Shown here piece by piece: positions 1 to 64,000 of a stretch of DNA of 64,000 nucleotides; the stretch's first letter is position 1; the number at the start of each line of letters is the position of its first letter. The notes beneath the pieces were generated by a model that saw nothing but the letters and a program-made list of their open reading frames with translations, was not told the DNA's origin and made no database searches. The stretch is from Cellulophaga algicola DSM 14237 (GTDB taxonomy: Bacteria > Bacteroidota > Bacteroidia > Flavobacteriales > Flavobacteriaceae). The stretch lies in NCBI RefSeq assembly GCF_000186265.1, contig NC_014934.1:4154001-4218000 (forward strand), read 5' to 3'. A program made the translations under genes and the position numbers.

Positions 1-1382
1 TTGGTTCTGGTCCAGGTGGATATGTTGCAGCTATACGCTGTGCGCAATTAGGAATGAAAACTGCGATTATTGAAAAATATAGCACTTTAGGAGGAACTTG
101 CTTAAATGTAGGGTGTATTCCTTCTAAGGCTTTATTAGATTCTTCGCATCACTATGAGGATGCTATAAAGCATTTTGAAGAGCATGGAATTGAGATTTCT
201 GGTGAAATAAAACTGAATCTTGAAAAAATGATTTCTCGCAAGCAAAGCGTTGTTGATATGACAACAAAGGGTATTGAATTTTTGATGAGTAAAAATAAAA
301 TTGATGTTTTTACAGGAACAGGAAGTTTCAAAGATGCTACTCATATTAACGTTGCTAAGAATGATGGTACTACGGAAACGATAGAAGCAAAAAATACGAT
401 TATTGCTACAGGTTCTAAACCGTCTACATTACCATTTATCAAATTAGATAAAGAGCGTGTTATTACCTCTACAGAAGCGCTTGAGCTAAAAGAAGTGCCT
501 AAACACATGATTGTTATCGGTGGTGGTGTTATAGGTTTAGAGCTAGGGCAAGTATATAAAAGACTTGGAGCAGAAGTTACGGTTGTTGAGTTTATGGATC
601 GTATAATTCCAGGAATGGATGGTGCATTATCTAAAGAATTGATGAAAGTGCTTAAAAAGCAAAAAATTAAATTCCAACTTTCTCACAAGGTAAAATCTGT
701 AGAGCGTAATGGGAATGAAATTATTGTAAAAGCTGATAATAAAAAAGGGGAAGAAATTACCTTTACAGGAGATTATTGTTTAGTTGCAGTAGGTCGTCAT
801 GCCTATACTGATGGATTAAACCTTGAAGCTGCTGGTGTTAAATTAGAAGAAAGAGGTAGAGTAGCGGTAAATGGGCAGCTACAGACGAATGTTTCTAATA
901 TATATGCTATTGGAGATGTTATTAAAGGTGCAATGCTAGCGCACAAGGCAGAGGAAGAAGGAACTTTAGTTGCTGAAGTATTAGCGGGTCAGAAACCACA
1001 TATTGATTATAACTTAATTCCAGGTGTTGTTTACACATGGCCAGAAGTTGCAGCCGTAGGGCAAACAGAAGAGCAATTAAAAGAAGCTGGTATTGAATAC
1101 AAAGCAGGTTCTTTTCCTATGCGTGCTTTAGGACGTTCTAGAGCAAGTGGTGATACAGACGGATTTGTGAAGATCCTTGCAGACAAAAAAACAGATGAAG
1201 TTTTAGGAGTGCATATGATTGGTGCTCGTGTTGCAGATTTAATTGCTGAAGGTGTTACAGCAATGGAGTTTAGAGCTTCTGCTGAAGATATCGCAAGAAT
1301 GAGTCATGCACACCCAACTTATGCTGAAGCGGTAAAAGAAGCTGCACTTGCAGCGACTGAAGATAGAGCGCTACACGTGTAA
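1..1382 (+). CDS. lpdA: Dihydrolipoyl dehydrogenase (E3), 5' end cut by window edge
   Basis: Flavoprotein E3 subunit of 2-oxoacid dehydrogenase complexes; it reoxidises dihydrolipoamide with NAD+. The reading frame is open from base 3, so the real start lies outside the window: the bases before the first ATG at 54 already encode the FAD-binding GSGPGGY motif. The redox disulfide follows in GGTCLNVGCIPSKALL, then the NAD-binding GGGVIGLELG motif, the second FAD motif YAIGDV, and the C-terminal HAHPTYAEAVKEA segment holding the catalytic His-Glu pair. Length and motif order are normal for the family. A hairpin terminator follows the stop. The call is secure; only the missing N-terminus (probably few residues) is unseen. 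Confidence 0.95.
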   Translation, partial: GSGPGGYVAAIRCAQLGMKTAIIEKYSTLGGTCLNVGCIPSKALLDSSHHYEDAIKHFEEHGIEISGEIKLNLEKMISRKQSVVDMTTKGIEFLMSKNKIDVFTGTGSFKDATHINVAKNDGTTETIEAKNTIIATGSKPSTLPFIKLDKERVITSTEALELKEVPKHMIVIGGGVIGLELGQVYKRLGAEVTVVEFMDRIIPGMDGALSKELMKVLKKQKIKFQLSHKVKSVERNGNEIIVKADNKKGEEITFTGDYCLVAVGRHAYTDGLNLEAAGVKLEERGRVAVNGQLQTNVSNIYAIGDVIKGAMLAHKAEEEGTLVAEVLAGQKPHIDYNLIPGVVYTWPEVAAVGQTEEQLKEAGIEYKAGSFPMRALGRSRASGDTDGFVKILADKKTDEVLGVHMIGARVADLIAEGVTAMEFRASAEDIARMSHAHPTYAEAVKEAALAATEDRALHV

Positions 1383-1403
1383 TCTAAAATAGAATTCATA
1401 TAG

Positions 1404-1460
1404 GCCTATCGAAATTTATATACTCGTTTTATCAGTATTTAAATTTGATAGGCTTTTTTA
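1404..1460 (+). terminator. Rho-independent terminator after lpdA
   Basis: Arms gcctatcgaaattt (1404-1417) and aaatttgataggc (1441-1453) pair with one bulged base, and the second arm runs into a T-rich tract. The loop is fairly long (23 nt). Confidence 0.7.
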
Positions 1461-1547
1461 TTTTTAATAAAGTGCTTAATTTCTTTAAAAGAATGTTGAG
1501 TTCATAGAATAAAAAAATAATAGGAAGGAATATTTAAAATCTCATAG

Positions 1548-2558
1548 ATGCAGATAAATGACAAAACAGGAATAAAAAACTACCTAGCTCAGCCCAATAG
1601 GTATGATTCTATGACGTATAATCGGGCAGGTAAAAGTGGTGTTTTGCTTCCTGCAATATCATTAGGCTTATGGCATAATTTTGGTTTTGTAGATAACATT
1701 CAGAACGGACGTGAGGTTTTAAGAACGGCCTTCGATTTGGGAATAACCCATTTTGATTTAGCTAATAATTACGGACCACCTTATGGTTCTGCAGAAGAAA
1801 ACTTTGGAACAATCTTTAAAAAAGATTTTCAATCGTATCGCGATGAGTTGTTTATTGCCTCTAAAGCAGGTTACGATATGTGGCCTGGCCCATATGGTAA
1901 TTTAGGATCACGTAAATATTTAATCGCCAGTTTAGATAAAAGTCTAAAAAGAATGGGATTAGATTATGTAGATATTTTTTATCATCATAGACCAGATCCA
2001 GATACTCCTTTAGAAGAGACAATGGGAGCTCTTGCAGATATTGTACGTCAAGGAAAAGCACTTTACGTTGGTATTTCTAATTACGAACCAAAAGAGACTA
2101 AAGAAGCTGCCAAATTATTAAAAGAAATGAAAGTTCCTTTTATACTGCACCAAGCTAAGTATTCTATTTTTGATAAATGGGTAGAAGATGGGCTGCTAGA
2201 TACTTTAGATGATGCTGGCGTTGGTTGTATTGCTTTTTCTCCGTTAGCGCAAGGAATGCTTACCAATAAATATGTAAATGGTATTCCAAAAGATTCTAGA
2301 GCAGCTAAAAACTTTACGTATTTAGAAACTACGCAAGTACAAGAGAATCTTGAGAAAATAAAAGGATTAGCAAAAATAGCTGACGAACGTGGCCAAAAAT
2401 TATCGCAAATGGCGATTGCTTGGTTATTAAAAAGACCAACAGTTGCATCAGTACTTGTAGGAGCTAGTTCTTCCAATCAATTAAAGGAAAATGTTGCAGC
2501 CTTAAATAATCTTGAGTTTTCAGATAAGGAAATAGAAAAGATTAATCAGTTTTCTTAA
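1548..2558 (+). CDS. yghZ: Aldo/keto reductase, YghZ / L-glyceraldehyde 3-phosphate reductase family
   Basis: NADPH-dependent aldo/keto reductase of 336 residues. The sequence closely follows the YghZ group: LPAISLGLWHNFG near the N-terminus, FDLANNYGPPYGSAEENFG carrying the catalytic Asp and Tyr, SKAGYDMWPGPYG with the catalytic Lys, and YHHRPDPDTPLEET with the His. The C-terminal SVLVGASSSNQLKENV is the usual NADP-binding segment. Known members reduce L-glyceraldehyde 3-phosphate and methylglyoxal-type aldehydes, so a detoxifying role is inferred. It is a single gene between two terminators. The precise substrate cannot be read from sequence. Confidence 0.9.
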   Translation: MQINDKTGIKNYLAQPNRYDSMTYNRAGKSGVLLPAISLGLWHNFGFVDNIQNGREVLRTAFDLGITHFDLANNYGPPYGSAEENFGTIFKKDFQSYRDELFIASKAGYDMWPGPYGNLGSRKYLIASLDKSLKRMGLDYVDIFYHHRPDPDTPLEETMGALADIVRQGKALYVGISNYEPKETKEAAKLLKEMKVPFILHQAKYSIFDKWVEDGLLDTLDDAGVGCIAFSPLAQGMLTNKYVNGIPKDSRAAKNFTYLETTQVQENLEKIKGLAKIADERGQKLSQMAIAWLLKRPTVASVLVGASSSNQLKENVAALNNLEFSDKEIEKINQFS

Positions 2559-2586
2559 ACTTAGATAAAAATCATAATTAAGCATA

Positions 2587-2616
2587 AAAAAAACCATCTA
2601 ATTAGATGGTTTTTTT
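2587..2616. terminator. Bidirectional terminator between convergent genes
   Basis: A perfect palindrome centred at 2601/2602 (ccatctaattagatgg) is flanked by an A-run on the left and a T-run on the right, so it can end transcripts of both the YghZ-family gene and the convergent CDGSH gene. Confidence 0.85.
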
Positions 2617-2619
2617 ATA

Positions 2620-2853
2620 CTATAAATTTTTGTGAGTACCATCGCAATACGGAGGGTTACTTGTTTTTTTACACGTACACAAATAAGCTTTTTTGTCTTC
2701 TTCTACTGAAAATCTCAGAGAAGGTGTTGCATTATGTGCTTTATGAGAACCATCACAAAATGGTTGATTACTACTATGGCTGCAGGTACACCATCCGTAA
2801 TTTTTATCTTTTTCTAGATCTACTGCAATAGGAGAATATGTCTCTTCACTCAT
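2620..2853 (-). CDS. Small CDGSH iron-sulfur domain protein
   Basis: A 77-residue protein with two CDGSH-type [2Fe-2S] motifs: CTCSHSSNQPFCDGSHK and CTCKKTSNPPYCDGTHK. Each supplies three Cys and one His, the mitoNEET-type ligand set, so this is a tandem-CDGSH protein likely to hold two clusters. It has no signal peptide or membrane segment and should be cytosolic. Related proteins are linked to redox sensing or Fe-S handling, but no reaction can be assigned. It shares the palindromic terminator at 2587-2616 with the convergent gene. Confidence 0.9.
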   Translation of the reverse strand: MSEETYSPIAVDLEKDKNYGWCTCSHSSNQPFCDGSHKAHNATPSLRFSVEEDKKAYLCTCKKTSNPPYCDGTHKNL

Positions 2854-2915
2854 ATATTTTTTTTTTATAAAAAAGTGAAGATAATAGAAATTGTTATGCG
2901 AAAAAAAATGTGAGA

Positions 2916-4109
2916 TTAATCTTTAACCAGTCTAAATAACTTAAGGGTAGCCGTTCTTAATTTTACAAAAAGATGCTTACTCAATTTTAAACCAAAAGAA
3001 GTCCATGGTGCTGCTATAGCGCCTACTTGTTTTGCTTTAGTGCCTATCGCAGCTTTAATAACTACTTTACGCTTTTCATATTGCAATGCTAAAAAGGTAC
3101 AGGCAATCATAAAAGCAATAGCACCTGGTATAATAATAGTAGGTGAGAGCGTATGATTTAAAAAGTAGTACAAACCTAATCCTATAAAACTACCGTACAG
3201 TATTATATAATGAACAACATATATAGACAAGGTACTCTGTCCCATTTTAAGTAACGTACTATTGGTCATAAATTTTCGCAGTATCATAAATATTGCAAAG
3301 ACTAGAAATACATCTCCTAAACGAATAAATAAATAATTATTAAAGAATACATCTGCAAATAACTGAACTTTAGTTGTTTCAGCGAGGTATAAAAATACAG
3401 GAGAAGAACCAAATAGTAATCCAAAACCAAGAAGTACCGCTATGGTTATAGCCCCTGGATATAAATACTTTGCCTTTTTAAATTTAGCGAATAGTAAAGA
3501 TAAAAATGCCCCACATGTAGCGTAACCAAACCATGGGAAGATTGTAAATACAGAACCATTTGATCTCGTAAAGTAATTTGCAAAGGTTTCTGGTAAATAG
3601 GCGTGTGTCCATTTGCTATAATTAGGTTCAAAAATAAAAAGCAAGATGGTTATAGTCATTAATGCTACTGGGAATAGGAATTTTCTCTTTTCGGTTACAA
3701 CATAAAGCGCTATAATTCCTAATAGCGATAAACCAATGCAGTGTAGTACATCAATTAAATAAAATGCATCATAAATATGACCTATTAATAAACCCCAAAA
3801 ATTTAATCGCAACAAATACCCAATAAAGAGTAATTGCAGACCACGCTTAATTCCTTTGGCAACTCTAGGATTACTAAAGCCTGTTTTATCGCCTTTAGTT
3901 AAAAGAAAAGTAAAAATAAAACCTGATACCGTAAAGAATACAGGGGCTGTGATACCTCTAAAATAAAGCCAAATAGTGTAGCCTAAGTGAGAAGTGTCTC
4001 TAAAAGCATTATCTAGTAAACCATCTACAAAATGTCCTTGTAGCATCATTAATATTGCCCATGCGCGCATGGCATCAATAAAGTAAAGTCTATCTGGTTT
4101 ATTTATCAT
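2916..4109 (-). CDS. Polytopic membrane acyltransferase-like protein (heparan-N-acetyltransferase / DUF1624 type)
   Basis: A 397-residue integral membrane protein with about ten hydrophobic segments. The N-terminal IDAMRAWAILMMLQGHFVDGLL contains the motif (R, then an H after the first helix) typical of the HGSNAT/DUF1624 and acyltransferase-3 superfamily, and RGITAPVFFTVSGFIFTFLL is the matching second helix. Such proteins move acyl groups across the membrane onto sugars or lipids. The C-terminal 60 residues are basic and cytosolic. It is monocistronic in appearance. The family call is good; the substrate is unknown. Confidence 0.75.
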   Translation of the reverse strand: MINKPDRLYFIDAMRAWAILMMLQGHFVDGLLDNAFRDTSHLGYTIWLYFRGITAPVFFTVSGFIFTFLLTKGDKTGFSNPRVAKGIKRGLQLLFIGYLLRLNFWGLLIGHIYDAFYLIDVLHCIGLSLLGIIALYVVTEKRKFLFPVALMTITILLFIFEPNYSKWTHAYLPETFANYFTRSNGSVFTIFPWFGYATCGAFLSLLFAKFKKAKYLYPGAITIAVLLGFGLLFGSSPVFLYLAETTKVQLFADVFFNNYLFIRLGDVFLVFAIFMILRKFMTNSTLLKMGQSTLSIYVVHYIILYGSFIGLGLYYFLNHTLSPTIIIPGAIAFMIACTFLALQYEKRKVVIKAAIGTKAKQVGAIAAPWTSFGLKLSKHLFVKLRTATLKLFRLVKD

Positions 4110-4241
4110 TTCATAAATAATTTACTGTATATACTTGTTAAACAGTAATTTTAGATGTTTAGTGCCGCAAAATTAGCTAATTTTTAGACATGTTGGTACT
4201 ATTTACTTTATTTTCGTTGTAATAACCCTAAAATAAAATGC

Positions 4242-4778
4242 ATGTCGACAATTTTAGCTTTTGCAGGAAGTAATTCATCTTCGTCTATAAATTATAAATT
4301 AGTACAGTATACTGCTAGTTTAGTAGAAGATAAAGAGGTACAACTTATTAATTTAGCCAATTATCCTTTTCCTTTATATAGTGTTGATGAAGAAAAAAAT
4401 AATGGATTTATCAATTCACTTGTAGAATTTAATAGTGAAATTAAATCTGCCGCTGGTTTAATTATTTCTGTGAACGAGCATAACAGTAATCCTTCTGCTT
4501 ATTTTAAAAATCTTTTGGATTGGTTGTCTAGAGTTGACAAAACGTTTTTGACTGAAACTGAAATATTCCTAATGGCTACTTCTCCAGGAAAAAGAGGAGG
4601 GATGAGTGCTTTAGAAATTATAACGAATCTATTGCCACGCTTTGGAGCTACGGTTGCAGCTACATTTTCTCTTCCTTCATTTCAAGAAAATTTTGATGAA
4701 GTAAAAGGAATTGTTGATGCTGACCTAGCAAAACAACACCAAGAAGCCTTAAACCAATTTTTAGCTAAACTATCTTAA
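4242..4778 (+). CDS. NADPH-dependent FMN reductase family protein
   Basis: A 178-residue flavodoxin-fold reductase. The start shows the FMN phosphate loop AFAGSNSSSSINYKLV, then LINLANYPFPLYSVDEE, and the active-site strand SVNEHNSNPSAYFKNLLDWLSR, which in this family is usually EYN.S.P..LKN..DW. The SPGKRGGMSALEI segment also fits. These enzymes reduce FMN, quinones or azo compounds with NAD(P)H. It precedes pabB by 3 nt, so the two are probably co-transcribed, although no functional link is evident. Confidence 0.88.
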   Translation: MSTILAFAGSNSSSSINYKLVQYTASLVEDKEVQLINLANYPFPLYSVDEEKNNGFINSLVEFNSEIKSAAGLIISVNEHNSNPSAYFKNLLDWLSRVDKTFLTETEIFLMATSPGKRGGMSALEIITNLLPRFGATVAATFSLPSFQENFDEVKGIVDADLAKQHQEALNQFLAKLS

Positions 4779-4781
4779 GTA

Positions 4782-6086
4782 TTGCGAAAAAAAATTACGT
4801 ACTCCTTTAAGGATTTACCTTTTCTAAAAGATTCCATGTTACAATGGGCGCAACAGTATTATGAAGTTGTTTGGCTAGATAGTAATACGCACAAACAGAA
4901 GTATGATTCTTTTGATGCGCTTATCGCTGTTGATGCATTAACCTCTATAAAAACAGATCATAAAAATGCTTTTGAAGATTTAAAAACCTATCAAGAGCAA
5001 ACCAAAGATTGGATTTTTGGATATTTGACGTACGATCTAAAAAATAATGTAGAAAAGCTAGAATCTACGAACTTTGATGGTGTTGAGTTTCCTGAGTTAT
5101 ATTTTTTTCAACCCAAGAAAATAATAAAAATTAAGGGTGATTCCTTAGAGTTTGATTATTTGAATATGGTGGATGATGAGATTGAAGAAGATTATCAGAC
5201 AATCATTAAAAAACTACCTAGTCTAGAGGATAATTTGCAGCGTTCTGTAAAAGATATCCATATTAAAATGCGAATTTTTAAGGATGAGTATTTTAGTAAA
5301 GTAACTAAAATGCTTGACCATATTAAACGTGGAGCTATTTATGAAGCTAATTTCTGTCAAGAATTCTATGCCGAGAATTATGCGATTAATCCCGTAAAAG
5401 TCTATCAGAAACTAAATGACATCTCAAAGGCACCTTTTGCCACATTCCTAAAATTAGATGATAAGTATCTTATGTGTGCCTCTCCTGAGCGGTATTTAAA
5501 GAAAATGGGGTCTAAACTTATTTCTCAGCCTATAAAAGGTACGGCTAAAAGAGCTATAAATAAAGAGGAAGATGATAAACTCAAAGAGCGTTTAGCGCAG
5601 GATGAGAAAGAAAGGGCAGAAAATATAATGATTGTAGATTTGGTCCGCAATGATTTGTCTAAGAGCGCAATTAAAGGAACAGTAACGGTAGAGGAACTCT
5701 GCAAAGTGTATACTTTTGATCAAGTACATCAAATGATATCTACCGTAATTGCACATGTAGATACAGCTAAGAGTCCGGTAGCTATTATTAAAGACAGTTT
5801 TCCTATGGGAAGCATGACAGGTGCCCCTAAAGTATCTGCTATGAAAATTATTGAAGAATTAGAAGCTTTTAAAAGAGGATTGTATAGTGGTTCGGTAGGC
5901 TATTTTACTCCTGAGGGAGATTTTGATTTTAATGTAGTCATCCGTAGTATTCTTTACAACCAATCTAAAAAATATATTTCTTTTTCTGTGGGTAGTGCTA
6001 TTACGGCAAAAGCAACTCCTGAAAATGAATACCAAGAGTGTTTACTTAAAGCAAAAGCAATGCGTCAAGTGCTTGAAGATAATTGA
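4782..6086 (+). CDS. pabB: Aminodeoxychorismate synthase component I (anthranilate synthase I family)
   Basis: Chorismate-binding enzyme of 434 residues, on the route to p-aminobenzoate and folate. The C-terminal half carries the conserved blocks: RGAIYEANFCQEFYAE, LMCASPERYLKK, SQPIKGTAKRA, ENIMIVDLVRNDLSK, SFPMGSMTGAPKVSAMKIIEELE and GLYSGSVGYFTPEGDFDFNVVIRS. The N-terminal domain is divergent, and no trp genes are nearby, which favours PabB over TrpE. The start is a TTG at 4782, 3 nt after the previous stop; the next in-frame ATG would cut into the N-terminal domain. No amidotransferase partner (PabA/TrpG) lies in the window. Confidence 0.88.
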   Translation: MRKKITYSFKDLPFLKDSMLQWAQQYYEVVWLDSNTHKQKYDSFDALIAVDALTSIKTDHKNAFEDLKTYQEQTKDWIFGYLTYDLKNNVEKLESTNFDGVEFPELYFFQPKKIIKIKGDSLEFDYLNMVDDEIEEDYQTIIKKLPSLEDNLQRSVKDIHIKMRIFKDEYFSKVTKMLDHIKRGAIYEANFCQEFYAENYAINPVKVYQKLNDISKAPFATFLKLDDKYLMCASPERYLKKMGSKLISQPIKGTAKRAINKEEDDKLKERLAQDEKERAENIMIVDLVRNDLSKSAIKGTVTVEELCKVYTFDQVHQMISTVIAHVDTAKSPVAIIKDSFPMGSMTGAPKVSAMKIIEELEAFKRGLYSGSVGYFTPEGDFDFNVVIRSILYNQSKKYISFSVGSAITAKATPENEYQECLLKAKAMRQVLEDN

Positions 6087-6120
6087 TGCTAGAGAACCTA
6101 TAGACTTCGTTTTTCTTATG

Positions 6121-6128
6121 TACTTTTG
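6121..6128 (+). promoter_or_regulatory. TAnnTTTG-type -7 element before tilS
   Basis: TACTTTTG matches the Bacteroidota -7 consensus TAnnTTTG. It ends 5 nt before the GTG start of tilS, so the transcript would be leaderless or nearly so. No good -33 TTTG is visible. Confidence 0.45.
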
Positions 6129-6133
6129 TAACT

Positions 6134-7441
6134 GTGCAAGAACAATTTAAATCACATATTAACGAGCGTTTTCCTGAGCTAAAAAATAAACATTTTTTAT
6201 TGGCATGCAGTGGGGGTATTGATAGTGTAATACTTGTTCATTTATGTAAAGCCATAGGTCTAGAATTTTCTTTAGCTCATTGTAATTTTAACTTAAGAGG
6301 TCTGGAAAGTGATGCAGATGAAGCTTTTGTAAAATTACTTGCGGCAGATTTTAAAATTCCTTTTTATGTGACTAGTTTTGATACTGCACAGTATATGAAT
6401 ACGCATAAGGTATCCTTACAAATTGCTGCACGAGAACTGAGGTATGCTTGGTTCTCTGAGCTACAATCAAAACATAAAATACCAACGCTAGTTACTGCAC
6501 ACCATGCAGATGATAGCTTAGAGACATTTTTAATCAACCTTTCTAGAGGAACAGGTATTGATGGTTTGACGGGTATTCCTGAAAGAACACCTACTATTGC
6601 TAGACCGCTTTTACTATTTTCTAGGGAACAGATCTTGGACTATGCACATCGCTTTACTATTTCTTGGAGGGAAGATAAAAGTAATCAAGAAACCAAGTAT
6701 TTACGGAATAAAATAAGGCATAAAATTGTTCCGCATTTAAAAGAATTACATCCTTCCTTCTTACCTAATTTTTTGCAAAGTCAACAGCATTTAGCTGAAA
6801 CGGCAAGTCTATTAAACCATCATATACAAGAGCTACGTGCCACTCTTTTCAAAAAAGATGGGGATGGTTTTGTAGTGTCTATTGCTGCGCTTAAAAAGCA
6901 GAATGCCTTAGAGTCTTTGGTGTATCACTTATTTAAACCATTTGGGTTTTCAGATGCTGAAGCACTTATAGCTTTATTATCGGCTATGAGTGGAAAAGAA
7001 TTGCACTCGGTTAGCCACCGCCTGCTTAAAGATAGAGATAATCTGTATTTAAAGGGGGTGCAATCTATTTCAAGCGATATTTTTGAAATCGAAGAAGAAT
7101 GTAATTCGGTTACAGAACCTGTGTCTATTAAAATTGAAGTGGTGTCAGAAATAACAACTACGGGCATAGATACGTTATACGTAGATAAGAACCACTTAAA
7201 GTTTCCGTTAACTGTAAGAAAATATAAAACGGGCGACTATTTTTATCCTTTCGGAATGAAAGGAGTAAAGAAGTTGAGCAAATACTTTAAAGACGAGAAG
7301 TTCAGTCAATTTCAAAAAGAACAACAATGGTTACTTTGCAGTGAAGATGCTATAGTTTGGGTGATTGGTAAAAGAGCGGATGATCGATTTAAAGTATCAA
7401 AAAAGACAGATAAAATATTAAAATTCAGCCTAGTACAATGA
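6134..7441 (+). CDS. tilS: tRNA(Ile)-lysidine synthase
   Basis: Modifies C34 of the CAU-anticodon tRNA-Ile to lysidine so that it reads AUA. The P-loop-type PP motif SGGIDS lies at residues about 26-31. It is followed by AHCNFNLRG, VTAHHADDSLETFLINLSRGTGIDGLTGI and LRNKIRHKIVPHLKEL, all N-type ATP pyrophosphatase features of TilS. The C-terminal TilS domain (VRKYKTGDYFYPFGMKGVKKLSKYFKDEK) is present, giving the full-length 435-residue form. The start is GTG. The stop overlaps the dsbD start by 4 nt (ATGA), so the two are translationally coupled. Confidence 0.95.
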   Translation: MQEQFKSHINERFPELKNKHFLLACSGGIDSVILVHLCKAIGLEFSLAHCNFNLRGLESDADEAFVKLLAADFKIPFYVTSFDTAQYMNTHKVSLQIAARELRYAWFSELQSKHKIPTLVTAHHADDSLETFLINLSRGTGIDGLTGIPERTPTIARPLLLFSREQILDYAHRFTISWREDKSNQETKYLRNKIRHKIVPHLKELHPSFLPNFLQSQQHLAETASLLNHHIQELRATLFKKDGDGFVVSIAALKKQNALESLVYHLFKPFGFSDAEALIALLSAMSGKELHSVSHRLLKDRDNLYLKGVQSISSDIFEIEEECNSVTEPVSIKIEVVSEITTTGIDTLYVDKNHLKFPLTVRKYKTGDYFYPFGMKGVKKLSKYFKDEKFSQFQKEQQWLLCSEDAIVWVIGKRADDRFKVSKKTDKILKFSLVQ

Positions 7442-9402
7442 TTAAAAATATAATAGTTTTCCTGACATTTTTCAATGTTTTTTTAGGATTTTCTCAGACA
7501 GACGAAGAGCCTGTTTTATGGGAACAAGAGTTAAACAAAATCTCTGACACAGAATTTGAATTAATAATAAAAGCTGATATTTTTAAAGATTGGCATGTGT
7601 ATTCTCAACATACAGCAGAAGGAGGTTCGCAACCCAGTGAATTTGTTTTTGAGAAGGCTAATCAAGATTATGAACTTATAGGTGCAGTAACCGAAAGTGA
7701 AACAACTACCGAGTATAGTGATATTTTTGAAGTTGATGAAACGTATTTCAAAGAGAAACTTGTTTTCACACAAAAAATTAAACTTTTAAATCCAACAGTA
7801 ACTCAGGTAAATGTACTCTTATATTACCAAGTATGTAAGGATGTTTGTATTCCAGGGGAACAAGATTTTATTTTTGCCTTAGATGGTGGACCCGTAAATT
7901 TAGAAGAAAAAACGGTAGATGAACGCAGTGTAATACTGAGCGAAGAATTAATTTTAGACCTTAAGAATAAAGAGAAATTAACAGAAGGTACTGTAGATAG
8001 TGTGAGTGGTCCTTCAGGCTTATTAATGATTTTTGGACTTGGTTTTTTAGGCGGATTAATTGCTTTGCTTACGCCTTGCGTATTTCCTATGATACCGCTA
8101 ACAGTATCATTTTTTACAAAACAATCGGGAACTAAAAGCAAAGGGATTACCAATGCTATTTTATATGGTTTTTTTATTGTTCTAATCTATTTTTTACTGA
8201 GCTTGCCTTTTCATTTGTTTGACTCGGTAGACTCTCAAATACTAAATACCATAGCAACCAATGTTTGGCTTAACATCGTATTCTTCGCAATCTTTGTATT
8301 TTTTGCTTTTTCATTCTTTGGGTATTATGAATTAACCTTACCAAGTTCATGGGCTAATAAAATGGATAATGCTTCTTCTAAAGCAGGAGGAGTATTAGGG
8401 ATATTTTTCATGGCGGTAACTTTAGCTATCGTTTCTTTTTCGTGTACAGGGCCTATTTTAGGCGGACTCCTAGGAAGTACCGCTTTGGCAGATGGTGATG
8501 TTGCAACAAACCTATCTACCGGTATGTTAGGATTTGGAACCGCATTAGCCTTACCGTTTGCTTTATTTGCCTTATTCCCTGCATGGTTAAATTCGCTACC
8601 TAAATCGGGCGGATGGATGACTACCGTTAAAGTAGTTCTTGGCTTTCTTGAGTTAGCTTTGGCATTAAAATTCTTATCAAACGCAGATTTGGTAGGCAAT
8701 TGGGGATTTCTTAAGCGCGAACTTTTTATTGGAATCTGGATTGTATTATTTATCTTATTAACACTATATCTATTTGGTATTTTACGTTTCCCTCATGATG
8801 GTCCAAAACAAAAACTATCAGGCCTCCGTAAAATGTTAGCTTTTGTGAGCGCTGCCTTTGTTCTTTATTTAGGGTTAGGAGTAACAAAAACAACCAATTT
8901 AAAATTATTAAGCGGATTTCCGCCACCAGAATTTTATAGCGTTTTTGAACAAGAAAGCGATTGCCCTTTAGGGATAAATTGTTTTAAAGATTTTGAGGAT
9001 GGTTTAGCTTATGCTAAAGAGGTGAATAAGCCAATTTTATTAGATTTTACCGGTTGGGCTTGTGTCAACTGCCGTAAAATGGAAGAAAATGTATGGAGTA
9101 ATCCAGAAGTGTTTAAACTTATAAATGATAATTATGTATTAATATCATTATATATAGATGATCGTAAAGCCTTACCAGATTTGGAACAGTTTGATTTCAA
9201 GTATGAAACCGGACGTGTAAAACATATTGAAACAGTAGGGCAAAAATGGGGGACTTTCCAAACCCTAAATTTTAATGCAGCATCACAGCCATATTATGTA
9301 TTATTGTCGCCGGAATTAGAGGTTTTAAATACTGCTATCCAGTATACCGATACAGAAACCTATAAATTCTGGCTTCAAGAAGGCTTAGATAATTTGAAAT
9401 AA
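7438..9402 (+). CDS. dsbD: Thiol:disulfide interchange protein DsbD family
   Basis: A 654-residue reductant conduit that passes electrons from cytosolic thioredoxin to the periplasm. A signal peptide ends near FLGFSQ. The N-terminal periplasmic domain has the CKDVC Cys pair at about residue 135. The membrane domain has about eight helices with the paired Cys in LTPCVFPMIPLT and SFSCTGPILGG. The C-terminal thioredoxin-like domain carries the redox motif WACVNC (Cys542 and Cys545). All three DsbD domains are present and in order. It overlaps tilS by 4 nt; this pairing looks operonic rather than functional. Confidence 0.93.
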   Translation: MIKNIIVFLTFFNVFLGFSQTDEEPVLWEQELNKISDTEFELIIKADIFKDWHVYSQHTAEGGSQPSEFVFEKANQDYELIGAVTESETTTEYSDIFEVDETYFKEKLVFTQKIKLLNPTVTQVNVLLYYQVCKDVCIPGEQDFIFALDGGPVNLEEKTVDERSVILSEELILDLKNKEKLTEGTVDSVSGPSGLLMIFGLGFLGGLIALLTPCVFPMIPLTVSFFTKQSGTKSKGITNAILYGFFIVLIYFLLSLPFHLFDSVDSQILNTIATNVWLNIVFFAIFVFFAFSFFGYYELTLPSSWANKMDNASSKAGGVLGIFFMAVTLAIVSFSCTGPILGGLLGSTALADGDVATNLSTGMLGFGTALALPFALFALFPAWLNSLPKSGGWMTTVKVVLGFLELALALKFLSNADLVGNWGFLKRELFIGIWIVLFILLTLYLFGILRFPHDGPKQKLSGLRKMLAFVSAAFVLYLGLGVTKTTNLKLLSGFPPPEFYSVFEQESDCPLGINCFKDFEDGLAYAKEVNKPILLDFTGWACVNCRKMEENVWSNPEVFKLINDNYVLISLYIDDRKALPDLEQFDFKYETGRVKHIETVGQKWGTFQTLNFNAASQPYYVLLSPELEVLNTAIQYTDTETYKFWLQEGLDNLK

Positions 9403-9421
9403 ACTTGACAAATACTTAAAA

Positions 9422-9850
9422 ATGGAACAGCTAATCTTACTTGAAAATCCAAAAGTAGCATTAGTTTTTGAGGCGTATCCAGACCATATTAGACCTAAGA
9501 TGCTTGCCTTGAGAAAGCTTATTTTAGAAACTGCAAATGAGCTAGAAGATGTGCAGGAATTAGAAGAAACGCTAAAATGGGGAGAACCAAGTTATATCGC
9601 TAAGAAAGGAAGTACTATTCGTATGGACTGGAAAGAGAAAACTCCAGAACACTATGCCCTATATTTTAAATGCACGAGCCTATTAGTAACTACATTTAAA
9701 GACGTATTTCCAGATCAATTTACCTATGAAGGGAATAGGGCTTTAATTTTTAAATTAGAGGAAAAGATACCGGTAAGGGAATTAAAATCTTGTATTAAGG
9801 CTGCGCTGCACTATCATAAAGTTAAACAGCTACCGAGTTTAGGGATGTAA
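9422..9850 (+). CDS. DUF1801 (YdhG-like) protein
   Basis: A 142-residue soluble protein of the DUF1801 family. Recognisable segments are ALRKLILETANELEDVQELEETLKWGEPSYIA in the first half and YEGNRALIFKLEEKIPVRELKSCIKAALHYHK at the end. Family members have a YdhG/frataxin-like fold; some are described as iron chaperone-like, but the function here is unproven. It sits 19 nt after dsbD. A decayed second copy of its C-terminal half lies at 13942-14080, beyond the neighbouring two-component genes. Confidence 0.85.
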   Translation: MEQLILLENPKVALVFEAYPDHIRPKMLALRKLILETANELEDVQELEETLKWGEPSYIAKKGSTIRMDWKEKTPEHYALYFKCTSLLVTTFKDVFPDQFTYEGNRALIFKLEEKIPVRELKSCIKAALHYHKVKQLPSLGM

Positions 9851-9918
9851 GGAAAATATGAAATGGATAGATTAAATTTTAATTAACCCATTTTATAAAT
9901 TATCTACGAATGAAACTT

Positions 9919-10318
9919 TTATTGGACTACCATTGAGAAATATTTATTTTGCTTTGGACCAATAGCCGCTTTAAGAATTTCTAAAAATGATACATGCACA
10001 GCTTCTGCGTCTAAAATAGGACCTTTCTCTTTAGTACTTAGCGCTAAGACATACCCTTTTTTGCCGCTTCCATACATTGGGCGGGTGTTCTAAAATAATC
10101 ATCACTGGTAAAACTACAGTGACCAATATTAAAAATAGGATTTAAAAAGCTTTTGTTTTTTTCCAATTGTAAGTGCCAACTATTTTATGTGTTAAGTGAT
10201 ATCCTGTAGAGAAATCAACTTATAGTTCTAGGTGCTTTCTAGCATTATCTGTAGCACCATTTGGACCCCAATTACAATTATGATAAACTAAAGTTGTTAT
10301 TGTTTTAATAATTAGCAA
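9919..10318 (-). pseudogene. Frameshifted remnant of an unidentified gene
   Basis: This gap holds no open gene, but the minus strand reads as protein-like fragments in changing frames. In order they are: a stretch with YHNCNWGPNGATDNARKH (near 10290-10220), VDFSTGYHLTHKIVGTYNWK, NPIFNIGHCSFTSDDYFRT followed by PAQCMEAAKKG, and the C-terminal YVLALSTKEKGPILDAEA with FLEILKAAIGPKQNKYFS, ending at a TAA at 9919-9921. Low-complexity noise would not give such sequence, so I infer a gene broken by one or two stops and several indels. I do not recognise the family. Confidence 0.5.
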
Positions 10319-10557
10319 GAATAATAGAGAAGATAGATCTCCTTTCTAATTAAATAATTGTAAGTATTTTATGTATATATTTGAGGTATAATCGTTTCTC
10401 GCAGTGTTTATAATATCAACTATCGAATAATAAAGATTGTTAAAAGTAGTTTATTGTAATTGCTAAGATTGAAAAAAGAAGAAATCCCCGATTGTAAAAA
10501 AAATAAGTTTATAATATACCTTATTAGCCTAATAACTAACCATAATAGTACTGTTTA
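10319..10557. other. AT-rich gap before the kinase
   Basis: About 240 bases with no coding signal on either strand. It presumably holds the promoter of the histidine kinase gene, but no clean TTTG/TAnnTTTG pair is visible. Confidence 0.5.
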
Positions 10558-13509
10558 TTGAAAAAGCTAGAAAAAAAAATTATAAGTAGGTATTTATTTT
10601 TCATGATTACGATCGGAGTTCTTATTGTTTCAGGAGTTTTAGTGGTTAGTCATATTATTAGTTTACTAGATGCTGAAACAGAAAATATTGATTTAGTTGG
10701 TAAGCAACATATGATGAGTAAAAGTATCGTAAATGACGCTCTTCATATTGGTAATGCTCCAAATAGTATGTCAACTAAAGACATTAGCAGGCTAAAAAAT
10801 CTGACAAATGAATTGAAGAATTCCCAAGTAAATTTATTAGAACATTATTCTGAAAATAATAAAACTATTGATTCTTTATTAAAAAAAAACGAATCCTCTT
10901 ACAATCAAATGTTAAGCTCCAGTAGCGCAATAACAATTGATTTAGACCCAAATAGATTAAAAAATCAACTTGAAAAAATTTACGAGGCTCAAAGTAGCTA
11001 TAGTGTTAACTTAGATTTGATAAGAGATACATTTCAAGAAGAAGTTCATAGTAAACTTCAATTATTAATGAATATATTATGGATTTTTGCGAGTTGTATA
11101 CTACTGATAATAGTTGGCGAATCTGCGTTTATTATGAGGCCTATATTTAAACAGCTACTTTATAAAAATAAAGAATTGCAGGCTATTAATGAAGAATTAG
11201 AATTGTCCAAAGTCGTGATAAGCAAGAATATGCTAGCGCTTACAAAGCTTAAAATAGATTTAGAAACTAAAGAAGCATATAACAGAATTTTTATTGAGCA
11301 AGCACCCATGGCTATTGCTATGGTAGATAATGATATGTGTTACTTGGCGGTTTCTAAGCGGTGGATTACAGATTACAAGATGGAAGGAAAAGAGTTTATT
11401 GGTCGCTCTCATTATGACTTGTTTCCTGAAATAAGCGAAGATTGGAAAAAAATGCACCAAAGATGCTTAGGGGGAGCCATTGATATCAATAATGAAGAGC
11501 CTTTTATACGTGCCGATGGATCTTTGCAATGGCTGTATTGGGATGTTCGACCATGGTATGACTTAGATGGAAAAATTGGAGGTATTCTCATGCAAACTGG
11601 TGATATCACTGCGGTTAAAGAGAATGAGCTTGAAAGTAAAAGAACTGACGAAATTATAGAAAAAACGAACGAAATTTCTCGAATAGGAACATGGGAATTA
11701 GACTTGTTGAAAAATGAAGTTTATTGGAGTACTATAGTCTGCGAAATACATGAGGTTCCTCATGATTTTGAACCGCAATTAACGTCCAGTATCCATTTTT
11801 ATAAGGAAGGTAAAAGTAGAAATCTTGTTGTAAAATCTGTCAAAGAAGCAATTTCAGATGGTAAATCTTTTGATATAGAAGTAGAATTAGTAACTCAAAA
11901 TAATGCAAATATTTGGGTTAGAGCCATTGGGCAAACTGAACTTGTTGAGGGTAAGTGCACTAGATTATTCGGGATATTTCAAGATATTTCAGTAATTAAA
12001 AAATCAGAAGGAGAGTTGCTGCGAAAAAACAAATTATTGAATTTTGCGGAAGAGATTACGTTAATGGGAAATTGGCAATGGGATACAGTTGCAGATGTGG
12101 TACTATGGTCTAATAATTTGTATAACATTTTTAAACTGGATAAAAATATAGAGATTATTAAATTTGACACTTATTTTAGCTTTGTACATCCTGATGATAG
12201 AGAAATTGTTACAGAATATTTTAAAAAATCAGTAAATAAAAAAAGTCTTGTTAAATTTACACATCGCATTATTGCTGGTGATGGAAAAGTAAAAACTATT
12301 CAGCTTCTTGGAGAAGTTATTAGAGATAATTTAGGGAATATTATTGAAATGATAGGTACTTGCCAAGATATTACCGAACAAAAAAAATCGGAGGTAGCGC
12401 TCATACGTAAAAATCAACTATTAACTTTAGGAGAAGAAATTGCGCAGATGGGCCATTGGCAATGGGATACCGTTGTAGATAAGGTCATATGGTCTAATAA
12501 TTTGTATCGAATTTTTGAGCTTGATAACTCAAAAATTGATTTGAAATTTGAAACTTACTTAAGTTTTGTACATCCTGAAGACTCCTTAAATGTTATTGAA
12601 TATTTTGAAAAAGCTGCAAAAGAAAAAATATTTGATAGTTTCTCACATCGTATTATAACGGTTACTGGTATTATAAAGACGGTTCAACTTATGGGAGAGG
12701 TATTCACAAATGAAAAAGGTGAAATTATTGAAATGATAGGTACGGGACAAGATGTTACCGAACAAAAAATGGTGGAACAAAAGATCGTAGCAGCCAAGGA
12801 AAACTTAGAAGCATTCTCTAAAAAGTTAATTGCTCAAAATACCCAATTAGCAGATTTTACACATATTACTTCACATAACTTGCGAGCGCCTGTAAGTAAT
12901 TTAAATACGTTATTAGATTTTTATAAGGAATCTGAAAGTGAAAGTGAAAAACTGGATTTGTTCAAAAAAATAGAAACCGTAATTTACCATCTTACTTCAA
13001 CACTCAATACCTTAATAGAGGCTTTACAAACCAAAAATGACACGACAAAAGAACTTGAAAAAGTGTCATTTAATGAAATATTGAATAAAACTAAAGAAAT
13101 TTTAACTGCTGAAATTCTTAAATCAGAAATTACAATCCAAGTTGATTTTTCTGAAATTGAAAATATAAATTACAACAAAATATATTTAGAGAGTATATTT
13201 CTTAATTTAGTGAGTAATGCTATGAAATACAAAGCTGAAGACCGCACTCCAAAACTTACTATTATATCAGTAATTACAAATGGAAAAATAGAATTAAAAT
13301 TCCAAGATAACGGTTTAGGTATTGATTTAAAAAAGCATGGTCATAAATTGTTCGGTTTAAATAAAGTTTTCCATAGACATCCTGATGCTAGAGGAGTGGG
13401 GTTGTTTATGACTAAAACCCAAGTTGAAGCAATGGGAGGTACTATCTGGGCAGAAAGCACTGTAAATGAAGGCACAACGTTCATTATAAATTTTAATTTA
13501 AATGAGTAA
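10558..13509 (+). CDS. Membrane sensor histidine kinase with four PAS domains
   Basis: A 983-residue kinase. Two membrane helices (residues about 13-37 and 171-193) bracket an extracytoplasmic helical sensor resembling the PilJ/type IV pili chemoreceptor N-domain. Four PAS/PAC modules follow (about 237-355, 365-480, 485-607 and 613-738). The third and fourth are near-duplicates, aligning at a 128-residue period. The transmitter has the H-box SHNLRAPVSNLNTL (His near 771), the N-box NLVSNAMKYK, and G-boxes DNGLGID and DARGVGLFMTK. The start is TTG. The stop overlaps the start of the next gene, a stand-alone receiver that is its likely partner. The signal sensed is unknown. Confidence 0.92.
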   Translation: MKKLEKKIISRYLFFMITIGVLIVSGVLVVSHIISLLDAETENIDLVGKQHMMSKSIVNDALHIGNAPNSMSTKDISRLKNLTNELKNSQVNLLEHYSENNKTIDSLLKKNESSYNQMLSSSSAITIDLDPNRLKNQLEKIYEAQSSYSVNLDLIRDTFQEEVHSKLQLLMNILWIFASCILLIIVGESAFIMRPIFKQLLYKNKELQAINEELELSKVVISKNMLALTKLKIDLETKEAYNRIFIEQAPMAIAMVDNDMCYLAVSKRWITDYKMEGKEFIGRSHYDLFPEISEDWKKMHQRCLGGAIDINNEEPFIRADGSLQWLYWDVRPWYDLDGKIGGILMQTGDITAVKENELESKRTDEIIEKTNEISRIGTWELDLLKNEVYWSTIVCEIHEVPHDFEPQLTSSIHFYKEGKSRNLVVKSVKEAISDGKSFDIEVELVTQNNANIWVRAIGQTELVEGKCTRLFGIFQDISVIKKSEGELLRKNKLLNFAEEITLMGNWQWDTVADVVLWSNNLYNIFKLDKNIEIIKFDTYFSFVHPDDREIVTEYFKKSVNKKSLVKFTHRIIAGDGKVKTIQLLGEVIRDNLGNIIEMIGTCQDITEQKKSEVALIRKNQLLTLGEEIAQMGHWQWDTVVDKVIWSNNLYRIFELDNSKIDLKFETYLSFVHPEDSLNVIEYFEKAAKEKIFDSFSHRIITVTGIIKTVQLMGEVFTNEKGEIIEMIGTGQDVTEQKMVEQKIVAAKENLEAFSKKLIAQNTQLADFTHITSHNLRAPVSNLNTLLDFYKESESESEKLDLFKKIETVIYHLTSTLNTLIEALQTKNDTTKELEKVSFNEILNKTKEILTAEILKSEITIQVDFSEIENINYNKIYLESIFLNLVSNAMKYKAEDRTPKLTIISVITNGKIELKFQDNGLGIDLKKHGHKLFGLNKVFHRHPDARGVGLFMTKTQVEAMGGTIWAESTVNEGTTFIINFNLNE
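12019..12774 (+). repeat. Tandem internal duplication encoding PAS3 and PAS4
   Basis: Two consecutive copies with a 384-nt period: copy 1 begins at 12019 (LRKNKLLNFAEEI, then GNWQWDT) and copy 2 at 12403 (IRKNQLLTLGEEI, then GHWQWDT). Shared landmarks include WSNNLY, SFVHP, SHRII/THRII, IIEMIGT and QD(I/V)TEQK. The divergence shows an old rather than fresh duplication. Confidence 0.85.
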
Positions 13510-13903
13510 TCCAATTAATATATGTATTGTTGATGACGATAATATATACCAATATACTATTGTAAAAACGATTAAATCATTAGATTTTGCATCTAAAATA
13601 ATTACTTTTTCTGATGGAGAAGAAGCATTAAATTTTGTGCTAAAGAACTTAAATGATAAAATAGAACTTCCTGATATTATTTTATTAGATATAAATATGC
13701 CCATAATGGACGGATTTCAATTTATGGAAGAGTTTGTGAAAATAAAACCTAAGCTTGGTAAAAAAATAGTCATTTATATGGTCTCTTCTTCAGTAGACCC
13801 TAAGGATATAGAAAGAACAAAAAAAATTAGTGCTATTTCAGACTACATTATAAAACCTATTGAAATAGAAAAATTAAAAACCATAATTCAAGTATTACAG
13901 TAA
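13502..13903 (+). CDS. Stand-alone receiver-domain response regulator
   Basis: A 133-residue CheY-like receiver with no output domain. The acidic pocket is IVDDDN near the N-terminus, the phosphoacceptor Asp is in IILLDINMPIMDG, the conserved Ser/Thr position is in VSSS, and the Lys is in DYIIKPIE. It starts 8 nt inside the end of the kinase gene, so the pair is translationally coupled and is probably a cognate phosphorelay. Without an output domain it must signal by protein-protein contact or as a phosphate shuttle. Confidence 0.92.
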   Translation: MSNPINICIVDDDNIYQYTIVKTIKSLDFASKIITFSDGEEALNFVLKNLNDKIELPDIILLDINMPIMDGFQFMEEFVKIKPKLGKKIVIYMVSSSVDPKDIERTKKISAISDYIIKPIEIEKLKTIIQVLQ

Positions 13904-13941
13904 AGAGGTGGGGTGTAAGTTACTCTAAAGTAATATCCTAA

Positions 13942-14080
13942 GTTTACATATTAAAGCTTTGGTCTACTTTTGAAGTTATATTTTCTACTTAATTTAAGAG
14001 CGAAAGAAATAGTGCCTTACTCTTTAAGCTTAAAAAAATCTTACCAGAGAATTAAAATCCTGTATTAAAGTTATATTATT
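13942..14080 (+). pseudogene. Decayed DUF1801 relic (paralogue of 9422-9850)
   Basis: From 13969 the bases align almost without gaps to codons of the intact DUF1801 gene from TTFKDVF onwards. The frame reads SERNSALLFKLKKILPE where the intact protein has YEGNRALIFKLEEKIPVRE, then LKSCIK after a 2-nt deletion. An in-frame TAA replaces the Gln codon of FPDQF. Upstream alignment to about 13942 needs indels. The N-terminal half is absent. It shows that a second DUF1801 gene once stood here, on the far side of the kinase/receiver pair. Confidence 0.65.
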
Positions 14081-14215
14081 TTTTTTCGGATAAAACATTT
14101 ACCAACTTCAGGGCTTTAAATCATACAGAATAACACGATTTTTGATCAATTTGACTATTATAATTTTAAAAATTACTTCCAAAGATTAAATTCATTCCTT
14201 AATCTATCGTAAATT
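14081..14215. other. Remainder of the gap before the acylase gene
   Basis: No coding signal. A TA-N3-TTTG sequence (TAAATTTTG, 14210-14218) overlaps the TTG start of the next gene, so it is unlikely to be that gene's promoter; its real promoter should lie further upstream. Confidence 0.3.
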
Positions 14216-16603
14216 TTGGAAAAGCTAAAAAAAGTATTTCTTATTGTAATCACACTACTGTTACTTGTTGTAATCGGAATCGTTATTTTTATTATAACTC
14301 TTAAACCTAATTACAGTGGTGAACAAGAGCTGAAAAATTTAAAATCAGCTGTGAGTGTATATTATGATACCTATGGTATTCCACATATTTATGGAGAATC
14401 TGAAACAGATGCTTTTAGAACTTTAGGGTACGTACATGCGCAAGATCGCTTATGGCAAATGGAACTTTTACGTAGAATAGGTCCCGGAAGACTGTCTGAA
14501 GTATTTGGTAAAGACATGATTCCTACAGATAAGTTTCTTATTTCTTTAGGGATTGATGAAGCTTCAGAAAAGACAGCAGCTAGTTTAGACGAAAATTCTG
14601 AAACTATTCGTCTAACAAGAGCCTATTTAGAAGGGGTAAACTCTTTTATTGAAAACGGACCTACTCCTGTAGAATTCTATTTGACAGGAATTGAAAAAAC
14701 ACCTTTTGTGGTTAAAGACGTGTATAATACCATTGGTTATATGGCATTTAGTTTTGCGATGGCGCATAAGACCGACCCTCTGCTTACAAATATCAAAGAA
14801 AAATTAGGGTCAGAATATCTAAAAGATTTAGAGGTTAATGCAGACCCATCGTTAACCACGATTGCTAACTATCCAAAAAATGATTTTATTCTAAAAAATA
14901 CCATTTCGGAAATAGCTTTTCAAGCGCTTAAAAAACTACCTGTACCCATGTTTGAAGGAAGTAACAGTTGGGTGCTTTCTCCTGAGAAAACAAAAAATGG
15001 GAAAGTTATTTTTGCTAATGATCCACATATTGGATTTTCTCAACCCTCAGTTTGGTATGAAGCGCATGTGAGTACACCAACTTATGAAAAATACGGCTAT
15101 CATCTAGCAGGCGTACCCTTTCCGTTACTGGGGCACGACAGAAATTTGGCCTACGGATTAACGATGTTTGAGAATGATGATATTGATTTTTATTACGAAG
15201 AAGAACATCCTACAGATAAAACTAAATACTCTTATAAAGGTGCTTGGAAAACCTATGAAACGGTAACAAAGACCATAAAAGTTAAAGATGCGGATGCTGT
15301 AGCATTTACCTATAAAAAAACCATCCATGGCCCCGTATTAAACGGAATTGCAGATCAGATTGTGGGAGATAAGCCTATTGCCATGTCTTGGGTTTATACC
15401 AGAGTAGAAAATAAGACTCTAAATGCTTTTAATAGTATTGTTCATGCCAATGCGTTAAATGATTTTAAAAAAGCGCTAGCTGGGATTCACGCTCCTGGTT
15501 TAAATATTATGTATGGTGATGCCAAAGGGAATATAGCCTGGTTTGCAACAGCTAAGTTATACCAAATGCCGGATAGTATAAATACCAAATTTGTATTGGA
15601 GGGTAGTTCTGGCGCACAAGAACCATTACGATACTTAGATTTTGAAGAAAATCCACATGCTATTAACCCGCCTTGGAATTATGTGTACTCCGCAAACAAC
15701 CAACCAGATTCTATTTTGGGTAAAATATATCCTGGATATTATTTGCCAGAAAATAGGGCAAAGAGAATTACACAATTACTAGCTCCAAAAAATGATTGGG
15801 ATAAGGATGCTGTAAGCAAAATGATTACAGATGTTACCTCTGCTATTAACCCATCTGTTGTGCGTAATTTAATAAATGAAATTGATGTATCAGCACTTTC
15901 TGAAAATCAAAAGCAGTTAATCCATCAATTAAAAGAATGGCAAGGCGAAGCTACTCTTGAAAATGTAGAAACGACAATGTATCATCGGTGGATTTATTTC
16001 TTTATGAAAAATACGTTTAGTGATGAGTTAAGTGAAGAACAATTTACAGCCTTTCTAGGAACACACTTTTTTAAAAGAACAATTGCTCCAATGGCAGAAA
16101 AACGGGAATCTATTTGGTGGGATGATATTGGTACTCCTGAAAAAGAAACAAAAAAAGTAATGGTAAATAAATCCTTTCAACAAGCCTACGCAGCCTTAGA
16201 AAAATCCTTGGGTGAGGATACTCAATATTGGACTTGGAATAAAGTACATTCTATAGAGCATCCACATCCTATTGGACAGGTAGAAGCATTACGTAACTTC
16301 TTCAATGTAGGTCCTTTTGAGGTGAATGGAACTAGAGAAGTGATAAATAATTTATCCTTTGCTTACACAGAAGACGGCTTATATAAAGTGTTATCGGGGC
16401 CATCTACACGGAGAATTATAGATTTTTCAGATGTAGAAAACAGCATTAGTATTCTACCAACAGGGCAGTCGGGTAATATGCTTAGTAATCATTATCAAGA
16501 TCAAGCTAAAATGTATGTAAACGGAGAGTTTCGTAAGATGATGATGAATAAGGAAGAGATTACCGCTACTGCGGAATCTGTTTTAATTTTTAAACCTTTA
16601 TAG
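14216..16603 (+). CDS. Penicillin acylase (amidase) family Ntn-hydrolase
   Basis: A 795-residue N-terminal-nucleophile amidohydrolase, made as a precursor that cuts itself before the nucleophile Ser. An N-terminal membrane/signal segment (about residues 5-28) suggests export to the periplasm. The alpha region has YGIPHIYGESETDAFRTLGYVHAQDRLWQMELLRR; the junction is FEG-SNSWVLSP, with the nucleophile Ser249; the beta region contains FANDPHIGFSQPSVWYEAHV and HGPVLN. Relatives cleave acyl-homoserine lactones, cyclic lipopeptides or beta-lactam side chains; the substrate here is unknown. The start is TTG, chosen because it gives a proper signal segment. It appears to be monocistronic. Confidence 0.9.
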   Translation: MEKLKKVFLIVITLLLLVVIGIVIFIITLKPNYSGEQELKNLKSAVSVYYDTYGIPHIYGESETDAFRTLGYVHAQDRLWQMELLRRIGPGRLSEVFGKDMIPTDKFLISLGIDEASEKTAASLDENSETIRLTRAYLEGVNSFIENGPTPVEFYLTGIEKTPFVVKDVYNTIGYMAFSFAMAHKTDPLLTNIKEKLGSEYLKDLEVNADPSLTTIANYPKNDFILKNTISEIAFQALKKLPVPMFEGSNSWVLSPEKTKNGKVIFANDPHIGFSQPSVWYEAHVSTPTYEKYGYHLAGVPFPLLGHDRNLAYGLTMFENDDIDFYYEEEHPTDKTKYSYKGAWKTYETVTKTIKVKDADAVAFTYKKTIHGPVLNGIADQIVGDKPIAMSWVYTRVENKTLNAFNSIVHANALNDFKKALAGIHAPGLNIMYGDAKGNIAWFATAKLYQMPDSINTKFVLEGSSGAQEPLRYLDFEENPHAINPPWNYVYSANNQPDSILGKIYPGYYLPENRAKRITQLLAPKNDWDKDAVSKMITDVTSAINPSVVRNLINEIDVSALSENQKQLIHQLKEWQGEATLENVETTMYHRWIYFFMKNTFSDELSEEQFTAFLGTHFFKRTIAPMAEKRESIWWDDIGTPEKETKKVMVNKSFQQAYAALEKSLGEDTQYWTWNKVHSIEHPHPIGQVEALRNFFNVGPFEVNGTREVINNLSFAYTEDGLYKVLSGPSTRRIIDFSDVENSISILPTGQSGNMLSNHYQDQAKMYVNGEFRKMMMNKEEITATAESVLIFKPL

Positions 16604-16711
16604 TTTTTTATGCTGGTCATTTAAAGTATTTTTTTTAATTAAAATTATTATTACTTAAATGTTAAATAAATTATAAATTAGATTTTTGAAGTCATTTTTG
16701 TTAAATTTAAA

Positions 16712-16719
16712 TATTTTTG
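16712..16719 (+). promoter_or_regulatory. -7 element for the TonB receptor operon
   Basis: TATTTTTG fits TAnnTTTG; a TTTG 23 nt upstream (16685-16688) may be the -33 element. It predicts a transcript start around 16725, just before the first candidate start codon. Confidence 0.45.
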
Positions 16720-16728
16720 TAAAACTTT

Positions 16729-17490
16729 ATGTTAATTCATTTTATGAATATATTTTTTTTTCGTGTTTTATTAAAAACTTCAAATATTAAATATTTTATA
16801 TTTTCAATATTTCTATTTAGTCTTACGTATAACTATTCCCAAGATAATTTTAAAAAATCAATAATTTATGATGCATATGATTCAATTTTAGGTAAAGAAA
16901 ACCTAAAGTTGTATCAAGGTCCTTTATTTATTGATGAATATGCAGTAAATAACGAAAAACATAGGTTCTTTGAATCATCAGATCTGGCTTTAGGTAATGT
17001 TACCTATGACGGAAATGTTTTTTATAATCAAAAAATTAAATATGATTTATTTGAAGATAAATTAATTTTAAACCCTAAGAATTCATCTGAATCTCTTTTA
17101 ATTGAGTTGATTAAAAATAACGTAGATAGTTTTACCTACAAAAAAAAAGTTTTTAAAATTTTTAAGAATACTGAACATTCTTTAACCGTTGGTTATTTAG
17201 AAGTATTATCTAAAAAAAGTAATATACAATTGCTTAAAAAGCACTTTAAATCCAATCAAGGAAAAACGAATAAAAACATATATTATGAATTTAAATTAAA
17301 AAATAAGTTTTATATATTTTATCAAAATTCATTAATTCCTTTCAACACTAAACAAGAAGTAATTTCTATTTATCCTGATAGAAAAATCTTCATAAAACAG
17401 TTTTTTCAAGCGAATAACACCTTAAAAAAAAATTACAAAGAACTTTTTATTTATAACCTATTTCTAGAACTAACCAGTAAAATCAACTAA
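16729..17490 (+). CDS. Exported protein of unknown function, first gene of TonB receptor operon
   Basis: A 253-residue protein I do not recognise. It has an N-terminal hydrophobic signal segment (IKYFIFSIFLFSLTYNYSQ), then a mainly beta, Lys/Asn-rich body with YQGPLFIDEY near the start and a Tyr-rich C-terminus. The ATG at 16744 is an equally good start, since the predicted transcript begins only a few bases before 16729. It lies 5 nt before the TonB receptor gene and is unusually AT-rich, like the next three genes. The setting suggests an accessory periplasmic component of the same uptake system. Confidence 0.65.
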   Translation: MLIHFMNIFFFRVLLKTSNIKYFIFSIFLFSLTYNYSQDNFKKSIIYDAYDSILGKENLKLYQGPLFIDEYAVNNEKHRFFESSDLALGNVTYDGNVFYNQKIKYDLFEDKLILNPKNSSESLLIELIKNNVDSFTYKKKVFKIFKNTEHSLTVGYLEVLSKKSNIQLLKKHFKSNQGKTNKNIYYEFKLKNKFYIFYQNSLIPFNTKQEVISIYPDRKIFIKQFFQANNTLKKNYKELFIYNLFLELTSKIN

Positions 17491-17495
17491 TTTTC

Positions 17496-20258
17496 ATGCA
17501 CACTAAGAGATTAAAAATTATTCTTTTATTATCTTTTTGCTGGACTGTTGCAGTTTTTTCTCAAAAAAATGAAGGGAAATTAAGCTTAGAAATAAGTAAA
17601 CTTAGTCTTGAGGAAATTATAATAGAAATTGAAAAAACAACAGATTACAAATTTTATTATGTTAAAGATTGGTTAGCTGTAGAAAAATATTCTTATTCTT
17701 TTCAATCAAAAAATATAACAACTATTTTAAACAGTGTATTAGAAGGGACCAATCTAAATTTTTTTCTATTTGAAGGGAATAAAATTATTCTTTCTCAAAA
17801 TAATCTGATCTATTCAACATTACCGAATAATTTTTTTGAAGCACTAGAAAATAATAGTGAGGAAAAACAAATTACATTTCAGAATCTCAGGAATAACGCT
17901 AAAAATATTGGGAAGAAAGAGATAGAAACAATCAAAATAGGGAAACAGAATTATAGCTCAAGGAATAAAATATTCACAATTAGTGGTGTAATATTAAACA
18001 GTACTACTCTTGAACCTATCCCTAATTTGACTATTACTGAAGATAAATCTTCGGTTATTGTAATTACAGATATTGATGGTTTTTATAATTTAAAACTTCC
18101 AATAGGTGAACATATATTAGAGTTTAGATCAATGGGTGTTCAAAACATTAAGAAACGAATACTAGTCTATAATGATGGTACCTTAAATCTAAGTTTAAAC
18201 GAAGGGTTTGAACAGTTAAATGAAGTAGTCGTAGAAGCTAATGCCCATGTCAATATAGAAGAAACAATTAGTGGAACTGTGGGTATAGATATTGAAGACT
18301 CAAAAAATATACCTATAATTTTAGGAGAGAGAGATGTTTTAAAGGTTGCAACAACAATCCCAGGTATTTCTACAACAGGAGAGGGATCTACCGGTTTCAA
18401 CGTTAGAGGAGGTAAAACTGACCAGAATCTAATTTTGTTTGATGACGCTGTAATTTATAACCCACAACACTTTTTTGGAATTTTCTCAGCATTGAATCCT
18501 TTTGCCATTGGTAGTATTAAAATATATAAAGGAAATATTCCTTCTGAATTTGGAGGTCGATTATCTTCTGTGTTTGACATTAAAACAAAGAATGGGAATT
18601 CAAATAAATTTTCAGGAGAAGGATCTATAGGACCTGTGACCAGTAACGTTTTGTTAGAAATTCCTGTTCTTAAAGAAAAATCTTCTCTTTTAATCGGCGG
18701 GCGTGGGGCTTATTCTAATTGGATTTTAAAATCTCTAGACGATATTTCCTTGAAAAATAGTAGTGCCTCTTTCTATGATTTTGTTGCTAGCTATAATCAT
18801 AAAATAAACGATAATAACAATATAAAAGTTACAGGTTATACAAGTAAAGATGATTATAGCATAACCACTGATTCTATTTACACCTATAAAAATAGATTAG
18901 GTTCTTTAAAATGGGACCATAAATTCAGTAAAAAAAGTTCTGGAAAACTTATTATTAATACAAGTAATTATACATTTAATATAGGTTTTGAAGGGGACGC
19001 CAACAATGATTTTATTTTGAATTATGACTTAAATGAAACAGAAGTGAAGCTTAAGGCTAACTATTTGTTCAAACCCAAATTTAAATTAGATTTTGGAATA
19101 TCAAGCAAATTATACAGAATTAACCCTGGTAGTATCAAACCTATAAATAATTCGAATATTGAATTATTAGAAATTGCTCAAGATAAAGGGGTGGAATCTA
19201 GTCTATTTATATCAAGAAATTTTGATTTATCAGATGACTTATCCATAGATGCGGGATTGAGGTATTCCATGTTTGCATCTCTTGGAAAAAGTATCCAACG
19301 AGAATATGAAAACAATCAACCAAGAAATGAAGAAACGGTGGTTAAAGAGATAAACTATGGCAATAATGAAGTCATAAAAACTTATGGTTTTCCTGAATTT
19401 AGAATTTCTAGTAGATATAAATTTTCGGAAGAAATGTCATTAAAAGCAGGCTATTCTAGCTCTGTACAATATATACATCGTTTATCTAATAATACAACAG
19501 TTTCTCCTGTAGATACTTGGAAATTATCTGATTTAAATATTAAACCACAAACAGGTCAACAATTATCTCTTGGATTATTTAAAAACTTTAACTCTAATAA
19601 CTATGAAGCAAGTATTGAAGGTTTTTATAAAAAATCGAAAAATATTTTAGATTTTAAAACGGGAGCCCAATTATTAATGAATGAAAATATTGAAACAGAA
19701 GTTTTACAGGGAGATGGGAAGTCTTATGGTGTAGAAATTCTTATTTCTAAAAATATAGGTAGATTAAATGGCTGGCTAGGGTATACCTACTCTAGGTCTT
19801 TTAATAGATTAGATAGTAGTTTTGAGGAAGAGAAAATAAATAATGGAGATTTTTTTCCTTCAAATTTTGATAAACCTCATGATATCAGTTTTGTTGCAAA
19901 CTATAAATTTACAAAGCGCTTTAGTTTCTCATCAAACTTTGTGTATCAAACAGGAAGACCAATTACTATTCCTGTAGGTAATTTTGTTTATGATGATAAC
20001 GAATATGTTGTGTTTAGTGATCGGAATAGTTATAGAATTCCTGATTTTATTAGGTTGGATATCGGATTAAATATTGAAGGAAATCATCGAATTAAAAAGT
20101 TTGCACATAGTTTTTGGACAATTTCAGTTTATAATGTTTTAGGAAGAAGTAATCCTTTTTCTGTTTATTTTACAAATCAAGATGATAAAATAAAAGCTGT
20201 TCAAACATCAATTTTTTCTATACCTGTTCCTTCAATAACTTATAACTTCAAATTCTAG
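17496..20258 (+). CDS. TonB-dependent outer-membrane receptor with STN domain
   Basis: A 920-residue receptor. Domains in order: a signal peptide; an STN (secretin/TonB short N-terminal) domain at about residues 28-90; a carboxypeptidase-regulatory-like domain at about 158-245 (ISGVILNSTTLEPIPNLTI); a plug at about 255-360 (GFNVRGGKTDQNLILFDDA, IPSEFGGRLSSVFDI); and a beta-barrel to the end with an aromatic C-terminus (YNFKF). STN domains usually contact an anti-sigma factor, but no FecI/FecR pair is adjacent. The DUF4249 gene follows by 6 nt, a recurrent Bacteroidota pairing. The substrate is unknown. Confidence 0.9.
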   Translation: MHTKRLKIILLLSFCWTVAVFSQKNEGKLSLEISKLSLEEIIIEIEKTTDYKFYYVKDWLAVEKYSYSFQSKNITTILNSVLEGTNLNFFLFEGNKIILSQNNLIYSTLPNNFFEALENNSEEKQITFQNLRNNAKNIGKKEIETIKIGKQNYSSRNKIFTISGVILNSTTLEPIPNLTITEDKSSVIVITDIDGFYNLKLPIGEHILEFRSMGVQNIKKRILVYNDGTLNLSLNEGFEQLNEVVVEANAHVNIEETISGTVGIDIEDSKNIPIILGERDVLKVATTIPGISTTGEGSTGFNVRGGKTDQNLILFDDAVIYNPQHFFGIFSALNPFAIGSIKIYKGNIPSEFGGRLSSVFDIKTKNGNSNKFSGEGSIGPVTSNVLLEIPVLKEKSSLLIGGRGAYSNWILKSLDDISLKNSSASFYDFVASYNHKINDNNNIKVTGYTSKDDYSITTDSIYTYKNRLGSLKWDHKFSKKSSGKLIINTSNYTFNIGFEGDANNDFILNYDLNETEVKLKANYLFKPKFKLDFGISSKLYRINPGSIKPINNSNIELLEIAQDKGVESSLFISRNFDLSDDLSIDAGLRYSMFASLGKSIQREYENNQPRNEETVVKEINYGNNEVIKTYGFPEFRISSRYKFSEEMSLKAGYSSSVQYIHRLSNNTTVSPVDTWKLSDLNIKPQTGQQLSLGLFKNFNSNNYEASIEGFYKKSKNILDFKTGAQLLMNENIETEVLQGDGKSYGVEILISKNIGRLNGWLGYTYSRSFNRLDSSFEEEKINNGDFFPSNFDKPHDISFVANYKFTKRFSFSSNFVYQTGRPITIPVGNFVYDDNEYVVFSDRNSYRIPDFIRLDIGLNIEGNHRIKKFAHSFWTISVYNVLGRSNPFSVYFTNQDDKIKAVQTSIFSIPVPSITYNFKF

Positions 20259-20264
20259 AATATT

Positions 20265-21431
20265 ATGAAATCAAGAAGCTATATATTCTTATTAATCACC
20301 ATACTTTTATTAAATTATGGCTGTACAGAAATTATTGAGGTCAATACTCAGGATTTTGAAAATATATTAGTGATAAATGCTAATATCACTGATAAAAATA
20401 CTAAACATGAAATTACATTAACGAGAACATATGAGGCAGGGTCAACAAATTTAAATGAAACTGGAGCATCTGTGTTCGTTATAGATAATCTAGATAATTT
20501 ATTTCAATTTATTGAAGAAACTTCTGGTAATTATATTTCAAATGAGCCTTTTAATGTGATTCAAGGAAGAAGTTATCAATTAAATGTAACAACAAAGGAT
20601 GGCAATCAGTATTACTCTGATTTTGTTGCTCCTATAGCTAATGCTAAGATTGAAGATTTAAGAGCAGAGTTTAGCGTAGATGAATTAGGAAACGAAGGTG
20701 TTGCAATAAAGATTGATGGTTATGATCCTGAGAATAAAGCAAAATATTTTAGATTTGAATATGAGGAAACTTATTTGATCGAATCTGCAATTGTAAGTTA
20801 TTCTAAACTAAATATTATTTCAGAAAATCCTCCTGAAGTAGAAATTATTACTGAAAGTATTCAAAATACATTATGTTACAATACGTTATTTTCAAATGAA
20901 ATTCTAACAATTAGTACTGAACAAGAAGTAGAAAGTAGGTTTACTAATTATCAACTAAAATTTATTTCAAAAAATGACTTTCGTATTAGAAACAGGTATA
21001 GTCTTTTAGTACATCAATATGTTCAATCTAGAGAAGCTAATAGTTTTTACAGTACATTGAAAGATTTTGCAAGTAGTGATAATTTATTATCACAGACACA
21101 ACCAGGTTTTATTACAGGAAATATAAAATCTAAAAATAGTGCTGAAAAAGTTATTGGTTTCTTTGAAGTTTCCACAGTAAATTCTAAGAGAATATTTTTT
21201 AATTATGATGATGTGATTCCACCTGGAGCGAGAGCTAATTATCCGTTTGATTGTACTCCTTTAAAATTTACACCCAATGAGATTGGAGACATGATAAATT
21301 TATTGAAAACTAATAATTATGTGTTTACAAGTTTCAATTATGTAGGAAGTGTTTATTCAATTGTGAATAGACCATGTATTGATTGTACAGTCTTAGGAGT
21401 AAAAGAAAAACCAGAATTTTGGATTGATTAA
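20265..21431 (+). CDS. DUF4249 lipoprotein, partner of the TonB receptor
   Basis: A 388-residue lipoprotein. The signal peptide ends in a lipobox (LLLNYGC), and the next segment TEIIEVNTQDFENILVINANITD is typical of DUF4249. A beta-sandwich-like region follows, with LTRTYEAG and a ligand-loop segment SGNYISNEPFNVIQGRSYQLNV. DUF4249 genes usually travel with TonB receptors, so a surface substrate-binding role like that of SusD is inferred. It is 6 nt from the receptor gene and 10 nt from the next start. Confidence 0.88.
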   Translation: MKSRSYIFLLITILLLNYGCTEIIEVNTQDFENILVINANITDKNTKHEITLTRTYEAGSTNLNETGASVFVIDNLDNLFQFIEETSGNYISNEPFNVIQGRSYQLNVTTKDGNQYYSDFVAPIANAKIEDLRAEFSVDELGNEGVAIKIDGYDPENKAKYFRFEYEETYLIESAIVSYSKLNIISENPPEVEIITESIQNTLCYNTLFSNEILTISTEQEVESRFTNYQLKFISKNDFRIRNRYSLLVHQYVQSREANSFYSTLKDFASSDNLLSQTQPGFITGNIKSKNSAEKVIGFFEVSTVNSKRIFFNYDDVIPPGARANYPFDCTPLKFTPNEIGDMINLLKTNNYVFTSFNYVGSVYSIVNRPCIDCTVLGVKEKPEFWID

Positions 21432-21441
21432 AAAGTGTCAT

Positions 21442-23169
21442 ATGTTAAATAAATTGAAATTGCAATATTTGGTATTTTTTCTAATTTCAATGCCTATTAA
21501 TGCCCAAGTAATTGGTGATAATAATACCCCAGAAAGTATAGCGGTTCTAAAGTCTATTGGGGAAGAAAAAGTAACACTTCACTATAGTAATTCTACGTTA
21601 TTATCTGGAGAGAATTTTTTCTTTAAGTTTTACTGTAAGAACGATAAAAATTTACCTAGCGATGCTAGTAAGATAGGTTATGTTGAATTAGTAAATGAAG
21701 ATTTGAATGTCGTTATTAAGCAAAAAATACTTTTAAAAGATGGTACTGGATACAGTGATTTTTTTATACCAACAAATCTGACAACAGGAGGCTATAAGCT
21801 AATTGCGTATACAAATTGGATGAAAAATTGGGGAATTGATAATTTTTTTCAAGATGATATTTTTATTATTAATCCTTTTAAAAGTCAAAAAAATATTTTA
21901 GAATTAGCTGATAATATGGAGCATACCGATCTTTTAGTTATAAAAGACACTGAATACTTAACTAAAAATTTAATTATTTCTTTAGATGAAAATATAATTA
22001 AAGAACGTCAAAAAGTAAATGTAAAAGTAAGCACTACTAATTTTGATTTAGACTCTGGTTCTTATTCTGTTTTTGTACAAAAAGTAGAAAATTTAAAATT
22101 TAAAAAATATAAATCTTCTGCTATTGAAAAGAAAGAAGTACAAAGTACTCAGTTTTATATTCCTGAATTGAGAGGGGAATTAATTAGTGGTTTTTTAACA
22201 AATAATCAGAGTAAAGAAAAAATTACTAATCAAATTTTTACATTTAATATACCAGGAAAAAACTATCAACTTCAAACTCTTAAAACAGATAATCAAGGGA
22301 AGTTTATAATAGATTTTGATAACAACTCAGAAGTAAATTTTGGATTGATTGAACTTATAAATGAATTTGATATAGACTTTAATGTAACTATTGATAATAA
22401 AGAAACTATTGATTATGGAAAGTTAAACTTTATTAAAATTAAATTAGACGCTATGCTGAAAGATGATATAGTAAATAGAAGTATTCATAATCAAATTGAA
22501 AATGCTTACTATAATGTAAGGCCAGACACCATAATATTATCTCAGAAAAAGAAGCCTTTTTATGGTGATTTAGGGGCTAAATATTATCTGGATGATTTTA
22601 CGAGGTTCCCTAGTTTTAAAGAAACTATAGTAGAAATAATTGATGATGTTTGGATAAGTAATGATCAAAATGGTTACGAAGTATTAAAAATCAAAAGCTA
22701 TGGCGAGCAATATTCAGATGGTAGCTACAAGCCACTTCTAATAGTAGATGGTATTCGTTTAAATACGATTAAAGATTTGATAAATTATAATACTCAAAAT
22801 ATAAAAAGTATAACTATAGTGCGAGAGAAATATATTTTAGGAGCAAATATTTTTTCTGGAATTCTTGATATTGAAACTTTTAATGGGGATTTTGGAAAAA
22901 GTACAAATTATTCTGATGCTATTAAATTTACTATTAATCCTACTTCTCCTAAGAAAAAATATTTTAGACAAGCCTATTATAGTGACTCCATTCGTATTCC
23001 TGATTATAGACATATATTGTACTGGAATCCTGAATTTATTATAAATAAAAAAGATACTCATTTTGATTTCTACACATCAGACGTAAAAGGAGAATTTATA
23101 ATAAGTATAAAAGGTTTTACTTTTTCAGGTAAACCTGTTGACATAGAGAAAGAATTCATTGTACAATAA
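21442..23169 (+). CDS. Exported protein with a TonB plug-like segment, last gene of the DUF4249 operon
   Basis: A 575-residue secreted protein. I prefer the ATG at 21442 because it gives a compact signal peptide (MLNKLKLQYLVFFLISMPINAQ); a TTG at 21424 would overlap the previous gene. Residues about 25-140 resemble an MG2/beta-sandwich domain (YSNSTLLSGENFFFKFYCKN, TTGGYKLIAYTNWM). Near residue 440 the segment PLLIVDGIRLNTIKDLI, followed by INYNTQNIKSITIVREKYILGA in the same stretch, matches the fold pattern of a TonB plug domain, but no barrel follows. It probably works with the receptor two genes upstream. The exact role is unknown. Confidence 0.7.
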   Translation: MLNKLKLQYLVFFLISMPINAQVIGDNNTPESIAVLKSIGEEKVTLHYSNSTLLSGENFFFKFYCKNDKNLPSDASKIGYVELVNEDLNVVIKQKILLKDGTGYSDFFIPTNLTTGGYKLIAYTNWMKNWGIDNFFQDDIFIINPFKSQKNILELADNMEHTDLLVIKDTEYLTKNLIISLDENIIKERQKVNVKVSTTNFDLDSGSYSVFVQKVENLKFKKYKSSAIEKKEVQSTQFYIPELRGELISGFLTNNQSKEKITNQIFTFNIPGKNYQLQTLKTDNQGKFIIDFDNNSEVNFGLIELINEFDIDFNVTIDNKETIDYGKLNFIKIKLDAMLKDDIVNRSIHNQIENAYYNVRPDTIILSQKKKPFYGDLGAKYYLDDFTRFPSFKETIVEIIDDVWISNDQNGYEVLKIKSYGEQYSDGSYKPLLIVDGIRLNTIKDLINYNTQNIKSITIVREKYILGANIFSGILDIETFNGDFGKSTNYSDAIKFTINPTSPKKKYFRQAYYSDSIRIPDYRHILYWNPEFIINKKDTHFDFYTSDVKGEFIISIKGFTFSGKPVDIEKEFIVQ

Positions 23170-23236
23170 AGAGATAGTACCTGTGGTTATTGCAATATTT
23201 CTAAATATTTCCCTACTTTTAAGGAAAATAATCTAA

Positions 23237-24772
23237 ATGCTTACAAAGGTTTACGGTAGTGCTGTTTTTGGTGTAGAGGCTACAACTATTACGGTAGAAG
23301 TCAATGTGGATAAAGGAATAGGATATCATCTAGTTGGGCTCCCAGACAATGCCATTAAAGAAAGTAATTATAGAATTGCTGCGGCATTACAGAATAATGG
23401 ATACAAAATTCCAGGAAAGAAATTAACCATTAATATGGCACCTGCAGATTTGCGTAAAGAAGGTTCAGCTTATGACCTTACTTTAGCATTAGGGATATTA
23501 ACAGCCTCAGGACAAATAAAATCTGATAATATAGAGAAATATATCATCATGGGAGAAATCTCATTAGATGGTAGCTTACAACCCATAAAAGGAGCTTTAC
23601 CAATAGCAATAAAAGCGAAAGAAGAGGGGTATAAAGGGTTTATCCTTCCAAAAGATAATGCACGGGAAGCTGCCATAGTAAGTGATTTAGAAGTTTATGG
23701 AGTGGAGAATATCAAAGAAGTTATTGAATTTTTTGATCTAGGAAAACCATTAGAACAAACAATCATTGATACCCGAAAAGAGTTTTACAAATCCTTAGAT
23801 TTCCCTGAATTTGATTTCTCTGATGTAAAAGGGCAAGAAAGTATAAAACGCTGTATGGAAATTGCTGCTGCTGGCGGGCATAATATAATTCTTATAGGTC
23901 CTCCTGGTGCAGGAAAAACAATGTTAGCAAAACGTTTACCATCTATTTTGCCACCGATGACGCTTCATGAAGCACTAGAAACTACGAAAATACATAGTGT
24001 GGTTGGAAAAACTAAGAATATGGGATTAATGAATCAACGTCCGTTTAGGAGTCCTCATCATACTATTTCAGATGTTGCCCTTGTAGGCGGAGGATCATAT
24101 CCTCAGCCAGGTGAAATATCATTGTCTCACAATGGAGTTTTATTTTTAGATGAATTGCCAGAATTTAAACGTGGCGTTTTAGAAGTCATGCGCCAGCCCT
24201 TAGAAGATAGAGAAGTGACAATTTCAAGAGCTCGTTTTACGGTTACGTATCCGAGTAGTTTTATGTTGGTGGCTAGTATGAATCCTAGTCCTGGTGGCTA
24301 TTTTAATGATCCAGATGCTCCAGTGACGTCTTCACCAGCAGAAATGCAACGGTATTTAAGTAAAATTTCTGGACCACTTTTAGATCGTATTGACATTCAT
24401 ATAGAAGTGACTCCTGTGCCTTTTGATAAATTATCGGAAGAACGAAAAGGAGAGGGGAGTGTAGAAATTAGAAAACGTGTAACTGCGGCTAGAGAGTTGC
24501 AAACTTTACGTTTTGAAGAAATGGACAATGTACATTACAACGCACAAATGAACACCAAGCATATCCGCAAGTATTGTAAAATGGATGATGCCTCAAAAGA
24601 ATTATTGAAGAATGCTATGGAACGTCTAAATCTTTCAGCGAGAGCTTATGATAGGATTCTGAAAGTAGCAAGAACCATTGCAGATTTAGATGCTGCAGAA
24701 GCCGTTTCTGGAACACATATAGCAGAAGCCATACAATACCGAAGTTTAGATAGAGAAGGTTGGTTGGGGTAA
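23237..24772 (+). CDS. comM: YifB/ComM family Mg-chelatase-like AAA+ ATPase
   Basis: A 511-residue AAA+ protein. The N-terminal domain (VYGSAVFGVEATTITVEV, GLPDNAIKES) is a Lon-protease-like fold. The central Mg-chelatase AAA+ module has Walker A GPPGAGKTML, the conserved RPFRSPHHTISDVALVGGG segment, Walker B GVLFLDELPEF and an arginine region (FRSPHH...MRQPLEDREVTISRA). The C-terminal helical domain ends near SLDREGWLG. ComM is a hexameric branch-migration helicase that promotes integration of incoming DNA in natural transformation; whether this organism is competent is not shown here. Confidence 0.93.
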   Translation: MLTKVYGSAVFGVEATTITVEVNVDKGIGYHLVGLPDNAIKESNYRIAAALQNNGYKIPGKKLTINMAPADLRKEGSAYDLTLALGILTASGQIKSDNIEKYIIMGEISLDGSLQPIKGALPIAIKAKEEGYKGFILPKDNAREAAIVSDLEVYGVENIKEVIEFFDLGKPLEQTIIDTRKEFYKSLDFPEFDFSDVKGQESIKRCMEIAAAGGHNIILIGPPGAGKTMLAKRLPSILPPMTLHEALETTKIHSVVGKTKNMGLMNQRPFRSPHHTISDVALVGGGSYPQPGEISLSHNGVLFLDELPEFKRGVLEVMRQPLEDREVTISRARFTVTYPSSFMLVASMNPSPGGYFNDPDAPVTSSPAEMQRYLSKISGPLLDRIDIHIEVTPVPFDKLSEERKGEGSVEIRKRVTAARELQTLRFEEMDNVHYNAQMNTKHIRKYCKMDDASKELLKNAMERLNLSARAYDRILKVARTIADLDAAEAVSGTHIAEAIQYRSLDREGWLG

Positions 24773-24908
24773 TGATGCAGTAGGAATAGAGAATCTTAAG
24801 TTAAGAGCTTAAGGATGAGTATGTTTTGGAACCTCACTCTTGCTATAACTACAGATAATCAATCCCATACCAATTTTTTAATTTATCTTTTACCTATAAA
24901 AATAAGAA

Positions 24909-25631
24909 ATGTACAACTATTTTATAATTCTCGTATGCTTAATAGGAATACAAACTTCAAAAGCACAAAGCCTTACAGCTTCTGAATTGTTGGAGAAATC
25001 AATAGGGTATCACGACCCAGGCAACCTTTGGAATGTTTTTCAAGGAAAATTATTTATCACCATGAACTATCCAGATGGCAAAGAAAGACATAGCGAAGTA
25101 GAAATTGATTTACCAAAACAACACTTTGAGATAACGTCAACTACAGCAGATAATACCATTAAACAGACCATAGACAAAGAAGATTATACTTTAAAGTTAA
25201 ACGGAAGTACTACACTATCAGAAGAGAATATTAAAAAGCATCAGTTGAGCTGCGATCGCACAAAAATGATGAAGAATTATTACACTTATTTATATGGCTT
25301 GCCTATGAAATTAAAAGATAAAGGAACAAATCTAGATCCTAAAGTACATACAAAAACATTTAAAGGTAAAGAATACTTGGTACTTAAAGTTACGTATGAT
25401 GAAAGTGTAGGTAAAGATGTTTGGTATTTCTATTTTGATCCTATTAATTATGCCATGGAGATGTATCAATTTTTTCATGATGAGTCTAAAAATGATGGGG
25501 AATACATCCTTTTAAGCGGATTAGAAAATGTTGGGACTATCAAGATGCCAAAAGTCCGAGCGTGGTATTACAATAAAGATGATAAACATTTAGGTACAGA
25601 CACGCTTACTGAAACCTTGGTACTATATTAA
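24909..25631 (+). CDS. DUF6503 exported protein
   Basis: A 240-residue protein with a signal peptide ending at SKAQS. The mature part is beta-rich and resembles LolA/outer-membrane-lipoprotein carrier folds: ASELLEKSIGYHDPGNLWNVFQGKLFI at the start and GKDVWYFYFDPINYAMEMYQFFHDE in the second half. It matches the family annotated as DUF6503 in flavobacteria. It is a single gene with no clear partner. The function is unknown. Confidence 0.75.
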   Translation: MYNYFIILVCLIGIQTSKAQSLTASELLEKSIGYHDPGNLWNVFQGKLFITMNYPDGKERHSEVEIDLPKQHFEITSTTADNTIKQTIDKEDYTLKLNGSTTLSEENIKKHQLSCDRTKMMKNYYTYLYGLPMKLKDKGTNLDPKVHTKTFKGKEYLVLKVTYDESVGKDVWYFYFDPINYAMEMYQFFHDESKNDGEYILLSGLENVGTIKMPKVRAWYYNKDDKHLGTDTLTETLVLY

Positions 25632-25770
25632 TTATATATAGAAGTAAATAATAAGATTTACTTGAATTTTGTTTATCAATTTTTAAGAATTGAAAGTCTA
25701 TATTTTTTTATTTAATGTAGTAAACAGTATTTCAAGTGAATTTTTTATATTAGTTATTTTGAATAAATGA

Positions 25771-25992
25771 AAAAGAGATATTATTTCTACTAATTATTAC
25801 GATAGTAATTCTAGAATTCCAATTATTAATAATATTTTTATAGAAACAAAATATTTTGATAATAAAAATCTTGATACTAAATACCTTCTAGATAAAAATA
25901 ATATACAAGCAATCGTAGAACTTTTTAAGGAATTCAATAAGTTTGATTTAATTTCGAATGAAACAAAAATTGATTATTTAGAAAATCAATAA
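25771..25992 (+). pseudogene. Open fragment without a start codon, possible gene remnant
   Basis: An open stretch of 73 codons (ends DLISNETKIDYLENQ) begins right after a stop and lacks a usable start. An ATG at 25767 in another frame begins MKKR; adding one base to the A-run there would give a hydrophobic leader (KEILLFLLIITIVIL). I infer a small exported or membrane protein broken by frameshifts, or a tail left after deletion. Base composition is very AT-rich, so chance openness cannot be excluded. It ends 25 nt before the next gene. Confidence 0.35.
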
Positions 25993-26017
25993 CAATTTTA
26001 AATTTTATTAATTTTAG

Positions 26018-26593
26018 ATGAAAGCATATATATCAGACATTATTCCTAAAATACAGACTTACAGTAAGAAACTTGATGATCTTTCTTTTTTATTAAACCA
26101 GAATTGGATTTCATTAAACGAGCTAGAATCAAAAAAGATTGTTTATATATTTAGGGAGAATAGTGAGCTATTAATAATCGAAAATGGAGTAGTGAATAAT
26201 GGTTCATGGGATTATATTAATAGTCAGAGTATTATTATAAATTTTAAAAATCAACCTCTACTATTTAAACATGGTTTTCTTGATGAGAATATTATGGCAC
26301 TTAAAATTGATGGTACAGACGGATTTGTTTTTTTTATTAACGAATCTAAATCAAATTATGATTTAAATAATATAAATAGTGTTAATCAATTTCTGTATGA
26401 TAAATATATAGCAATTAAGAAGTCCGAAGAAAAATATTATTGCGTTAATCCTGAAAATTGGAAGGAATATGGACCTTATACAATAAAGGAAATAAGATGG
26501 GGGAAATTATCAAAAAAATTTTATATTAGAAATGAAGATTCACCAAATTATATGGATCTAGTTAGAGTTTACGAAATACTTGAAGTTAAATAA
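26018..26593 (+). CDS. Uncharacterised protein with C-terminal GYF_2-like segment
   Basis: A 191-residue soluble protein. The C-terminal 55 residues (EEKYYCVNPENWKEYGPYTI, then KEIRWGKLSKKFYIRNED) follow the GYF_2 pattern GPYT-x-E(I/L)-x-x-G-K(L/I)S, a small peptide-binding fold often found in bacterial membrane or toxin-linked proteins. The middle part (ENSELLIIENGVVNNGSWDY, then NQPLLFKHGFLDENIMALKIDG) looks like a small beta-barrel domain. There is no signal peptide. Its AT content and the broken fragment just upstream suggest a variable locus. The function is unknown. Confidence 0.6.
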   Translation: MKAYISDIIPKIQTYSKKLDDLSFLLNQNWISLNELESKKIVYIFRENSELLIIENGVVNNGSWDYINSQSIIINFKNQPLLFKHGFLDENIMALKIDGTDGFVFFINESKSNYDLNNINSVNQFLYDKYIAIKKSEEKYYCVNPENWKEYGPYTIKEIRWGKLSKKFYIRNEDSPNYMDLVRVYEILEVK

Positions 26594-26706
26594 TACTGTT
26601 TTAAAATGCTTACAAGTGAAATCTCTATACATAGTGTAAAAGAAAAATATATGAAGTTATATAGGGTGAACTATGAATTTAAGCTATTTTCTATTAAGGT
26701 AATTCT

Positions 26707-26749
26707 AAAAAAAAATCAATTAAGTTGTAATACCCAATTGATTTTTTTT
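26707..26749. terminator. Hairpin terminator, probably bidirectional
   Basis: Arms aaaaaaaatcaatt and aattgatttttttt (26736-26749) pair fully around a 14-nt loop. It lies between the GYF-like gene and the convergent nuclease-like gene, and the A-run/T-run layout allows use from both sides. Confidence 0.65.
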
Positions 26750-26811
26750 CAATATAATTTATTTAAAAGAGATATTATAATTGACCTTACTGCATACCTT
26801 TAAGCTACTAA

Positions 26812-27255
26812 CTAAAGTGTTTTAATATTTACTTTAAGGCCTTCAACAATTCCTTCTATATTTTTTACCGTTTCTTTAAGGTAATATTTTATGACGACAT
26901 CGGGTATTCTAATCGTTGTGAATCCGTTTTTAAAAGAATGCATCGCTTCTTCTAAATCCATTATCGCTTGTTCATGGGTAATGGTATTGTATTCTGTATC
27001 AATCTCGATGTTTAATTTTACACGCGAAATAGCTAAATCCACAGATTTTTTTCCATCCCACCATTCAAGCATAGAGGAGATTCCAATTTCTTTTAAGCCG
27101 TAGTATAGTTTAATAGCTTCTGCTGGAGTTTTGTTGGAATTTACCAATTTATCCATACGTCCTTTATGTTGCTTACAAAGTTCTACTCCGTAAATATCAA
27201 AAGAATTTTTATGATCTATATAACTAAGTTCTTTATTACATTCTAAACAGTTCAT
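26812..27255 (-). CDS. Small protein with N-terminal zinc-ribbon and possible PD-(D/E)XK-like core
   Basis: A 147-residue protein. MNCLECNKELSYIDHKNSFDIYGVELCKQH has the C-x2-C ... C-x2-H spacing of a small zinc-binding module. The rest (DLAISRVKLNIEIDTEYNTI, THEQAIMDLEEAMHSFKNGF, TTIRIPDVVIK) resembles DUF559/Vsr-like nuclease-fold proteins, in which an E-I-D and a following E would bind metal. That is inferred from pattern only. It is transcribed away from the DUF2891-pxp operon and shares its upstream region, which contains a tandem repeat at 27333-27368. Confidence 0.6.
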   Translation of the reverse strand: MNCLECNKELSYIDHKNSFDIYGVELCKQHKGRMDKLVNSNKTPAEAIKLYYGLKEIGISSMLEWWDGKKSVDLAISRVKLNIEIDTEYNTITHEQAIMDLEEAMHSFKNGFTTIRIPDVVIKYYLKETVKNIEGIVEGLKVNIKTL

Positions 27256-27332
27256 TTAATTAAGTAGGTTAAGTAGGTATTCGGGACTATTATAACAGTA
27301 ACTTTTTTTAAATAGTATAAAGTCTTTTTATC

Positions 27333-27368
27333 TTTTAGACGAACGACACTTTTTTAGACGAACTACAC
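27333..27368. repeat. Tandem direct repeat in divergent promoter region
   Basis: Two 17-base copies, TTTTAGACGAACGACAC (27333-27349) and TTTTAGACGAACTACAC (27352-27368), differ at one base and have a 19-bp period, so they lie on nearly the same face of two helix turns. Such spaced direct repeats are typical of activator sites (for example LytTR boxes). It lies 108 nt before the DUF2891 start and 77 nt before the divergent gene. Confidence 0.6.
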
Positions 27369-27476
27369 AAACTAAGAACCATTCAACGATTTATTTAATG
27401 CAGCAATAGCCTAAATTTTGACTTTAAGTCTTTATATTTACTTTCAATCCACACCCTAATTGATAAAAAATTTTAA

Positions 27477-28577
27477 ATGACCTCAAAATTTCAATTACTT
27501 GCAATCGCTATTTTAGTAGTGGTCTCGTGTAAACAAGAACCAAAAGAAAAAATAGAAGAAGTAAAATCTGCAACATTACCAGAATTATCATTTAAACAAG
27601 CCAATAGATTAGCGAATTTACCTTTAGCGTGTGTGCAGGTAGAATATCCTAATAAACTCAATCAATCGCTTTCAGACGCTCTACAGCTTCAAGGACCCAA
27701 AGTATTACACCCTGCATTTTATGGTTGTTATGACTGGCATTCTGCTGTTCATGGTCACTGGTCATTAGTTTCTTTGATAAAGCAATTCCCGACCTTACAT
27801 CAGGCTGCGACTATTAGAGAAAAACTAATCGCTAATATCTCCAAGGAACATATAGAAGCAGAAATTGCATATTTTAAAATGGAAGGTAATAGCACGTATG
27901 AGCGCACCTATGGTTGGGCTTGGATTTTAAAATTAGCAGAAGAAATACATACCTGGAACGATCCTTTAGCGCGTGATTTAGAAAAGAATTTGCAACCTTT
28001 AACAAATTTAATTATTGATTCTTATTCAGAATTTCTTCCTAAACTTAATTACCCTATTCGAGTAGGGGAACATAACAATACTGCTTTTGGTCTTTCATTA
28101 GCTTATGATTATGCCAATACGGTAGAGAATGAAGTTTTTATGGATGCGATTAAAGAGGCTGCTATTCGTTTTTATGAAGATGATAGTGATTGTCCTTTAA
28201 GCTGGGAGCCTAGTGGTTTCGATTTTTTATCTCCTTGTTTAGAAGAAGCCAATCTAATGCGTAAAATTTATGCCGCAGACGAATTTAAAATATGGTTTGA
28301 TACCTTTTTGCCAGAACTTACTGATCCAGATTTTGAATTAGAACCAGGCCTAGTGTCAGATAGAACAGATGGGAAATTGGTACATTTAGACGGACTCAAT
28401 TTTAGCAGGGCTTGGTGCTTGTATGGTATTTCTGAAAGCTTACCAGAATATACACATTTAAAAAATATCGCAACAAAACATATAGAACATTCCTTGCCTG
28501 CTATCGTAGATGATAATTATAGTGGAACACATTGGTTAGGTAGTTTTGCCTTATATGCATTAAACCACGCAAAATAA
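27477..28577 (+). CDS. DUF2891 lipoprotein, first gene of the 5-oxoprolinase operon
   Basis: A 366-residue protein with a lipobox signal (AILVVVSC), so it is a membrane-anchored lipoprotein. The DUF2891 family is recognised from LHPAFYGCYDWHSAVHGHWSL, NNTAFGLSLAYDYA, CPLSWEPSGFDFLSPCLEEA, HLDGLNFSRAWCLYGIS and the C-terminal YSGTHWLGSFALYAL. Conserved His, Trp and acidic residues suggest an (alpha/alpha) barrel enzyme or binding protein. Only 2 nt separate it from the Nramp-like gene, and the following three genes encode 5-oxoprolinase, so a role in acquiring or releasing a pyroglutamyl-type substrate is a reasonable but unproven inference. Confidence 0.85.
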   Translation: MTSKFQLLAIAILVVVSCKQEPKEKIEEVKSATLPELSFKQANRLANLPLACVQVEYPNKLNQSLSDALQLQGPKVLHPAFYGCYDWHSAVHGHWSLVSLIKQFPTLHQAATIREKLIANISKEHIEAEIAYFKMEGNSTYERTYGWAWILKLAEEIHTWNDPLARDLEKNLQPLTNLIIDSYSEFLPKLNYPIRVGEHNNTAFGLSLAYDYANTVENEVFMDAIKEAAIRFYEDDSDCPLSWEPSGFDFLSPCLEEANLMRKIYAADEFKIWFDTFLPELTDPDFELEPGLVSDRTDGKLVHLDGLNFSRAWCLYGISESLPEYTHLKNIATKHIEHSLPAIVDDNYSGTHWLGSFALYALNHAK

Positions 28578-28579
28578 TC

Positions 28580-29770
28580 ATGTTTAAAAAAATAGGCCCA
28601 GGAGTTTTAGTAGCTGCGGCTTTTATTGGACCTGGAACGGTAACCGCATGTACCCTTGCTGGAGCAAGCTTTGGGTATGCATTACTTTGGGCCATGTTAC
28701 TCTCAGTAATTGCAACTATCGTGTTACAAGAAATGGCCGCAAGGTTAGGGGTCATCACACAACGAGGATTGGCAGATGTAATAAAATCAGAACTTCAAAT
28801 AACTTGGGTTAAGTATTTGGTTTTAGGAGTTATACTATCTGCAATTGTTATTGGAAACGCAGCTTATGAAGGAGGTAATATTGGAGGAGCAACCTTAGGC
28901 TTAGAAGCCATTTTTGGGGGAGAAAACACCAAATTATATGCTTTAATTATTGGGACTATAGCCTTTGCATTACTTTATTTTGGTAATTATAAAACCTTAG
29001 AAAAAGCATTTGTCTCCTTGGTCATCATAATGAGTTTATCATTCCTACTCACAGCAATAATTACAAAACCAGATATCGTTGCTATTGCAAAAGGTTTATT
29101 TGTTCCTAGCATTCCTGAAAACAGTATTTTGAGTATTATCGCTCTAGTGGGTACCACAGTTGTTCCTTATAATTTATTTTTACATGCTTCTTTGGTCAGT
29201 GAGAAATGGAAATCTAAAAGTGATTTAAAATCCGCAAGACGCGACACAATTATAGCAATTGCTTTAGGAGGTATCGTTTCTATGGCAATCATGATTGCGG
29301 CCACCAGTATTTCTAATAACACTATTTCTAGTGTAATGGATTTAGCTAAAGGACTAGAGCCTTTATTTGGCGCTACCGCTAAATATTTTATGGGAGTGGG
29401 CCTCTTTGCTGCCGGAATAACCTCTGCAATCACTGCACCTTTAGCTGCTGCTTATGTGGTTAATAGTATTTTTGGTTGGAAGGCTGGTTTAGATGATAAA
29501 CGATTTAAGGCTGTTTGGATGTCTATTATTGTAATCGGTTTATCTTTTCTAATTTTTGGGTTAAAACCAATCGAAATTATAAAATTTGCACAAATCGCTA
29601 ATGGAATTCTTTTACCTGTTATTGCTATTTTTTTATTGTGGGTTGTGAATAGAAAACAGGTTTTAGGGACCTATAGAAATACCCTATTTCAGAATATACT
29701 TGGTGTGCTAATTGTAGTATTGACGATTATACTTGGCATTAAAAGTATTTTAAAAGTTTTTGGTTATTAA
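28580..29770 (+). CDS. Nramp-family transporter with non-canonical substrate site
   Basis: A 396-residue, 11-helix LeuT-fold membrane protein of the Nramp/MntH family (MFKKIGPGVLVAAAFIGPGTVTA; TTVVPYNLFLHASLV; FAAGITSAITAPLAAAYVV). In metal-transporting Nramps, helix 1 has DPGN and helix 6 has a metal-binding Met before P-x-N. Here helix 1 reads GPGT and helix 6 VVPYN, so the metal-binding Asp, Asn and Met are all missing. Nramp-like genes recur in 5-oxoprolinase loci (for example Bacillus ycsG), so uptake of 5-oxoproline or a related organic substrate is inferred rather than Mn2+ import. It abuts pxpA. Confidence 0.85.
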   Translation: MFKKIGPGVLVAAAFIGPGTVTACTLAGASFGYALLWAMLLSVIATIVLQEMAARLGVITQRGLADVIKSELQITWVKYLVLGVILSAIVIGNAAYEGGNIGGATLGLEAIFGGENTKLYALIIGTIAFALLYFGNYKTLEKAFVSLVIIMSLSFLLTAIITKPDIVAIAKGLFVPSIPENSILSIIALVGTTVVPYNLFLHASLVSEKWKSKSDLKSARRDTIIAIALGGIVSMAIMIAATSISNNTISSVMDLAKGLEPLFGATAKYFMGVGLFAAGITSAITAPLAAAYVVNSIFGWKAGLDDKRFKAVWMSIIVIGLSFLIFGLKPIEIIKFAQIANGILLPVIAIFLLWVVNRKQVLGTYRNTLFQNILGVLIVVLTIILGIKSILKVFGY

Positions 29771-29782
29771 GTGAAGGCTAGC

Positions 29783-30517
29783 ATGAAGATAGATATTAAT
29801 AGTGATGTTGGAGAAGGAGTAGGGAATGAAAAAGAGCTCTTGCCGTTAATTTCATCTTGCAATATAGCTTGTGGTGGTCATGCAGGAGATGAAAATAGCA
29901 TTCGTGAAGTAATAAAAATTGCCAAGAAGAATAAAGTACTCATTGGCGCACATCCTTCCTATCCTGATAAAGTAAATTTTGGGAGAAAAACTATAGTTTT
30001 ATCTAAAGAAATTTTAATACAGAGCCTTCAAAAACAATTACAATTATTTTTTTCTGTTGCAAACCAAGAAAATGTAACTGTTCATCATATAAAAGCACAC
30101 GGAGCCTTATATAATGATTGTGCGGTAAATATAGATGTAGCCCATGCTTTTCTGGAAGCCATTATTCCGTTTTCGAACACCTTGAAGTTGTATGTCCCTT
30201 ATAATTCTATTCTTGCGCAAGAAGCAGTAAAAAAAGGTATTTCTGTAGCTTATGAGGCTTTTCTAGATCGCAATTATAATGATGATGGGAGTTTAGTCTC
30301 TAGAACGCAAGAAAATGCACTGATTGAAAACCCTCAAGAAGTATTGCGCCATCTTCTTTGTATGTTAGAAGAAGGTAAAATTAAAACAGTCCATAATAAA
30401 CTAATTAATTGTTCTTCAGATACGTTCTGTATTCATGGAGATACTGTTTCAGCATTAAAAATTTTAATGTATCTTCATAATGAATTACCAAATTATAACA
30501 TTCAAATAAACCCGTGA
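29783..30517 (+). CDS. pxpA: 5-oxoprolinase subunit A (LamB/YcsF family)
   Basis: Subunit A of the ATP-dependent 5-oxoprolinase PxpABC, which opens 5-oxoproline (pyroglutamate) to glutamate. The family signatures are clear: MKIDINSDVGEG at the N-terminus, SSCNIACGGHAGDENSIREV, IGAHPSYPDKVNFGRK, HHIKAHGALYND and FCIHGDT at the end. The ATG at 29783 gives the standard MKID start; a GTG at 29771 directly after the transporter stop would add four residues. The 3' end overlaps pxpB by 4 nt (GTGA), so subunits A and B are translationally coupled. Confidence 0.95.
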   Translation: MKIDINSDVGEGVGNEKELLPLISSCNIACGGHAGDENSIREVIKIAKKNKVLIGAHPSYPDKVNFGRKTIVLSKEILIQSLQKQLQLFFSVANQENVTVHHIKAHGALYNDCAVNIDVAHAFLEAIIPFSNTLKLYVPYNSILAQEAVKKGISVAYEAFLDRNYNDDGSLVSRTQENALIENPQEVLRHLLCMLEEGKIKTVHNKLINCSSDTFCIHGDTVSALKILMYLHNELPNYNIQINP

Positions 30518-31251
30518 AAAATTTCCCTATTTCAATCCGACCTTTCGGTATTCATGCCGTTTTAATAGAGTGGCCTCAAGAAGTTAATGATAAAATATTG
30601 AATGATATTTTATTTTTTAGTGCTCATTTAAAAAAAGAATGTCTCCATGAGGGTCTTTGGGAGCTTGTTCCTGCTTATAATTCTCTCACGCTAATCTTAC
30701 GTAACGATGCCATAGAATTTGATGCTTTTAAACTACAGTTAGCGCAATGGTATGGTGAAAAGCAGGAAATTATGCTGGAGCAAAAATACCTTTGGCGATT
30801 GCCTGTTTGTTATGAAAATGAATTTGCTTTGGATTTAAATGAAATTGGAGAAAAATTAAATAAAACACCTCAAGAGATTATAGCGCTACATACTGCAAAT
30901 CCTTATACCGTTTATGGTATCGGTTTTCTACCCGGTTTTATGTACTTGGGAGGTTTGCCAACCGAACTAGAGATACCAAGAAGAAGCACGCCTAGACCAA
31001 AAGTAAATAAAGGTGCCGTAGGTTTAGCAGGTAAACAAACGGGTGTTTATCCGCAAGAATCTCCAGGTGGCTGGAATATAATTGGTAATTGCTCTGTACC
31101 CATTTTTAATCCTAAAAATGAAAATCCTTGTTTGGTTAAAGTAGGAGATAAAGTTCAGTTTTATGCTATTTCTAAAGCAGAATATGATTTACACAAAATT
31201 GAAGCTGAAGTAGGTATTTATCAATTTGAAAAAATAAAAATCGATGCTTAA
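30514..31251 (+). CDS. pxpB: 5-oxoprolinase subunit B (KipI family)
   Basis: Subunit B of 5-oxoprolinase, 245 residues, carboxyltransferase domain C/D type. Characteristic segments are LPVCYENEFALDLNEIGEKL, HTANPYTVYGIGFLPGFMYLGGLP, IPRRSTPRPKVNKGAVGLAGKQTGVYP and ESPGGWNIIGNCSVPIF. The Bacillus homologue KipI also inhibits the sporulation kinase KinA, but no such partner is expected here. The start is GTG, overlapping pxpA; the end overlaps pxpC by 8 nt. Both overlaps suggest fixed subunit stoichiometry. Confidence 0.95.
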   Translation: MKNFPISIRPFGIHAVLIEWPQEVNDKILNDILFFSAHLKKECLHEGLWELVPAYNSLTLILRNDAIEFDAFKLQLAQWYGEKQEIMLEQKYLWRLPVCYENEFALDLNEIGEKLNKTPQEIIALHTANPYTVYGIGFLPGFMYLGGLPTELEIPRRSTPRPKVNKGAVGLAGKQTGVYPQESPGGWNIIGNCSVPIFNPKNENPCLVKVGDKVQFYAISKAEYDLHKIEAEVGIYQFEKIKIDA

Positions 31252-32083
31252 AGTATTAAAATCTGGGTTTTTTACAACGATTCAAGATATAGGTCGTTTT
31301 GGTTTTAGAGATAAAGGCGTTCCCGTTTCTGGAGTTATGGATACCGTAACAGTCTATAAATTAAACATGCTTTTAGAAAATGAAAGTGATGCTGCTGTTT
31401 TAGAAATTACGATGACTGGACCTACTTTAGAATTTGAAGAAGATTCCTATATTAGTTTGGGAGGAGCAGAATTTTCTGTAACCTTAAATAATGAACCTAT
31501 AAATAATTACAAAGTTTTAAAAATAAATGCAGGAGATATCTTGTCTTATGGACGATTAAAAACAGGTTTTAGAGCCTATTTGGCTATAAAAAAAGGGTTT
31601 CAATCGCCTAAAATTTTAGGAAGTAGATCTTATTACGGGATCATTACTCCTAAAGCATTATTAAAAGATAAGTCAGAAGTACCGTATGTAAAAACGGAAG
31701 ATTTTAAACCTAAAATAACGGGCTTGAAAGTAGACTCTATTTTAGAAGAAGATACCTTGCACGTTGCTAAAGGGCCCGAGTTTGAGTTGTTAGATGATAA
31801 ACAATTAGAACATCTTTTTTCACAGCAATTTACGGTAGCTAATGAAAATAATAGAATGGCTTATCAACTTAATGAAACCATATCAGGACATGCTATTTCT
31901 ATGCTTACCTCTGCAACGCTCCCAGGAACTATACAGTTTACGCCAGCAGGAAAACTTATTATTCTGATGAAAGATGGTCAGACCACAGGAGGTTATCCGC
32001 GAATCCTGCAACTTACAGATAAAGGGATCTCTATATTAGCACAAAAAAAAGCAGGTGATACTTTCTCGTTTAAATTAATGTAA
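31244..32083 (+). CDS. pxpC: 5-oxoprolinase subunit C (KipA / biotin-dependent carboxyltransferase-like)
   Basis: Subunit C of 5-oxoprolinase, 279 residues, carboxyltransferase domain A/B type. Landmarks are TTIQDIGRFGFRDKGVPVSGVMD, LGGAEFSVTLN, GFRAYLAIKKGF, RMAYQLNE and LPGTIQFTPAGKLIILMKDGQTTGGYPRI (read in two parts). It completes the DUF2891-Nramp-pxpABC operon. Its TAA stop (32081-32083) is directly followed by the stop of the convergent aldehyde dehydrogenase gene, with no spacer. Confidence 0.95.
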   Translation: MLKVLKSGFFTTIQDIGRFGFRDKGVPVSGVMDTVTVYKLNMLLENESDAAVLEITMTGPTLEFEEDSYISLGGAEFSVTLNNEPINNYKVLKINAGDILSYGRLKTGFRAYLAIKKGFQSPKILGSRSYYGIITPKALLKDKSEVPYVKTEDFKPKITGLKVDSILEEDTLHVAKGPEFELLDDKQLEHLFSQQFTVANENNRMAYQLNETISGHAISMLTSATLPGTIQFTPAGKLIILMKDGQTTGGYPRILQLTDKGISILAQKKAGDTFSFKLM

Positions 32084-33451
32084 TTAAAACATTTTTTTAA
32101 GCTTTTTAGCAAAATCTAAAGACAACTTATAAGGAGGGTAACGTAATGGAATATCTAACCAAGTCCCTTTTTTGAGGATAGCTTTTGAGTGTGAAAATGT
32201 ATCAAAGGATATTTTACCATGATAGGCTCCAATGCCACTTGCGCCAACACCCCCAAAAGGAAGGTTTTTATTTGCAATATGGATTACAGTATCATTGATA
32301 GCGCCACCACCAAAACTATACTTGCTTAAAATTGTATCCTGAAATTTTTTATCGGCACTAAATACATAGGTCGCTAAAGGTTTCTCATAATTTGACATAT
32401 AAGTATCAATATCTGCTAGGGTTTCATAGGATATTATAGGTAGTATAGGGCCAAATATTTCTCCTTCCATCACCTTACTCTCCATTTTTGATTCGTCTAA
32501 AAGAGTAGGTGCTAGGTAGTTATCTACTGGATTATTTTCTCCTCCAAAAATAATTTTCTCGCCTTCTAACATGGCTAATAATCCTTCAAAATGCTTAGCA
32601 CTAACGGTCCGCGCAAAATCTGGAGAAGATGCAATTTCTGAACTATAGAAGCTTTTTATCGTTTCAATCAATTCGTGGATAAGTTTTTCTTTTACTGTCT
32701 TATGTACCAAAATATAATCAGTGGCAATACATGTTTGTCCTGCGTTTAAAAATTTACCCCATGCAATTCTTCGTGCTGCTACCGCAATGTTAGCTGTTGC
32801 ATCTACTATAGTGGGGTTTTTTCCTCCTAATTCTAAAGTTACTGGAGTCAAGTATTTTGCTGCGCTTTTATAGACAATCTGCCCTACCTTAGAACTTCCT
32901 GTAAAGAAAATATAATCCCATTTTTGTGCGAGTAAATTTTGAGAAGCTTCAACGCCACCTTCTACGACTGTAACATAATTTTCAGGAAACACTTCGGTAA
33001 TAATTTTAACTATAATTTCTGAAGTATTAGGAGTAATTTCTGAGGGTTTAATAACCGCAGTATTTCCTGCAGCTAGTGCACCAATTAATGGGGCAATAGC
33101 TAATTGAAAAGGATAATTCCACGGTGCAATTATCAATACCGTACCATAGGGTTCTTTATAAATATAATCTGAAGAAGGCCAATTGGCCCATGAAGTACTT
33201 TTACGGGCAGGTTTGGCCCATGAATTCAATTTTTTTATAGCTGTATTTAATTCTGCTAAAACAAATTGAGTTTCCGTAAGTATGGTTTCAAACTTTGGTT
33301 TTTTAAAATCTAAAAAGATTGCATCACAAATTTCATCCTCATATTTTTCAATAGCACTCATCAACTTCTTTAAATACTCTTTTCTAAAAGAAATGGACTT
33401 GGTGTGTTGCGTATGGAAAAATTCTCGTTGATTTTCTACTATTTGTTGCAT
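32084..33451 (-). CDS. Aldehyde dehydrogenase (class 3 / fatty-aldehyde type)
   Basis: A 455-residue NAD(P)-dependent aldehyde dehydrogenase. It has the N-motif IAPWNYPFQLAIAPLIGALAAGNTAVIKPSE, the Rossmann segment FTGSSKVGQ, the general base in TLELGGKNPTIVD, and the catalytic Cys in NAGQTCIATDYILVH. The short length and LPFGGVGASGIGAYHGKISFDTFSHSKAI end fit the class 3 (ALDH3, coniferyl or medium-chain aldehyde) group. A TAATTTTG -7 element lies 5 nt before the start codon. It converges on pxpC with adjoining stop codons. Confidence 0.92.
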   Translation of the reverse strand: MQQIVENQREFFHTQHTKSISFRKEYLKKLMSAIEKYEDEICDAIFLDFKKPKFETILTETQFVLAELNTAIKKLNSWAKPARKSTSWANWPSSDYIYKEPYGTVLIIAPWNYPFQLAIAPLIGALAAGNTAVIKPSEITPNTSEIIVKIITEVFPENYVTVVEGGVEASQNLLAQKWDYIFFTGSSKVGQIVYKSAAKYLTPVTLELGGKNPTIVDATANIAVAARRIAWGKFLNAGQTCIATDYILVHKTVKEKLIHELIETIKSFYSSEIASSPDFARTVSAKHFEGLLAMLEGEKIIFGGENNPVDNYLAPTLLDESKMESKVMEGEIFGPILPIISYETLADIDTYMSNYEKPLATYVFSADKKFQDTILSKYSFGGGAINDTVIHIANKNLPFGGVGASGIGAYHGKISFDTFSHSKAILKKGTWLDIPLRYPPYKLSLDFAKKLKKMF

Positions 33452-33455
33452 TTAT

Positions 33456-33463
33456 CAAAATTA
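33456..33463 (-). promoter_or_regulatory. -7 element of the aldehyde dehydrogenase gene
   Basis: On the minus strand this reads TAATTTTG, a full TAnnTTTG match, ending 4 nt before the ATG. It predicts a leaderless or near-leaderless transcript. Confidence 0.45.
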
Positions 33464-33509
33464 CGGATTTCTAAGGCTGTTTATCTCTAATTTTATTTAC
33501 ATTTACTTT

Positions 33510-33563
33510 ATGTTAGAAATAAAAAACAATATTTACGTCATTATTATTCTCCTAAAAGAATGA
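33510..33563 (+). CDS. Probable ilv leader peptide (attenuation)
   Basis: A 17-codon frame encodes MLEIKNNIYVIIILLKE and stops with TGA. Six consecutive codons are Val-Ile-Ile-Ile-Leu-Leu, exactly the products of the operon that starts at 33846. A strong terminator hairpin begins 19 nt after its stop. This is the layout of ribosome-mediated attenuation: when charged branched-chain tRNAs are scarce the ribosome stalls and the terminator is avoided. I did not find a convincing antiterminator pairing beyond a 5-bp match (tatag 33565-33569 with ctata 33596-33600), and the promoter is unclear (TACATTTA at 33498-33505 is one mismatch from consensus). Confidence 0.55.
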   Translation: MLEIKNNIYVIIILLKE

Positions 33564-33581
33564 TATAGACTTTTGTTGTTT

Positions 33582-33622
33582 AAAAAAGCCTGTATCTATA
33601 CGTAAAGATACAGGTTTTTTTT
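33582..33622 (+). terminator. Attenuator-type terminator before ilvD
   Basis: Stem cctgtatct (33589-33597) with agatacagg (33606-33614), an 8-nt loop, and an eight-T tract; the stem can extend through an A6/T6 pairing. It lies between a branched-chain leader peptide and ilvD, with no completed plus-strand gene before it, so an attenuator is more likely than an ordinary terminator. Confidence 0.75.
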
Positions 33623-33786
33623 ATGGAAAATACCGAAAAAATTAGCCTTTAAAAATAACTTTATTGTATTGAATATGGGAGAAATTACCGTTATAATAGA
33701 TTGATTTTCAGTATCTTAAATATATAATGTTAAAATTGACTTTGAACCAATAAGATTTGTTAAAAAACTAAGGAATTATAAACATT

Positions 33787-33794
33787 TATCTTTG
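33787..33794 (+). promoter_or_regulatory. Possible internal -7 element before ilvD
   Basis: TATCTTTG matches TAnnTTTG 51 nt before the ilvD start, downstream of the attenuator. If active it would give ilv transcription that escapes attenuation. The nearest TTTG (33756-33759) is too far (27 nt) for a normal -33. Confidence 0.3.
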
Positions 33795-33845
33795 ATTTAA
33801 TAGCGCATACACACAAGGAATAAAAACAGACAAGCCTATCGTTGA

Positions 33846-35522
33846 ATGGAATTAAATAAATATAGTAAAAACGTAACTCAAGATCCTACACAACCAGCAG
33901 CACAAGCAATGTTGTATGGTATAGGTTTTAAAGATGAAGATTTTGAAAAGCCAATTATTGGTGTCGCAAGTACAGGTTACGAGGGAAATCCTTGTAATAT
34001 GCATTTGAATGATTTGGCCAAATTGGTAAAAGAAGGTGTAAATTCAAAAGCATCTGTTGGTTTAATTTTTAATACCATTGGTGTTAGTGATGGCATTTCC
34101 ATGGGAACTCCTGGAATGCGTTTTTCATTACCCTCTAGAGATATTATTGCCGATTCTATGGAAACGGTAGTGCAAGGAATGTCATATGATGGTTTGGTCA
34201 CTGTAGTAGGCTGTGATAAAAACATGCCTGGTGCATTAATGGCTATGATTCGTCTTAATCGTCCCTCTATTTTAGTGTATGGAGGTACCATTGCTTCCGG
34301 TTGCTATCAAGAGAAAAAATTAGATATCGTTTCTGCTTTTGAAGCCTGGGGAGAAAAAGTAGCAGGTACCATGAAAGAAGAAGATTTTCAGTGTATCATA
34401 AAAAAAGCAATTCCTGGTGCAGGTGCTTGTGGGGGAATGTATACAGCAAACACTATGGCTTCTGCAATTGAAGCTTTAGGAATGTCTTTACCTTATAACT
34501 CATCAAACCCAGCAGTGGGTAATGATAAAAAAGCGGAATGTATTGAAGCAGGTAAAAAGATGTTTTACCTTTTAGAGCATGATATTAAACCGCTAGATAT
34601 TGTTACTAGAAAATCTATAGAAAATGCTATTCGTCTTGTAATTATTATGGGTGGTTCTACAAATGCAGTACTTCACTTTTTAGCGATTGCAAGGGCTGCG
34701 GATATCGATTTTACCTTACAAGATTTTCAACATATTAGTGATACTACGCCATTTATTGCAGATTTAAAACCTAGTGGAAAATATTTAATGGAAGATGTAC
34801 ACCGCATTGGTGGTATTCCTGCAGTATTAAAATATTTATTAAAGAACGGATTACTACATGGAGATTGTTTGACTGTGACAGGAAAAACATTAGCAGAGAA
34901 TTTAGAGCATGTTCCTGATTTACAAGAAGGTCAAGATGTTATTCGCTCTTTAGATAATCCTATTAAAGCAACAGGGCATTTACGTATGCTTTATGGAAAC
35001 CTTGCTGAAAATGGTTCTGTAGCAAAAATCACAGGAAAAGAAGGCTTACTATTCAAAGGAACAGCTAAAGTTTTTGATAGTGAATATGCGGCAAATGATG
35101 GGATCAGTGCTGGTCAAGTTAAAAAAGGTGATGTTGTGGTCATTCGTTATGAAGGTCCTAAAGGTGGTCCTGGAATGCCAGAAATGTTAAAACCTACAGC
35201 CGCAATTATGGGTGCTGGTTTAGGAAAAGAGGTTGCCTTGATTACCGATGGTCGTTTTTCAGGGGGTACACATGGTTTTGTGGTAGGTCATATTTCGCCA
35301 GAAGCACAAGAAGGTGGTACTATTGCCTTAGTAAAAGATGGTGATATTATTACCATTGATGCAGAAACAAATGCTATAAATGTAGAAGTTTCTGATGAAG
35401 AACTAGCAAAGCGTAAGGAATCGTGGGTTGCTCCAGCCTTGAAGTTCAAAAAAGGAGTTTTATACAAATATGCACGTTCCGTATCCTCTGCAGCACAAGG
35501 GTGTGTTACGGATGAATTTTAA
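33846..35522 (+). CDS. ilvD: Dihydroxy-acid dehydratase
   Basis: Fe-S dehydratase of the shared valine/isoleucine pathway (dihydroxy acid to 2-oxo acid), 558 residues. The cluster Cys lie in [22 protein letters not shown] and [22 protein letters not shown]. Other signatures are [31 protein letters not shown] and [22 protein letters not shown]. It is the first structural gene of the ilv operon, preceded by the leader peptide and attenuator, and is followed by ilvB after 49 nt. Confidence 0.97.
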
Positions 35523-35571
35523 AAAGCTATTTATTATTTCCTGTGAAAAGGAGATCTAGAAAGTAAAGCGT

Positions 35572-37311
35572 ATGAATACAGAGACAATAAGAGAAAAATC
35601 AAAATCGACGAATATGAAGACTGCTATAAAAATTAGTGGTGCCGAAGCAATAATACAATGTTTATTGGCTGAGGGAGTCGATTTAATTTATGGCTACCCT
35701 GGTGGTGCCATAATGCCTGTTTATGATGAATTATATAAATTTCAGGATAAACTAACACATATATTAACACGTCACGAGCAAGGTGCTACGCATGCTGCTC
35801 AAGGCTATGCAAGAGTTTCTGGCAAAGTAGGTGTTGCTTTGGCTACCTCTGGTCCTGGAGCAACTAATCTAGTGACTGGGTTAGCAGATGCGCAAATAGA
35901 TTCTACACCATTGGTCTGTATAACAGGCCAAGTAATTAGTCAATTATTGGGTTCAGATGCTTTTCAAGAAACTGATATTGTAGGAATATCTACACCCGTT
36001 ACAAAATGGAATTATCAAATAACAAAAGCTTCTGAAATTCCAGAAATATTGGCAAAGGCATTTTACATAGCAAAATCTGGTCGTCCAGGTCCTGTCTTAA
36101 TTGACATTACTAAAGATGCTCAATTTGAAATGTTTGATTTTTTATATGAAAAATGTACAGGTGTCCGCAGTTATAATCCTGTACCTAAGCCAAATATAAA
36201 TGCAATCACACAAGCAGCCAAATTAATTAACGAAGCTAAAAAACCTATGATCGTTTTTGGTCAGGGTGTTATTTTAGGTCAGGCAGAAGGCGAATTAAAG
36301 CAATTGGTAGAAAAAGCAGGTATTCCTGCCGCTTGGACCATTTTAGGGCTTTCTGCGATGGATACAGATCATCCTTTAAACGTAGGAATGGTAGGTATGC
36401 ATGGGAACTATGCGCCTAATGTTTTGACCAATGAATGCGATTTATTAATTGCTATTGGAATGCGTTTTGATGATCGTGTTACGGGTAATTTACAAACCTA
36501 TGCGAAACAAGCAAAAGTTATTCATTTTGAAATTGACCCAGCAGAGATTAATAAAAATGTGATATCAGAAGTTGCCGTTTTAGGGAACTCTAAAGAAACA
36601 CTACAATTATTACTTCCAATGATTGCTAAAAACAGTCATGAAGCTTGGCATAATGAATTTAAGAAAAGATACGAAATTGAATACAACGAAGTAATCAAAC
36701 ATGATATTAAACCTACGAAAGATGGTTTAACCATGGGTGAAGTTATTGAAGAGATTAATATCGCTTCAAATAATAGTGCTATTATCGTTACAGACGTTGG
36801 GCAACATCAAATGATTGCCTGTAGGTATGCAAAGTTTAACCAATCTAAAAGTAATGTTACTTCGGGTGGTTTAGGAACCATGGGCTTCGCTTTACCAGCG
36901 GCTATTGGTGCTAAGCAAGGTGCTATGGATCGTGAGGTTGTGGCAATTATTGGTGATGGTGGCTTTCAAATGACCATACAAGAACTAGGCGTTATTTTTC
37001 AACACAAAATTCCGGTTAAGATTGTGGTCTTAAATAATGATCATCTAGGAATGGTACGCCAATGGCAAGAATTGTTCTTTGAAAGAAGATATGCTTCTAC
37101 AGTTATGGTTAATCCTGATTTTGTAAAAATAGCTGAAGGGTATAGTATTGCATCAAAACGTGTGAGTGAAAGAAAAGATTTAAAAGCAACTATTCATGAA
37201 ATGATTGCTTCTAAAGAACCTTATTTCTTAGAAGTAAAAGTTGAAAAAGAAGGTAATGTATTTCCAATGATTCCTACAGGAGCATCAGTTTCAGATATCA
37301 GATTAAAATAA
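35572..37311 (+). CDS. ilvB: Acetolactate synthase large subunit
   Basis: ThDP enzyme that condenses two pyruvates, or pyruvate and 2-oxobutyrate, 579 residues. The N-terminal domain has YGYPGGAIMPVYDEL, TRHEQGATHAAQGYARVSGKVGV (ThDP-activating Glu) and TSGPGATNLVTGLADA. The C-terminal ThDP/Mg motif is GDGGFQMTIQELGVI...NND, with GGLGTMGFALPAAIGA before it. An ATG at 35614 (MKTAIKISGAEA) would remove 14 unusual residues and may be the real start. It acts with IlvN, encoded two genes downstream. Confidence 0.96.
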   Translation: MNTETIREKSKSTNMKTAIKISGAEAIIQCLLAEGVDLIYGYPGGAIMPVYDELYKFQDKLTHILTRHEQGATHAAQGYARVSGKVGVALATSGPGATNLVTGLADAQIDSTPLVCITGQVISQLLGSDAFQETDIVGISTPVTKWNYQITKASEIPEILAKAFYIAKSGRPGPVLIDITKDAQFEMFDFLYEKCTGVRSYNPVPKPNINAITQAAKLINEAKKPMIVFGQGVILGQAEGELKQLVEKAGIPAAWTILGLSAMDTDHPLNVGMVGMHGNYAPNVLTNECDLLIAIGMRFDDRVTGNLQTYAKQAKVIHFEIDPAEINKNVISEVAVLGNSKETLQLLLPMIAKNSHEAWHNEFKKRYEIEYNEVIKHDIKPTKDGLTMGEVIEEINIASNNSAIIVTDVGQHQMIACRYAKFNQSKSNVTSGGLGTMGFALPAAIGAKQGAMDREVVAIIGDGGFQMTIQELGVIFQHKIPVKIVVLNNDHLGMVRQWQELFFERRYASTVMVNPDFVKIAEGYSIASKRVSERKDLKATIHEMIASKEPYFLEVKVEKEGNVFPMIPTGASVSDIRLK

Positions 37312-37312
37312 A

Positions 37313-37894
37313 ATGGTAGATATAATATCCAAGAACAAGCCTAAAATTCATTCTAAAATAGAAGCCAAATCTAAGGCTATCGGGTTTACGATGCCTTCTG
37401 ATTTATATATAGGGAGTTTACTAAAGACCTTAATTGCTTCTAAACCTAACGCTCATATTTTAGAATTGGGTACAGGAATAGGATTATCACTTTCATGGAT
37501 GATTGATGGAATGGATGCTGATTCACGTTTAATATCGGTTGACAATGACCCTGAATTAATTAAAATTTCTACGGAGTTTTTTGGTACGGATAAAAGAGTG
37601 CAACTCATCTGTGAAGACGGATCGGTATGGCTTAAGAACTATAAGGGAGAAAAATTCGATGTAATTTTTGCAGATGCCTGGCCAGGAAAATACAGTGAAA
37701 TAGAAGAAGTTTTAAATCTTGTGAAAGTTGGCGGGTTTTATATTATTGACGACATGGCAAAACAAGAAAATTGGCCAGAAGGGCATGAAAAGCATGTTAC
37801 TGATTTAGTGTGTTACTTAGATGCTAGAGAAGACTTTAAATTAACAAAATTAAATTGGTCTACCGGATTAATAATCGCCGTTAGAAGTAACTAA
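37313..37894 (+). CDS. SAM-dependent O-methyltransferase-like protein inside the ilv operon
   Basis: A 193-residue class I SAM-methyltransferase fold. Motif I is ILELGTGIGLSLSWM, motif II is LISVDNDPELIKIS, motif IV is FDVIFADAWPGKY, and GGFYIIDDMAKQENWPEGHE resembles the metal-dependent O-methyltransferase (COG4122-like) loop. It starts 1 nt after ilvB and precedes ilvN by 47 nt, so it is co-transcribed with branched-chain amino acid genes, yet the pathway needs no methyl transfer. The substrate is unknown. Confidence 0.8.
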   Translation: MVDIISKNKPKIHSKIEAKSKAIGFTMPSDLYIGSLLKTLIASKPNAHILELGTGIGLSLSWMIDGMDADSRLISVDNDPELIKISTEFFGTDKRVQLICEDGSVWLKNYKGEKFDVIFADAWPGKYSEIEEVLNLVKVGGFYIIDDMAKQENWPEGHEKHVTDLVCYLDAREDFKLTKLNWSTGLIIAVRSN

Positions 37895-37941
37895 TATATT
37901 AATATCCCTTTTAAAATTAAATAGGGAATTAGGGTAAAAGG

Positions 37942-38472
37942 ATGGAAAAAAAGTGGTTTACAATATCAATTTATTCTGAAAATAACATCGGGTTATTAAA
38001 CAGAATTTCAGGAATTTTCTTAAAGAGACATATTAATATTGAGAGTTTAAACGTCTCTAAGTCAGAGATTGAGAGCGTATCAAAGTTTACAGTAGTTGTC
38101 TTTACTGAAGATGAAGTTGCACGTAAAATTGTAGGGCAAATTGAAAAACAAATAGAAGTTATAAAAGCATTTTATCATTTAGATGATGATACCATATATC
38201 AAGAATCTGTAATCTTTAAAATAGCCTCTAACCTTTTATTTGATGAACGTCAAATACAGAATATTATAAAAGATTGTAACGCAACAATCGTCACCGTATC
38301 TAGAGATTTCTTTGTTCTTGCAAAAACAGGAAGAAAGCATGAAGTGGATGATATGTACGAACAATTAAAACCTTTTGGAATCATGCAGTTTGTACGTTCT
38401 GGAAGAATAGCAGTTACAAAAGCACAGATGCCTATTTCTGTTATGCTATCAAAATTTAAGAAACAACAATAA
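37942..38472 (+). CDS. ilvN: Acetolactate synthase small (regulatory) subunit
   Basis: A 176-residue regulatory subunit. The N-terminal ACT domain is clear ([21 protein letters not shown], then [16 protein letters not shown]). The C-terminal half ([20 protein letters not shown], then [20 protein letters not shown], then [15 protein letters not shown]) is the second domain of the long form. ACT domains bind valine for feedback inhibition and stabilise IlvB. It stands between the methyltransferase gene and ilvC (28 nt). Confidence 0.93.
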
Positions 38473-38500
38473 ATCAATTTTAAATAAACGAGTTTATAAA

Positions 38501-39976
38501 ATGGCAAATTATTTCAATACACTATCACTGAGAGAACAATTAACCCAACTAGGGAAATGTAGATTCATGGATACAAGTGAATTTTCTGATGGTGTAGACG
38601 CTTTAAAAGGGAAAAAAATAGTAATCATAGGTTGTGGAGCACAAGGTTTAAATCAAGGTTTAAACATGCGTGATTCTGGTTTAGATATCTCTTATACATT
38701 ACGTGATGCTGCAATAAAAGAACAAAGACAGTCTTATAAGAATGCTAAAGAAAACGGGTTTACGGTTGGTACATACCAAGAATTGATTCCAATAGCAGAT
38801 TTAGTAATTAACCTAACGCCAGATAAGCAACATACGAATGTAGTAGAAACGGTAATGCCTTTAATGAAAAAAGGAGCAACCTTATCTTACTCACATGGTT
38901 TTAATATTGTTGAAGAAGGTATGCAGGTTCGTAAAGATTTAACGGTAATCATGGTTGCCCCTAAATCTCCGGGTTCTGAAGTTCGTGAAGAATATAAAAG
39001 AGGTTTTGGAGTGCCAACACTTATTGCGGTGCACCCAGAGAATGACCCAGAAGGTAAAGGTTTAGCAGAAGCAAAAGCCTATGCGGTAGCAACCGGTGGA
39101 GATAAAGCAGGTGTTTTAGAATCTTCTTTTGTGGCTGAAGTAAAATCAGATTTAATGGGAGAGCAAACTATTCTTTGTGGTTTGTTACAAACTGGATCTA
39201 TTTTATGTTTTGATAAGATGATTGCTAAAGGTTTGGATGCTGGTTATGCTTCTAGACTTATTCAATATGGTTGGGAAACGGTTACAGAAGGTCTTAAATA
39301 TGGTGGAATTACACATATGATGGACCGTTTGTCTAATCCTGCGAAAATTAAAGCTTTTGAACTTTCAGAAGAATTAAAAGAAATTATGCGTCCATTGTTT
39401 CAAAAACATATGGATGATATTATTGAAGGTGAGTTTTCTAAAACGATGATGGAAGACTGGGCTAATGATGATAAAAACCTATTAACATGGAGAGCGGAAA
39501 CAGGAGAAACTGCTTTTGAAAAAACACCAGCAGGTAGCGATAAAATTTCTGAACAAGAATTTTATGATCATGGTGTGTTAATGGTGGCTATGGTTAGAGC
39601 AGGAGTAGAGCTTGCTTTTGAAGCGATGACAGATTCTGGAATTATAGCAGAATCTGCTTACTACGAGTCATTACATGAAACTCCATTAATTGCGAACACT
39701 ATTGCTCGTAAAAAATTATTCGAAATGAATCGTGTAATTTCTGATACAGCAGAATACGGTTGTTATTTATTTGATCATGCTTGTAAGCCTTTATTAAAAG
39801 ACTTCATGTCTAAAATTGATACTGATGTGATCGGTAAAAAATTCGGAGAAGGAAAAGGCAATGGTGTAGATAATGCTAAATTAATTGAAGTGAATAAAGC
39901 GTTAAGAGAGCATCCAGTAGAAATTGTTGGAGCTAGATTAAGAGCTTCAATGACAGCAATGAAACCTATCGTATAA
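38501..39976 (+). CDS. ilvC: Ketol-acid reductoisomerase, class II
   Basis: A 491-residue enzyme that isomerises and reduces acetohydroxy acids with NADPH and Mg2+. The Rossmann segment is [20 protein letters not shown], and [31 protein letters not shown] is the catalytic region. The length and duplicated C-terminal knotted domain identify class II, the long form also found in E. coli. It is the last gene of the operon, ended by the strong hairpin at 39994-40045. Confidence 0.97.
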
Positions 39977-39993
39977 ATTTTCTATATAATTAC

Positions 39994-40045
39994 AAAACGT
40001 ATTTAACGCAACTGGTATATGGTTGTGTTAAATACGTTTTTTTTT
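39994..40045. terminator. Strong terminator after ilvC, shared with GH16 gene
   Basis: 19-bp stem (39994-40012 with 40022-40040, one G-U/A mismatch) around tggtatatg, followed by a ten-T run. The A-run on the left also allows use by the convergent GH16 gene. Confidence 0.9.
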
Positions 40046-40062
40046 GTGCTAATTTTTACTTG

Positions 40063-41187
40063 TTAATTACAAATTCTAGAATTAAGCTTTCCACTAGGCG
40101 TGTATACACGAATCCAATCTACTTTCATTTTCGTATCTATTCCAGATTTTGTGTCTGTACTATTCCAAAACTGGGTAGTGCCACCATACCTCCACACTTG
40201 AGCAGCTTGGCTGATCAGCATATACATTTCTTTTGTAAGACCATCACCACACGTCGTATAACTTTCGGGATCAATACCATCTTCTAGACGTAAACCAGAT
40301 ACGATCTTAACTCTTTTTCCATCTACAAAATACTCAATCCTATTAGGGCTTACCCATTTTACAGCAAAAGTATGATAGTCTTCATTCCAAATTACATCAT
40401 TAGCTCTATCACAGTTAGACGCATCCTTTTTTCGCGACATCCAGGTCTCTTTTTGTGGTTGGTAGTCTAATCTTTCGCCTCCCTCATTTTTAAAAGTATG
40501 GTGACTTAAATGTAATCTATCCGCAAAATATGGCTTGTCACATTCCTCGCCGTCAAGTCTAATTCTTGGTCCGTAAGTTTCTAAATTATCTATTTCTTCG
40601 AATTGACCAGGTTCACTACTAATCATCCATACAGCATTTGCCAATTGTGAATTACTCACCTTAACTCTTGCTTCTTGAAATAAGGGGTAACTACTAGTGG
40701 CTTTTGTAGATATCATTCCGCATTCTAAAGTTCTAGTACTACCTGCACCATTTTCTTCGGCAATTAAGGTAAGTGCACGGTTTCCATTGGCTCCTTCGTC
40801 TTCAAAACCAATAGAATTTCCGGTCCATACGGTGGGAAGCGGACCTGAATAACTATTCACATAGCCTAAATTCCATTTTTTAGTAAACGCAGGTGCCATT
40901 TTACCTCCAGGATAATTAAATTCATCAGAAAGTTCTTCTACTATTTTCCAAGCGCTCATGCCATAGGTACTCCTATTTACGGCATCTGTAGAATTGTTAA
41001 CAGGGGCATCAAATAATTTAGTGTCATTGAGGTTGCAATTCGATTTCGTAGAAATTATGGCATTGGCAATGTCTGATTCAGTAATTTCTGAGGCTTCATT
41101 TTCTAAATCAGCGGACTCTATCTCTTTAGAGCTACAACTTATAAGTAGACAAATTAGTAAGAAATTTAAAAATTTAAAGTTTTTCAT
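40063..41187 (-). CDS. Glycoside hydrolase family 16 lipoprotein
   Basis: A 374-residue surface or periplasmic lipoprotein. I place the start at 41187 because MKNFKFLNFLLICLLISCSS is a proper lipoprotein signal; the longer frame adds ten residues. After a roughly 70-residue linker comes a GH16 beta-jelly-roll (LSDEFNYPGGKMAPAFTKKWN). The catalytic E-x-D-x-x-E motif is in FEEIDNLETYG, and DYHTFAVKWVSPNRIEYFVDGKRV and KVDWIRVYTP are typical. The loop sequences look like the agarase/porphyranase side of GH16 rather than laminarinases, so an algal galactan is the probable substrate. No SusCD pair is adjacent. Confidence 0.85.
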   Translation of the reverse strand: MKNFKFLNFLLICLLISCSSKEIESADLENEASEITESDIANAIISTKSNCNLNDTKLFDAPVNNSTDAVNRSTYGMSAWKIVEELSDEFNYPGGKMAPAFTKKWNLGYVNSYSGPLPTVWTGNSIGFEDEGANGNRALTLIAEENGAGSTRTLECGMISTKATSSYPLFQEARVKVSNSQLANAVWMISSEPGQFEEIDNLETYGPRIRLDGEECDKPYFADRLHLSHHTFKNEGGERLDYQPQKETWMSRKKDASNCDRANDVIWNEDYHTFAVKWVSPNRIEYFVDGKRVKIVSGLRLEDGIDPESYTTCGDGLTKEMYMLISQAAQVWRYGGTTQFWNSTDTKSGIDTKMKVDWIRVYTPSGKLNSRICN

Positions 41188-41217
41188 AATACAATACTTA
41201 GGGTTTTTTATAATCAA

Positions 41218-41417
41218 TTCAATATTTTACTATTGATTTAATTAAGAATTATTAATTAATACTAGAGTAAAATTAAATTTTTAATAAAGCGGCATATTTT
41301 TTAGAACTAGATAAAAAATAGACAGAGTTAAATTAAGTTAAAAAAATTGTTAAATTGAGTATAATTTATTATTATGTTCTACATATTAACCAGTATGTGT
41401 AATAAAATTCGTAATTC
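41218..41417. other. Divergent upstream region of GH16 and ilvA
   Basis: AT-rich non-coding stretch (the gap runs to 41588). It should contain the GH16 promoter, but I see no full TAnnTTTG on the minus strand. Small frames here are not supported as genes. Confidence 0.4.
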
Positions 41418-41447
41418 TTTGTATATGAACTATACTAAGTAGATTTG
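41418..41447 (+). promoter_or_regulatory. Promoter of ilvA
   Basis: TTTG (41418-41421) and TAGATTTG (41440-41447) with an 18-nt spacer form the best -33/-7 pair in the window. They predict a transcript start near 41454 and a leader of about 135 nt before ilvA. Confidence 0.6.
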
Positions 41448-41588
41448 TTGGTGTTATTATCTATGTTTAAAACATTAAAATTCTGTTAGCTTATGCTGAA
41501 CTATAGTGACTCTTATAAAAGATACAATTCGAGTAAATTTTACCAAATTATTTAAAGTATAACTTGGTAGGTTTTTTACTTTTACAGG

Positions 41589-42842
41589 ATGAAGTATTTC
41601 CCGAAAATAGAAGATATATATACTGCTGCTACAACGATCAAGCAAGTAGTAGCAGATTATACCCCATTGCAAGAAAGCATCCGATATACCAAACAATACG
41701 ATGCGAATATTCTTTTAAAACGAGAAGATTTGCACCGAGTTCGCTCTTATAAGATTAGAGGAGCATTTAATAAAATATATAGTTTAAGTCCTGAAGAAAG
41801 GAAAAAAGGCGTTGTTTGTGCGAGTGCTGGTAATCATGCACAGGGGGTAGCTTTTGCATGTAATCACCTCAAAATAAAAGGTACTATTTATATGCCTTCG
41901 GTAACGCCTCAACAAAAAATTGAGCAAACCCAACTTTTTGGAGGAGATTGGGTTACCATAGTTATGAAGGGAGATACGTTTGACGATTCTTATAAAGCTT
42001 CTATGGCGTTTTGCCTTGAGAATGATAAGGTTTTTGTTCATCCTTTTGATGATCCTAAAACAATAGAAGGTCAGGCAACTGTTGGGCTTGAAATTATACA
42101 GCAAACTACAGCACCTATAGATTATGTTTTTGTAGCTATTGGTGGTGGTGGTTTAGCAGCGGGTTTATGTGGTGTATTTCATCAGTTATCTCCCAGTACT
42201 AAAATTATAGGAGTAGAACCCGAAGGAGCCGCTTCTATGAAAACGTCTATTGAGAATGGTATCAATACGGAATTGGAGCATATTGATAAATTTGTTGATG
42301 GTGCTGCAGTTCAGAAAGTAGGCGATTTAACCTTTGAAATCTGTAAAAAATATTTACATGATGTTATTACGGTTCCTGAAGGAAAAGTGTGTCAGACTAT
42401 TTTAGACCTGTATAATCGTGATGCCATTGTTGTAGAACCCGCAGGAGCATTAACCTTATCAGTTTTAGACCTTTATAGTGAAGAAATTAAAGGAAAAAAT
42501 GTAGTGTGCATTGTGAGTGGTAGTAATAATGATATTACCAGAACTGCTGAAATTAAGGAACGTGCTTTATTGTATCGAAATTTAAAACACTATTTTATTG
42601 TACGTTTTCCGCAACGTCCTGGGGCATTAAAAGAATTTGTTGTAAATATATTGGGACCTACAGATGATATTACTCATTTTGAATACTCTAAAAAATCGAG
42701 CAAAGAGAATGCTCCTGCTGTTGTGGGAATCGAACTTAAAAGCGCGACAGATTTACAGCCTTTAATAGCACGAATGAAAGCCAATAATTTCTTTGGAGAT
42801 TATTTAAATGATAAACCAGATTTATTTCAATACCTAGTGTAA
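41589..42842 (+). CDS. ilvA: Threonine dehydratase (biosynthetic-type)
   Basis: PLP enzyme that deaminates threonine to 2-oxobutyrate, the entry to isoleucine, 417 residues. The PLP-Lys lies in LHRVRSYKIRGAFNKIY, the Asn loop in SAGNHAQGVAF, the phosphate-binding glycine loop in IGGGGLAAGLCG, and the end of the domain in VSGSNND. The C-terminal 75 residues (HYFIVRFPQRPGALKEFVVN) form a single ACT-like domain, the short form common in Bacteroidota, giving allosteric control by isoleucine. It is a separate transcript from the ilv operon, on the other side of the GH16 gene. Confidence 0.95.
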   Translation: MKYFPKIEDIYTAATTIKQVVADYTPLQESIRYTKQYDANILLKREDLHRVRSYKIRGAFNKIYSLSPEERKKGVVCASAGNHAQGVAFACNHLKIKGTIYMPSVTPQQKIEQTQLFGGDWVTIVMKGDTFDDSYKASMAFCLENDKVFVHPFDDPKTIEGQATVGLEIIQQTTAPIDYVFVAIGGGGLAAGLCGVFHQLSPSTKIIGVEPEGAASMKTSIENGINTELEHIDKFVDGAAVQKVGDLTFEICKKYLHDVITVPEGKVCQTILDLYNRDAIVVEPAGALTLSVLDLYSEEIKGKNVVCIVSGSNNDITRTAEIKERALLYRNLKHYFIVRFPQRPGALKEFVVNILGPTDDITHFEYSKKSSKENAPAVVGIELKSATDLQPLIARMKANNFFGDYLNDKPDLFQYLV

Positions 42843-43020
42843 AACAAATTGATGAATACATATGGAGGAATAGGTTTACGCGGCTTTGCTTTCCGAAAAC
42901 GTTTGATTTGTATCTTATCCTATTTTTATGTTAAGATTATGCTATTCTTCCTATTTATACCGGTAATTTATTGAAGTTTTAACGACATATTAAGTAACTT
43001 TATGTTCAAGTAAGAATAAA

Positions 43021-44613
43021 ATGAATAAAATGAAAACTATAATTCCTGAGGAATTTCAGATTAAAGAAACAATTGATTACAAAACATATTTAGTAGATGG
43101 CGAATTAAAGAAATGGAGTGGTAATACCACACAAGTATTTTCTACGATATCTTCTACAGAAGACTACAAACCTACTTTATTAGGTTCTATCCCAGATATG
43201 GGAGAGCCAGAAGCTATGGATGCTTTAAATGCAGCCACAAAAGCGTATGGTAGAGGACAAGGAGTTTGGCCCACCATGCATGTGAAAGATAGAATTGGCT
43301 GCATGGAAGCTTTTGTTAAAAAGATGGAAACGAAACGTGAGGTGATTGTAAAATTATTGATGTGGGAAATCGGCAAATCTTTACCAGATTCTCAAAAAGA
43401 ATTTGATAGAACTGTAGAGTACATTTATGATACTATCGAGGATTATAAGCAACTAGACCGTAATGCTGCAAAATTCCAGAAACATGATGGCGTATATGCG
43501 CATGTAAAAAGGGGGCCACTAGGGGTTGTTCTTTGTTTAGGCCCTTATAATTATCCTTTAAATGAAACTTTTGCTTTATTAATTCCCGCAATTATCATGG
43601 GTAATACGGCTATTTTTAAACCTGCAAAACATGGTGTATTATTAATTACTCCTTTGTTAGAAGCGTTTCAATCTTGTTTTCCAAAAGGTGTTATCAATAT
43701 TCTTTTTGGTAGAGGTAGAGCTGTTGCTGCACCAATTATGCAGACTGGTAAGGTTGACGTATTGGCATTAATAGGAAATAGTAAATCTGCTAATGCATTG
43801 CAGAATCAACACCCTAAAAGCAACCGTTTGCGTTTGGTACTGGGTTTAGAAGCTAAAAATCCGGCGATTATACTTCCTGATGCCGATTTAGATTTGACGA
43901 TAGACGAATGTATTGCTGGTACCTTATCATTTAATGGTCAGCGTTGTACGGCTTTAAAAGTAGTTTATGTTCATGAAGATATTGCTGAAGAATTCAACAA
44001 ACGATTTTCAAAACGTGTAGATGAACTTAAATTTGGTAACCCTTGGGATGATGGTGCAAAATTAACTCCGTTGCCAGAGCCAGAAAAACCTGCTTATATT
44101 CAAGGTTTAATTGATGATGCTCTTCTTAAAGGGGCTAAAATATTGAATAAAAAAGGAGGAGAACATGCGGATAATTATATCTGGCCAGCAGTGTTGTATC
44201 CTGTAACAAAAGATATGAACGTATATCAAGAAGAGCAATTTGGACCAGTAATCCCTATTGTTCCTTTTAAAGATATAGAAGAACCTTTAGATGATATGGC
44301 AGAATCTAATTACGGCCAGCAAGTAAGTTTATTTGGAAAAGATGTGTATGCACTTGCGCCATTAATAGACTCTTTAGTAAACCTAGTATGCCGTGTAAAC
44401 TTAAATAGCTCTTGCCAACGTGGACCAGATGTGTACCCGTTTACAGGACGAAAAGATTCTGCACAAGCTACCTTGAGTGTGCATGATGCACTCCGTTCTT
44501 TCTCTATTAGGACTTTTGTCGCTTTTAAAGATAATGACTTGAATACAGAGATTATAGAACAATTATTAGATGCTAAACTATCTAATTTTGTAAGTACTGA
44601 TTATATTTTATAA
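43021..44613 (+). CDS. gapN: NADP-dependent non-phosphorylating glyceraldehyde-3-phosphate dehydrogenase-like ALDH
   Basis: A 530-residue aldehyde dehydrogenase of the GapN group, which oxidises glyceraldehyde 3-phosphate to 3-phosphoglycerate with NADP+ and so makes NADPH without ATP. It has [36 protein letters not shown], the base in [18 protein letters not shown], and the catalytic Cys in [17 protein letters not shown]. The substrate-site segment [28 protein letters not shown] matches plant and streptococcal GapN. It is monocistronic, ended by the terminator at 44638. Confidence 0.85.
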
Positions 44614-44637
44614 CTCTATAGCGATACTAAATAACTT

Positions 44638-44673
44638 GAAACCTTTCCCTTATTCGGGAGAGGTTTCTTTTTT
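44638..44673 (+). terminator. Terminator of gapN, overlapping the convergent gene's end
   Basis: Stem gaaacctttccc/gggagaggtttc (44638-44649, 44656-44667), 6-nt loop and six Ts. The second arm lies inside the last codons of the convergent TPR gene. Confidence 0.85.
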
Positions 44674-45288
44674 GCACGATGTATAAATTGCTTCTGCACG
44701 TTCTATGCCACTATAGGGGTAAAACGGAATCGTTTGTTGCTCTTCCTTGAATAATTCTATTGCACGAGTTATATCTTTACAAAATGGAGTTAACGACTTT
44801 CCAAAAAACTTAGCAGACCCCATATCCCATTCAGCTTTACTTAATACCACTCTTGGATTTTCTGGGGCTATTTCTAATGCTTTATTGTAAAGTACCGCGT
44901 TTTCTGCAGATAAAGTCATGCCGTACTTTTGTCCGTCAAAAGTAATATAGGCGGTATTTAATAAGGCATAACTTATGATGATTTCTGGATTATCTTCGGA
45001 TAAGGTGTCAGCCTGATCTAAATATTTTTTTGCGCGTGTTAGTTTTGCGGTAAGCATATCTTCTTCTTGAATACCAAAACTGCTCACTATTTCAACAGTG
45101 GCTAAATAGTAGGGTGGTAGCCAATTTTCTTTTTCCGCAGTTGCAATTCGTTCAAATAGCTGTGATGCTTCTATATTTTTTTGTTCTTGCCATAATTGGA
45201 AGGCTTTGCTCATTCCTTTTTCATAAGAGGTCTGTGCGGTTAGATGTAAGGTGAATATAAAGGTGAATACAAATACAAAAGTTTTCAT
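44650..45288 (-). CDS. Exported TPR-like protein beside a TonB receptor
   Basis: A 212-residue protein with a signal peptide (FTFIFTLHLTAQ). The rest is helical and repeat-like, with TPR-type pairs (SKAFQLWQEQKNIEASQLFERIA; LYNKALEIAPENPRVVLSKAEW). Two Cys near the C-terminus (PFCKDITRAIELF, YTSCKKE) could form a disulfide. It lies 108 nt downstream of the TonB receptor gene on the same strand and is probably in its operon, as an accessory periplasmic protein. The function is unknown. Confidence 0.7.
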   Translation of the reverse strand: MKTFVFVFTFIFTLHLTAQTSYEKGMSKAFQLWQEQKNIEASQLFERIATAEKENWLPPYYLATVEIVSSFGIQEEDMLTAKLTRAKKYLDQADTLSEDNPEIIISYALLNTAYITFDGQKYGMTLSAENAVLYNKALEIAPENPRVVLSKAEWDMGSAKFFGKSLTPFCKDITRAIELFKEEQQTIPFYPYSGIERAEAIYTSCKKETSPE

Positions 45289-45396
45289 GAGATTGGTTTT
45301 TATAGATTATTTATTTGAATCAAATATCATAGTATTCTTAGCCTTAAAAGAATTTAGAGTACCGAGTTGTTGTTTTTGGGGATTCAAATGTCAGTT

Positions 45397-47553
45397 TTAT
45401 AGATTATTAAGTTGATTGTCTTTTTTATTCTCGCTAATGGTCCAAAATAAACCTACGAAGAAAAAGCTATCCGTATTGGGTGTTAAGGCGCTACAATCAA
45501 ATGTTCCGGTACTATTTACTTGATTAGCATATTGATATCCATTGATATTCTGTGTACCTAGCACATTGCTTACCGAGAAGTAAAGTATTTTTTGTGGACT
45601 AATTAGATACGCCCAATTCGCATTTAAGGCGTTGTAGTTTTTAGTTTTTTCAGCTAAAAAAGCATCCGTATTCGGGTTGGTGTAGGAACGACCAGATGCA
45701 AAGTTATAACTCCATCCAAACTGACTCTTCCAAGGCGCTATCCAATGTTTTAGAACTAAGGAAGCGTTATGGGTAGAAGCAAAATTAGGAGTAGCCGTAG
45801 TTGGGTAATTTTTATACTTCCTTTGAGTATCTAAATAAGAATAAGAAACCCAATATTCGGTATTTTGTATACTCTTATTATCCCGCCAAAAAATATCTAA
45901 TCCCTTAGCAAAACCACTTCCATTATTAGCGTAGTTAGAGATAGGAAGCGCAATAGGAGTATCATACTTTACGAGATTAGAATACTCTTTGTAGTATACT
46001 TCCGCTCTCAATATCTGTTTGTTTTTAACATATTGATAGTTGGCAATTAGATGAGTTGTATGTTCAGCTGAGAAATCCGTATCAAATTTTAGATAGTCAT
46101 TCTTTGGATTTTGGAAAAATTGACCATAGGCCAAAGATATTTGAGAGTTTGCACCTGATTTATACGCTAATGAAACTCTTGGAGACACATTAAATTCTTT
46201 TAATAATTGAGAATACTCCCCTCTAAAACCAATTTTAGTAGCCAAGTCCTTAGAAAAGAATAGGTCTGTTTCTACAAAACTACTCAGGAGATTATTGTCA
46301 AAACCGTAGTCGTTGCTTTCAGTTATGGAGTTTGTATAGTTTTCTTTAAAGTTTGTGATAAAGTATGCTGCACCAAAATTTAATTTGTACCTGCTAGAAA
46401 AATATTTATTGAGGACCAATTTAATATGGGCTGAATTCTCCACATCTTTAATATTTACATCACCCAATTTTAAGGTAGATAGATCATTGGAGAAGGATAC
46501 CCCTGTTAGAATACTCCAATCTTTGTCTAAAAAATCTTTATAAGAGGTGTTGATATATAAGTTTCTATTCTCCAAAGCAAATCTAACTCCTAGTGGTTCA
46601 TTAATGTCTTCTTGGGTAAGATCCAAATTTAAAGTACTAAAAGCGCCATATACTTTTAACAAACCCTCATTTTTAAATTTATGTCGATATACCGCTTCTC
46701 CACCTAAAGTTTCTATGGGTTTATGCCAAATGTTATTACCTGGAAATAATTTCTGGTACGGTTCCAAATTCATATAAGAGGCGTTTACACTCAAAGAATT
46801 AGCCTTCCATTTTTGGGTATTACCAACTCCTAAACCTACCGTCATTATAGATACTTCTGTTTTTTCTTTTAAAGGTTCATCTATACTACTCAATAACAAA
46901 ACACTAGATAAAGCTTGACCGTATTCCGCAGAATATCCACCAGTAGAAAATGTGATTCCTTTAAATAAAAAAGGAGAAAATCTACCTCTGGTAGGAATGT
47001 TATTCGCAGAAGGGGCGTAAGGGGTAAATACGCGCATACCATCTACGAAGATTTGCGTTTCATCGGCATCACCACCACGAACAAATAACCTACCATCTTC
47101 TGCGACGGTACTCGTTCCAGGTAAGGTTTGAAGGGCTCCTATAACATCTCCTAATGCACCTGCAGTAGTAACGATATCTATTGGTTTCAATGCGGTTACT
47201 TTTGCATTATCACCAGCTTTAAACGTTCCTGCATTTACCGTTACGGCATCTAAGGTATTGACATCATCTTTTAATTTTAGAATACAGTTTTTAAAATTGG
47301 ATATATCTGCAGTTTTAGAATAGGTTTCATATGAAATTGAAGAAATTACCAAAGTCTGTTCTCCGGTCTCTTCTGTTTGGAATGAATATAAGCCTTTTTC
47401 ATTGGTAGCTGTTCCATCATAAGTACCTTTCAAATAAACATTAGCGCCCATAACCACTACGCCATGATAATCAATAATTTTCCCTGATATGGTTTCTTGT
47501 GCTATTAAATTAAAATGGATTAGTATAAATAAGGAAGTTAATAAAATCTTCAT
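45397..47553 (-). CDS. TonB-dependent receptor with carboxypeptidase-like N-domain
   Basis: A 718-residue outer-membrane receptor. The start at 47553 gives a normal signal peptide (MKILLTSLFILIHFNLIAQ); the longer frame would add 36 residues that do not look like coding sequence. Residues about 20-105 form the carboxypeptidase-D-regulatory-like domain (ISGKIIDYHGVVVMGANVYLKG, read in parts), and 130-230 the plug (TSTVAEDGRLFVRGGDADETQ, FVDGMRVFTPYAP, YSAEYGQALSSVLLL). A 22-strand barrel is expected in the rest. There is no SusD or DUF4249 partner; only the TPR gene follows. The substrate is unknown. Confidence 0.88.
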   Translation of the reverse strand: MKILLTSLFILIHFNLIAQETISGKIIDYHGVVVMGANVYLKGTYDGTATNEKGLYSFQTEETGEQTLVISSISYETYSKTADISNFKNCILKLKDDVNTLDAVTVNAGTFKAGDNAKVTALKPIDIVTTAGALGDVIGALQTLPGTSTVAEDGRLFVRGGDADETQIFVDGMRVFTPYAPSANNIPTRGRFSPFLFKGITFSTGGYSAEYGQALSSVLLLSSIDEPLKEKTEVSIMTVGLGVGNTQKWKANSLSVNASYMNLEPYQKLFPGNNIWHKPIETLGGEAVYRHKFKNEGLLKVYGAFSTLNLDLTQEDINEPLGVRFALENRNLYINTSYKDFLDKDWSILTGVSFSNDLSTLKLGDVNIKDVENSAHIKLVLNKYFSSRYKLNFGAAYFITNFKENYTNSITESNDYGFDNNLLSSFVETDLFFSKDLATKIGFRGEYSQLLKEFNVSPRVSLAYKSGANSQISLAYGQFFQNPKNDYLKFDTDFSAEHTTHLIANYQYVKNKQILRAEVYYKEYSNLVKYDTPIALPISNYANNGSGFAKGLDIFWRDNKSIQNTEYWVSYSYLDTQRKYKNYPTTATPNFASTHNASLVLKHWIAPWKSQFGWSYNFASGRSYTNPNTDAFLAEKTKNYNALNANWAYLISPQKILYFSVSNVLGTQNINGYQYANQVNSTGTFDCSALTPNTDSFFFVGLFWTISENKKDNQLNNL

Positions 47554-47739
47554 GGTACCATTATATTTTTGATTGATGTCACAAATATGTAGTGTTAATG
47601 GAGTTATAAAGAAACTGATCTCCTGAGTTGTGCATTTTGTAAACTGAATTGTAAATAACACCTGTTAAGATCTTTTGACAAGGGTAATAATTAACATAAA
47701 TATGGTAATTATTGATAGAAATAAGCTGGTTATTGGTTT

Positions 47740-47747
47740 TACCTTTG
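47740..47747 (+). promoter_or_regulatory. -7 element before the MFS gene
   Basis: TACCTTTG fits TAnnTTTG. It predicts a start near 47754, which rules out the upstream in-frame start at 47675 and supports the ATG cluster at 47801-47816. Confidence 0.45.
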
Positions 47748-47800
47748 TGCTTTTAATTAGACTATTTTTTTTAGTTAGTAGAGCAGTGTTGCTTGTTAAA

Positions 47801-49015
47801 ATGATGACGAATATGATGACTATCAAATCAAATAAAAAAGCATTATTAGCTTTGGCCATTGGAGGTTTTGGAATAGGAATGACAGAATTTGTAATTATGG
47901 GTATTTTACCTGATGTTGCAAATGCATTGAAAATTACGATTCCACAAGCGGGACATTTTATAGCAGCTTACGCATTAGGAGTAGTGGTAGGGGCTCCGCT
48001 TTTAACAGGTCTTGGTAGTAAGTGGTCTGCCCATAAAGTTTTGTTGGCATTGATGCTTTGGTTTACCGTCTTTAATACCTTATCTGCTTTTGCCGAAAAC
48101 TATACAAGTCTTTTGATCTTTAGATTTTTATCAGGGCTTCCACACGGGGCATTTTTTGGCATTGGAGCCGTAGTTGCCGGAAAATTAGTCCCCAAGGGAA
48201 AATCTGCTCAAGGCATGGCTATTATGTTTTCTGGACTAACTTTAGCCAATGTACTTGGCGTTCCTTTAGGAACTTATTTGGGACATCATTTTAGTTGGAA
48301 CCTTTCCTTTATGCTAGTTGGAGTCATCGGAATTTTAGCAATGTTAAGCGTCTATTTTTGGATGCCTGCTTTTCCTAAATCTTCTTCTGAAGGGTTACGA
48401 AAAGATTTACAAGTCTTTAAAAGAGCAGAACTATGGGTTCTAATTTTATTAACAACAGTAGGTACGGGGGGCTTTTTTGCTTGGTACAGCTATATAGCAC
48501 CTTTAATTACAGATGTTTCGGGGTATCCGGAAAGTATGGTTGGTTATGCTATGATATTAGCGGGTCTAGGAATGGTTGTTGGTAATTTTTTAGGAGCAAA
48601 AATGGCAGAGAAATTTAGCCCTATGAAAGCTATAGTTTTAAGTTTGGGGATGATGGTTTTGGTGTTGCTCATAAATACTGTGGTTGCTCAAAATCCAATT
48701 GCGATATTAGTATTAACTTTTATTATTGGAATGATTTCTTTTACAGTAGCAACACCAATACAAATGGCTATTATCAATGCCTCAAAAGGATCAGAAATGT
48801 TAGGTTCATCAATGAACCAAAGTGCATTTAATATGGGAAATGCTTCTGGAGCATATTTAGCAGGATTACCAATTGCAATGGGTTACGGAATAACCGCAGC
48901 AAGTATTGTTGGGGCAGCATTAGCAGGTTCAGGAGTACTAATTGCTATTGGTATTCTAATCAACAGAAAAAAACATACTATTAAAGATAAAATAAAACGC
49001 TTTGCTTTTAAGTAA
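47801..49015 (+). CDS. MFS drug-efflux-type transporter (AraJ/arabinose-efflux group)
   Basis: A 12-helix major facilitator of about 404 residues. I start it at the ATG cluster 47801-47816 (MMTNMMTIKSNKKALLALAIG), because a -7 element lies at 47740 and the longer frame from 47675 would cross it. MFS signs include FGIGMTEFVIMGILPDVA in helix 1, LGSKWSAHKVLLAL (motif A-like) and RFLSGLPHGAFFGIGAVVAGKL in helices 4-5. The TetR regulator lies convergently one base away, and such pairs usually form an efflux/repressor module. The exported compound is unknown. Confidence 0.88.
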   Translation: MMTNMMTIKSNKKALLALAIGGFGIGMTEFVIMGILPDVANALKITIPQAGHFIAAYALGVVVGAPLLTGLGSKWSAHKVLLALMLWFTVFNTLSAFAENYTSLLIFRFLSGLPHGAFFGIGAVVAGKLVPKGKSAQGMAIMFSGLTLANVLGVPLGTYLGHHFSWNLSFMLVGVIGILAMLSVYFWMPAFPKSSSEGLRKDLQVFKRAELWVLILLTTVGTGGFFAWYSYIAPLITDVSGYPESMVGYAMILAGLGMVVGNFLGAKMAEKFSPMKAIVLSLGMMVLVLLINTVVAQNPIAILVLTFIIGMISFTVATPIQMAIINASKGSEMLGSSMNQSAFNMGNASGAYLAGLPIAMGYGITAASIVGAALAGSGVLIAIGILINRKKHTIKDKIKRFAFK

Positions 49016-49016
49016 G

Positions 49017-49613
49017 CTATTTTTTAACTTCATTAGCAATTAAATATTCAAGATATGTTAGTGTATTTAGCAAATACTTTCTATCGTCTGTTATGGTTGC
49101 CATAGCAATGGCACCTTGAATCATGGTATATAATTGTTTCGCAAATTGTAAAGGGGTAACGGGTAATTTTATTTCCGCAGCATTAATTCCGTTTTCTAAA
49201 ATCAAGGCTATTTTACCTTCAATTGTTTTAGCTACCTCTTTTGCTGCTGCTGCTAGCAATTTATTATTATACTTTGCATCAACGCCAACATTTAATACGG
49301 GACATCCTCCCATGGGTAATGTAAATTCATCATAATGTCTATAAAAATCAAGTAAAGCAGTTAATTTCTCAAGGGCTGTTCCTTCAGAATTTACGCGCTC
49401 ATCAATAGCATTTAAAAGTAATTTACTATTGTATTCAAACGCCGCTATTGCAAGTGCTTCTTTGTTTTCAAAATTACCATATAATGCACCTTTAGTAAGA
49501 CCTGTAGCTTCTGTTAAATCGCTCATACTAGTACCAACATATCCTAGTTTGTTAAATATAGGAGCAACAGTTTGTATAATGTATAGCGTAGTTCTTTTGG
49601 CTTTGGTTGTCAT
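49017..49613 (-). CDS. TetR family transcriptional regulator
   Basis: A 198-residue TetR repressor. The N-terminal helix-turn-helix is intact: YIIQTVAPIFNKLGYVGTSMSDL, then TEATGLTKGALYGNFENKEALAIAAF. The C-terminal ligand domain (PMGGCPVLNVGVDA) is of the AcrR/YcdC-like C-type found with efflux genes. It converges on the MFS gene with one base between stops; the likely target is that transporter and itself. An imperfect palindrome upstream (49648-49661) is a candidate self-operator. Confidence 0.9.
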   Translation of the reverse strand: MTTKAKRTTLYIIQTVAPIFNKLGYVGTSMSDLTEATGLTKGALYGNFENKEALAIAAFEYNSKLLLNAIDERVNSEGTALEKLTALLDFYRHYDEFTLPMGGCPVLNVGVDAKYNNKLLAAAAKEVAKTIEGKIALILENGINAAEIKLPVTPLQFAKQLYTMIQGAIAMATITDDRKYLLNTLTYLEYLIANEVKK

Positions 49614-49647
49614 ATAAAAGCTATTTTATACGAATATAAAAAATTAT

Positions 49648-49661
49648 ATACTGTGCGGTAT
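49648..49661. promoter_or_regulatory. Candidate TetR operator
   Basis: ATACTGTGCGGTAT is an imperfect palindrome (ten of fourteen positions symmetric) lying 35 nt before the TetR start. GC content is higher than its surroundings. Assignment is by position and symmetry only. Confidence 0.35.
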
Positions 49662-49670
49662 GTAAAATGC

Positions 49671-49708
49671 AAAAAAAAACATCCTTTTATATGTTAAATA
49701 AAAGGATG
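49671..49708 (-). terminator. Terminator of clpB
   Basis: On the minus strand an 11-bp perfect stem (catccttttat at 49680-49690 with its complement at 49698-49708) is followed by a nine-T run. It lies 28 nt after the clpB stop. Confidence 0.85.
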
Positions 49709-49735
49709 CCTATGAAAATCTGTTTTTGAAAGGTA

Positions 49736-52333
49736 TTAAACCATTTCTTCTTGATTTCTAAATACCAATTGATCATCAAAAGAATCGATCAAAACGACAC
49801 TATCCGTGGTAATTTTTCCACTTAAAATCTCTTTAGAGAGTGTATTCAACACCTCTTTCTGAATCACACGTTTTATTGGTCGTGCTCCATATTGTGGATC
49901 ATATCCTTTTTCGGCCAAATATTTTATGGTCTCATCAGTTGCATCAACCGTTATATGCTGTTTTGCTAACATTTTTTTCAAACCATCCAATTGTAAACGT
50001 ACAATCTTAACAATATCTTTTTTGCTTAAAGGTGTAAACATGATAATATCATCAATACGATTTAAAAACTCTGGTCTGATCGTTTTCTTTAATAGCCCTA
50101 AAACTTCAACACGTGCTGCTTCTGTAGCACTATAAGCGTCAGGATTGGTTTCAAATTTATCCTGAATAATATGGCTTCCCATATTACTGGTCATAATAAT
50201 AATAGTATTCTTGAAATCTGCTACACGTCCTTTGTTATCAGTAAGCCTACCTTCATCTAATACTTGTAGCAATACATTAAAAGTATCTGGATGCGCTTTT
50301 TCTATCTCATCTAACAATACCACAGAATAAGGTCTACGACGCACGGCTTCCGTTAATTGCCCTCCTTCATCATAACCAACATATCCTGGAGGTGCTCCTA
50401 CTAATCTACTTACCGAATGACGCTCTTGGTATTCACTCATGTCTATTCTGGTCATTGCACTTTCATCATCAAACAAATAGCTCGCTAATGTTTTAGCCAA
50501 TTCTGTTTTACCAACACCTGTGGTTCCTAAAAACAAGAAAGAACCAATTGGTCTCTTAGTATCTTGTAAACCAGCTCTACTGCGGCGTATAGCATCAGAA
50601 ACAGCTTCAATAGCCTCTTCTTGCCCCACCACGCGTTTGTGTAAGACCGCTTCTAATTGTAATAGTTTTTCACGTTCACTTTGCAACATTTTTGTTACAG
50701 GAATACCAGTCCATTTCGCCACAACTTGAGCAATATCTTCACTAGTTACCTCTTCCTTAATCATGGTATCTCCTTGCTGTTGCTCGTCTAATACATGCTG
50801 TAAGCTTTCTAATTTCTCTTGAGCTTCTTTTATTTTCCCATAGCGTAGCTCAGCCACTTTACCATAATCCCCATTACGCTCTGCACGCTCTGCCTCAAGT
50901 TTAAAATCCTCAATGTCTTGTTTTGTTTTCTGAATATCATCAACAACTCTTTTTTCACTTTCCCATTTTGCGAAAATCTCGTTGCGGTCTTCTTTTATGT
51001 TTGCTAAATCTAGATTTAAGGCTTGTAGTTTAGTTTTATCATTCTCACGTTTGATTGCTTCAACTTCAATTTCAAGCTGCATAATTTTACGGTCTAGAAC
51101 ATCTAACTCCTCTGGCTTAGAATTGATTTCCATTCGTAATTTTGCTGCTGCTTCATCAATTAAATCAATAGCTTTATCTGGTAAAAAACGATTGGTAATA
51201 TAGCGTTGAGATAATTCTACCGCAGAAATAACCGCTTCATCTTTGATACGTACTTTGTGGTGCGCCTCATATTTATCTTTGATACCACGGAGAATGGAAA
51301 TAGCACTTTCCGTATCGGGTTCATCCACGATAATTTTTTGAAATCTACGCTCTAATGCCTTGTCTTTTTCAAAATATTTCTGATATTCATCAAGAGTTGT
51401 AGCTCCTATAGCTCTAAGTTCTCCTCTAGCTAAAGCTGGTTTAAGAATGTTAGCAGCATCCATAGCACCATCTCCACCACCGGCACCAACTAATGTGTGT
51501 ATTTCATCTATGAATAAAACCACATTACCATCTGAAGACGTTACTTCCTTTATCACAGATTTTAAACGTTCTTCAAATTCACCTTTATATTTTGCACCCG
51601 CAATTAGTGCACCCATATCTAAAGAAAAAATTACTTTATCCTTTAAGTTTTCAGGAACATCACCTTGAACAATTCTACGTGCTAAACCTTCTGCTATTGC
51701 AGTTTTACCAACACCTGGTTCTCCTACTAACATTGGATTATTCTTTGTTCTACGCGATAATATTTGAAGTACCCTACGAATTTCTTCATCGCGCCCAATC
51801 ACTGGATCTAATTTGCCTTTATCGGCTAAATCATTTAAATTTTTCGCATATTTATTTAATGAATTATACGTGTCTTCTGCGCCTTGAGAAGTAACTTTAG
51901 CACCTTTACGTAATTCTTGAATTGCTGCTTTAAAATTTTTCTCAGTTACCCCTTGATCTTTTAAAATTTGACCAATTTTACTTTTAGAATTAAAAATAGC
52001 TAAAAGCAAATGTTCGATAGATACATACTCATCTTCCATAACCTTAGCAATAGAAGAAGCATCATTCAACGTTTTTCCTGTTTCACGAGAAAAGACTAAA
52101 TCTCCTCCAGTGACTTTAGGAAAACTTTCTAACTGCTTGTCTACCATTTGAAATAACAAATCGGTATTTACATTCAGTTTCTTTAAAATAAAGGGAGTTA
52201 CATTTTCATCAACCTGGCTAATCGCTTTAAAAATGTGTTCATTTTCAATTTGCTGATGTCCCATCTCTTGCGCAAGTTGCTGTGCGAGTTGCACCGCCTC
52301 CTGCGATTTTGTAGTGAAATTATTTATATTCAT
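49736..52333 (-). CDS. clpB: ClpB protein disaggregase
   Basis: An 865-residue Hsp100 chaperone that, with DnaK, pulls proteins out of aggregates. The N-domain begins MNINNFTTKSQEAVQLAQQLA. The first AAA+ module has Walker A GEPGVGKTAIAEG and Walker B VVLFIDEIHTLVGAG. The long coiled-coil middle domain (residues about 395-525) distinguishes it from ClpA/C. The second AAA+ module has GTTGVGKTELAKT and VVLLDEIEKAHPD. Full length. It ends at its own terminator. Heat control is expected for the family but no heat-shock operator is evident here. Confidence 0.97.
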   Translation of the reverse strand: MNINNFTTKSQEAVQLAQQLAQEMGHQQIENEHIFKAISQVDENVTPFILKKLNVNTDLLFQMVDKQLESFPKVTGGDLVFSRETGKTLNDASSIAKVMEDEYVSIEHLLLAIFNSKSKIGQILKDQGVTEKNFKAAIQELRKGAKVTSQGAEDTYNSLNKYAKNLNDLADKGKLDPVIGRDEEIRRVLQILSRRTKNNPMLVGEPGVGKTAIAEGLARRIVQGDVPENLKDKVIFSLDMGALIAGAKYKGEFEERLKSVIKEVTSSDGNVVLFIDEIHTLVGAGGGDGAMDAANILKPALARGELRAIGATTLDEYQKYFEKDKALERRFQKIIVDEPDTESAISILRGIKDKYEAHHKVRIKDEAVISAVELSQRYITNRFLPDKAIDLIDEAAAKLRMEINSKPEELDVLDRKIMQLEIEVEAIKRENDKTKLQALNLDLANIKEDRNEIFAKWESEKRVVDDIQKTKQDIEDFKLEAERAERNGDYGKVAELRYGKIKEAQEKLESLQHVLDEQQQGDTMIKEEVTSEDIAQVVAKWTGIPVTKMLQSEREKLLQLEAVLHKRVVGQEEAIEAVSDAIRRSRAGLQDTKRPIGSFLFLGTTGVGKTELAKTLASYLFDDESAMTRIDMSEYQERHSVSRLVGAPPGYVGYDEGGQLTEAVRRRPYSVVLLDEIEKAHPDTFNVLLQVLDEGRLTDNKGRVADFKNTIIIMTSNMGSHIIQDKFETNPDAYSATEAARVEVLGLLKKTIRPEFLNRIDDIIMFTPLSKKDIVKIVRLQLDGLKKMLAKQHITVDATDETIKYLAEKGYDPQYGARPIKRVIQKEVLNTLSKEILSGKITTDSVVLIDSFDDQLVFRNQEEMV

Positions 52334-52499
52334 ACTAGTGTTATTTTATGTTATTGTTTACTTTTACAAGTTAAAATCAAATTTCTTACCAAGACATGAT
52401 AAATGTCATTCTGACGGTAAAAAACTAGTTTAACAGGACAATACGGCAGCTTGTAAGGTTATAAATGCCTTACGACTGACTATATAAAATTAAGAATAT

Positions 52500-52898
52500 A
52501 TGGGATTATTTGATAGTCTATTTGGAAATAATAAAGATGCTACCCCTAAAGAGGAGAAAGCAGCATTACCATGGATTGCTTTAGCTTCATTGGAGCAATT
52601 AGAAGAAATTAAGGAAAAATCTAAAACAAAACCACAAATAATATTTAAACATTCTACCACGTGCGGAATTAGCCGTATGGTGATGAATACTTTTAAAAAT
52701 ACATATGCTTTAGATACAAACCAGGCAGATTTATATTATTTAGATTTATTAAATAATAGAGAAGTTTCTAATGAAACAGGATATAAATTTCAGGTAATAC
52801 ACCAATCTCCTCAATTATTAGTAATTAAGAATGGGGTAGCAGTAGCGAATGCTTCTCATGGAAGTATTAATGAAGTTGCGCTAGAGCAATTTGTTTAG
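52500..52898 (+). CDS. ytxJ: YtxJ/BrxC-type monothiol bacilliredoxin
   Basis: A 132-residue thioredoxin-fold protein. The YtxJ/BrxC signature is IFKHSTTCGISRMVMNTF, with a single active Cys, followed by YYLDLLNNREVSN, the cis-Pro segment HQSPQLLVIKNGVAVANASHG and the helix end. In bacilli BrxC removes bacillithiol from proteins. The N-terminal MGLFDSLFGNNK is a common lead-in for the flavobacterial form. It implies that the organism uses bacillithiol, though no bsh genes are in the window. Confidence 0.88.
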   Translation: MGLFDSLFGNNKDATPKEEKAALPWIALASLEQLEEIKEKSKTKPQIIFKHSTTCGISRMVMNTFKNTYALDTNQADLYYLDLLNNREVSNETGYKFQVIHQSPQLLVIKNGVAVANASHGSINEVALEQFV

Positions 52899-52917
52899 TT
52901 ACATTGTAATTCAAAAT

Positions 52918-52957
52918 AAAAAAACCATCATTTGAAATTTCAAATGATGGTTTTTTT
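52918..52957. terminator. Bidirectional palindromic terminator
   Basis: A perfect 26-bp palindrome centred at 52937/52938 (each half ccatcatttgaaa) with an A-run before and a T-run after it, serving ytxJ and the convergent lipoprotein gene. Confidence 0.9.
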
Positions 52958-52973
52958 ATTCTTATTATTAGTT

Positions 52974-54158
52974 TTAATTGAACTGATGCCTCGTAATAAT
53001 TCCTTTAAGATTCGCTTTTAAATCTTCTCCAGCGTCATAGACCATTTGCTCATTAGAAGGAAAAGATACTGCAGCTAAACTCAATAAAGAAATTAACTCA
53101 TTATCTAGCGCCAATTTATCACCACTATACTTTGCGTAGCTATGTTCAAAAACAAATGTACTTGCTAATGGGTAGGTGTTTATTTGTTGCTTAGTTTTTA
53201 AATCTAAAAAATTAACTTGACCAGCAACTTCTGCTGATTTAAACTGTGTAAACTGATAAAAATCGCACTTAACAGTTTTAAATTTATCAATTTTGATTCT
53301 GTTTCCTAAACTATCTTTAACCTGATTACCGCTACGATCTAATGCATAAGTATACCCGTCTTTAATTTGTTTTTCTTTACTTATTTGTTTTTCCTTAATT
53401 TGTTCAGGAGAAATAGAAATATTTTTAAAAACTACATCCATTTCATAATCATAGGGTATGTTGTCAATAGCATTGGTATGGTATTCTGTCCATAAATTAT
53501 TTAAGCCAAACGTATTAAAATTCAGCAAATCTTCTTCTAATCTACTAGGGATAATTTGTTGGGTATCATTAAACAAACGCACCTGTACATAATCGATTCC
53601 TTTTAGGTGTGCTTCTTTAATTTTAGCACTTGTGTTTTTATATCCTGGATTCAGTTTCTCTAAATATAACAAGTCATCATACGCTTTTCTAAAATCATTT
53701 TTTTCTAAAGACTGATCTAGAAGCTTGGAAGCGTTGGTATATAAATAAGCTGATAATTGATCTTTTGTGGCAATTATCTTAGCATCATAATCTTTAAACG
53801 AAAATTTGGCTTCACGGCCTTCCTCATAAATTGTCAAAGGCAATAGCGGCTGGATTCGTTCTTCAATTTGTTTTAGCTGTACATAGCTCGTATAAATCTG
53901 CTCATAATTTGCAGCATTATTACTTTTTTGTAAGAAGGCAATTTGCTTCAATTCCCGCGCTGTATTTTTTTTAAAAGCTTCTTCTAATAATAAGATATAA
54001 GGTTGATTTCCTTTCTTTGTTTTATTATCGACCAAATTATCTAGTGCCTTGTTAATGGCACTAGAATAATTTCCCGAATTTAATGCTTCTTGTGTTTTTT
54101 TTACACCTCCACAGGATATAAAAAAAAGTATACTGGTTGCAAGTAGAATTTTTTTCAT
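52974..54158 (-). CDS. Uncharacterised TPR-like lipoprotein
   Basis: A 394-residue lipoprotein (signal ending ILFFISCGG). The first half is helical with TPR-like pairs: QEALNSGNYSSAINKALDNL, KLLDQSLEKNDFRKAYDDLL, YLEKLNPGYKNTSAKIKEAH. The second half is beta-rich and ends LKGIITRHQFN, with a repeated EKQISKEKQIKDGYTY segment. The family is widespread in flavobacteria without an assigned function. It is a single gene between a palindromic terminator and fahA. Confidence 0.7.
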   Translation of the reverse strand: MKKILLATSILFFISCGGVKKTQEALNSGNYSSAINKALDNLVDNKTKKGNQPYILLLEEAFKKNTARELKQIAFLQKSNNAANYEQIYTSYVQLKQIEERIQPLLPLTIYEEGREAKFSFKDYDAKIIATKDQLSAYLYTNASKLLDQSLEKNDFRKAYDDLLYLEKLNPGYKNTSAKIKEAHLKGIDYVQVRLFNDTQQIIPSRLEEDLLNFNTFGLNNLWTEYHTNAIDNIPYDYEMDVVFKNISISPEQIKEKQISKEKQIKDGYTYALDRSGNQVKDSLGNRIKIDKFKTVKCDFYQFTQFKSAEVAGQVNFLDLKTKQQINTYPLASTFVFEHSYAKYSGDKLALDNELISLLSLAAVSFPSNEQMVYDAGEDLKANLKGIITRHQFN

Positions 54159-54273
54159 AATAATTATTTATGGGTTTCATGGAACTATTTTCAATAGCCA
54201 TGCCATATTTTAATATGAAAACGTTAATGATACACTTCTAGTATGTAAAAATGCTACTTAACCTAAATGGTTA

Positions 54274-55566
54274 CTACTTTTTCTTAGCTTGAAAAACTGG
54301 TAATAATTTTGTTGATACTTCACCAAAACCAATTCTTATAGCATCATTTTTACAGAATCCTTTAATAACTACAGTATCATTATCTTCTATAAATTTTCTT
54401 GTTGAACCGTCATTTAAAGGAACTGTATTTTTACCACCCCAACTTAACTCTAGCATAGAACCATAAGAATCTGGTGTGGGTCCAGATATTGTTCCGCTTC
54501 CCATTAGATCACCACTATTTACATTACAACCATTAATGGTATGGTGTGCTAATTGTTGAGACATGGTCCAATACATGTATTTAAAATTAGATTTTGTGAC
54601 CGTAGTCGCTGTACTATTTTCTGGTATAATATCTACTTCTAAGTGAATGTCATAACTTTTATTACCATTTTCTTGAACTAAATAGGGTAGTGGCTTAGGA
54701 TCTTGTGCTGGGCTGTCTACTTTAAAAGGTTGTAAAGCATCCATAGTTACAATCCATGGTGATATTGATGATGCAAAGTTTTTAGCTAAAAACGGACCTA
54801 ACGGTACATATTCCCATTTTTGAATATCTCTAGCACTCCAATCATTAAATAAAACCATTCCGAAGATATATTCTTCAGCTTCGTCTACAGGAATTGGTTC
54901 TCCTAAAACATTGGCATCTGTAGTAATAAAAGCCATTTCTAGCTCAAAATCTACTAATTTTGAAGGCCCAAATACAGGAGTTTCTGCGCCCGCAGGCATT
55001 GTTTGTCCCATAGGTCTCCTAACCGGTGTATCACTCGTTACAATAGAAGAACTTCTACCGTGATACCCTACTGGAATATGAAGCCAGTTTGGTAATAAGG
55101 CATTGTTTGGGTCTCTAAACATAGTACCCACATTAGTTGCGTGTTCTTTGCTAGAATAGAAATCAGTATAATCACCAATGAGTACTGGCAGTTGCATTTC
55201 AATTTCTTCCATGGTAAAAAGAACTACTTTTTTATGGTCGTCATTATCTCTTAAAGACCCGTTATCTTTATCAAAAATATCAGATATACGGTTCCGAACC
55301 AAACGCCATGTTTTTTGGCCGTCAGAGATAAAATCATTCAATGTATCTTGTAAAAAAATATCATCTGTTAAGGGAATATCTTTAAAATACCCCAATTGAT
55401 GCAACGCTCCTAAATCTATGGCATGGTTCCCTATACGAGTACCAATAGTTATTACATCGTCTCTAGTCAAAAAGACACCAAATGGAATATTTTGAATAGG
55501 AAAATCAGAGTTTTCGGGTACAGGTATCCATGTTTTTTTATTTGGATCGTTAGTTTTTATGGGCAT
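54274..55566 (-). CDS. fahA: Fumarylacetoacetase
   Basis: Last enzyme of tyrosine/phenylalanine breakdown (fumarylacetoacetate to fumarate and acetoacetate), 430 residues. Landmarks are NIPFGVFLTRDDVITIGTRIG, DYTDFYSSKEHATNVGTMFR (metal and catalytic His region), PVGYHGRSSSIV, DFELEMAFI, LFNDWSARDIQKWEYVPLGPFLAKNFASSISPW and SGDLMGSGTISGPTPDSYGSMLELSWGG. No other homogentisate-pathway gene is beside it. A TATATTTG -7 element lies 39 nt before the start; glyA diverges from the same region. Confidence 0.95.
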   Translation of the reverse strand: MPIKTNDPNKKTWIPVPENSDFPIQNIPFGVFLTRDDVITIGTRIGNHAIDLGALHQLGYFKDIPLTDDIFLQDTLNDFISDGQKTWRLVRNRISDIFDKDNGSLRDNDDHKKVVLFTMEEIEMQLPVLIGDYTDFYSSKEHATNVGTMFRDPNNALLPNWLHIPVGYHGRSSSIVTSDTPVRRPMGQTMPAGAETPVFGPSKLVDFELEMAFITTDANVLGEPIPVDEAEEYIFGMVLFNDWSARDIQKWEYVPLGPFLAKNFASSISPWIVTMDALQPFKVDSPAQDPKPLPYLVQENGNKSYDIHLEVDIIPENSTATTVTKSNFKYMYWTMSQQLAHHTINGCNVNSGDLMGSGTISGPTPDSYGSMLELSWGGKNTVPLNDGSTRKFIEDNDTVVIKGFCKNDAIRIGFGEVSTKLLPVFQAKKK

Positions 55567-55604
55567 ATCAAAATTGTTAATTAGTGTTTAATAAGTTCTA
55601 TAAT

Positions 55605-55612
55605 CAAATATA
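55605..55612 (-). promoter_or_regulatory. -7 element of fahA
   Basis: Minus strand reads TATATTTG, a full TAnnTTTG match, 39 nt before the fahA ATG. No good -33 is visible. Confidence 0.45.
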
Positions 55613-55644
55613 TTATTTTCTTCCAATTAACGAGGGTCAATTCG

Positions 55645-55652
55645 TATTTTTG
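55645..55652 (+). promoter_or_regulatory. -7 element of glyA
   Basis: TATTTTTG fits TAnnTTTG and gives a start near 55659, a leader of about 19 nt. It lies back-to-back with the fahA element, 33 nt apart. Confidence 0.5.
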
Positions 55653-55677
55653 CATCTCATTTAACAGTTTATTTATT

Positions 55678-56955
55678 ATGCAACGCGACAATCAAATTTT
55701 TGAACTAATTGCTGAAGAGAAACAGCGCCAAATTAATGGAATAGAACTTATTGCTTCTGAGAACTTTGTAAGTGATCAAGTAATGGAAGCTGCAGGTTCT
55801 GTATTAACCAATAAATATGCTGAAGGCTATCCAGGAAAACGGTATTATGGTGGTTGTGAGGTTGTAGATGTTGTGGAGCAAATTGCAATTGACAGAGCTA
55901 AACAATTATTTGGTGCAGCCTATGCAAATGTGCAACCACATTCTGGTTCACAAGCTAATGCATCTGTTTACCATGCGTGTTTAAAACCTGGGGATACTAT
56001 TTTAGGATTTGACCTTTCTCACGGAGGGCACTTAACACATGGATCACCTGTAAATTTTTCAGGTAGAATATACAACCCTGTATTTTACGGTGTTGAAAAA
56101 GAAACTGGAGTTTTAAATTATGATAAAATTCAGGAAATAGCAGAAAAAGAACAACCAAAAATGATTATTGCTGGTGCTTCTGCATATTCTAGAGATATAG
56201 ATTTTGAACGTTTTAGAGTAATTGCAGATAGTGTTGGTGCACTTTTATTAGCTGATATCTCTCACCCTTCTGGCTTAATAGCTAAAGGAATTTTAAATGA
56301 CCCAATTCCTCATTGTCATATTGTTACGACAACAACACATAAAACATTAAGAGGACCTAGAGGTGGACTAATATTAATGGGGAAAGATTTTGACAATCCT
56401 TTCGGAATTAAATTAAAAAATGGTACGCTTAGAAAAATGTCTGCTTTATTAGATTTAGCGGTATTTCCTGGAAATCAAGGAGGACCTTTAGAACACATCA
56501 TTGCAGCTAAAGCTATTGCTTTTGGTGAAGCATTAACAGATGAATATTTGACATATATTTTACAAGTGAAGAAAAATGCTGATGCTATGGCTAAGGCATT
56601 CATTAAAAAAGGATATGAAATTATTTCTGGAGGAACAGATAATCATATGATGTTAATTGATCTGAGAAATAAAGACATTACGGGTAAAGATGCAGAAAAC
56701 ACTTTAGTTAAAGCAGATATTACCGCAAATAAAAATATGGTTCCTTTTGATGATAAATCACCATTTATAACTTCAGGAATTCGTTTTGGTACAGCTGCAA
56801 TTACAACCAGAGGCTTAAAAGAAGATGATATGTCTACAATTGTTGACTTTATAGATGAAGTACTAATGAATGCTGATAATGAGGATGTTATAGAAGAAGT
56901 AAGAACTAAAGTAAATGAATTGATGAGTCATAGAGAACTTTTCTATGCTTGTTAA
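55678..56955 (+). CDS. glyA: Serine hydroxymethyltransferase
   Basis: PLP enzyme that turns serine and tetrahydrofolate into glycine and methylene-tetrahydrofolate, 425 residues. [20 protein letters not shown] and [22 protein letters not shown] are the family blocks; the PLP-Lys is K222 in [39 protein letters not shown] and [18 protein letters not shown] follow. Full length, single gene with its own promoter and terminator. Confidence 0.97.
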
Positions 56956-56979
56956 TTAAAAATTAATATACTTATATTC

Positions 56980-57014
56980 AAAAAGCCATTAAAAATTAAT
57001 TTAATGGCTTTTCT
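56980..57014 (+). terminator. Terminator of glyA
   Basis: Arms aaaagccatta (56981-56991) and taatggctttt (57002-57012) around a 10-nt loop, with T-rich sequence after. Confidence 0.75.
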
Positions 57015-57112
57015 CTTAGGTTTCAAACTAAAAAACACTAGTCCCCGAAAATCTTGTTATTTATAAATATACTACAGCGTATATTTCAACAACTTGACTT
57101 AAGCCCTAGGTA

Positions 57113-57778
57113 TTACTCTAACATGGTTAATTTACCATATATAATTTCTTTTGATTGAGAGTCATAAATCTCACTATCTACGATGCTATCAAAATATAAG
57201 CCCCAAAAACCATTATAGTTCTTTTGGTCTATTTCTTTAGTATTACAATTCAATAACGTTTTTTTATTTAAAAAATTACTTTTCTCTAAAACAGGAATAT
57301 GTATTTCATAAGGTAGTTGTGATAAACCTTTAGTGTAATAAATATAGTTTTTATGTAATTCTAAAATAAGCTTATCAATTTCTAATGGAATGCTATTTTC
57401 AAAAATCCTATAAATTATTATAGTACAATCCTCAAAAATTAAGTTCAATTCCTTAATATCAAAAGTATTTCTTGATGCATTACGCAATTTTTCAAGAGCT
57501 GTAAAAAAGAAATGACCATCTTCATTTTTAAGCATTAAATCATGCCCCTCTAATTTACCTTCGGCTAGAATAGAAAGTCCTTGTTTGATATTAAAATTAA
57601 AGTTGATGTCTAGAACCAAATCATTTTTTGTTACAGAAGTATCTTCACTAACGATAGATACATTACAAAAAAAATATTTTTCAATTTTCAACATAAAGGC
57701 ATCTAAACCAAGAATTTTATTCTCCTCGGATCCGAAAGCCAGTATTTTTTTTCGAGGTTTATTATTTTTAGACGACAT
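57113..57778 (-). CDS. Unrecognised cytoplasmic protein in the signalling cluster
   Basis: A 221-residue protein without signal peptide or membrane segment. It begins with a basic patch (MSSKNNKPRKKILAFGSEEN). Internal segments such as GHDLMLKNEDGHFFFTALEK, IIIYRIFENSIPLEIDKLIL and NYNGFWGLYFDSIVDSEIYD suggest an alpha/beta fold, but I recognise no family. It lies downstream of the kinase/NarL-regulator pair on the same strand but has its own TAATTTTG -7 element and a 13-bp inverted repeat, also found before the LytTR gene at 61818, in its upstream region. Co-regulation with that gene is inferred. Confidence 0.65.
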   Translation of the reverse strand: MSSKNNKPRKKILAFGSEENKILGLDAFMLKIEKYFFCNVSIVSEDTSVTKNDLVLDINFNFNIKQGLSILAEGKLEGHDLMLKNEDGHFFFTALEKLRNASRNTFDIKELNLIFEDCTIIIYRIFENSIPLEIDKLILELHKNYIYYTKGLSQLPYEIHIPVLEKSNFLNKKTLLNCNTKEIDQKNYNGFWGLYFDSIVDSEIYDSQSKEIIYGKLTMLE

Positions 57779-57801
57779 TTTTCTCTTTATAAGCTATAAA
57801 A

Positions 57802-57809
57802 CAAAATTA
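57802..57809 (-). promoter_or_regulatory. -7 element of the 57113-57778 gene
   Basis: Minus strand TAATTTTG, full TAnnTTTG match, 23 nt before the ATG and 18 nt after the inverted-repeat element at 57828-57864. Confidence 0.5.
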
Positions 57810-57827
57810 GTTTATAATCTGAAGCTT

Positions 57828-57864
57828 AGACTGCACGAAAACCTTTGACTTTCAAAGGTTTTCG
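57828..57864. repeat. Shared inverted-repeat element, copy 1
   Basis: A perfect 13-bp stem (cgaaaacctttga with tcaaaggttttcg) and a ctt loop at 57836-57864, preceded by agactgca. The whole 37-bp unit recurs at 61861-61897 with two changes. Both copies lie just upstream of the -7 region of a minus-strand gene. Confidence 0.75.
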
Positions 57865-57928
57865 TTTAGGAAAATATAATTATTTGATTGTAAGTGATTT
57901 ATAATGCTAAAATTTTATTTTTTAGAGG

Positions 57929-58600
57929 TTAAATAAATCCTTTTTCTTTAGCAGAGGCGATTAAGGCATTGTCATTTTCATTTTCAACGCTAAAAATCTC
58001 TTTAATTTGACGCTTTCTATTTTCAATAGCACTAATAGATAGTGGTACGTATTCTACCATATCTTTAGTACGTGTACCTATAGATAAATAATATAAAATC
58101 TTAATGTCTGTATCGTCTAAATGTATATTAGTCGACATTTTATTTCGAATAGCAATCAATGCTTTTTTTGTATAATAAGGGGGAGAAGTAAGGACAGTTT
58201 CTACCATTTCTTTTAATACAAACTCATTGATTTCTGTTTTAACCATGTATCCTTCAGGATTTACAGTTCTTAGGATGCTATTAATTCTATAGTTATCACT
58301 AAAAGAAGATAGAAATACAATCTTAGAAGAAGGTGCAATATTACGTGCGATAACGCCTAAATCTTGACCTGTACTAGGTACACCATCAACTACTGGAGAT
58401 AACTGTATATCTAATAGAATTAAATCATATAAATTATTACTAGTTACCGAAAGTTCAATTTTTTCTTTTCCTTCTTTAAAGGTTGTTGCCATGTCCATTT
58501 CAACAACAAAGTCATCAAATTCAGCATCTTCAAGAATATATTTGTATCCTATCATCGTCATTTGATGATCATCTACGGCTAAGATTTTTAGGGTCTTCAT
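57929..58600 (-). CDS. NarL/LuxR-type response regulator
   Basis: A 223-residue DNA-binding regulator. The receiver has ILAVDDHQMT, phosphoacceptor Asp in LILLDIQLSPVVDG, FLSSFSD and the Lys in GYMVKTE. The C-terminal helix-turn-helix (DDTDIKILYYLSIGTRTKDM, VEYVPLSISAIENRKRQIKE) is a diverged LuxR/GerE domain. It follows the TPR kinase gene by 17 nt on the same strand, so the two form a two-component pair. Targets are unknown; the gene at 57113 is a candidate. Confidence 0.9.
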   Translation of the reverse strand: MKTLKILAVDDHQMTMIGYKYILEDAEFDDFVVEMDMATTFKEGKEKIELSVTSNNLYDLILLDIQLSPVVDGVPSTGQDLGVIARNIAPSSKIVFLSSFSDNYRINSILRTVNPEGYMVKTEINEFVLKEMVETVLTSPPYYTKKALIAIRNKMSTNIHLDDTDIKILYYLSIGTRTKDMVEYVPLSISAIENRKRQIKEIFSVENENDNALIASAKEKGFI

Positions 58601-58617
58601 TTAATTACTATTTTAAG

Positions 58618-60711
58618 CTATGCTATTTTATCAATTTCATTTTGGTACGGAATCTTTAAAACTAATTTTGTTCCGGAACCCATAACACTGTCCACAACTA
58701 ATGAACCATTTAATTTTTTCAATCTAGAAGAAATATTACGGAATCCAATTCCTTTTTTAGATCTTTTACTATCAAAACCTTTGCCATTATCTTCTATAGT
58801 AACCATTAACGAACTATCTACTACATCAAAATTAACGAAAATAGTACTTGCTTCCGCATGTTTGATACAGTTTTGAATACTTTCTTGAACAATTCTATAT
58901 AGATTAATTTTTAAAGTACTATCAAGGCTATCCCAGTCCAGATCTGTATTGAATTTAAAGGAGTATTTAAGTGTCTCTGATCCTGTTTGAAACGTTTTTA
59001 TCAAAGATTTAATAGCTTCCATAAAGTTTTGCATTTTTTGAAAAGCGGCCTCATTTAGCTCATGAGAAATACTTCTAATCTCTTCTGATAAATCTGCTAA
59101 CTGTGTTATAACTTCGGCTCTCTGGGCTATAGATGTCTCGTCCTGCCTTTTATTAAGACCGAGTAAAACCAGTCGTATTCCTAAAATTTTATTTAAGAAC
59201 CCATCATGTAATTCTTGTGAAATGCGTTCTTGTTCTATTTTTTTTCCTTCATCAAATTTACTTTGCTGTACTAATAACAGATTAAATATTTCAAGATTAC
59301 TCTCTTGCTGTTGCTGTTTAAAACGAAGATTGTTATTCTTTATCCGTTGTATTACAATAATTAATATAGCTACAATACCAATTAAACCTAGTACAGCTAG
59401 TGCGCTCCATAAGCGTTTTTCTCGGGTTAATAATACATTTTGTTTTGCTAGAAGTTCATTACGTTCTATAAATTCATCTGTTTGAAAACGTATACGAGCA
59501 AATTTATCTCGTAATTTTCGTTCATCTTCTTGTAGCTTTTTATCAATAACAAAGTATTCTTGTGCGTAGGTAGATGCATTTTTTTTATCTACTAATGTTA
59601 AGAAATTTAGCGTTCTAAGTAAGCTTTCAAAATTTTCTGCTTTCTCAGAAAACACCAATGCAATTTTGGCCATTTTCACAGCTTTTATCGTGTCTTTTTT
59701 GTAAGCTAAATATTGTGCATAGTGACCTGTGGAAGTGGCTTCGCTAAAGATATTATTGTATTCTTTGGTTATTTCTAGAGCTGCTAAATACTGAGGTTCT
59801 AAGTCTTCTGTACTAAATTGCTTTTTTTTGGCATTGGCCAAGTTAACCATCGCTTTTGCTAAGAATTCAGGATTTGTAGCTCTTAAATTTTCAAAATTAA
59901 CTACTTTTTCAAAACTATTTTCGGCTTCTCTATATTGGTTTAACAACATATTAGAGACACCGATGTTGTTAGTGATATAAACTCTATTAATAGACACGTC
60001 TTCCGGTATAGAATCTAAATAACTACTAGCTTTTTGATAATATTGAATCGCCTTTTCGATGTCTCCTAAAGAATGGGTGATAGATCCTAAACTATTATAG
60101 CTATTAGACATTCCTAAAAAATTTTTAGACTTTTTAAAAATTTCTAAAGCTTTAATTGTGGTTTGCTCAGCACCTGCATAGTCCCCTAATTTTCGTTGAA
60201 TAGTACTAATCGAATTAAAGAGGAAAGCCATTTTCTTTTGATTCTTCAGTTTTGAATATATCGTTAATGCTTCATTATAATAATAATAGGTACTATCTAT
60301 TAATTTAGTGTTCTCTAAATAGATCCCCAGATCCCAGTACGCTTCTGCCATGGCCACAGAATCTTTTTGTTTTTTGGCTAATTCAATCGTTTCTTTGTTA
60401 ATTGTTCTGAAAAAGATAGAATCTTTTAACTGAATGGAATTATAAGATAAGTTAGTTAAATGTTTTAATTTGATGGAATCTGTGCGAAGTAGGTTAACTT
60501 TATAAAAAGCTTCTTGGATTATTTTCTTTCTTTCTTCAAGATTAAGGTTGGTATCTGAGCTACTATTTACGAGGGTAAATAAAGAATCTTGAATAATTTC
60601 AGTACTACTATTTTCTTGTGTTGAAGAATCATTTTTAGTGCAAGAAAAAAGAAAGAGCACTAAAAGTATATATATAGGTGTCTTAAAGTATATAAATTTG
60701 CTTGTTTGCAT
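58618..60711 (-). CDS. TPR-containing sensor histidine kinase (HisKA_3 type)
   Basis: A 697-residue kinase. The N-terminus has a lipobox-like signal (LLVLFLFSCTKN), followed by about six TPR repeats (for example AEAYWDLGIYLENTKLIDST, GAEQTTIKALEIFKKSKNFL, SYNSLGSITHSLGDIEKAIQ). One membrane helix near residues 433-455 (LWSALAVLGLIGIVAILIIV) leads into the cytosolic transmitter: phosphoacceptor His in ERISQELHDGFLNKILGIRL, and an HATPase with IQNCIKHAEA, EDNGKGFD and KGIGFRNISSRLKKLNGSL. The extracytoplasmic TPRs should bind a peptide or protein ligand. It forms an operon with the NarL-type regulator. Confidence 0.92.
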   Translation of the reverse strand: MQTSKFIYFKTPIYILLVLFLFSCTKNDSSTQENSSTEIIQDSLFTLVNSSSDTNLNLEERKKIIQEAFYKVNLLRTDSIKLKHLTNLSYNSIQLKDSIFFRTINKETIELAKKQKDSVAMAEAYWDLGIYLENTKLIDSTYYYYNEALTIYSKLKNQKKMAFLFNSISTIQRKLGDYAGAEQTTIKALEIFKKSKNFLGMSNSYNSLGSITHSLGDIEKAIQYYQKASSYLDSIPEDVSINRVYITNNIGVSNMLLNQYREAENSFEKVVNFENLRATNPEFLAKAMVNLANAKKKQFSTEDLEPQYLAALEITKEYNNIFSEATSTGHYAQYLAYKKDTIKAVKMAKIALVFSEKAENFESLLRTLNFLTLVDKKNASTYAQEYFVIDKKLQEDERKLRDKFARIRFQTDEFIERNELLAKQNVLLTREKRLWSALAVLGLIGIVAILIIVIQRIKNNNLRFKQQQQESNLEIFNLLLVQQSKFDEGKKIEQERISQELHDGFLNKILGIRLVLLGLNKRQDETSIAQRAEVITQLADLSEEIRSISHELNEAAFQKMQNFMEAIKSLIKTFQTGSETLKYSFKFNTDLDWDSLDSTLKINLYRIVQESIQNCIKHAEASTIFVNFDVVDSSLMVTIEDNGKGFDSKRSKKGIGFRNISSRLKKLNGSLVVDSVMGSGTKLVLKIPYQNEIDKIA

Positions 60712-60732
60712 TTAAATAATTGAGCGTACAAG

Positions 60733-60771
60733 ATAAAAAAAAGCTTTAAATAAATGATTTATTTAAAGCTT
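60733..60771 (-). terminator. Terminator of the small lipoprotein gene
   Basis: Perfect 15-bp inverted repeat (60741-60755 with 60757-60771) around a single base; on the minus strand it is followed by an eight-T run. It lies 23 nt after the small-lipoprotein stop and just before the kinase gene. Confidence 0.8.
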
Positions 60772-60793
60772 CAATTATTGGTAATTGCATAAC

Positions 60794-60946
60794 TTAATTT
60801 CCTTTTGTGGTAACATGTCCACAATCATCACAGGCAATTGGTGAGTTTACATACAATTGATCTTCATCTTGACTAGCTTCAGATGTACAAGAAAACATCC
60901 CTAAACTTAAAACTACTACTGCGAATACTGCTACTAATTTTTTCAT
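60794..60946 (-). CDS. Small lipoprotein of 50 residues
   Basis: A short but convincing gene. It encodes MKKLVAVFAVVVLSLGMFSC, then a Ser/Asp-rich linker and a C-terminal LYVNSPIACDDCGHVTTKGN. The signal peptide ends in a clear lipobox (LGMFSC), and the mature part is only about 31 residues, with a C-x2-C pair and a His that could bind metal or form a disulfide. It has its own -7 element (TACTTTTG, 60984-60991) and its own terminator. It lies between the LytTR regulator and the TPR kinase, so a signalling role is possible but not shown. Confidence 0.75.
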   Translation of the reverse strand: MKKLVAVFAVVVLSLGMFSCTSEASQDEDQLYVNSPIACDDCGHVTTKGN

Positions 60947-60983
60947 ACTATCTTTGATTTAAATTGGTTATCTAATTTGAAAT

Positions 60984-60991
60984 CAAAAGTA
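60984..60991 (-). promoter_or_regulatory. -7 element of the small lipoprotein gene
   Basis: Minus strand TACTTTTG, a full TAnnTTTG match, 37 nt before the ATG. Confidence 0.55.
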
Positions 60992-61083
60992 TAGCGCAAC
61001 TATATTTTTTATAGTATCCTGAAATTTGTTGAAGTAAACAGGCTTATTCCGTGAGTATTCACCTATATTTTGTAAGAATTTAC

Positions 61084-61818
61084 TTAATTTAAAGCGTTAA
61101 TTGTCGTTTTGGTTAGTATTTTCTTTACTTCATCTATATTTGACTTGTAAGATTTAGAGAAGGGGAGTGTGGTGTTATTATTCTTTATAGTACAGATTGA
61201 TTTACCATAGTTAATTCTAGAAATATAATCGGTGTTGAGAATATAGCTTTGATGAATCCTTATAAAATTACTGGGCAGTCTATCTTCAAATGTTTTTAAA
61301 GTTTTAAAAGCACTAATAATAGTACCGTCATTTAAAAAAACATCTGTGGTGTTATTGTCTGCTTTTAAATAAAGAATTTCACTTGTATTTATATACCGGT
61401 AATCTTTGTAAGATTTTAAGCATAGTGTTGTATTTATACACTCGTTTTTTAAATCTCTTTTCTGTAATTTTAATACCGATTTTCGAATATCAAATTCATT
61501 CAAGGGTTGCAACCAGTAATCAAAAAATCCATTTTTAATTGCTTTATAGGCATAATCTTTACTCTTTGAAATGCCAATAAATACAGGGATATATTTTAAA
61601 TATTGGTGTAATTCCATCACCATCATAAAACAAGCTTCTGCCTTATCATTTAAATTTATAAAAACAATCTCGGGTAATTCTTTCAGGATAATATTCAATC
61701 CTTCTGAACAATTTTCAGCTACCCCTGCACAGTTAAACTCTTTAAAGTTTACTAACTGAGTTCTAAGTGTATGGCTAAACGTATTGTCGGAATTTATAAT
61801 GGTATAATTGTATTCCAT
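61084..61818 (-). CDS. LytTR-type regulator with degenerate receiver domain
   Basis: A 244-residue regulator. The C-terminal LytTR DNA-binding domain is intact: YINTSEILYLKADNNTTDVF, KTLKTFEDRLPSNFIRIHQSYILN, then YISRINYGKSICTIKNNNTTLPFSKSY. The N-terminal receiver fold is recognisable but inactive-looking: the phosphoacceptor strand reads EIVFINLN, with Asn in place of Asp; the acidic pocket is IINSDN; and the Lys of KP is replaced (DYWLQPLNEFD). It is probably phosphorylation-independent. Upstream lie an inverted repeat TTGTTCG-N17-CGAACAA and copy 2 of the shared hairpin. No kinase of the LytS type is adjacent. Confidence 0.9.
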   Translation of the reverse strand: MEYNYTIINSDNTFSHTLRTQLVNFKEFNCAGVAENCSEGLNIILKELPEIVFINLNDKAEACFMMVMELHQYLKYIPVFIGISKSKDYAYKAIKNGFFDYWLQPLNEFDIRKSVLKLQKRDLKNECINTTLCLKSYKDYRYINTSEILYLKADNNTTDVFLNDGTIISAFKTLKTFEDRLPSNFIRIHQSYILNTDYISRINYGKSICTIKNNNTTLPFSKSYKSNIDEVKKILTKTTINALN

Positions 61819-61828
61819 GAAATTGAAT

Positions 61829-61859
61829 TTGTTCGCAAATTACTATATGTTACGAACAA
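61829..61859. promoter_or_regulatory. Inverted repeat in the LytTR gene promoter
   Basis: TTGTTCG (61829-61835) and CGAACAA (61853-61859) are perfect complements, 17 nt apart, within the 45 nt before the start codon. Symmetry and position suggest an operator, possibly for autoregulation. Confidence 0.45.
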
Positions 61860-61860
61860 C

Positions 61861-61897
61861 AGACTGCACGAAAACCTTTGACTTTCAAGGGTTTTGG
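61861..61897. repeat. Shared inverted-repeat element, copy 2
   Basis: Matches copy 1 (57828-57864) at 35 of 37 positions. One change gives a G-U wobble in the stem and one unpairs the base of the stem. It lies 43 nt upstream of the LytTR start; copy 1 lies 50 nt upstream of its gene. Confidence 0.75.
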
Positions 61898-61929
61898 TTC
61901 TAAAACAGCAGAAAAACAATGCGATTTAA

Positions 61930-61937
61930 TAAAATTT
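61930..61937. repeat. Target site duplication, left copy
   Basis: TAAAATTT directly abuts the left end of the insertion sequence and is repeated exactly at 62897-62904. Confidence 0.9.
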
Positions 61938-62896
61938 TAGAGGTCAGTAGTTAATTACTTATTAATTCAGCTTGATTGATTTTATCATTATTGACCATTT
62001 TAACAATAAGATTATTGAATATTGTAGCTTTACTTTGAGATCTGTTTATTCTAAAACAAAATTCATTGAAATATCTATTTAAATTATTGTCACTAACCCA
62101 AGAATAAGTTGTTCTTATCCAAGATTTAACCTGATGTATCATTGTATGAAGCGCTTTAAAATTTAACCCTCCATTACTTTCTATTTGTGTGATGTCGTAA
62201 GCCTTTGCAATAGGACTATAGCCTCTCCATTTATCTGTAGTAATCTTTGCGTTTCGGCTGATATGGTTGACAAAAATATATTGTAAGGATTGTGCTGAAA
62301 AATCATCTATTTTCATAGCATACATTCTTTTTACCTTTCCATCTTCTGTAAGCTGAACAGCTGTAACCGCCTTCTTTTTCTTAGCATTGTAGCTTCTGCC
62401 AACTTTTGTTTCTTCTCTGCCCCCTAAAACAAATTCATCTACATGAACAACTCCGTCCATAGGATTATTCCCACTCGAAGACATAGCTTCTCTGACCTTA
62501 AGCATAAAAAGTCTAGCTGTTTTTTCTGTTACTCCGTAACGTACTCCCATATAACTTGCAGATAAGCTTTTCGTGCTTGTAGCCATCTCAAAACAAATAA
62601 AAAATGCTTTGCGAACACCAAACTTTACCTTGTGAAATAATGTATCTGCTGTTGCGGATTCTGTATGTCTACAAATATTACATTGCCTAGAGAAATCAGC
62701 ACGTGTTTGACAGGCTATATGATTGCATCTAGAACATTTAAAAGGGGTTTTAGACTTAATATTTGCTAAATATTCTTTGCAATCATTGTCCGTTTTGAAG
62801 CAATCAGAGAACTCTAGAAGATTTTGACCCTTGAAAATATCCATAATTTAATATATTTACTGAGTATCAAGATACGAAGTTAGCTACTGACCTCTA
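61938..62896 (-). mobile_element. Complete insertion sequence, IS1595 family (ISXO2-like)
   Basis: A 959-bp element. The ends are inverted repeats: TAGAGGTCAGTAGTTAA at 61938-61954, and TAGAGGTCAGTAGCTAA on the minus strand at 62880-62896. The similarity extends to about 25 bp with 21 matches. A perfect 8-bp direct repeat (TAAAATTT) flanks it, the duplication size known for IS1595. It holds one intact transposase gene. It sits 7 bp beyond the stop of the beta-helix gene and about 110 bp upstream of the LytTR gene, so it may alter expression of the latter. Confidence 0.93.
61951..62844 (-). CDS. IS1595-family transposase with ISXO2-like DDE domain
   Basis: A 297-residue transposase. The N-terminal zinc ribbon has four Cys in FKCSRCNHIACQTRADF and RQCNICRHTESA. 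The ISXO2-like catalytic domain has the first Asp in VVHVDEFVLGGREE, the second in ITTDKWRGYSPIAK, and the following HTMIHQVKSWIRTTYSWVSD (IHQ..SW.R..Y) segment typical of the family, with NLNRYFNEFCFRINR at the end. The frame is intact, so it may be active. The last codons and stop lie inside the left terminal repeat. Confidence 0.95.
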   Translation of the reverse strand: MDIFKGQNLLEFSDCFKTDNDCKEYLANIKSKTPFKCSRCNHIACQTRADFSRQCNICRHTESATADTLFHKVKFGVRKAFFICFEMATSTKSLSASYMGVRYGVTEKTARLFMLKVREAMSSSGNNPMDGVVHVDEFVLGGREETKVGRSYNAKKKKAVTAVQLTEDGKVKRMYAMKIDDFSAQSLQYIFVNHISRNAKITTDKWRGYSPIAKAYDITQIESNGGLNFKALHTMIHQVKSWIRTTYSWVSDNNLNRYFNEFCFRINRSQSKATIFNNLIVKMVNNDKINQAELISN

Positions 62897-62904
62897 TAAA
62901 ATTT
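62897..62904. repeat. Target site duplication, right copy
   Basis: TAAAATTT, identical to 61930-61937, directly beyond the right end of the element. Confidence 0.9.
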
Positions 62905-62911
62905 ATCTACT

Positions 62912-64000
62912 TTATTTAAAAGTATACTGATACGCTCCAATATCGGGAGCTGTAGTACGATCTACTTCATTTATAGCTAAGGGAACTTGATTAGCTATGG
63001 TGGCATCTCCCTTGCCAAGAGCAAATGAACTAGATTTTAATGAGAAATTATTTGTGGTAGGACTTACAAATTCAGAAGCCTCATTAAAAAAGACATTGGT
63101 GTAGCGGTTACTATTCTGAAAATCATATAAGGGATTAGCTACAAAGCGCTCTTTGTTTATTTTTAAGATACAGTTGGTTAAACTAAATTTTAAAGAATCT
63201 GTACTGCTATCAAAATTTAATAAAGATAATTCTGTAGTGCTATTTCCATCAATAATACAATTTCCTAAACTAGCAAAACTTGTTTCGTTCTCTTCGTTTG
63301 TTATTTGTAATGCATATCCAGAACTACTGCCACTTGACCAGTAGTTAGCAATAGTTGCATGCGTAAGTTGCATAGTTCCTCCTGTCATAAGTACAGAAGA
63401 AGCACCCGAGTTTGCCAGAACTACATTTTCTGCATTTATAAAAGCTCCTTTAACCCATAAATTAATAGAAGAACTATTGTAAACTTGAGTGTTTTTTAGC
63501 GTTAAATTTAGAGTGGTATTCGTGTGATCTCCGTTGACTACTAATCCTATGTTTGCATTTTTAACCGTCAGATAATTTATATGGTTGCCAAGACTACGAG
63601 CATTAAACCAAATGGTACCCCATTGTCCAGCTGTCGTAGCATACTCAGGTTCTAATCGGTCTCCCTCAAAAATGACTTCATTTTCTAGTGCTATAGAGTC
63701 CTTGCTTTTCTGCCCCTCTATATGGAGGTTACTATTTTCCTGAATATATAAGCCAGAATTTTCATGAAAAAATACTCTTGATCCTGCAGCAATAGTCAGT
63801 GTTTTGTTTTTTGGTACCGTTGCATACCCATAGATAACATAAGCTTTTTCATTTGTAAAATTCAATTGATCATCACTCAATTCAAAACTAGCTACTTTTA
63901 TTTCTTCTCCATTACGGTCTGTACCTAGTACTAAATTTTCTTCATGACCTGCCGCTGGGAATAGAAATATAGCGTCTTTGACAAGGGTGACTACGGGAAC
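62912..64000 (-). CDS. Right-handed beta-helix protein, N-terminus outside the window
   Basis: The frame is open to the window edge, so at least 362 residues of the C-terminal part are seen and the start is missing. Segments such as KTLTIAAGSRVFFHENSGLY, INYLTVKNANIGLVVNGDHT and NAENVVLANSGASSVLMTGG form the regular turns of a parallel beta-helix. The C-terminus (FALGKGDATIANQVPLAINE, TAPDIGAYQYTFK) is the closing motif of secreted Bacteroidota beta-helix or polysaccharide-lyase-like surface proteins. No catalytic residues can be assigned. The IS element lies 7 bp after its stop. Confidence 0.8.
   Translation of the reverse strand, partial: VPVVTLVKDAIFLFPAAGHEENLVLGTDRNGEEIKVASFELSDDQLNFTNEKAYVIYGYATVPKNKTLTIAAGSRVFFHENSGLYIQENSNLHIEGQKSKDSIALENEVIFEGDRLEPEYATTAGQWGTIWFNARSLGNHINYLTVKNANIGLVVNGDHTNTTLNLTLKNTQVYNSSSINLWVKGAFINAENVVLANSGASSVLMTGGTMQLTHATIANYWSSGSSSGYALQITNEENETSFASLGNCIIDGNSTTELSLLNFDSSTDSLKFSLTNCILKINKERFVANPLYDFQNSNRYTNVFFNEASEFVSPTTNNFSLKSSSFALGKGDATIANQVPLAINEVDRTTAPDIGAYQYTFK

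Follow-up and report, generated by a model that had tools for sequence, protein, structure and literature searches.

The ilv leaders of E. coli combine branched-chain codons with a protector, an antiterminator and a terminator, which is also the layout of the ilv leader of Cellulophaga algicola described here. In contrast to the latter, the E. coli leaders are translated by Shine-Dalgarno initiation. A comparative survey by Lopatovskaya and colleagues (2010) may already include cases from Bacteroidetes.

In C. glutamicum, a leader peptide rich in branched-chain residues likewise precedes ilv genes. According to the passages considered, the ilvBNC attenuator comprises three hairpins, as here, and translation initiation on leaderless mRNA is discussed (PMC11857589, PMC10272879). 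This system belongs to another phylum and has the gene order ilvB-N-C; it is likened to the C. algicola locus by description. The attenuator RNA of trpL/rnTrpL from S. meliloti begins with the leader ATG, as the P1 RNA predicted below may do, too. It differs in that it concerns Trp and in that the terminated RNA is reported, in the part of the source considered, to act in trans (PMC7298713). For mycobacteria, leaderless polycysteine attenuators are named in a reference title (PMC13236596).

The mRNAs of Bacteroidota are devoid of Shine-Dalgarno sequences, and the phylum employs a sigma factor of its own (PMC6847099, PMC7366714, in the passages covered). The literature covered contained little detailed description of classic attenuation in this phylum. 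The statement of the first-pass annotation that attenuation is much less well described in Bacteroidota than in Proteobacteria nevertheless has to be refined, because precedents exist. The Bacteroid-trp RNA (RF01692) is part of a motif table (PMC2864571) and is discussed for F. psychrophilum (PMC6414381). For this species, which belongs to the same family as C. algicola, a transcriptome study reports strong hints of leader-peptide attenuation upstream of operons for amino acid biosynthesis; the passages considered mention neither an ilv leader nor an antiterminator nor a leaderless leader ORF (PMC9723704). In B. thetaiotaomicron, short leader-peptide-like ORFs are located in long 5' UTRs (PMC7366714, in part). 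A description of a flavobacterial ilv leader family was not found in the literature searched, which lies mostly outside subscription journals.

Like the ilv leader, Bacteroid-trp is, as far as these sources describe it, an attenuator-like RNA of Bacteroidetes. In contrast, it contains Trp codons, and its covariance model matched neither the ilv leader nor any other part of the window, i.e. the 64,000-nt stretch of C. algicola DSM 14237 analysed here (NC_014934.1, positions 4,154,001-4,218,000). The genome, a single contig of 4.89 Mb, contains one RF01692 match (L082; G000:C1:2678204-2678320, minus strand), which comprises the leader MKNLTVNTWWWNNLRKNA and a TATCTTTG element 6 nt before its ATG. 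A Trp-rich leader was identified in 30 of the 31 RF01692 loci examined, and in 10 of these the gap between -7-like element and ATG was 4-6 nt (6 nt in C. algicola). In the spread survey, Bacteroid-trp matches amounted to 79/100.

Layout of the ilv leader and its occurrence in relatives

According to ORF and Pfam assignments, the leader ORF and the terminator precede ilvD, ilvB, an O-methyltransferase gene, ilvN and ilvC (Table 1). The order ilvD-ilvB-ilvN-ilvC of the first-pass annotation holds, with the refinement that the O-methyltransferase gene lies between ilvB and ilvN. The 17-codon frame with six consecutive Val/Ile/Leu codons, noted there as well, is borne out by the sequence: the frame ends with TGA at 33561-33563 and contains the run GTC ATT ATT ATT CTC CTA at 33537-33554. 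The strong intrinsic terminator, a hairpin at 33584-33619 with a T-run to 33622, is located between the leader ORF and the first structural gene; it begins 20 nt and not, as initially stated, 19 nt after the stop codon. The fold of positions 33500-33640 has an energy of -35.3 kcal/mol compared to a shuffle mean of -16.6 (z -6.58), and none of 200 shuffles was as stable. A generic terminator scan listed the hairpin on the minus strand only, presumably because the plus-strand T-run is taken up by A-U pairing.

Table 1. Features of the ilv locus, numbered from the first nucleotide of the window
Feature	Position	Strand	Basis
Predicted P1 -7 element TACATTTA, 5/6 of TANNTTTG, 4 nt before leader ATG	33498..33505	+	motif conservation
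Leader peptide ORF MLEIKNNIYVIIILLKE	33510..33563	+	sequence read; relatives' alignment
Region 1: Val/Ile codon run, main sensor codons GTC ATT ATT ATT, protector 5' strand	33537..33550	+	folding, alignment
Region 2 GATATAGACTTTT: antiterminator 5' strand, overlaps leader stop codon	33562..33574	+	pairing, folding
Region 3 AAAAGCCTGTATC: antiterminator 3' strand and terminator 5' arm	33584..33596	+	pairing, alignment
Region 4: terminator 3' arm and T-run	33607..33622	+	folding, alignment
Conserved block before P2, about 120 nt, nearly fixed spacing, 33 aligned loci	33669..33786	+	alignment
Predicted P2 -7 element TATCTTTG, perfect TANNTTTG, downstream of terminator	33787..33794	+	motif conservation
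ilvD	33846..35522	+	ORF and Pfam
ilvB (acetolactate synthase large subunit)	35572..37311	+	ORF and Pfam
O-methyltransferase, between ilvB and ilvN	37313..37894	+	ORF and Pfam
ilvN (acetolactate synthase small subunit)	37942..38472	+	ORF and Pfam
ilvC	38501..39976	+	ORF and Pfam

Genome contigs of relatives were scanned with IlvD and the best 80 of 586 relatives were taken, most of which are titled Flavobacteriaceae; the closest among them is Aurantibacter crassamenti (91%). A strict unit was defined as an ATG-initiated ORF with at least 6/8 I/L/V residues, which is followed after 15-48 nt by a strong terminator. Such units were detected in 31 of the 80 upstream regions (700 nt before ilvD, less at a contig end); 20 x 80 dinucleotide shuffles yielded none. 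In the whole window, a strict unit occurs once on both strands taken together. Many short Ile-rich ORFs exist in AT-rich DNA, and the unit might be a chance ORF beside the ordinary terminator of some upstream transcript. This explanation was rejected; it is contradicted by the above conservation, and the neighbouring upstream gene, an aldehyde dehydrogenase ORF (32084-33451, minus strand; Pfam Aldedh), is divergent. Its probability is practically negligible.

A looser scan of up to 2500 nt upstream, performed without shuffle control, identified a unit in 40 of these best 80 loci; it found none in the other 40, two of which had less than 300 nt of upstream DNA. In nine of the 80 loci, another gene abuts ilvD. 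Three of these nine genes were checked and are class IV aminotransferases (ilvE-like); the other six begin like these three. In eight of the nine loci (L014, L016, L024, L027, L032, L037, L046 and L069), a unit was present upstream of the abutting gene, whereas the looser scan found none at this position in L038. The unit therefore belongs to the head of the operon and not to ilvD. Tandem pairs of units occur in 14 loci among the 80, namely near ilvD in eight (L009, L028, L031, L039, L047, L048, L057, L073) and upstream of the aminotransferase gene in six (L014, L016, L027, L032, L046, L069).

From these relatives, a set of 41 units was compiled, which consists of the window unit and 40 units in 32 relatives. 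According to their terminators, the units were assigned to the classes A (CCTGTATC type, 16 units), B (CCTTCC or CCTTTC, 15 units), C (CCCTT, 9 units) and D (CCATC, one unit). L074 was left out, as it contains a 42-aa ORF before an unrelated hairpin; for the first ORF of L047, a shorter version in register with its relatives was used.

The class A model R1, which includes 20 nt upstream of the ATG, matched in 118 of 299 family genomes at E <=0.01. Matches near E 0.01 are at noise level. Because noise in the C. algicola genome begins at E 0.0127, only the 60 genomes with a best E <=1e-5 among the matches listed were counted as safe, the own genome and the training genomes included. Among 30 fetched R1 loci, ilvD was located downstream of all 26 that had not been used for training. 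The C. algicola genome contains 31 other R1 matches, one of which (L088) is the opposite strand of the window hairpin. Six further matches were inspected and look like ordinary terminators close to the ends of genes or next to a tRNA gene.

The phylum was sampled by means of 40 upstream regions from 39 of the 109 genomes with an ilvD match; three regions were from genus g112 of the same family. Under loose criteria and without shuffle control, 11 of the 40 contained a candidate unit: 8/10 in family f21, 2/5 in f8, 1/3 in g112 and none in the other 22. In L170-L177, which belong to f21 and thus to another class of the phylum, ilv leaders of the MLSTVISLVIIRVIG type precede GCCTTCC-type terminators.

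Alternative pairings and control codons

A full antiterminator, which had not been found by eye in the first-pass annotation, was revealed by pairing tests. Regions 2 and 3 form 12 pairs with one mismatch (-10.9 kcal/mol), and none of 100 shuffles was as strong. As judged by sequence and computation, this pairing and the terminator are mutually exclusive. In the complete set of 41 units, for which the original automatic ORF of L061 was used, the own partners yielded a mean of -10.66 compared to -7.36 (sd 0.40) for permuted partners; none of 20,000 permutations reached this value. Class A region 2 pairs with the arms of other class A units at -10.84, with B arms at -5.30 and with C arms at -6.31. 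Since different class A units pair as well as the own partners, the evidence for covariation of the antiterminator lies between the classes, where region 2 changes together with region 3.

In an alignment of 12 class A sequences, the antiterminator was 93.1% paired compared to 25.5-49.3% when slid. Within class A it varies little: shuffles reached the paired percentage in 40/500 cases and the covariation score in 29/500. Several single units, among others L033, L036, L044 and the second unit of L047, showed no clear win over their own shuffles; the case for the antiterminator therefore rests on the whole set. For the class B unit L033, no antiterminator was found in the stretch used (-3.4 kcal/mol, equalled or surpassed by 74/100 shuffles); the sequence GGAATGG just 5' of this stretch may represent region 2.

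In the protector hairpin 1:2, the Val/Ile codons pair with region 2. This helix of 8 pairs had 100% of its cells paired in the 12 class A sequences, and three pairs were changed on both sides; the terminator was 98.1% paired in the same alignment. Protector and terminator covary within class A, and the antiterminator covaries between classes. Codon choice was compared in 40 units of classes A-C: the actual codons pair with region 2 better than random synonymous ones, with a mean z of -1.3 to -1.6 per class, and 16 of the 40 units were below p 0.05. The window alone was not significant in this test (p 0.355).

Within the Ile/Val run, four second codon positions in succession carry T in every one of the 12 aligned sequences. 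Conservation in relatives, proposed in the first-pass annotation as a sign of a genuine attenuator, was confirmed for the codon run and the terminator, and the hydrophobic codons are conserved in frame. T-boxes and riboswitches, i.e. leaders that bind tRNA or metabolites, govern branched-chain genes in other phyla, and such an RNA instead of a translated leader was considered. It was rejected on account of this in-frame conservation at second positions and of the search with Rfam 15 (T-box, riboswitches, other ilv motifs), which gave 0 matches above the gathering score in the window; we regard this alternative as scarcely credible.

Compared to the ilvD genes of the same 33 loci, the 41 leaders are enriched in codons of regulated amino acids, as is expected of leader-peptide attenuators. 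Ile codons account for 29.1% (6.8% in ilvD) and Val codons for 13.8% (7.1%); Leu codons are, at 4.8%, below the 8.9% of ilvD. Ten of the 16 class A units, among them that of the window, have their last Ile/Val codon at the fifth position ahead of the stop codon. In the window, Leu-Leu-Lys-Glu occupies the spacer where other class A leaders have, for example, PSGG, PEMG or PLRE. Two adjacent Leu within the last six residues occur in none of the other 15 class A units; the leader of the non-training locus L098 resembles the window in this respect.

Ribosome states were mimicked by masked folding, in which the 5' part was hidden and the 3' edge of the ribosome was assumed to be 15 nt from the first base of the P-site codon. 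Without a ribosome, helix 1:2 forms. When the A-site is occupied by one of the Ile codons of the run, 2:3 forms with about 12 pairs in transcripts ending at 33600-33610. With a ribosome at the stop codon, neither 1:2 nor 2:3 is formed. The placement required of control codons, namely that a stall frees region 2 and a ribosome at the stop codon covers it, was found for the Ile codons 33540 and 33546 and also for CTC. A stall at CTC, the first Leu codon, leaves 2:3 intact; at the second one, CTA, this is the case only in part. Leu is therefore a weaker candidate signal. In this model, sensing would be mainly of Ile and Val, with the Leu codons being part of the spacer, and a stall at the first Leu codon could still count. 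When the terminator has been transcribed completely, 3:4 (-18.7) by far exceeds 2:3 (-11.3) in stability, whatever the ribosome state; antitermination must therefore be kinetic.

The Val codons of the leaders are strongly biased. GTC accounts for 62 of 107 (58%), compared to 131 of 1283 (10%) in ilvD of the same loci and to 60 of 1007 in 37 genes of the window. Its share exceeds that of the own ilvD in 39 of the 41 leaders. More than nine codons away from the stop codon the skew persists (24/36), which is why the protector hairpin alone offers no full explanation. Among 44 tRNA matches in the C. algicola genome, one tRNA-Val gene (L190) with the anticodon UAC was found. GUC may be hard to decode for this single tRNA.

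Predicted promoters P1 and P2

The -7 element of F. johnsoniae covers positions -12 to -5, which leaves 4-5 nt to the start site (PMC6847099, in part). Applying this spacing to the P1 element TACATTTA, which is without the final G, the predicted start site is 33510, the A of the leader ATG. An equal match, TAATTTTA, is located 14 nt before the ATG and 10 nt upstream of TACATTTA and would give a short leader. With ORFs as called automatically, 11 of the 12 class A single units have a TANNTTTG-like element (at least 5/6) 4-5 nt before the ATG. The same spacing is found in all 12 once L061 is re-called from a later in-frame ATG, which was chosen in the knowledge that a -7-like element stood 4 nt before it, so that L061 lends no independent support to a leaderless start. 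The per-position background of -7-like elements is 1.4%; a binomial value for the spacing overstates its significance because the sequences are related.

The spacing of 4-5 nt was also present in 19 of the 26 non-training R1 loci, and gaps of 4 and 5 nt made up 21 of 35 hits when ATG and GTG starts were allowed; R1 hits lean towards this spacing because the 20 nt before the ATG are part of the model. In all classes, a -7-like element lies at most 30 nt from the ATG in 29 of 33 first units compared to 28% of random positions. In classes B and C, gaps of 8-11 nt predominate; 2 of 8 second tandem units possess the element. A sigma-70 promoter scan yielded 6 sites compared to 6.8 expected and was uninformative.

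In light of the 4-5 nt spacing, the P1 transcript may be leaderless. Literature values argue against taking such a start for granted, as far as the sources were covered: leaderless mRNAs are a minority of 5.5% in F. psychrophilum (PMC9723704), and leaders exceed 10 nt in 87% of the transcripts predicted for F. johnsoniae (PMC6847099). Two side observations concern the same spacing. In L098 and L105, a GTG located exactly 4 nt downstream of a -7-like element appears to be the start codon of the leader ORF. Moreover, a perfect TAATTTTG (33456-33463, minus strand) is located 4 nt before the ATG of the divergent aldehyde dehydrogenase gene, whose mRNA may therefore be leaderless, too.

The -7 element at 33787, which the first-pass annotation had considered as a possible bypass of the terminator, is a perfect TANNTTTG. 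Among the class A single units, 11 of 12 keep it at a distance of -48 to -59 from ilvD, and a bypass promoter P2 is therefore likely. It was further found in 20 of 24 called non-training loci, which were picked by a model that excludes the P2 stretch. Altogether, a perfect TANNTTTG between terminator and ilvD occurs in 13 of 33 loci compared to 5.6 expected from mononucleotide shuffles. The conserved block that precedes P2, aligned in 33 loci that carry the P2 element, possibly contains factor-binding or operator sites of some regulator.

This conservation of P2 and of the block, together with a window P1 element that matches in only 5/6 positions, would be in agreement with a real but minor attenuator, where most ilv mRNA originates from P2 under some regulator and P1 only adds to it. 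However, these loci also show strong conservation of the attenuator, unexpected for an element that hardly mattered, and only 2 of the 21 other unit-bearing loci contain a perfect TANNTTTG between terminator and ilvD. We consider a minor role possible but rather unlikely. The existence of P2 is also compatible with an independent trans-acting P1 product of about 110 nt, the ilv genes being served by P2; in S. meliloti, terminated attenuator RNA is described as acting in trans in the case of rnTrpL (PMC7298713, in part). In contrast, the covariation of 2:3 between classes and the position at the head of the operon are cis features, which makes a trans-acting RNA highly improbable.

Proposed switch and its meaning

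As sequence and comparison demonstrate, the locus contains a leader ORF, a terminator, an antiterminator and a protector hairpin, and relatives conserve all four along with their alternative pairings. The layout of ribosome-mediated attenuation recognized in the first-pass annotation is thus supported. The ilv leader is very probably a ribosome-mediated transcription attenuator of the ilv operon that would mainly sense charged tRNA-Ile and tRNA-Val.

From these features, we infer transcription from P1 and P2, translation, stalling and read-through as follows. Transcription from P1 would start at or near the leader ATG. With an ample supply of Ile and Val, translation would proceed to the stop codon, where the ribosome would cover region 2, and the terminator 3:4 would form. 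When Ile-tRNA or Val-tRNA is short, the ribosome would stall in GTC ATT ATT ATT, such that region 1 is covered and region 2 is free. Pairing of 2:3 would then take place before region 4 is made, and RNA polymerase would continue into ilvD. Without translation, 1:2 would pair and the terminator would prevail. P2, which lies beyond the terminator, would supply an unattenuated share of transcription.

Judged by its sequence features, the locus represents a conserved attenuator of known kind, whose ilv leader family is unmatched in Rfam 15. The points of interest are the putative leaderless leader, the presumed tuning to GUC and the likely bypass promoter, besides the tandem units of relatives. 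A complete ilv attenuator with covarying arms in many flavobacteria would allow for a direct test of coupled transcription and translation in Bacteroidota, and the predicted start at or near the ATG for a direct test of leaderless initiation in this phylum. More tentatively, and with somewhat more doubt than confidence, we propose that branched-chain synthesis in Flavobacteriaceae may be under the control of a widespread RNA family unmatched in Rfam, which combines a leaderless leader peptide with a downstream bypass promoter. The peptide would be tuned to GUC, the codon that the single tRNA-Val (UAC) may decode least well, and in many genera two attenuators would stand in series at the head of the operon, both of whose terminators would have to be passed.
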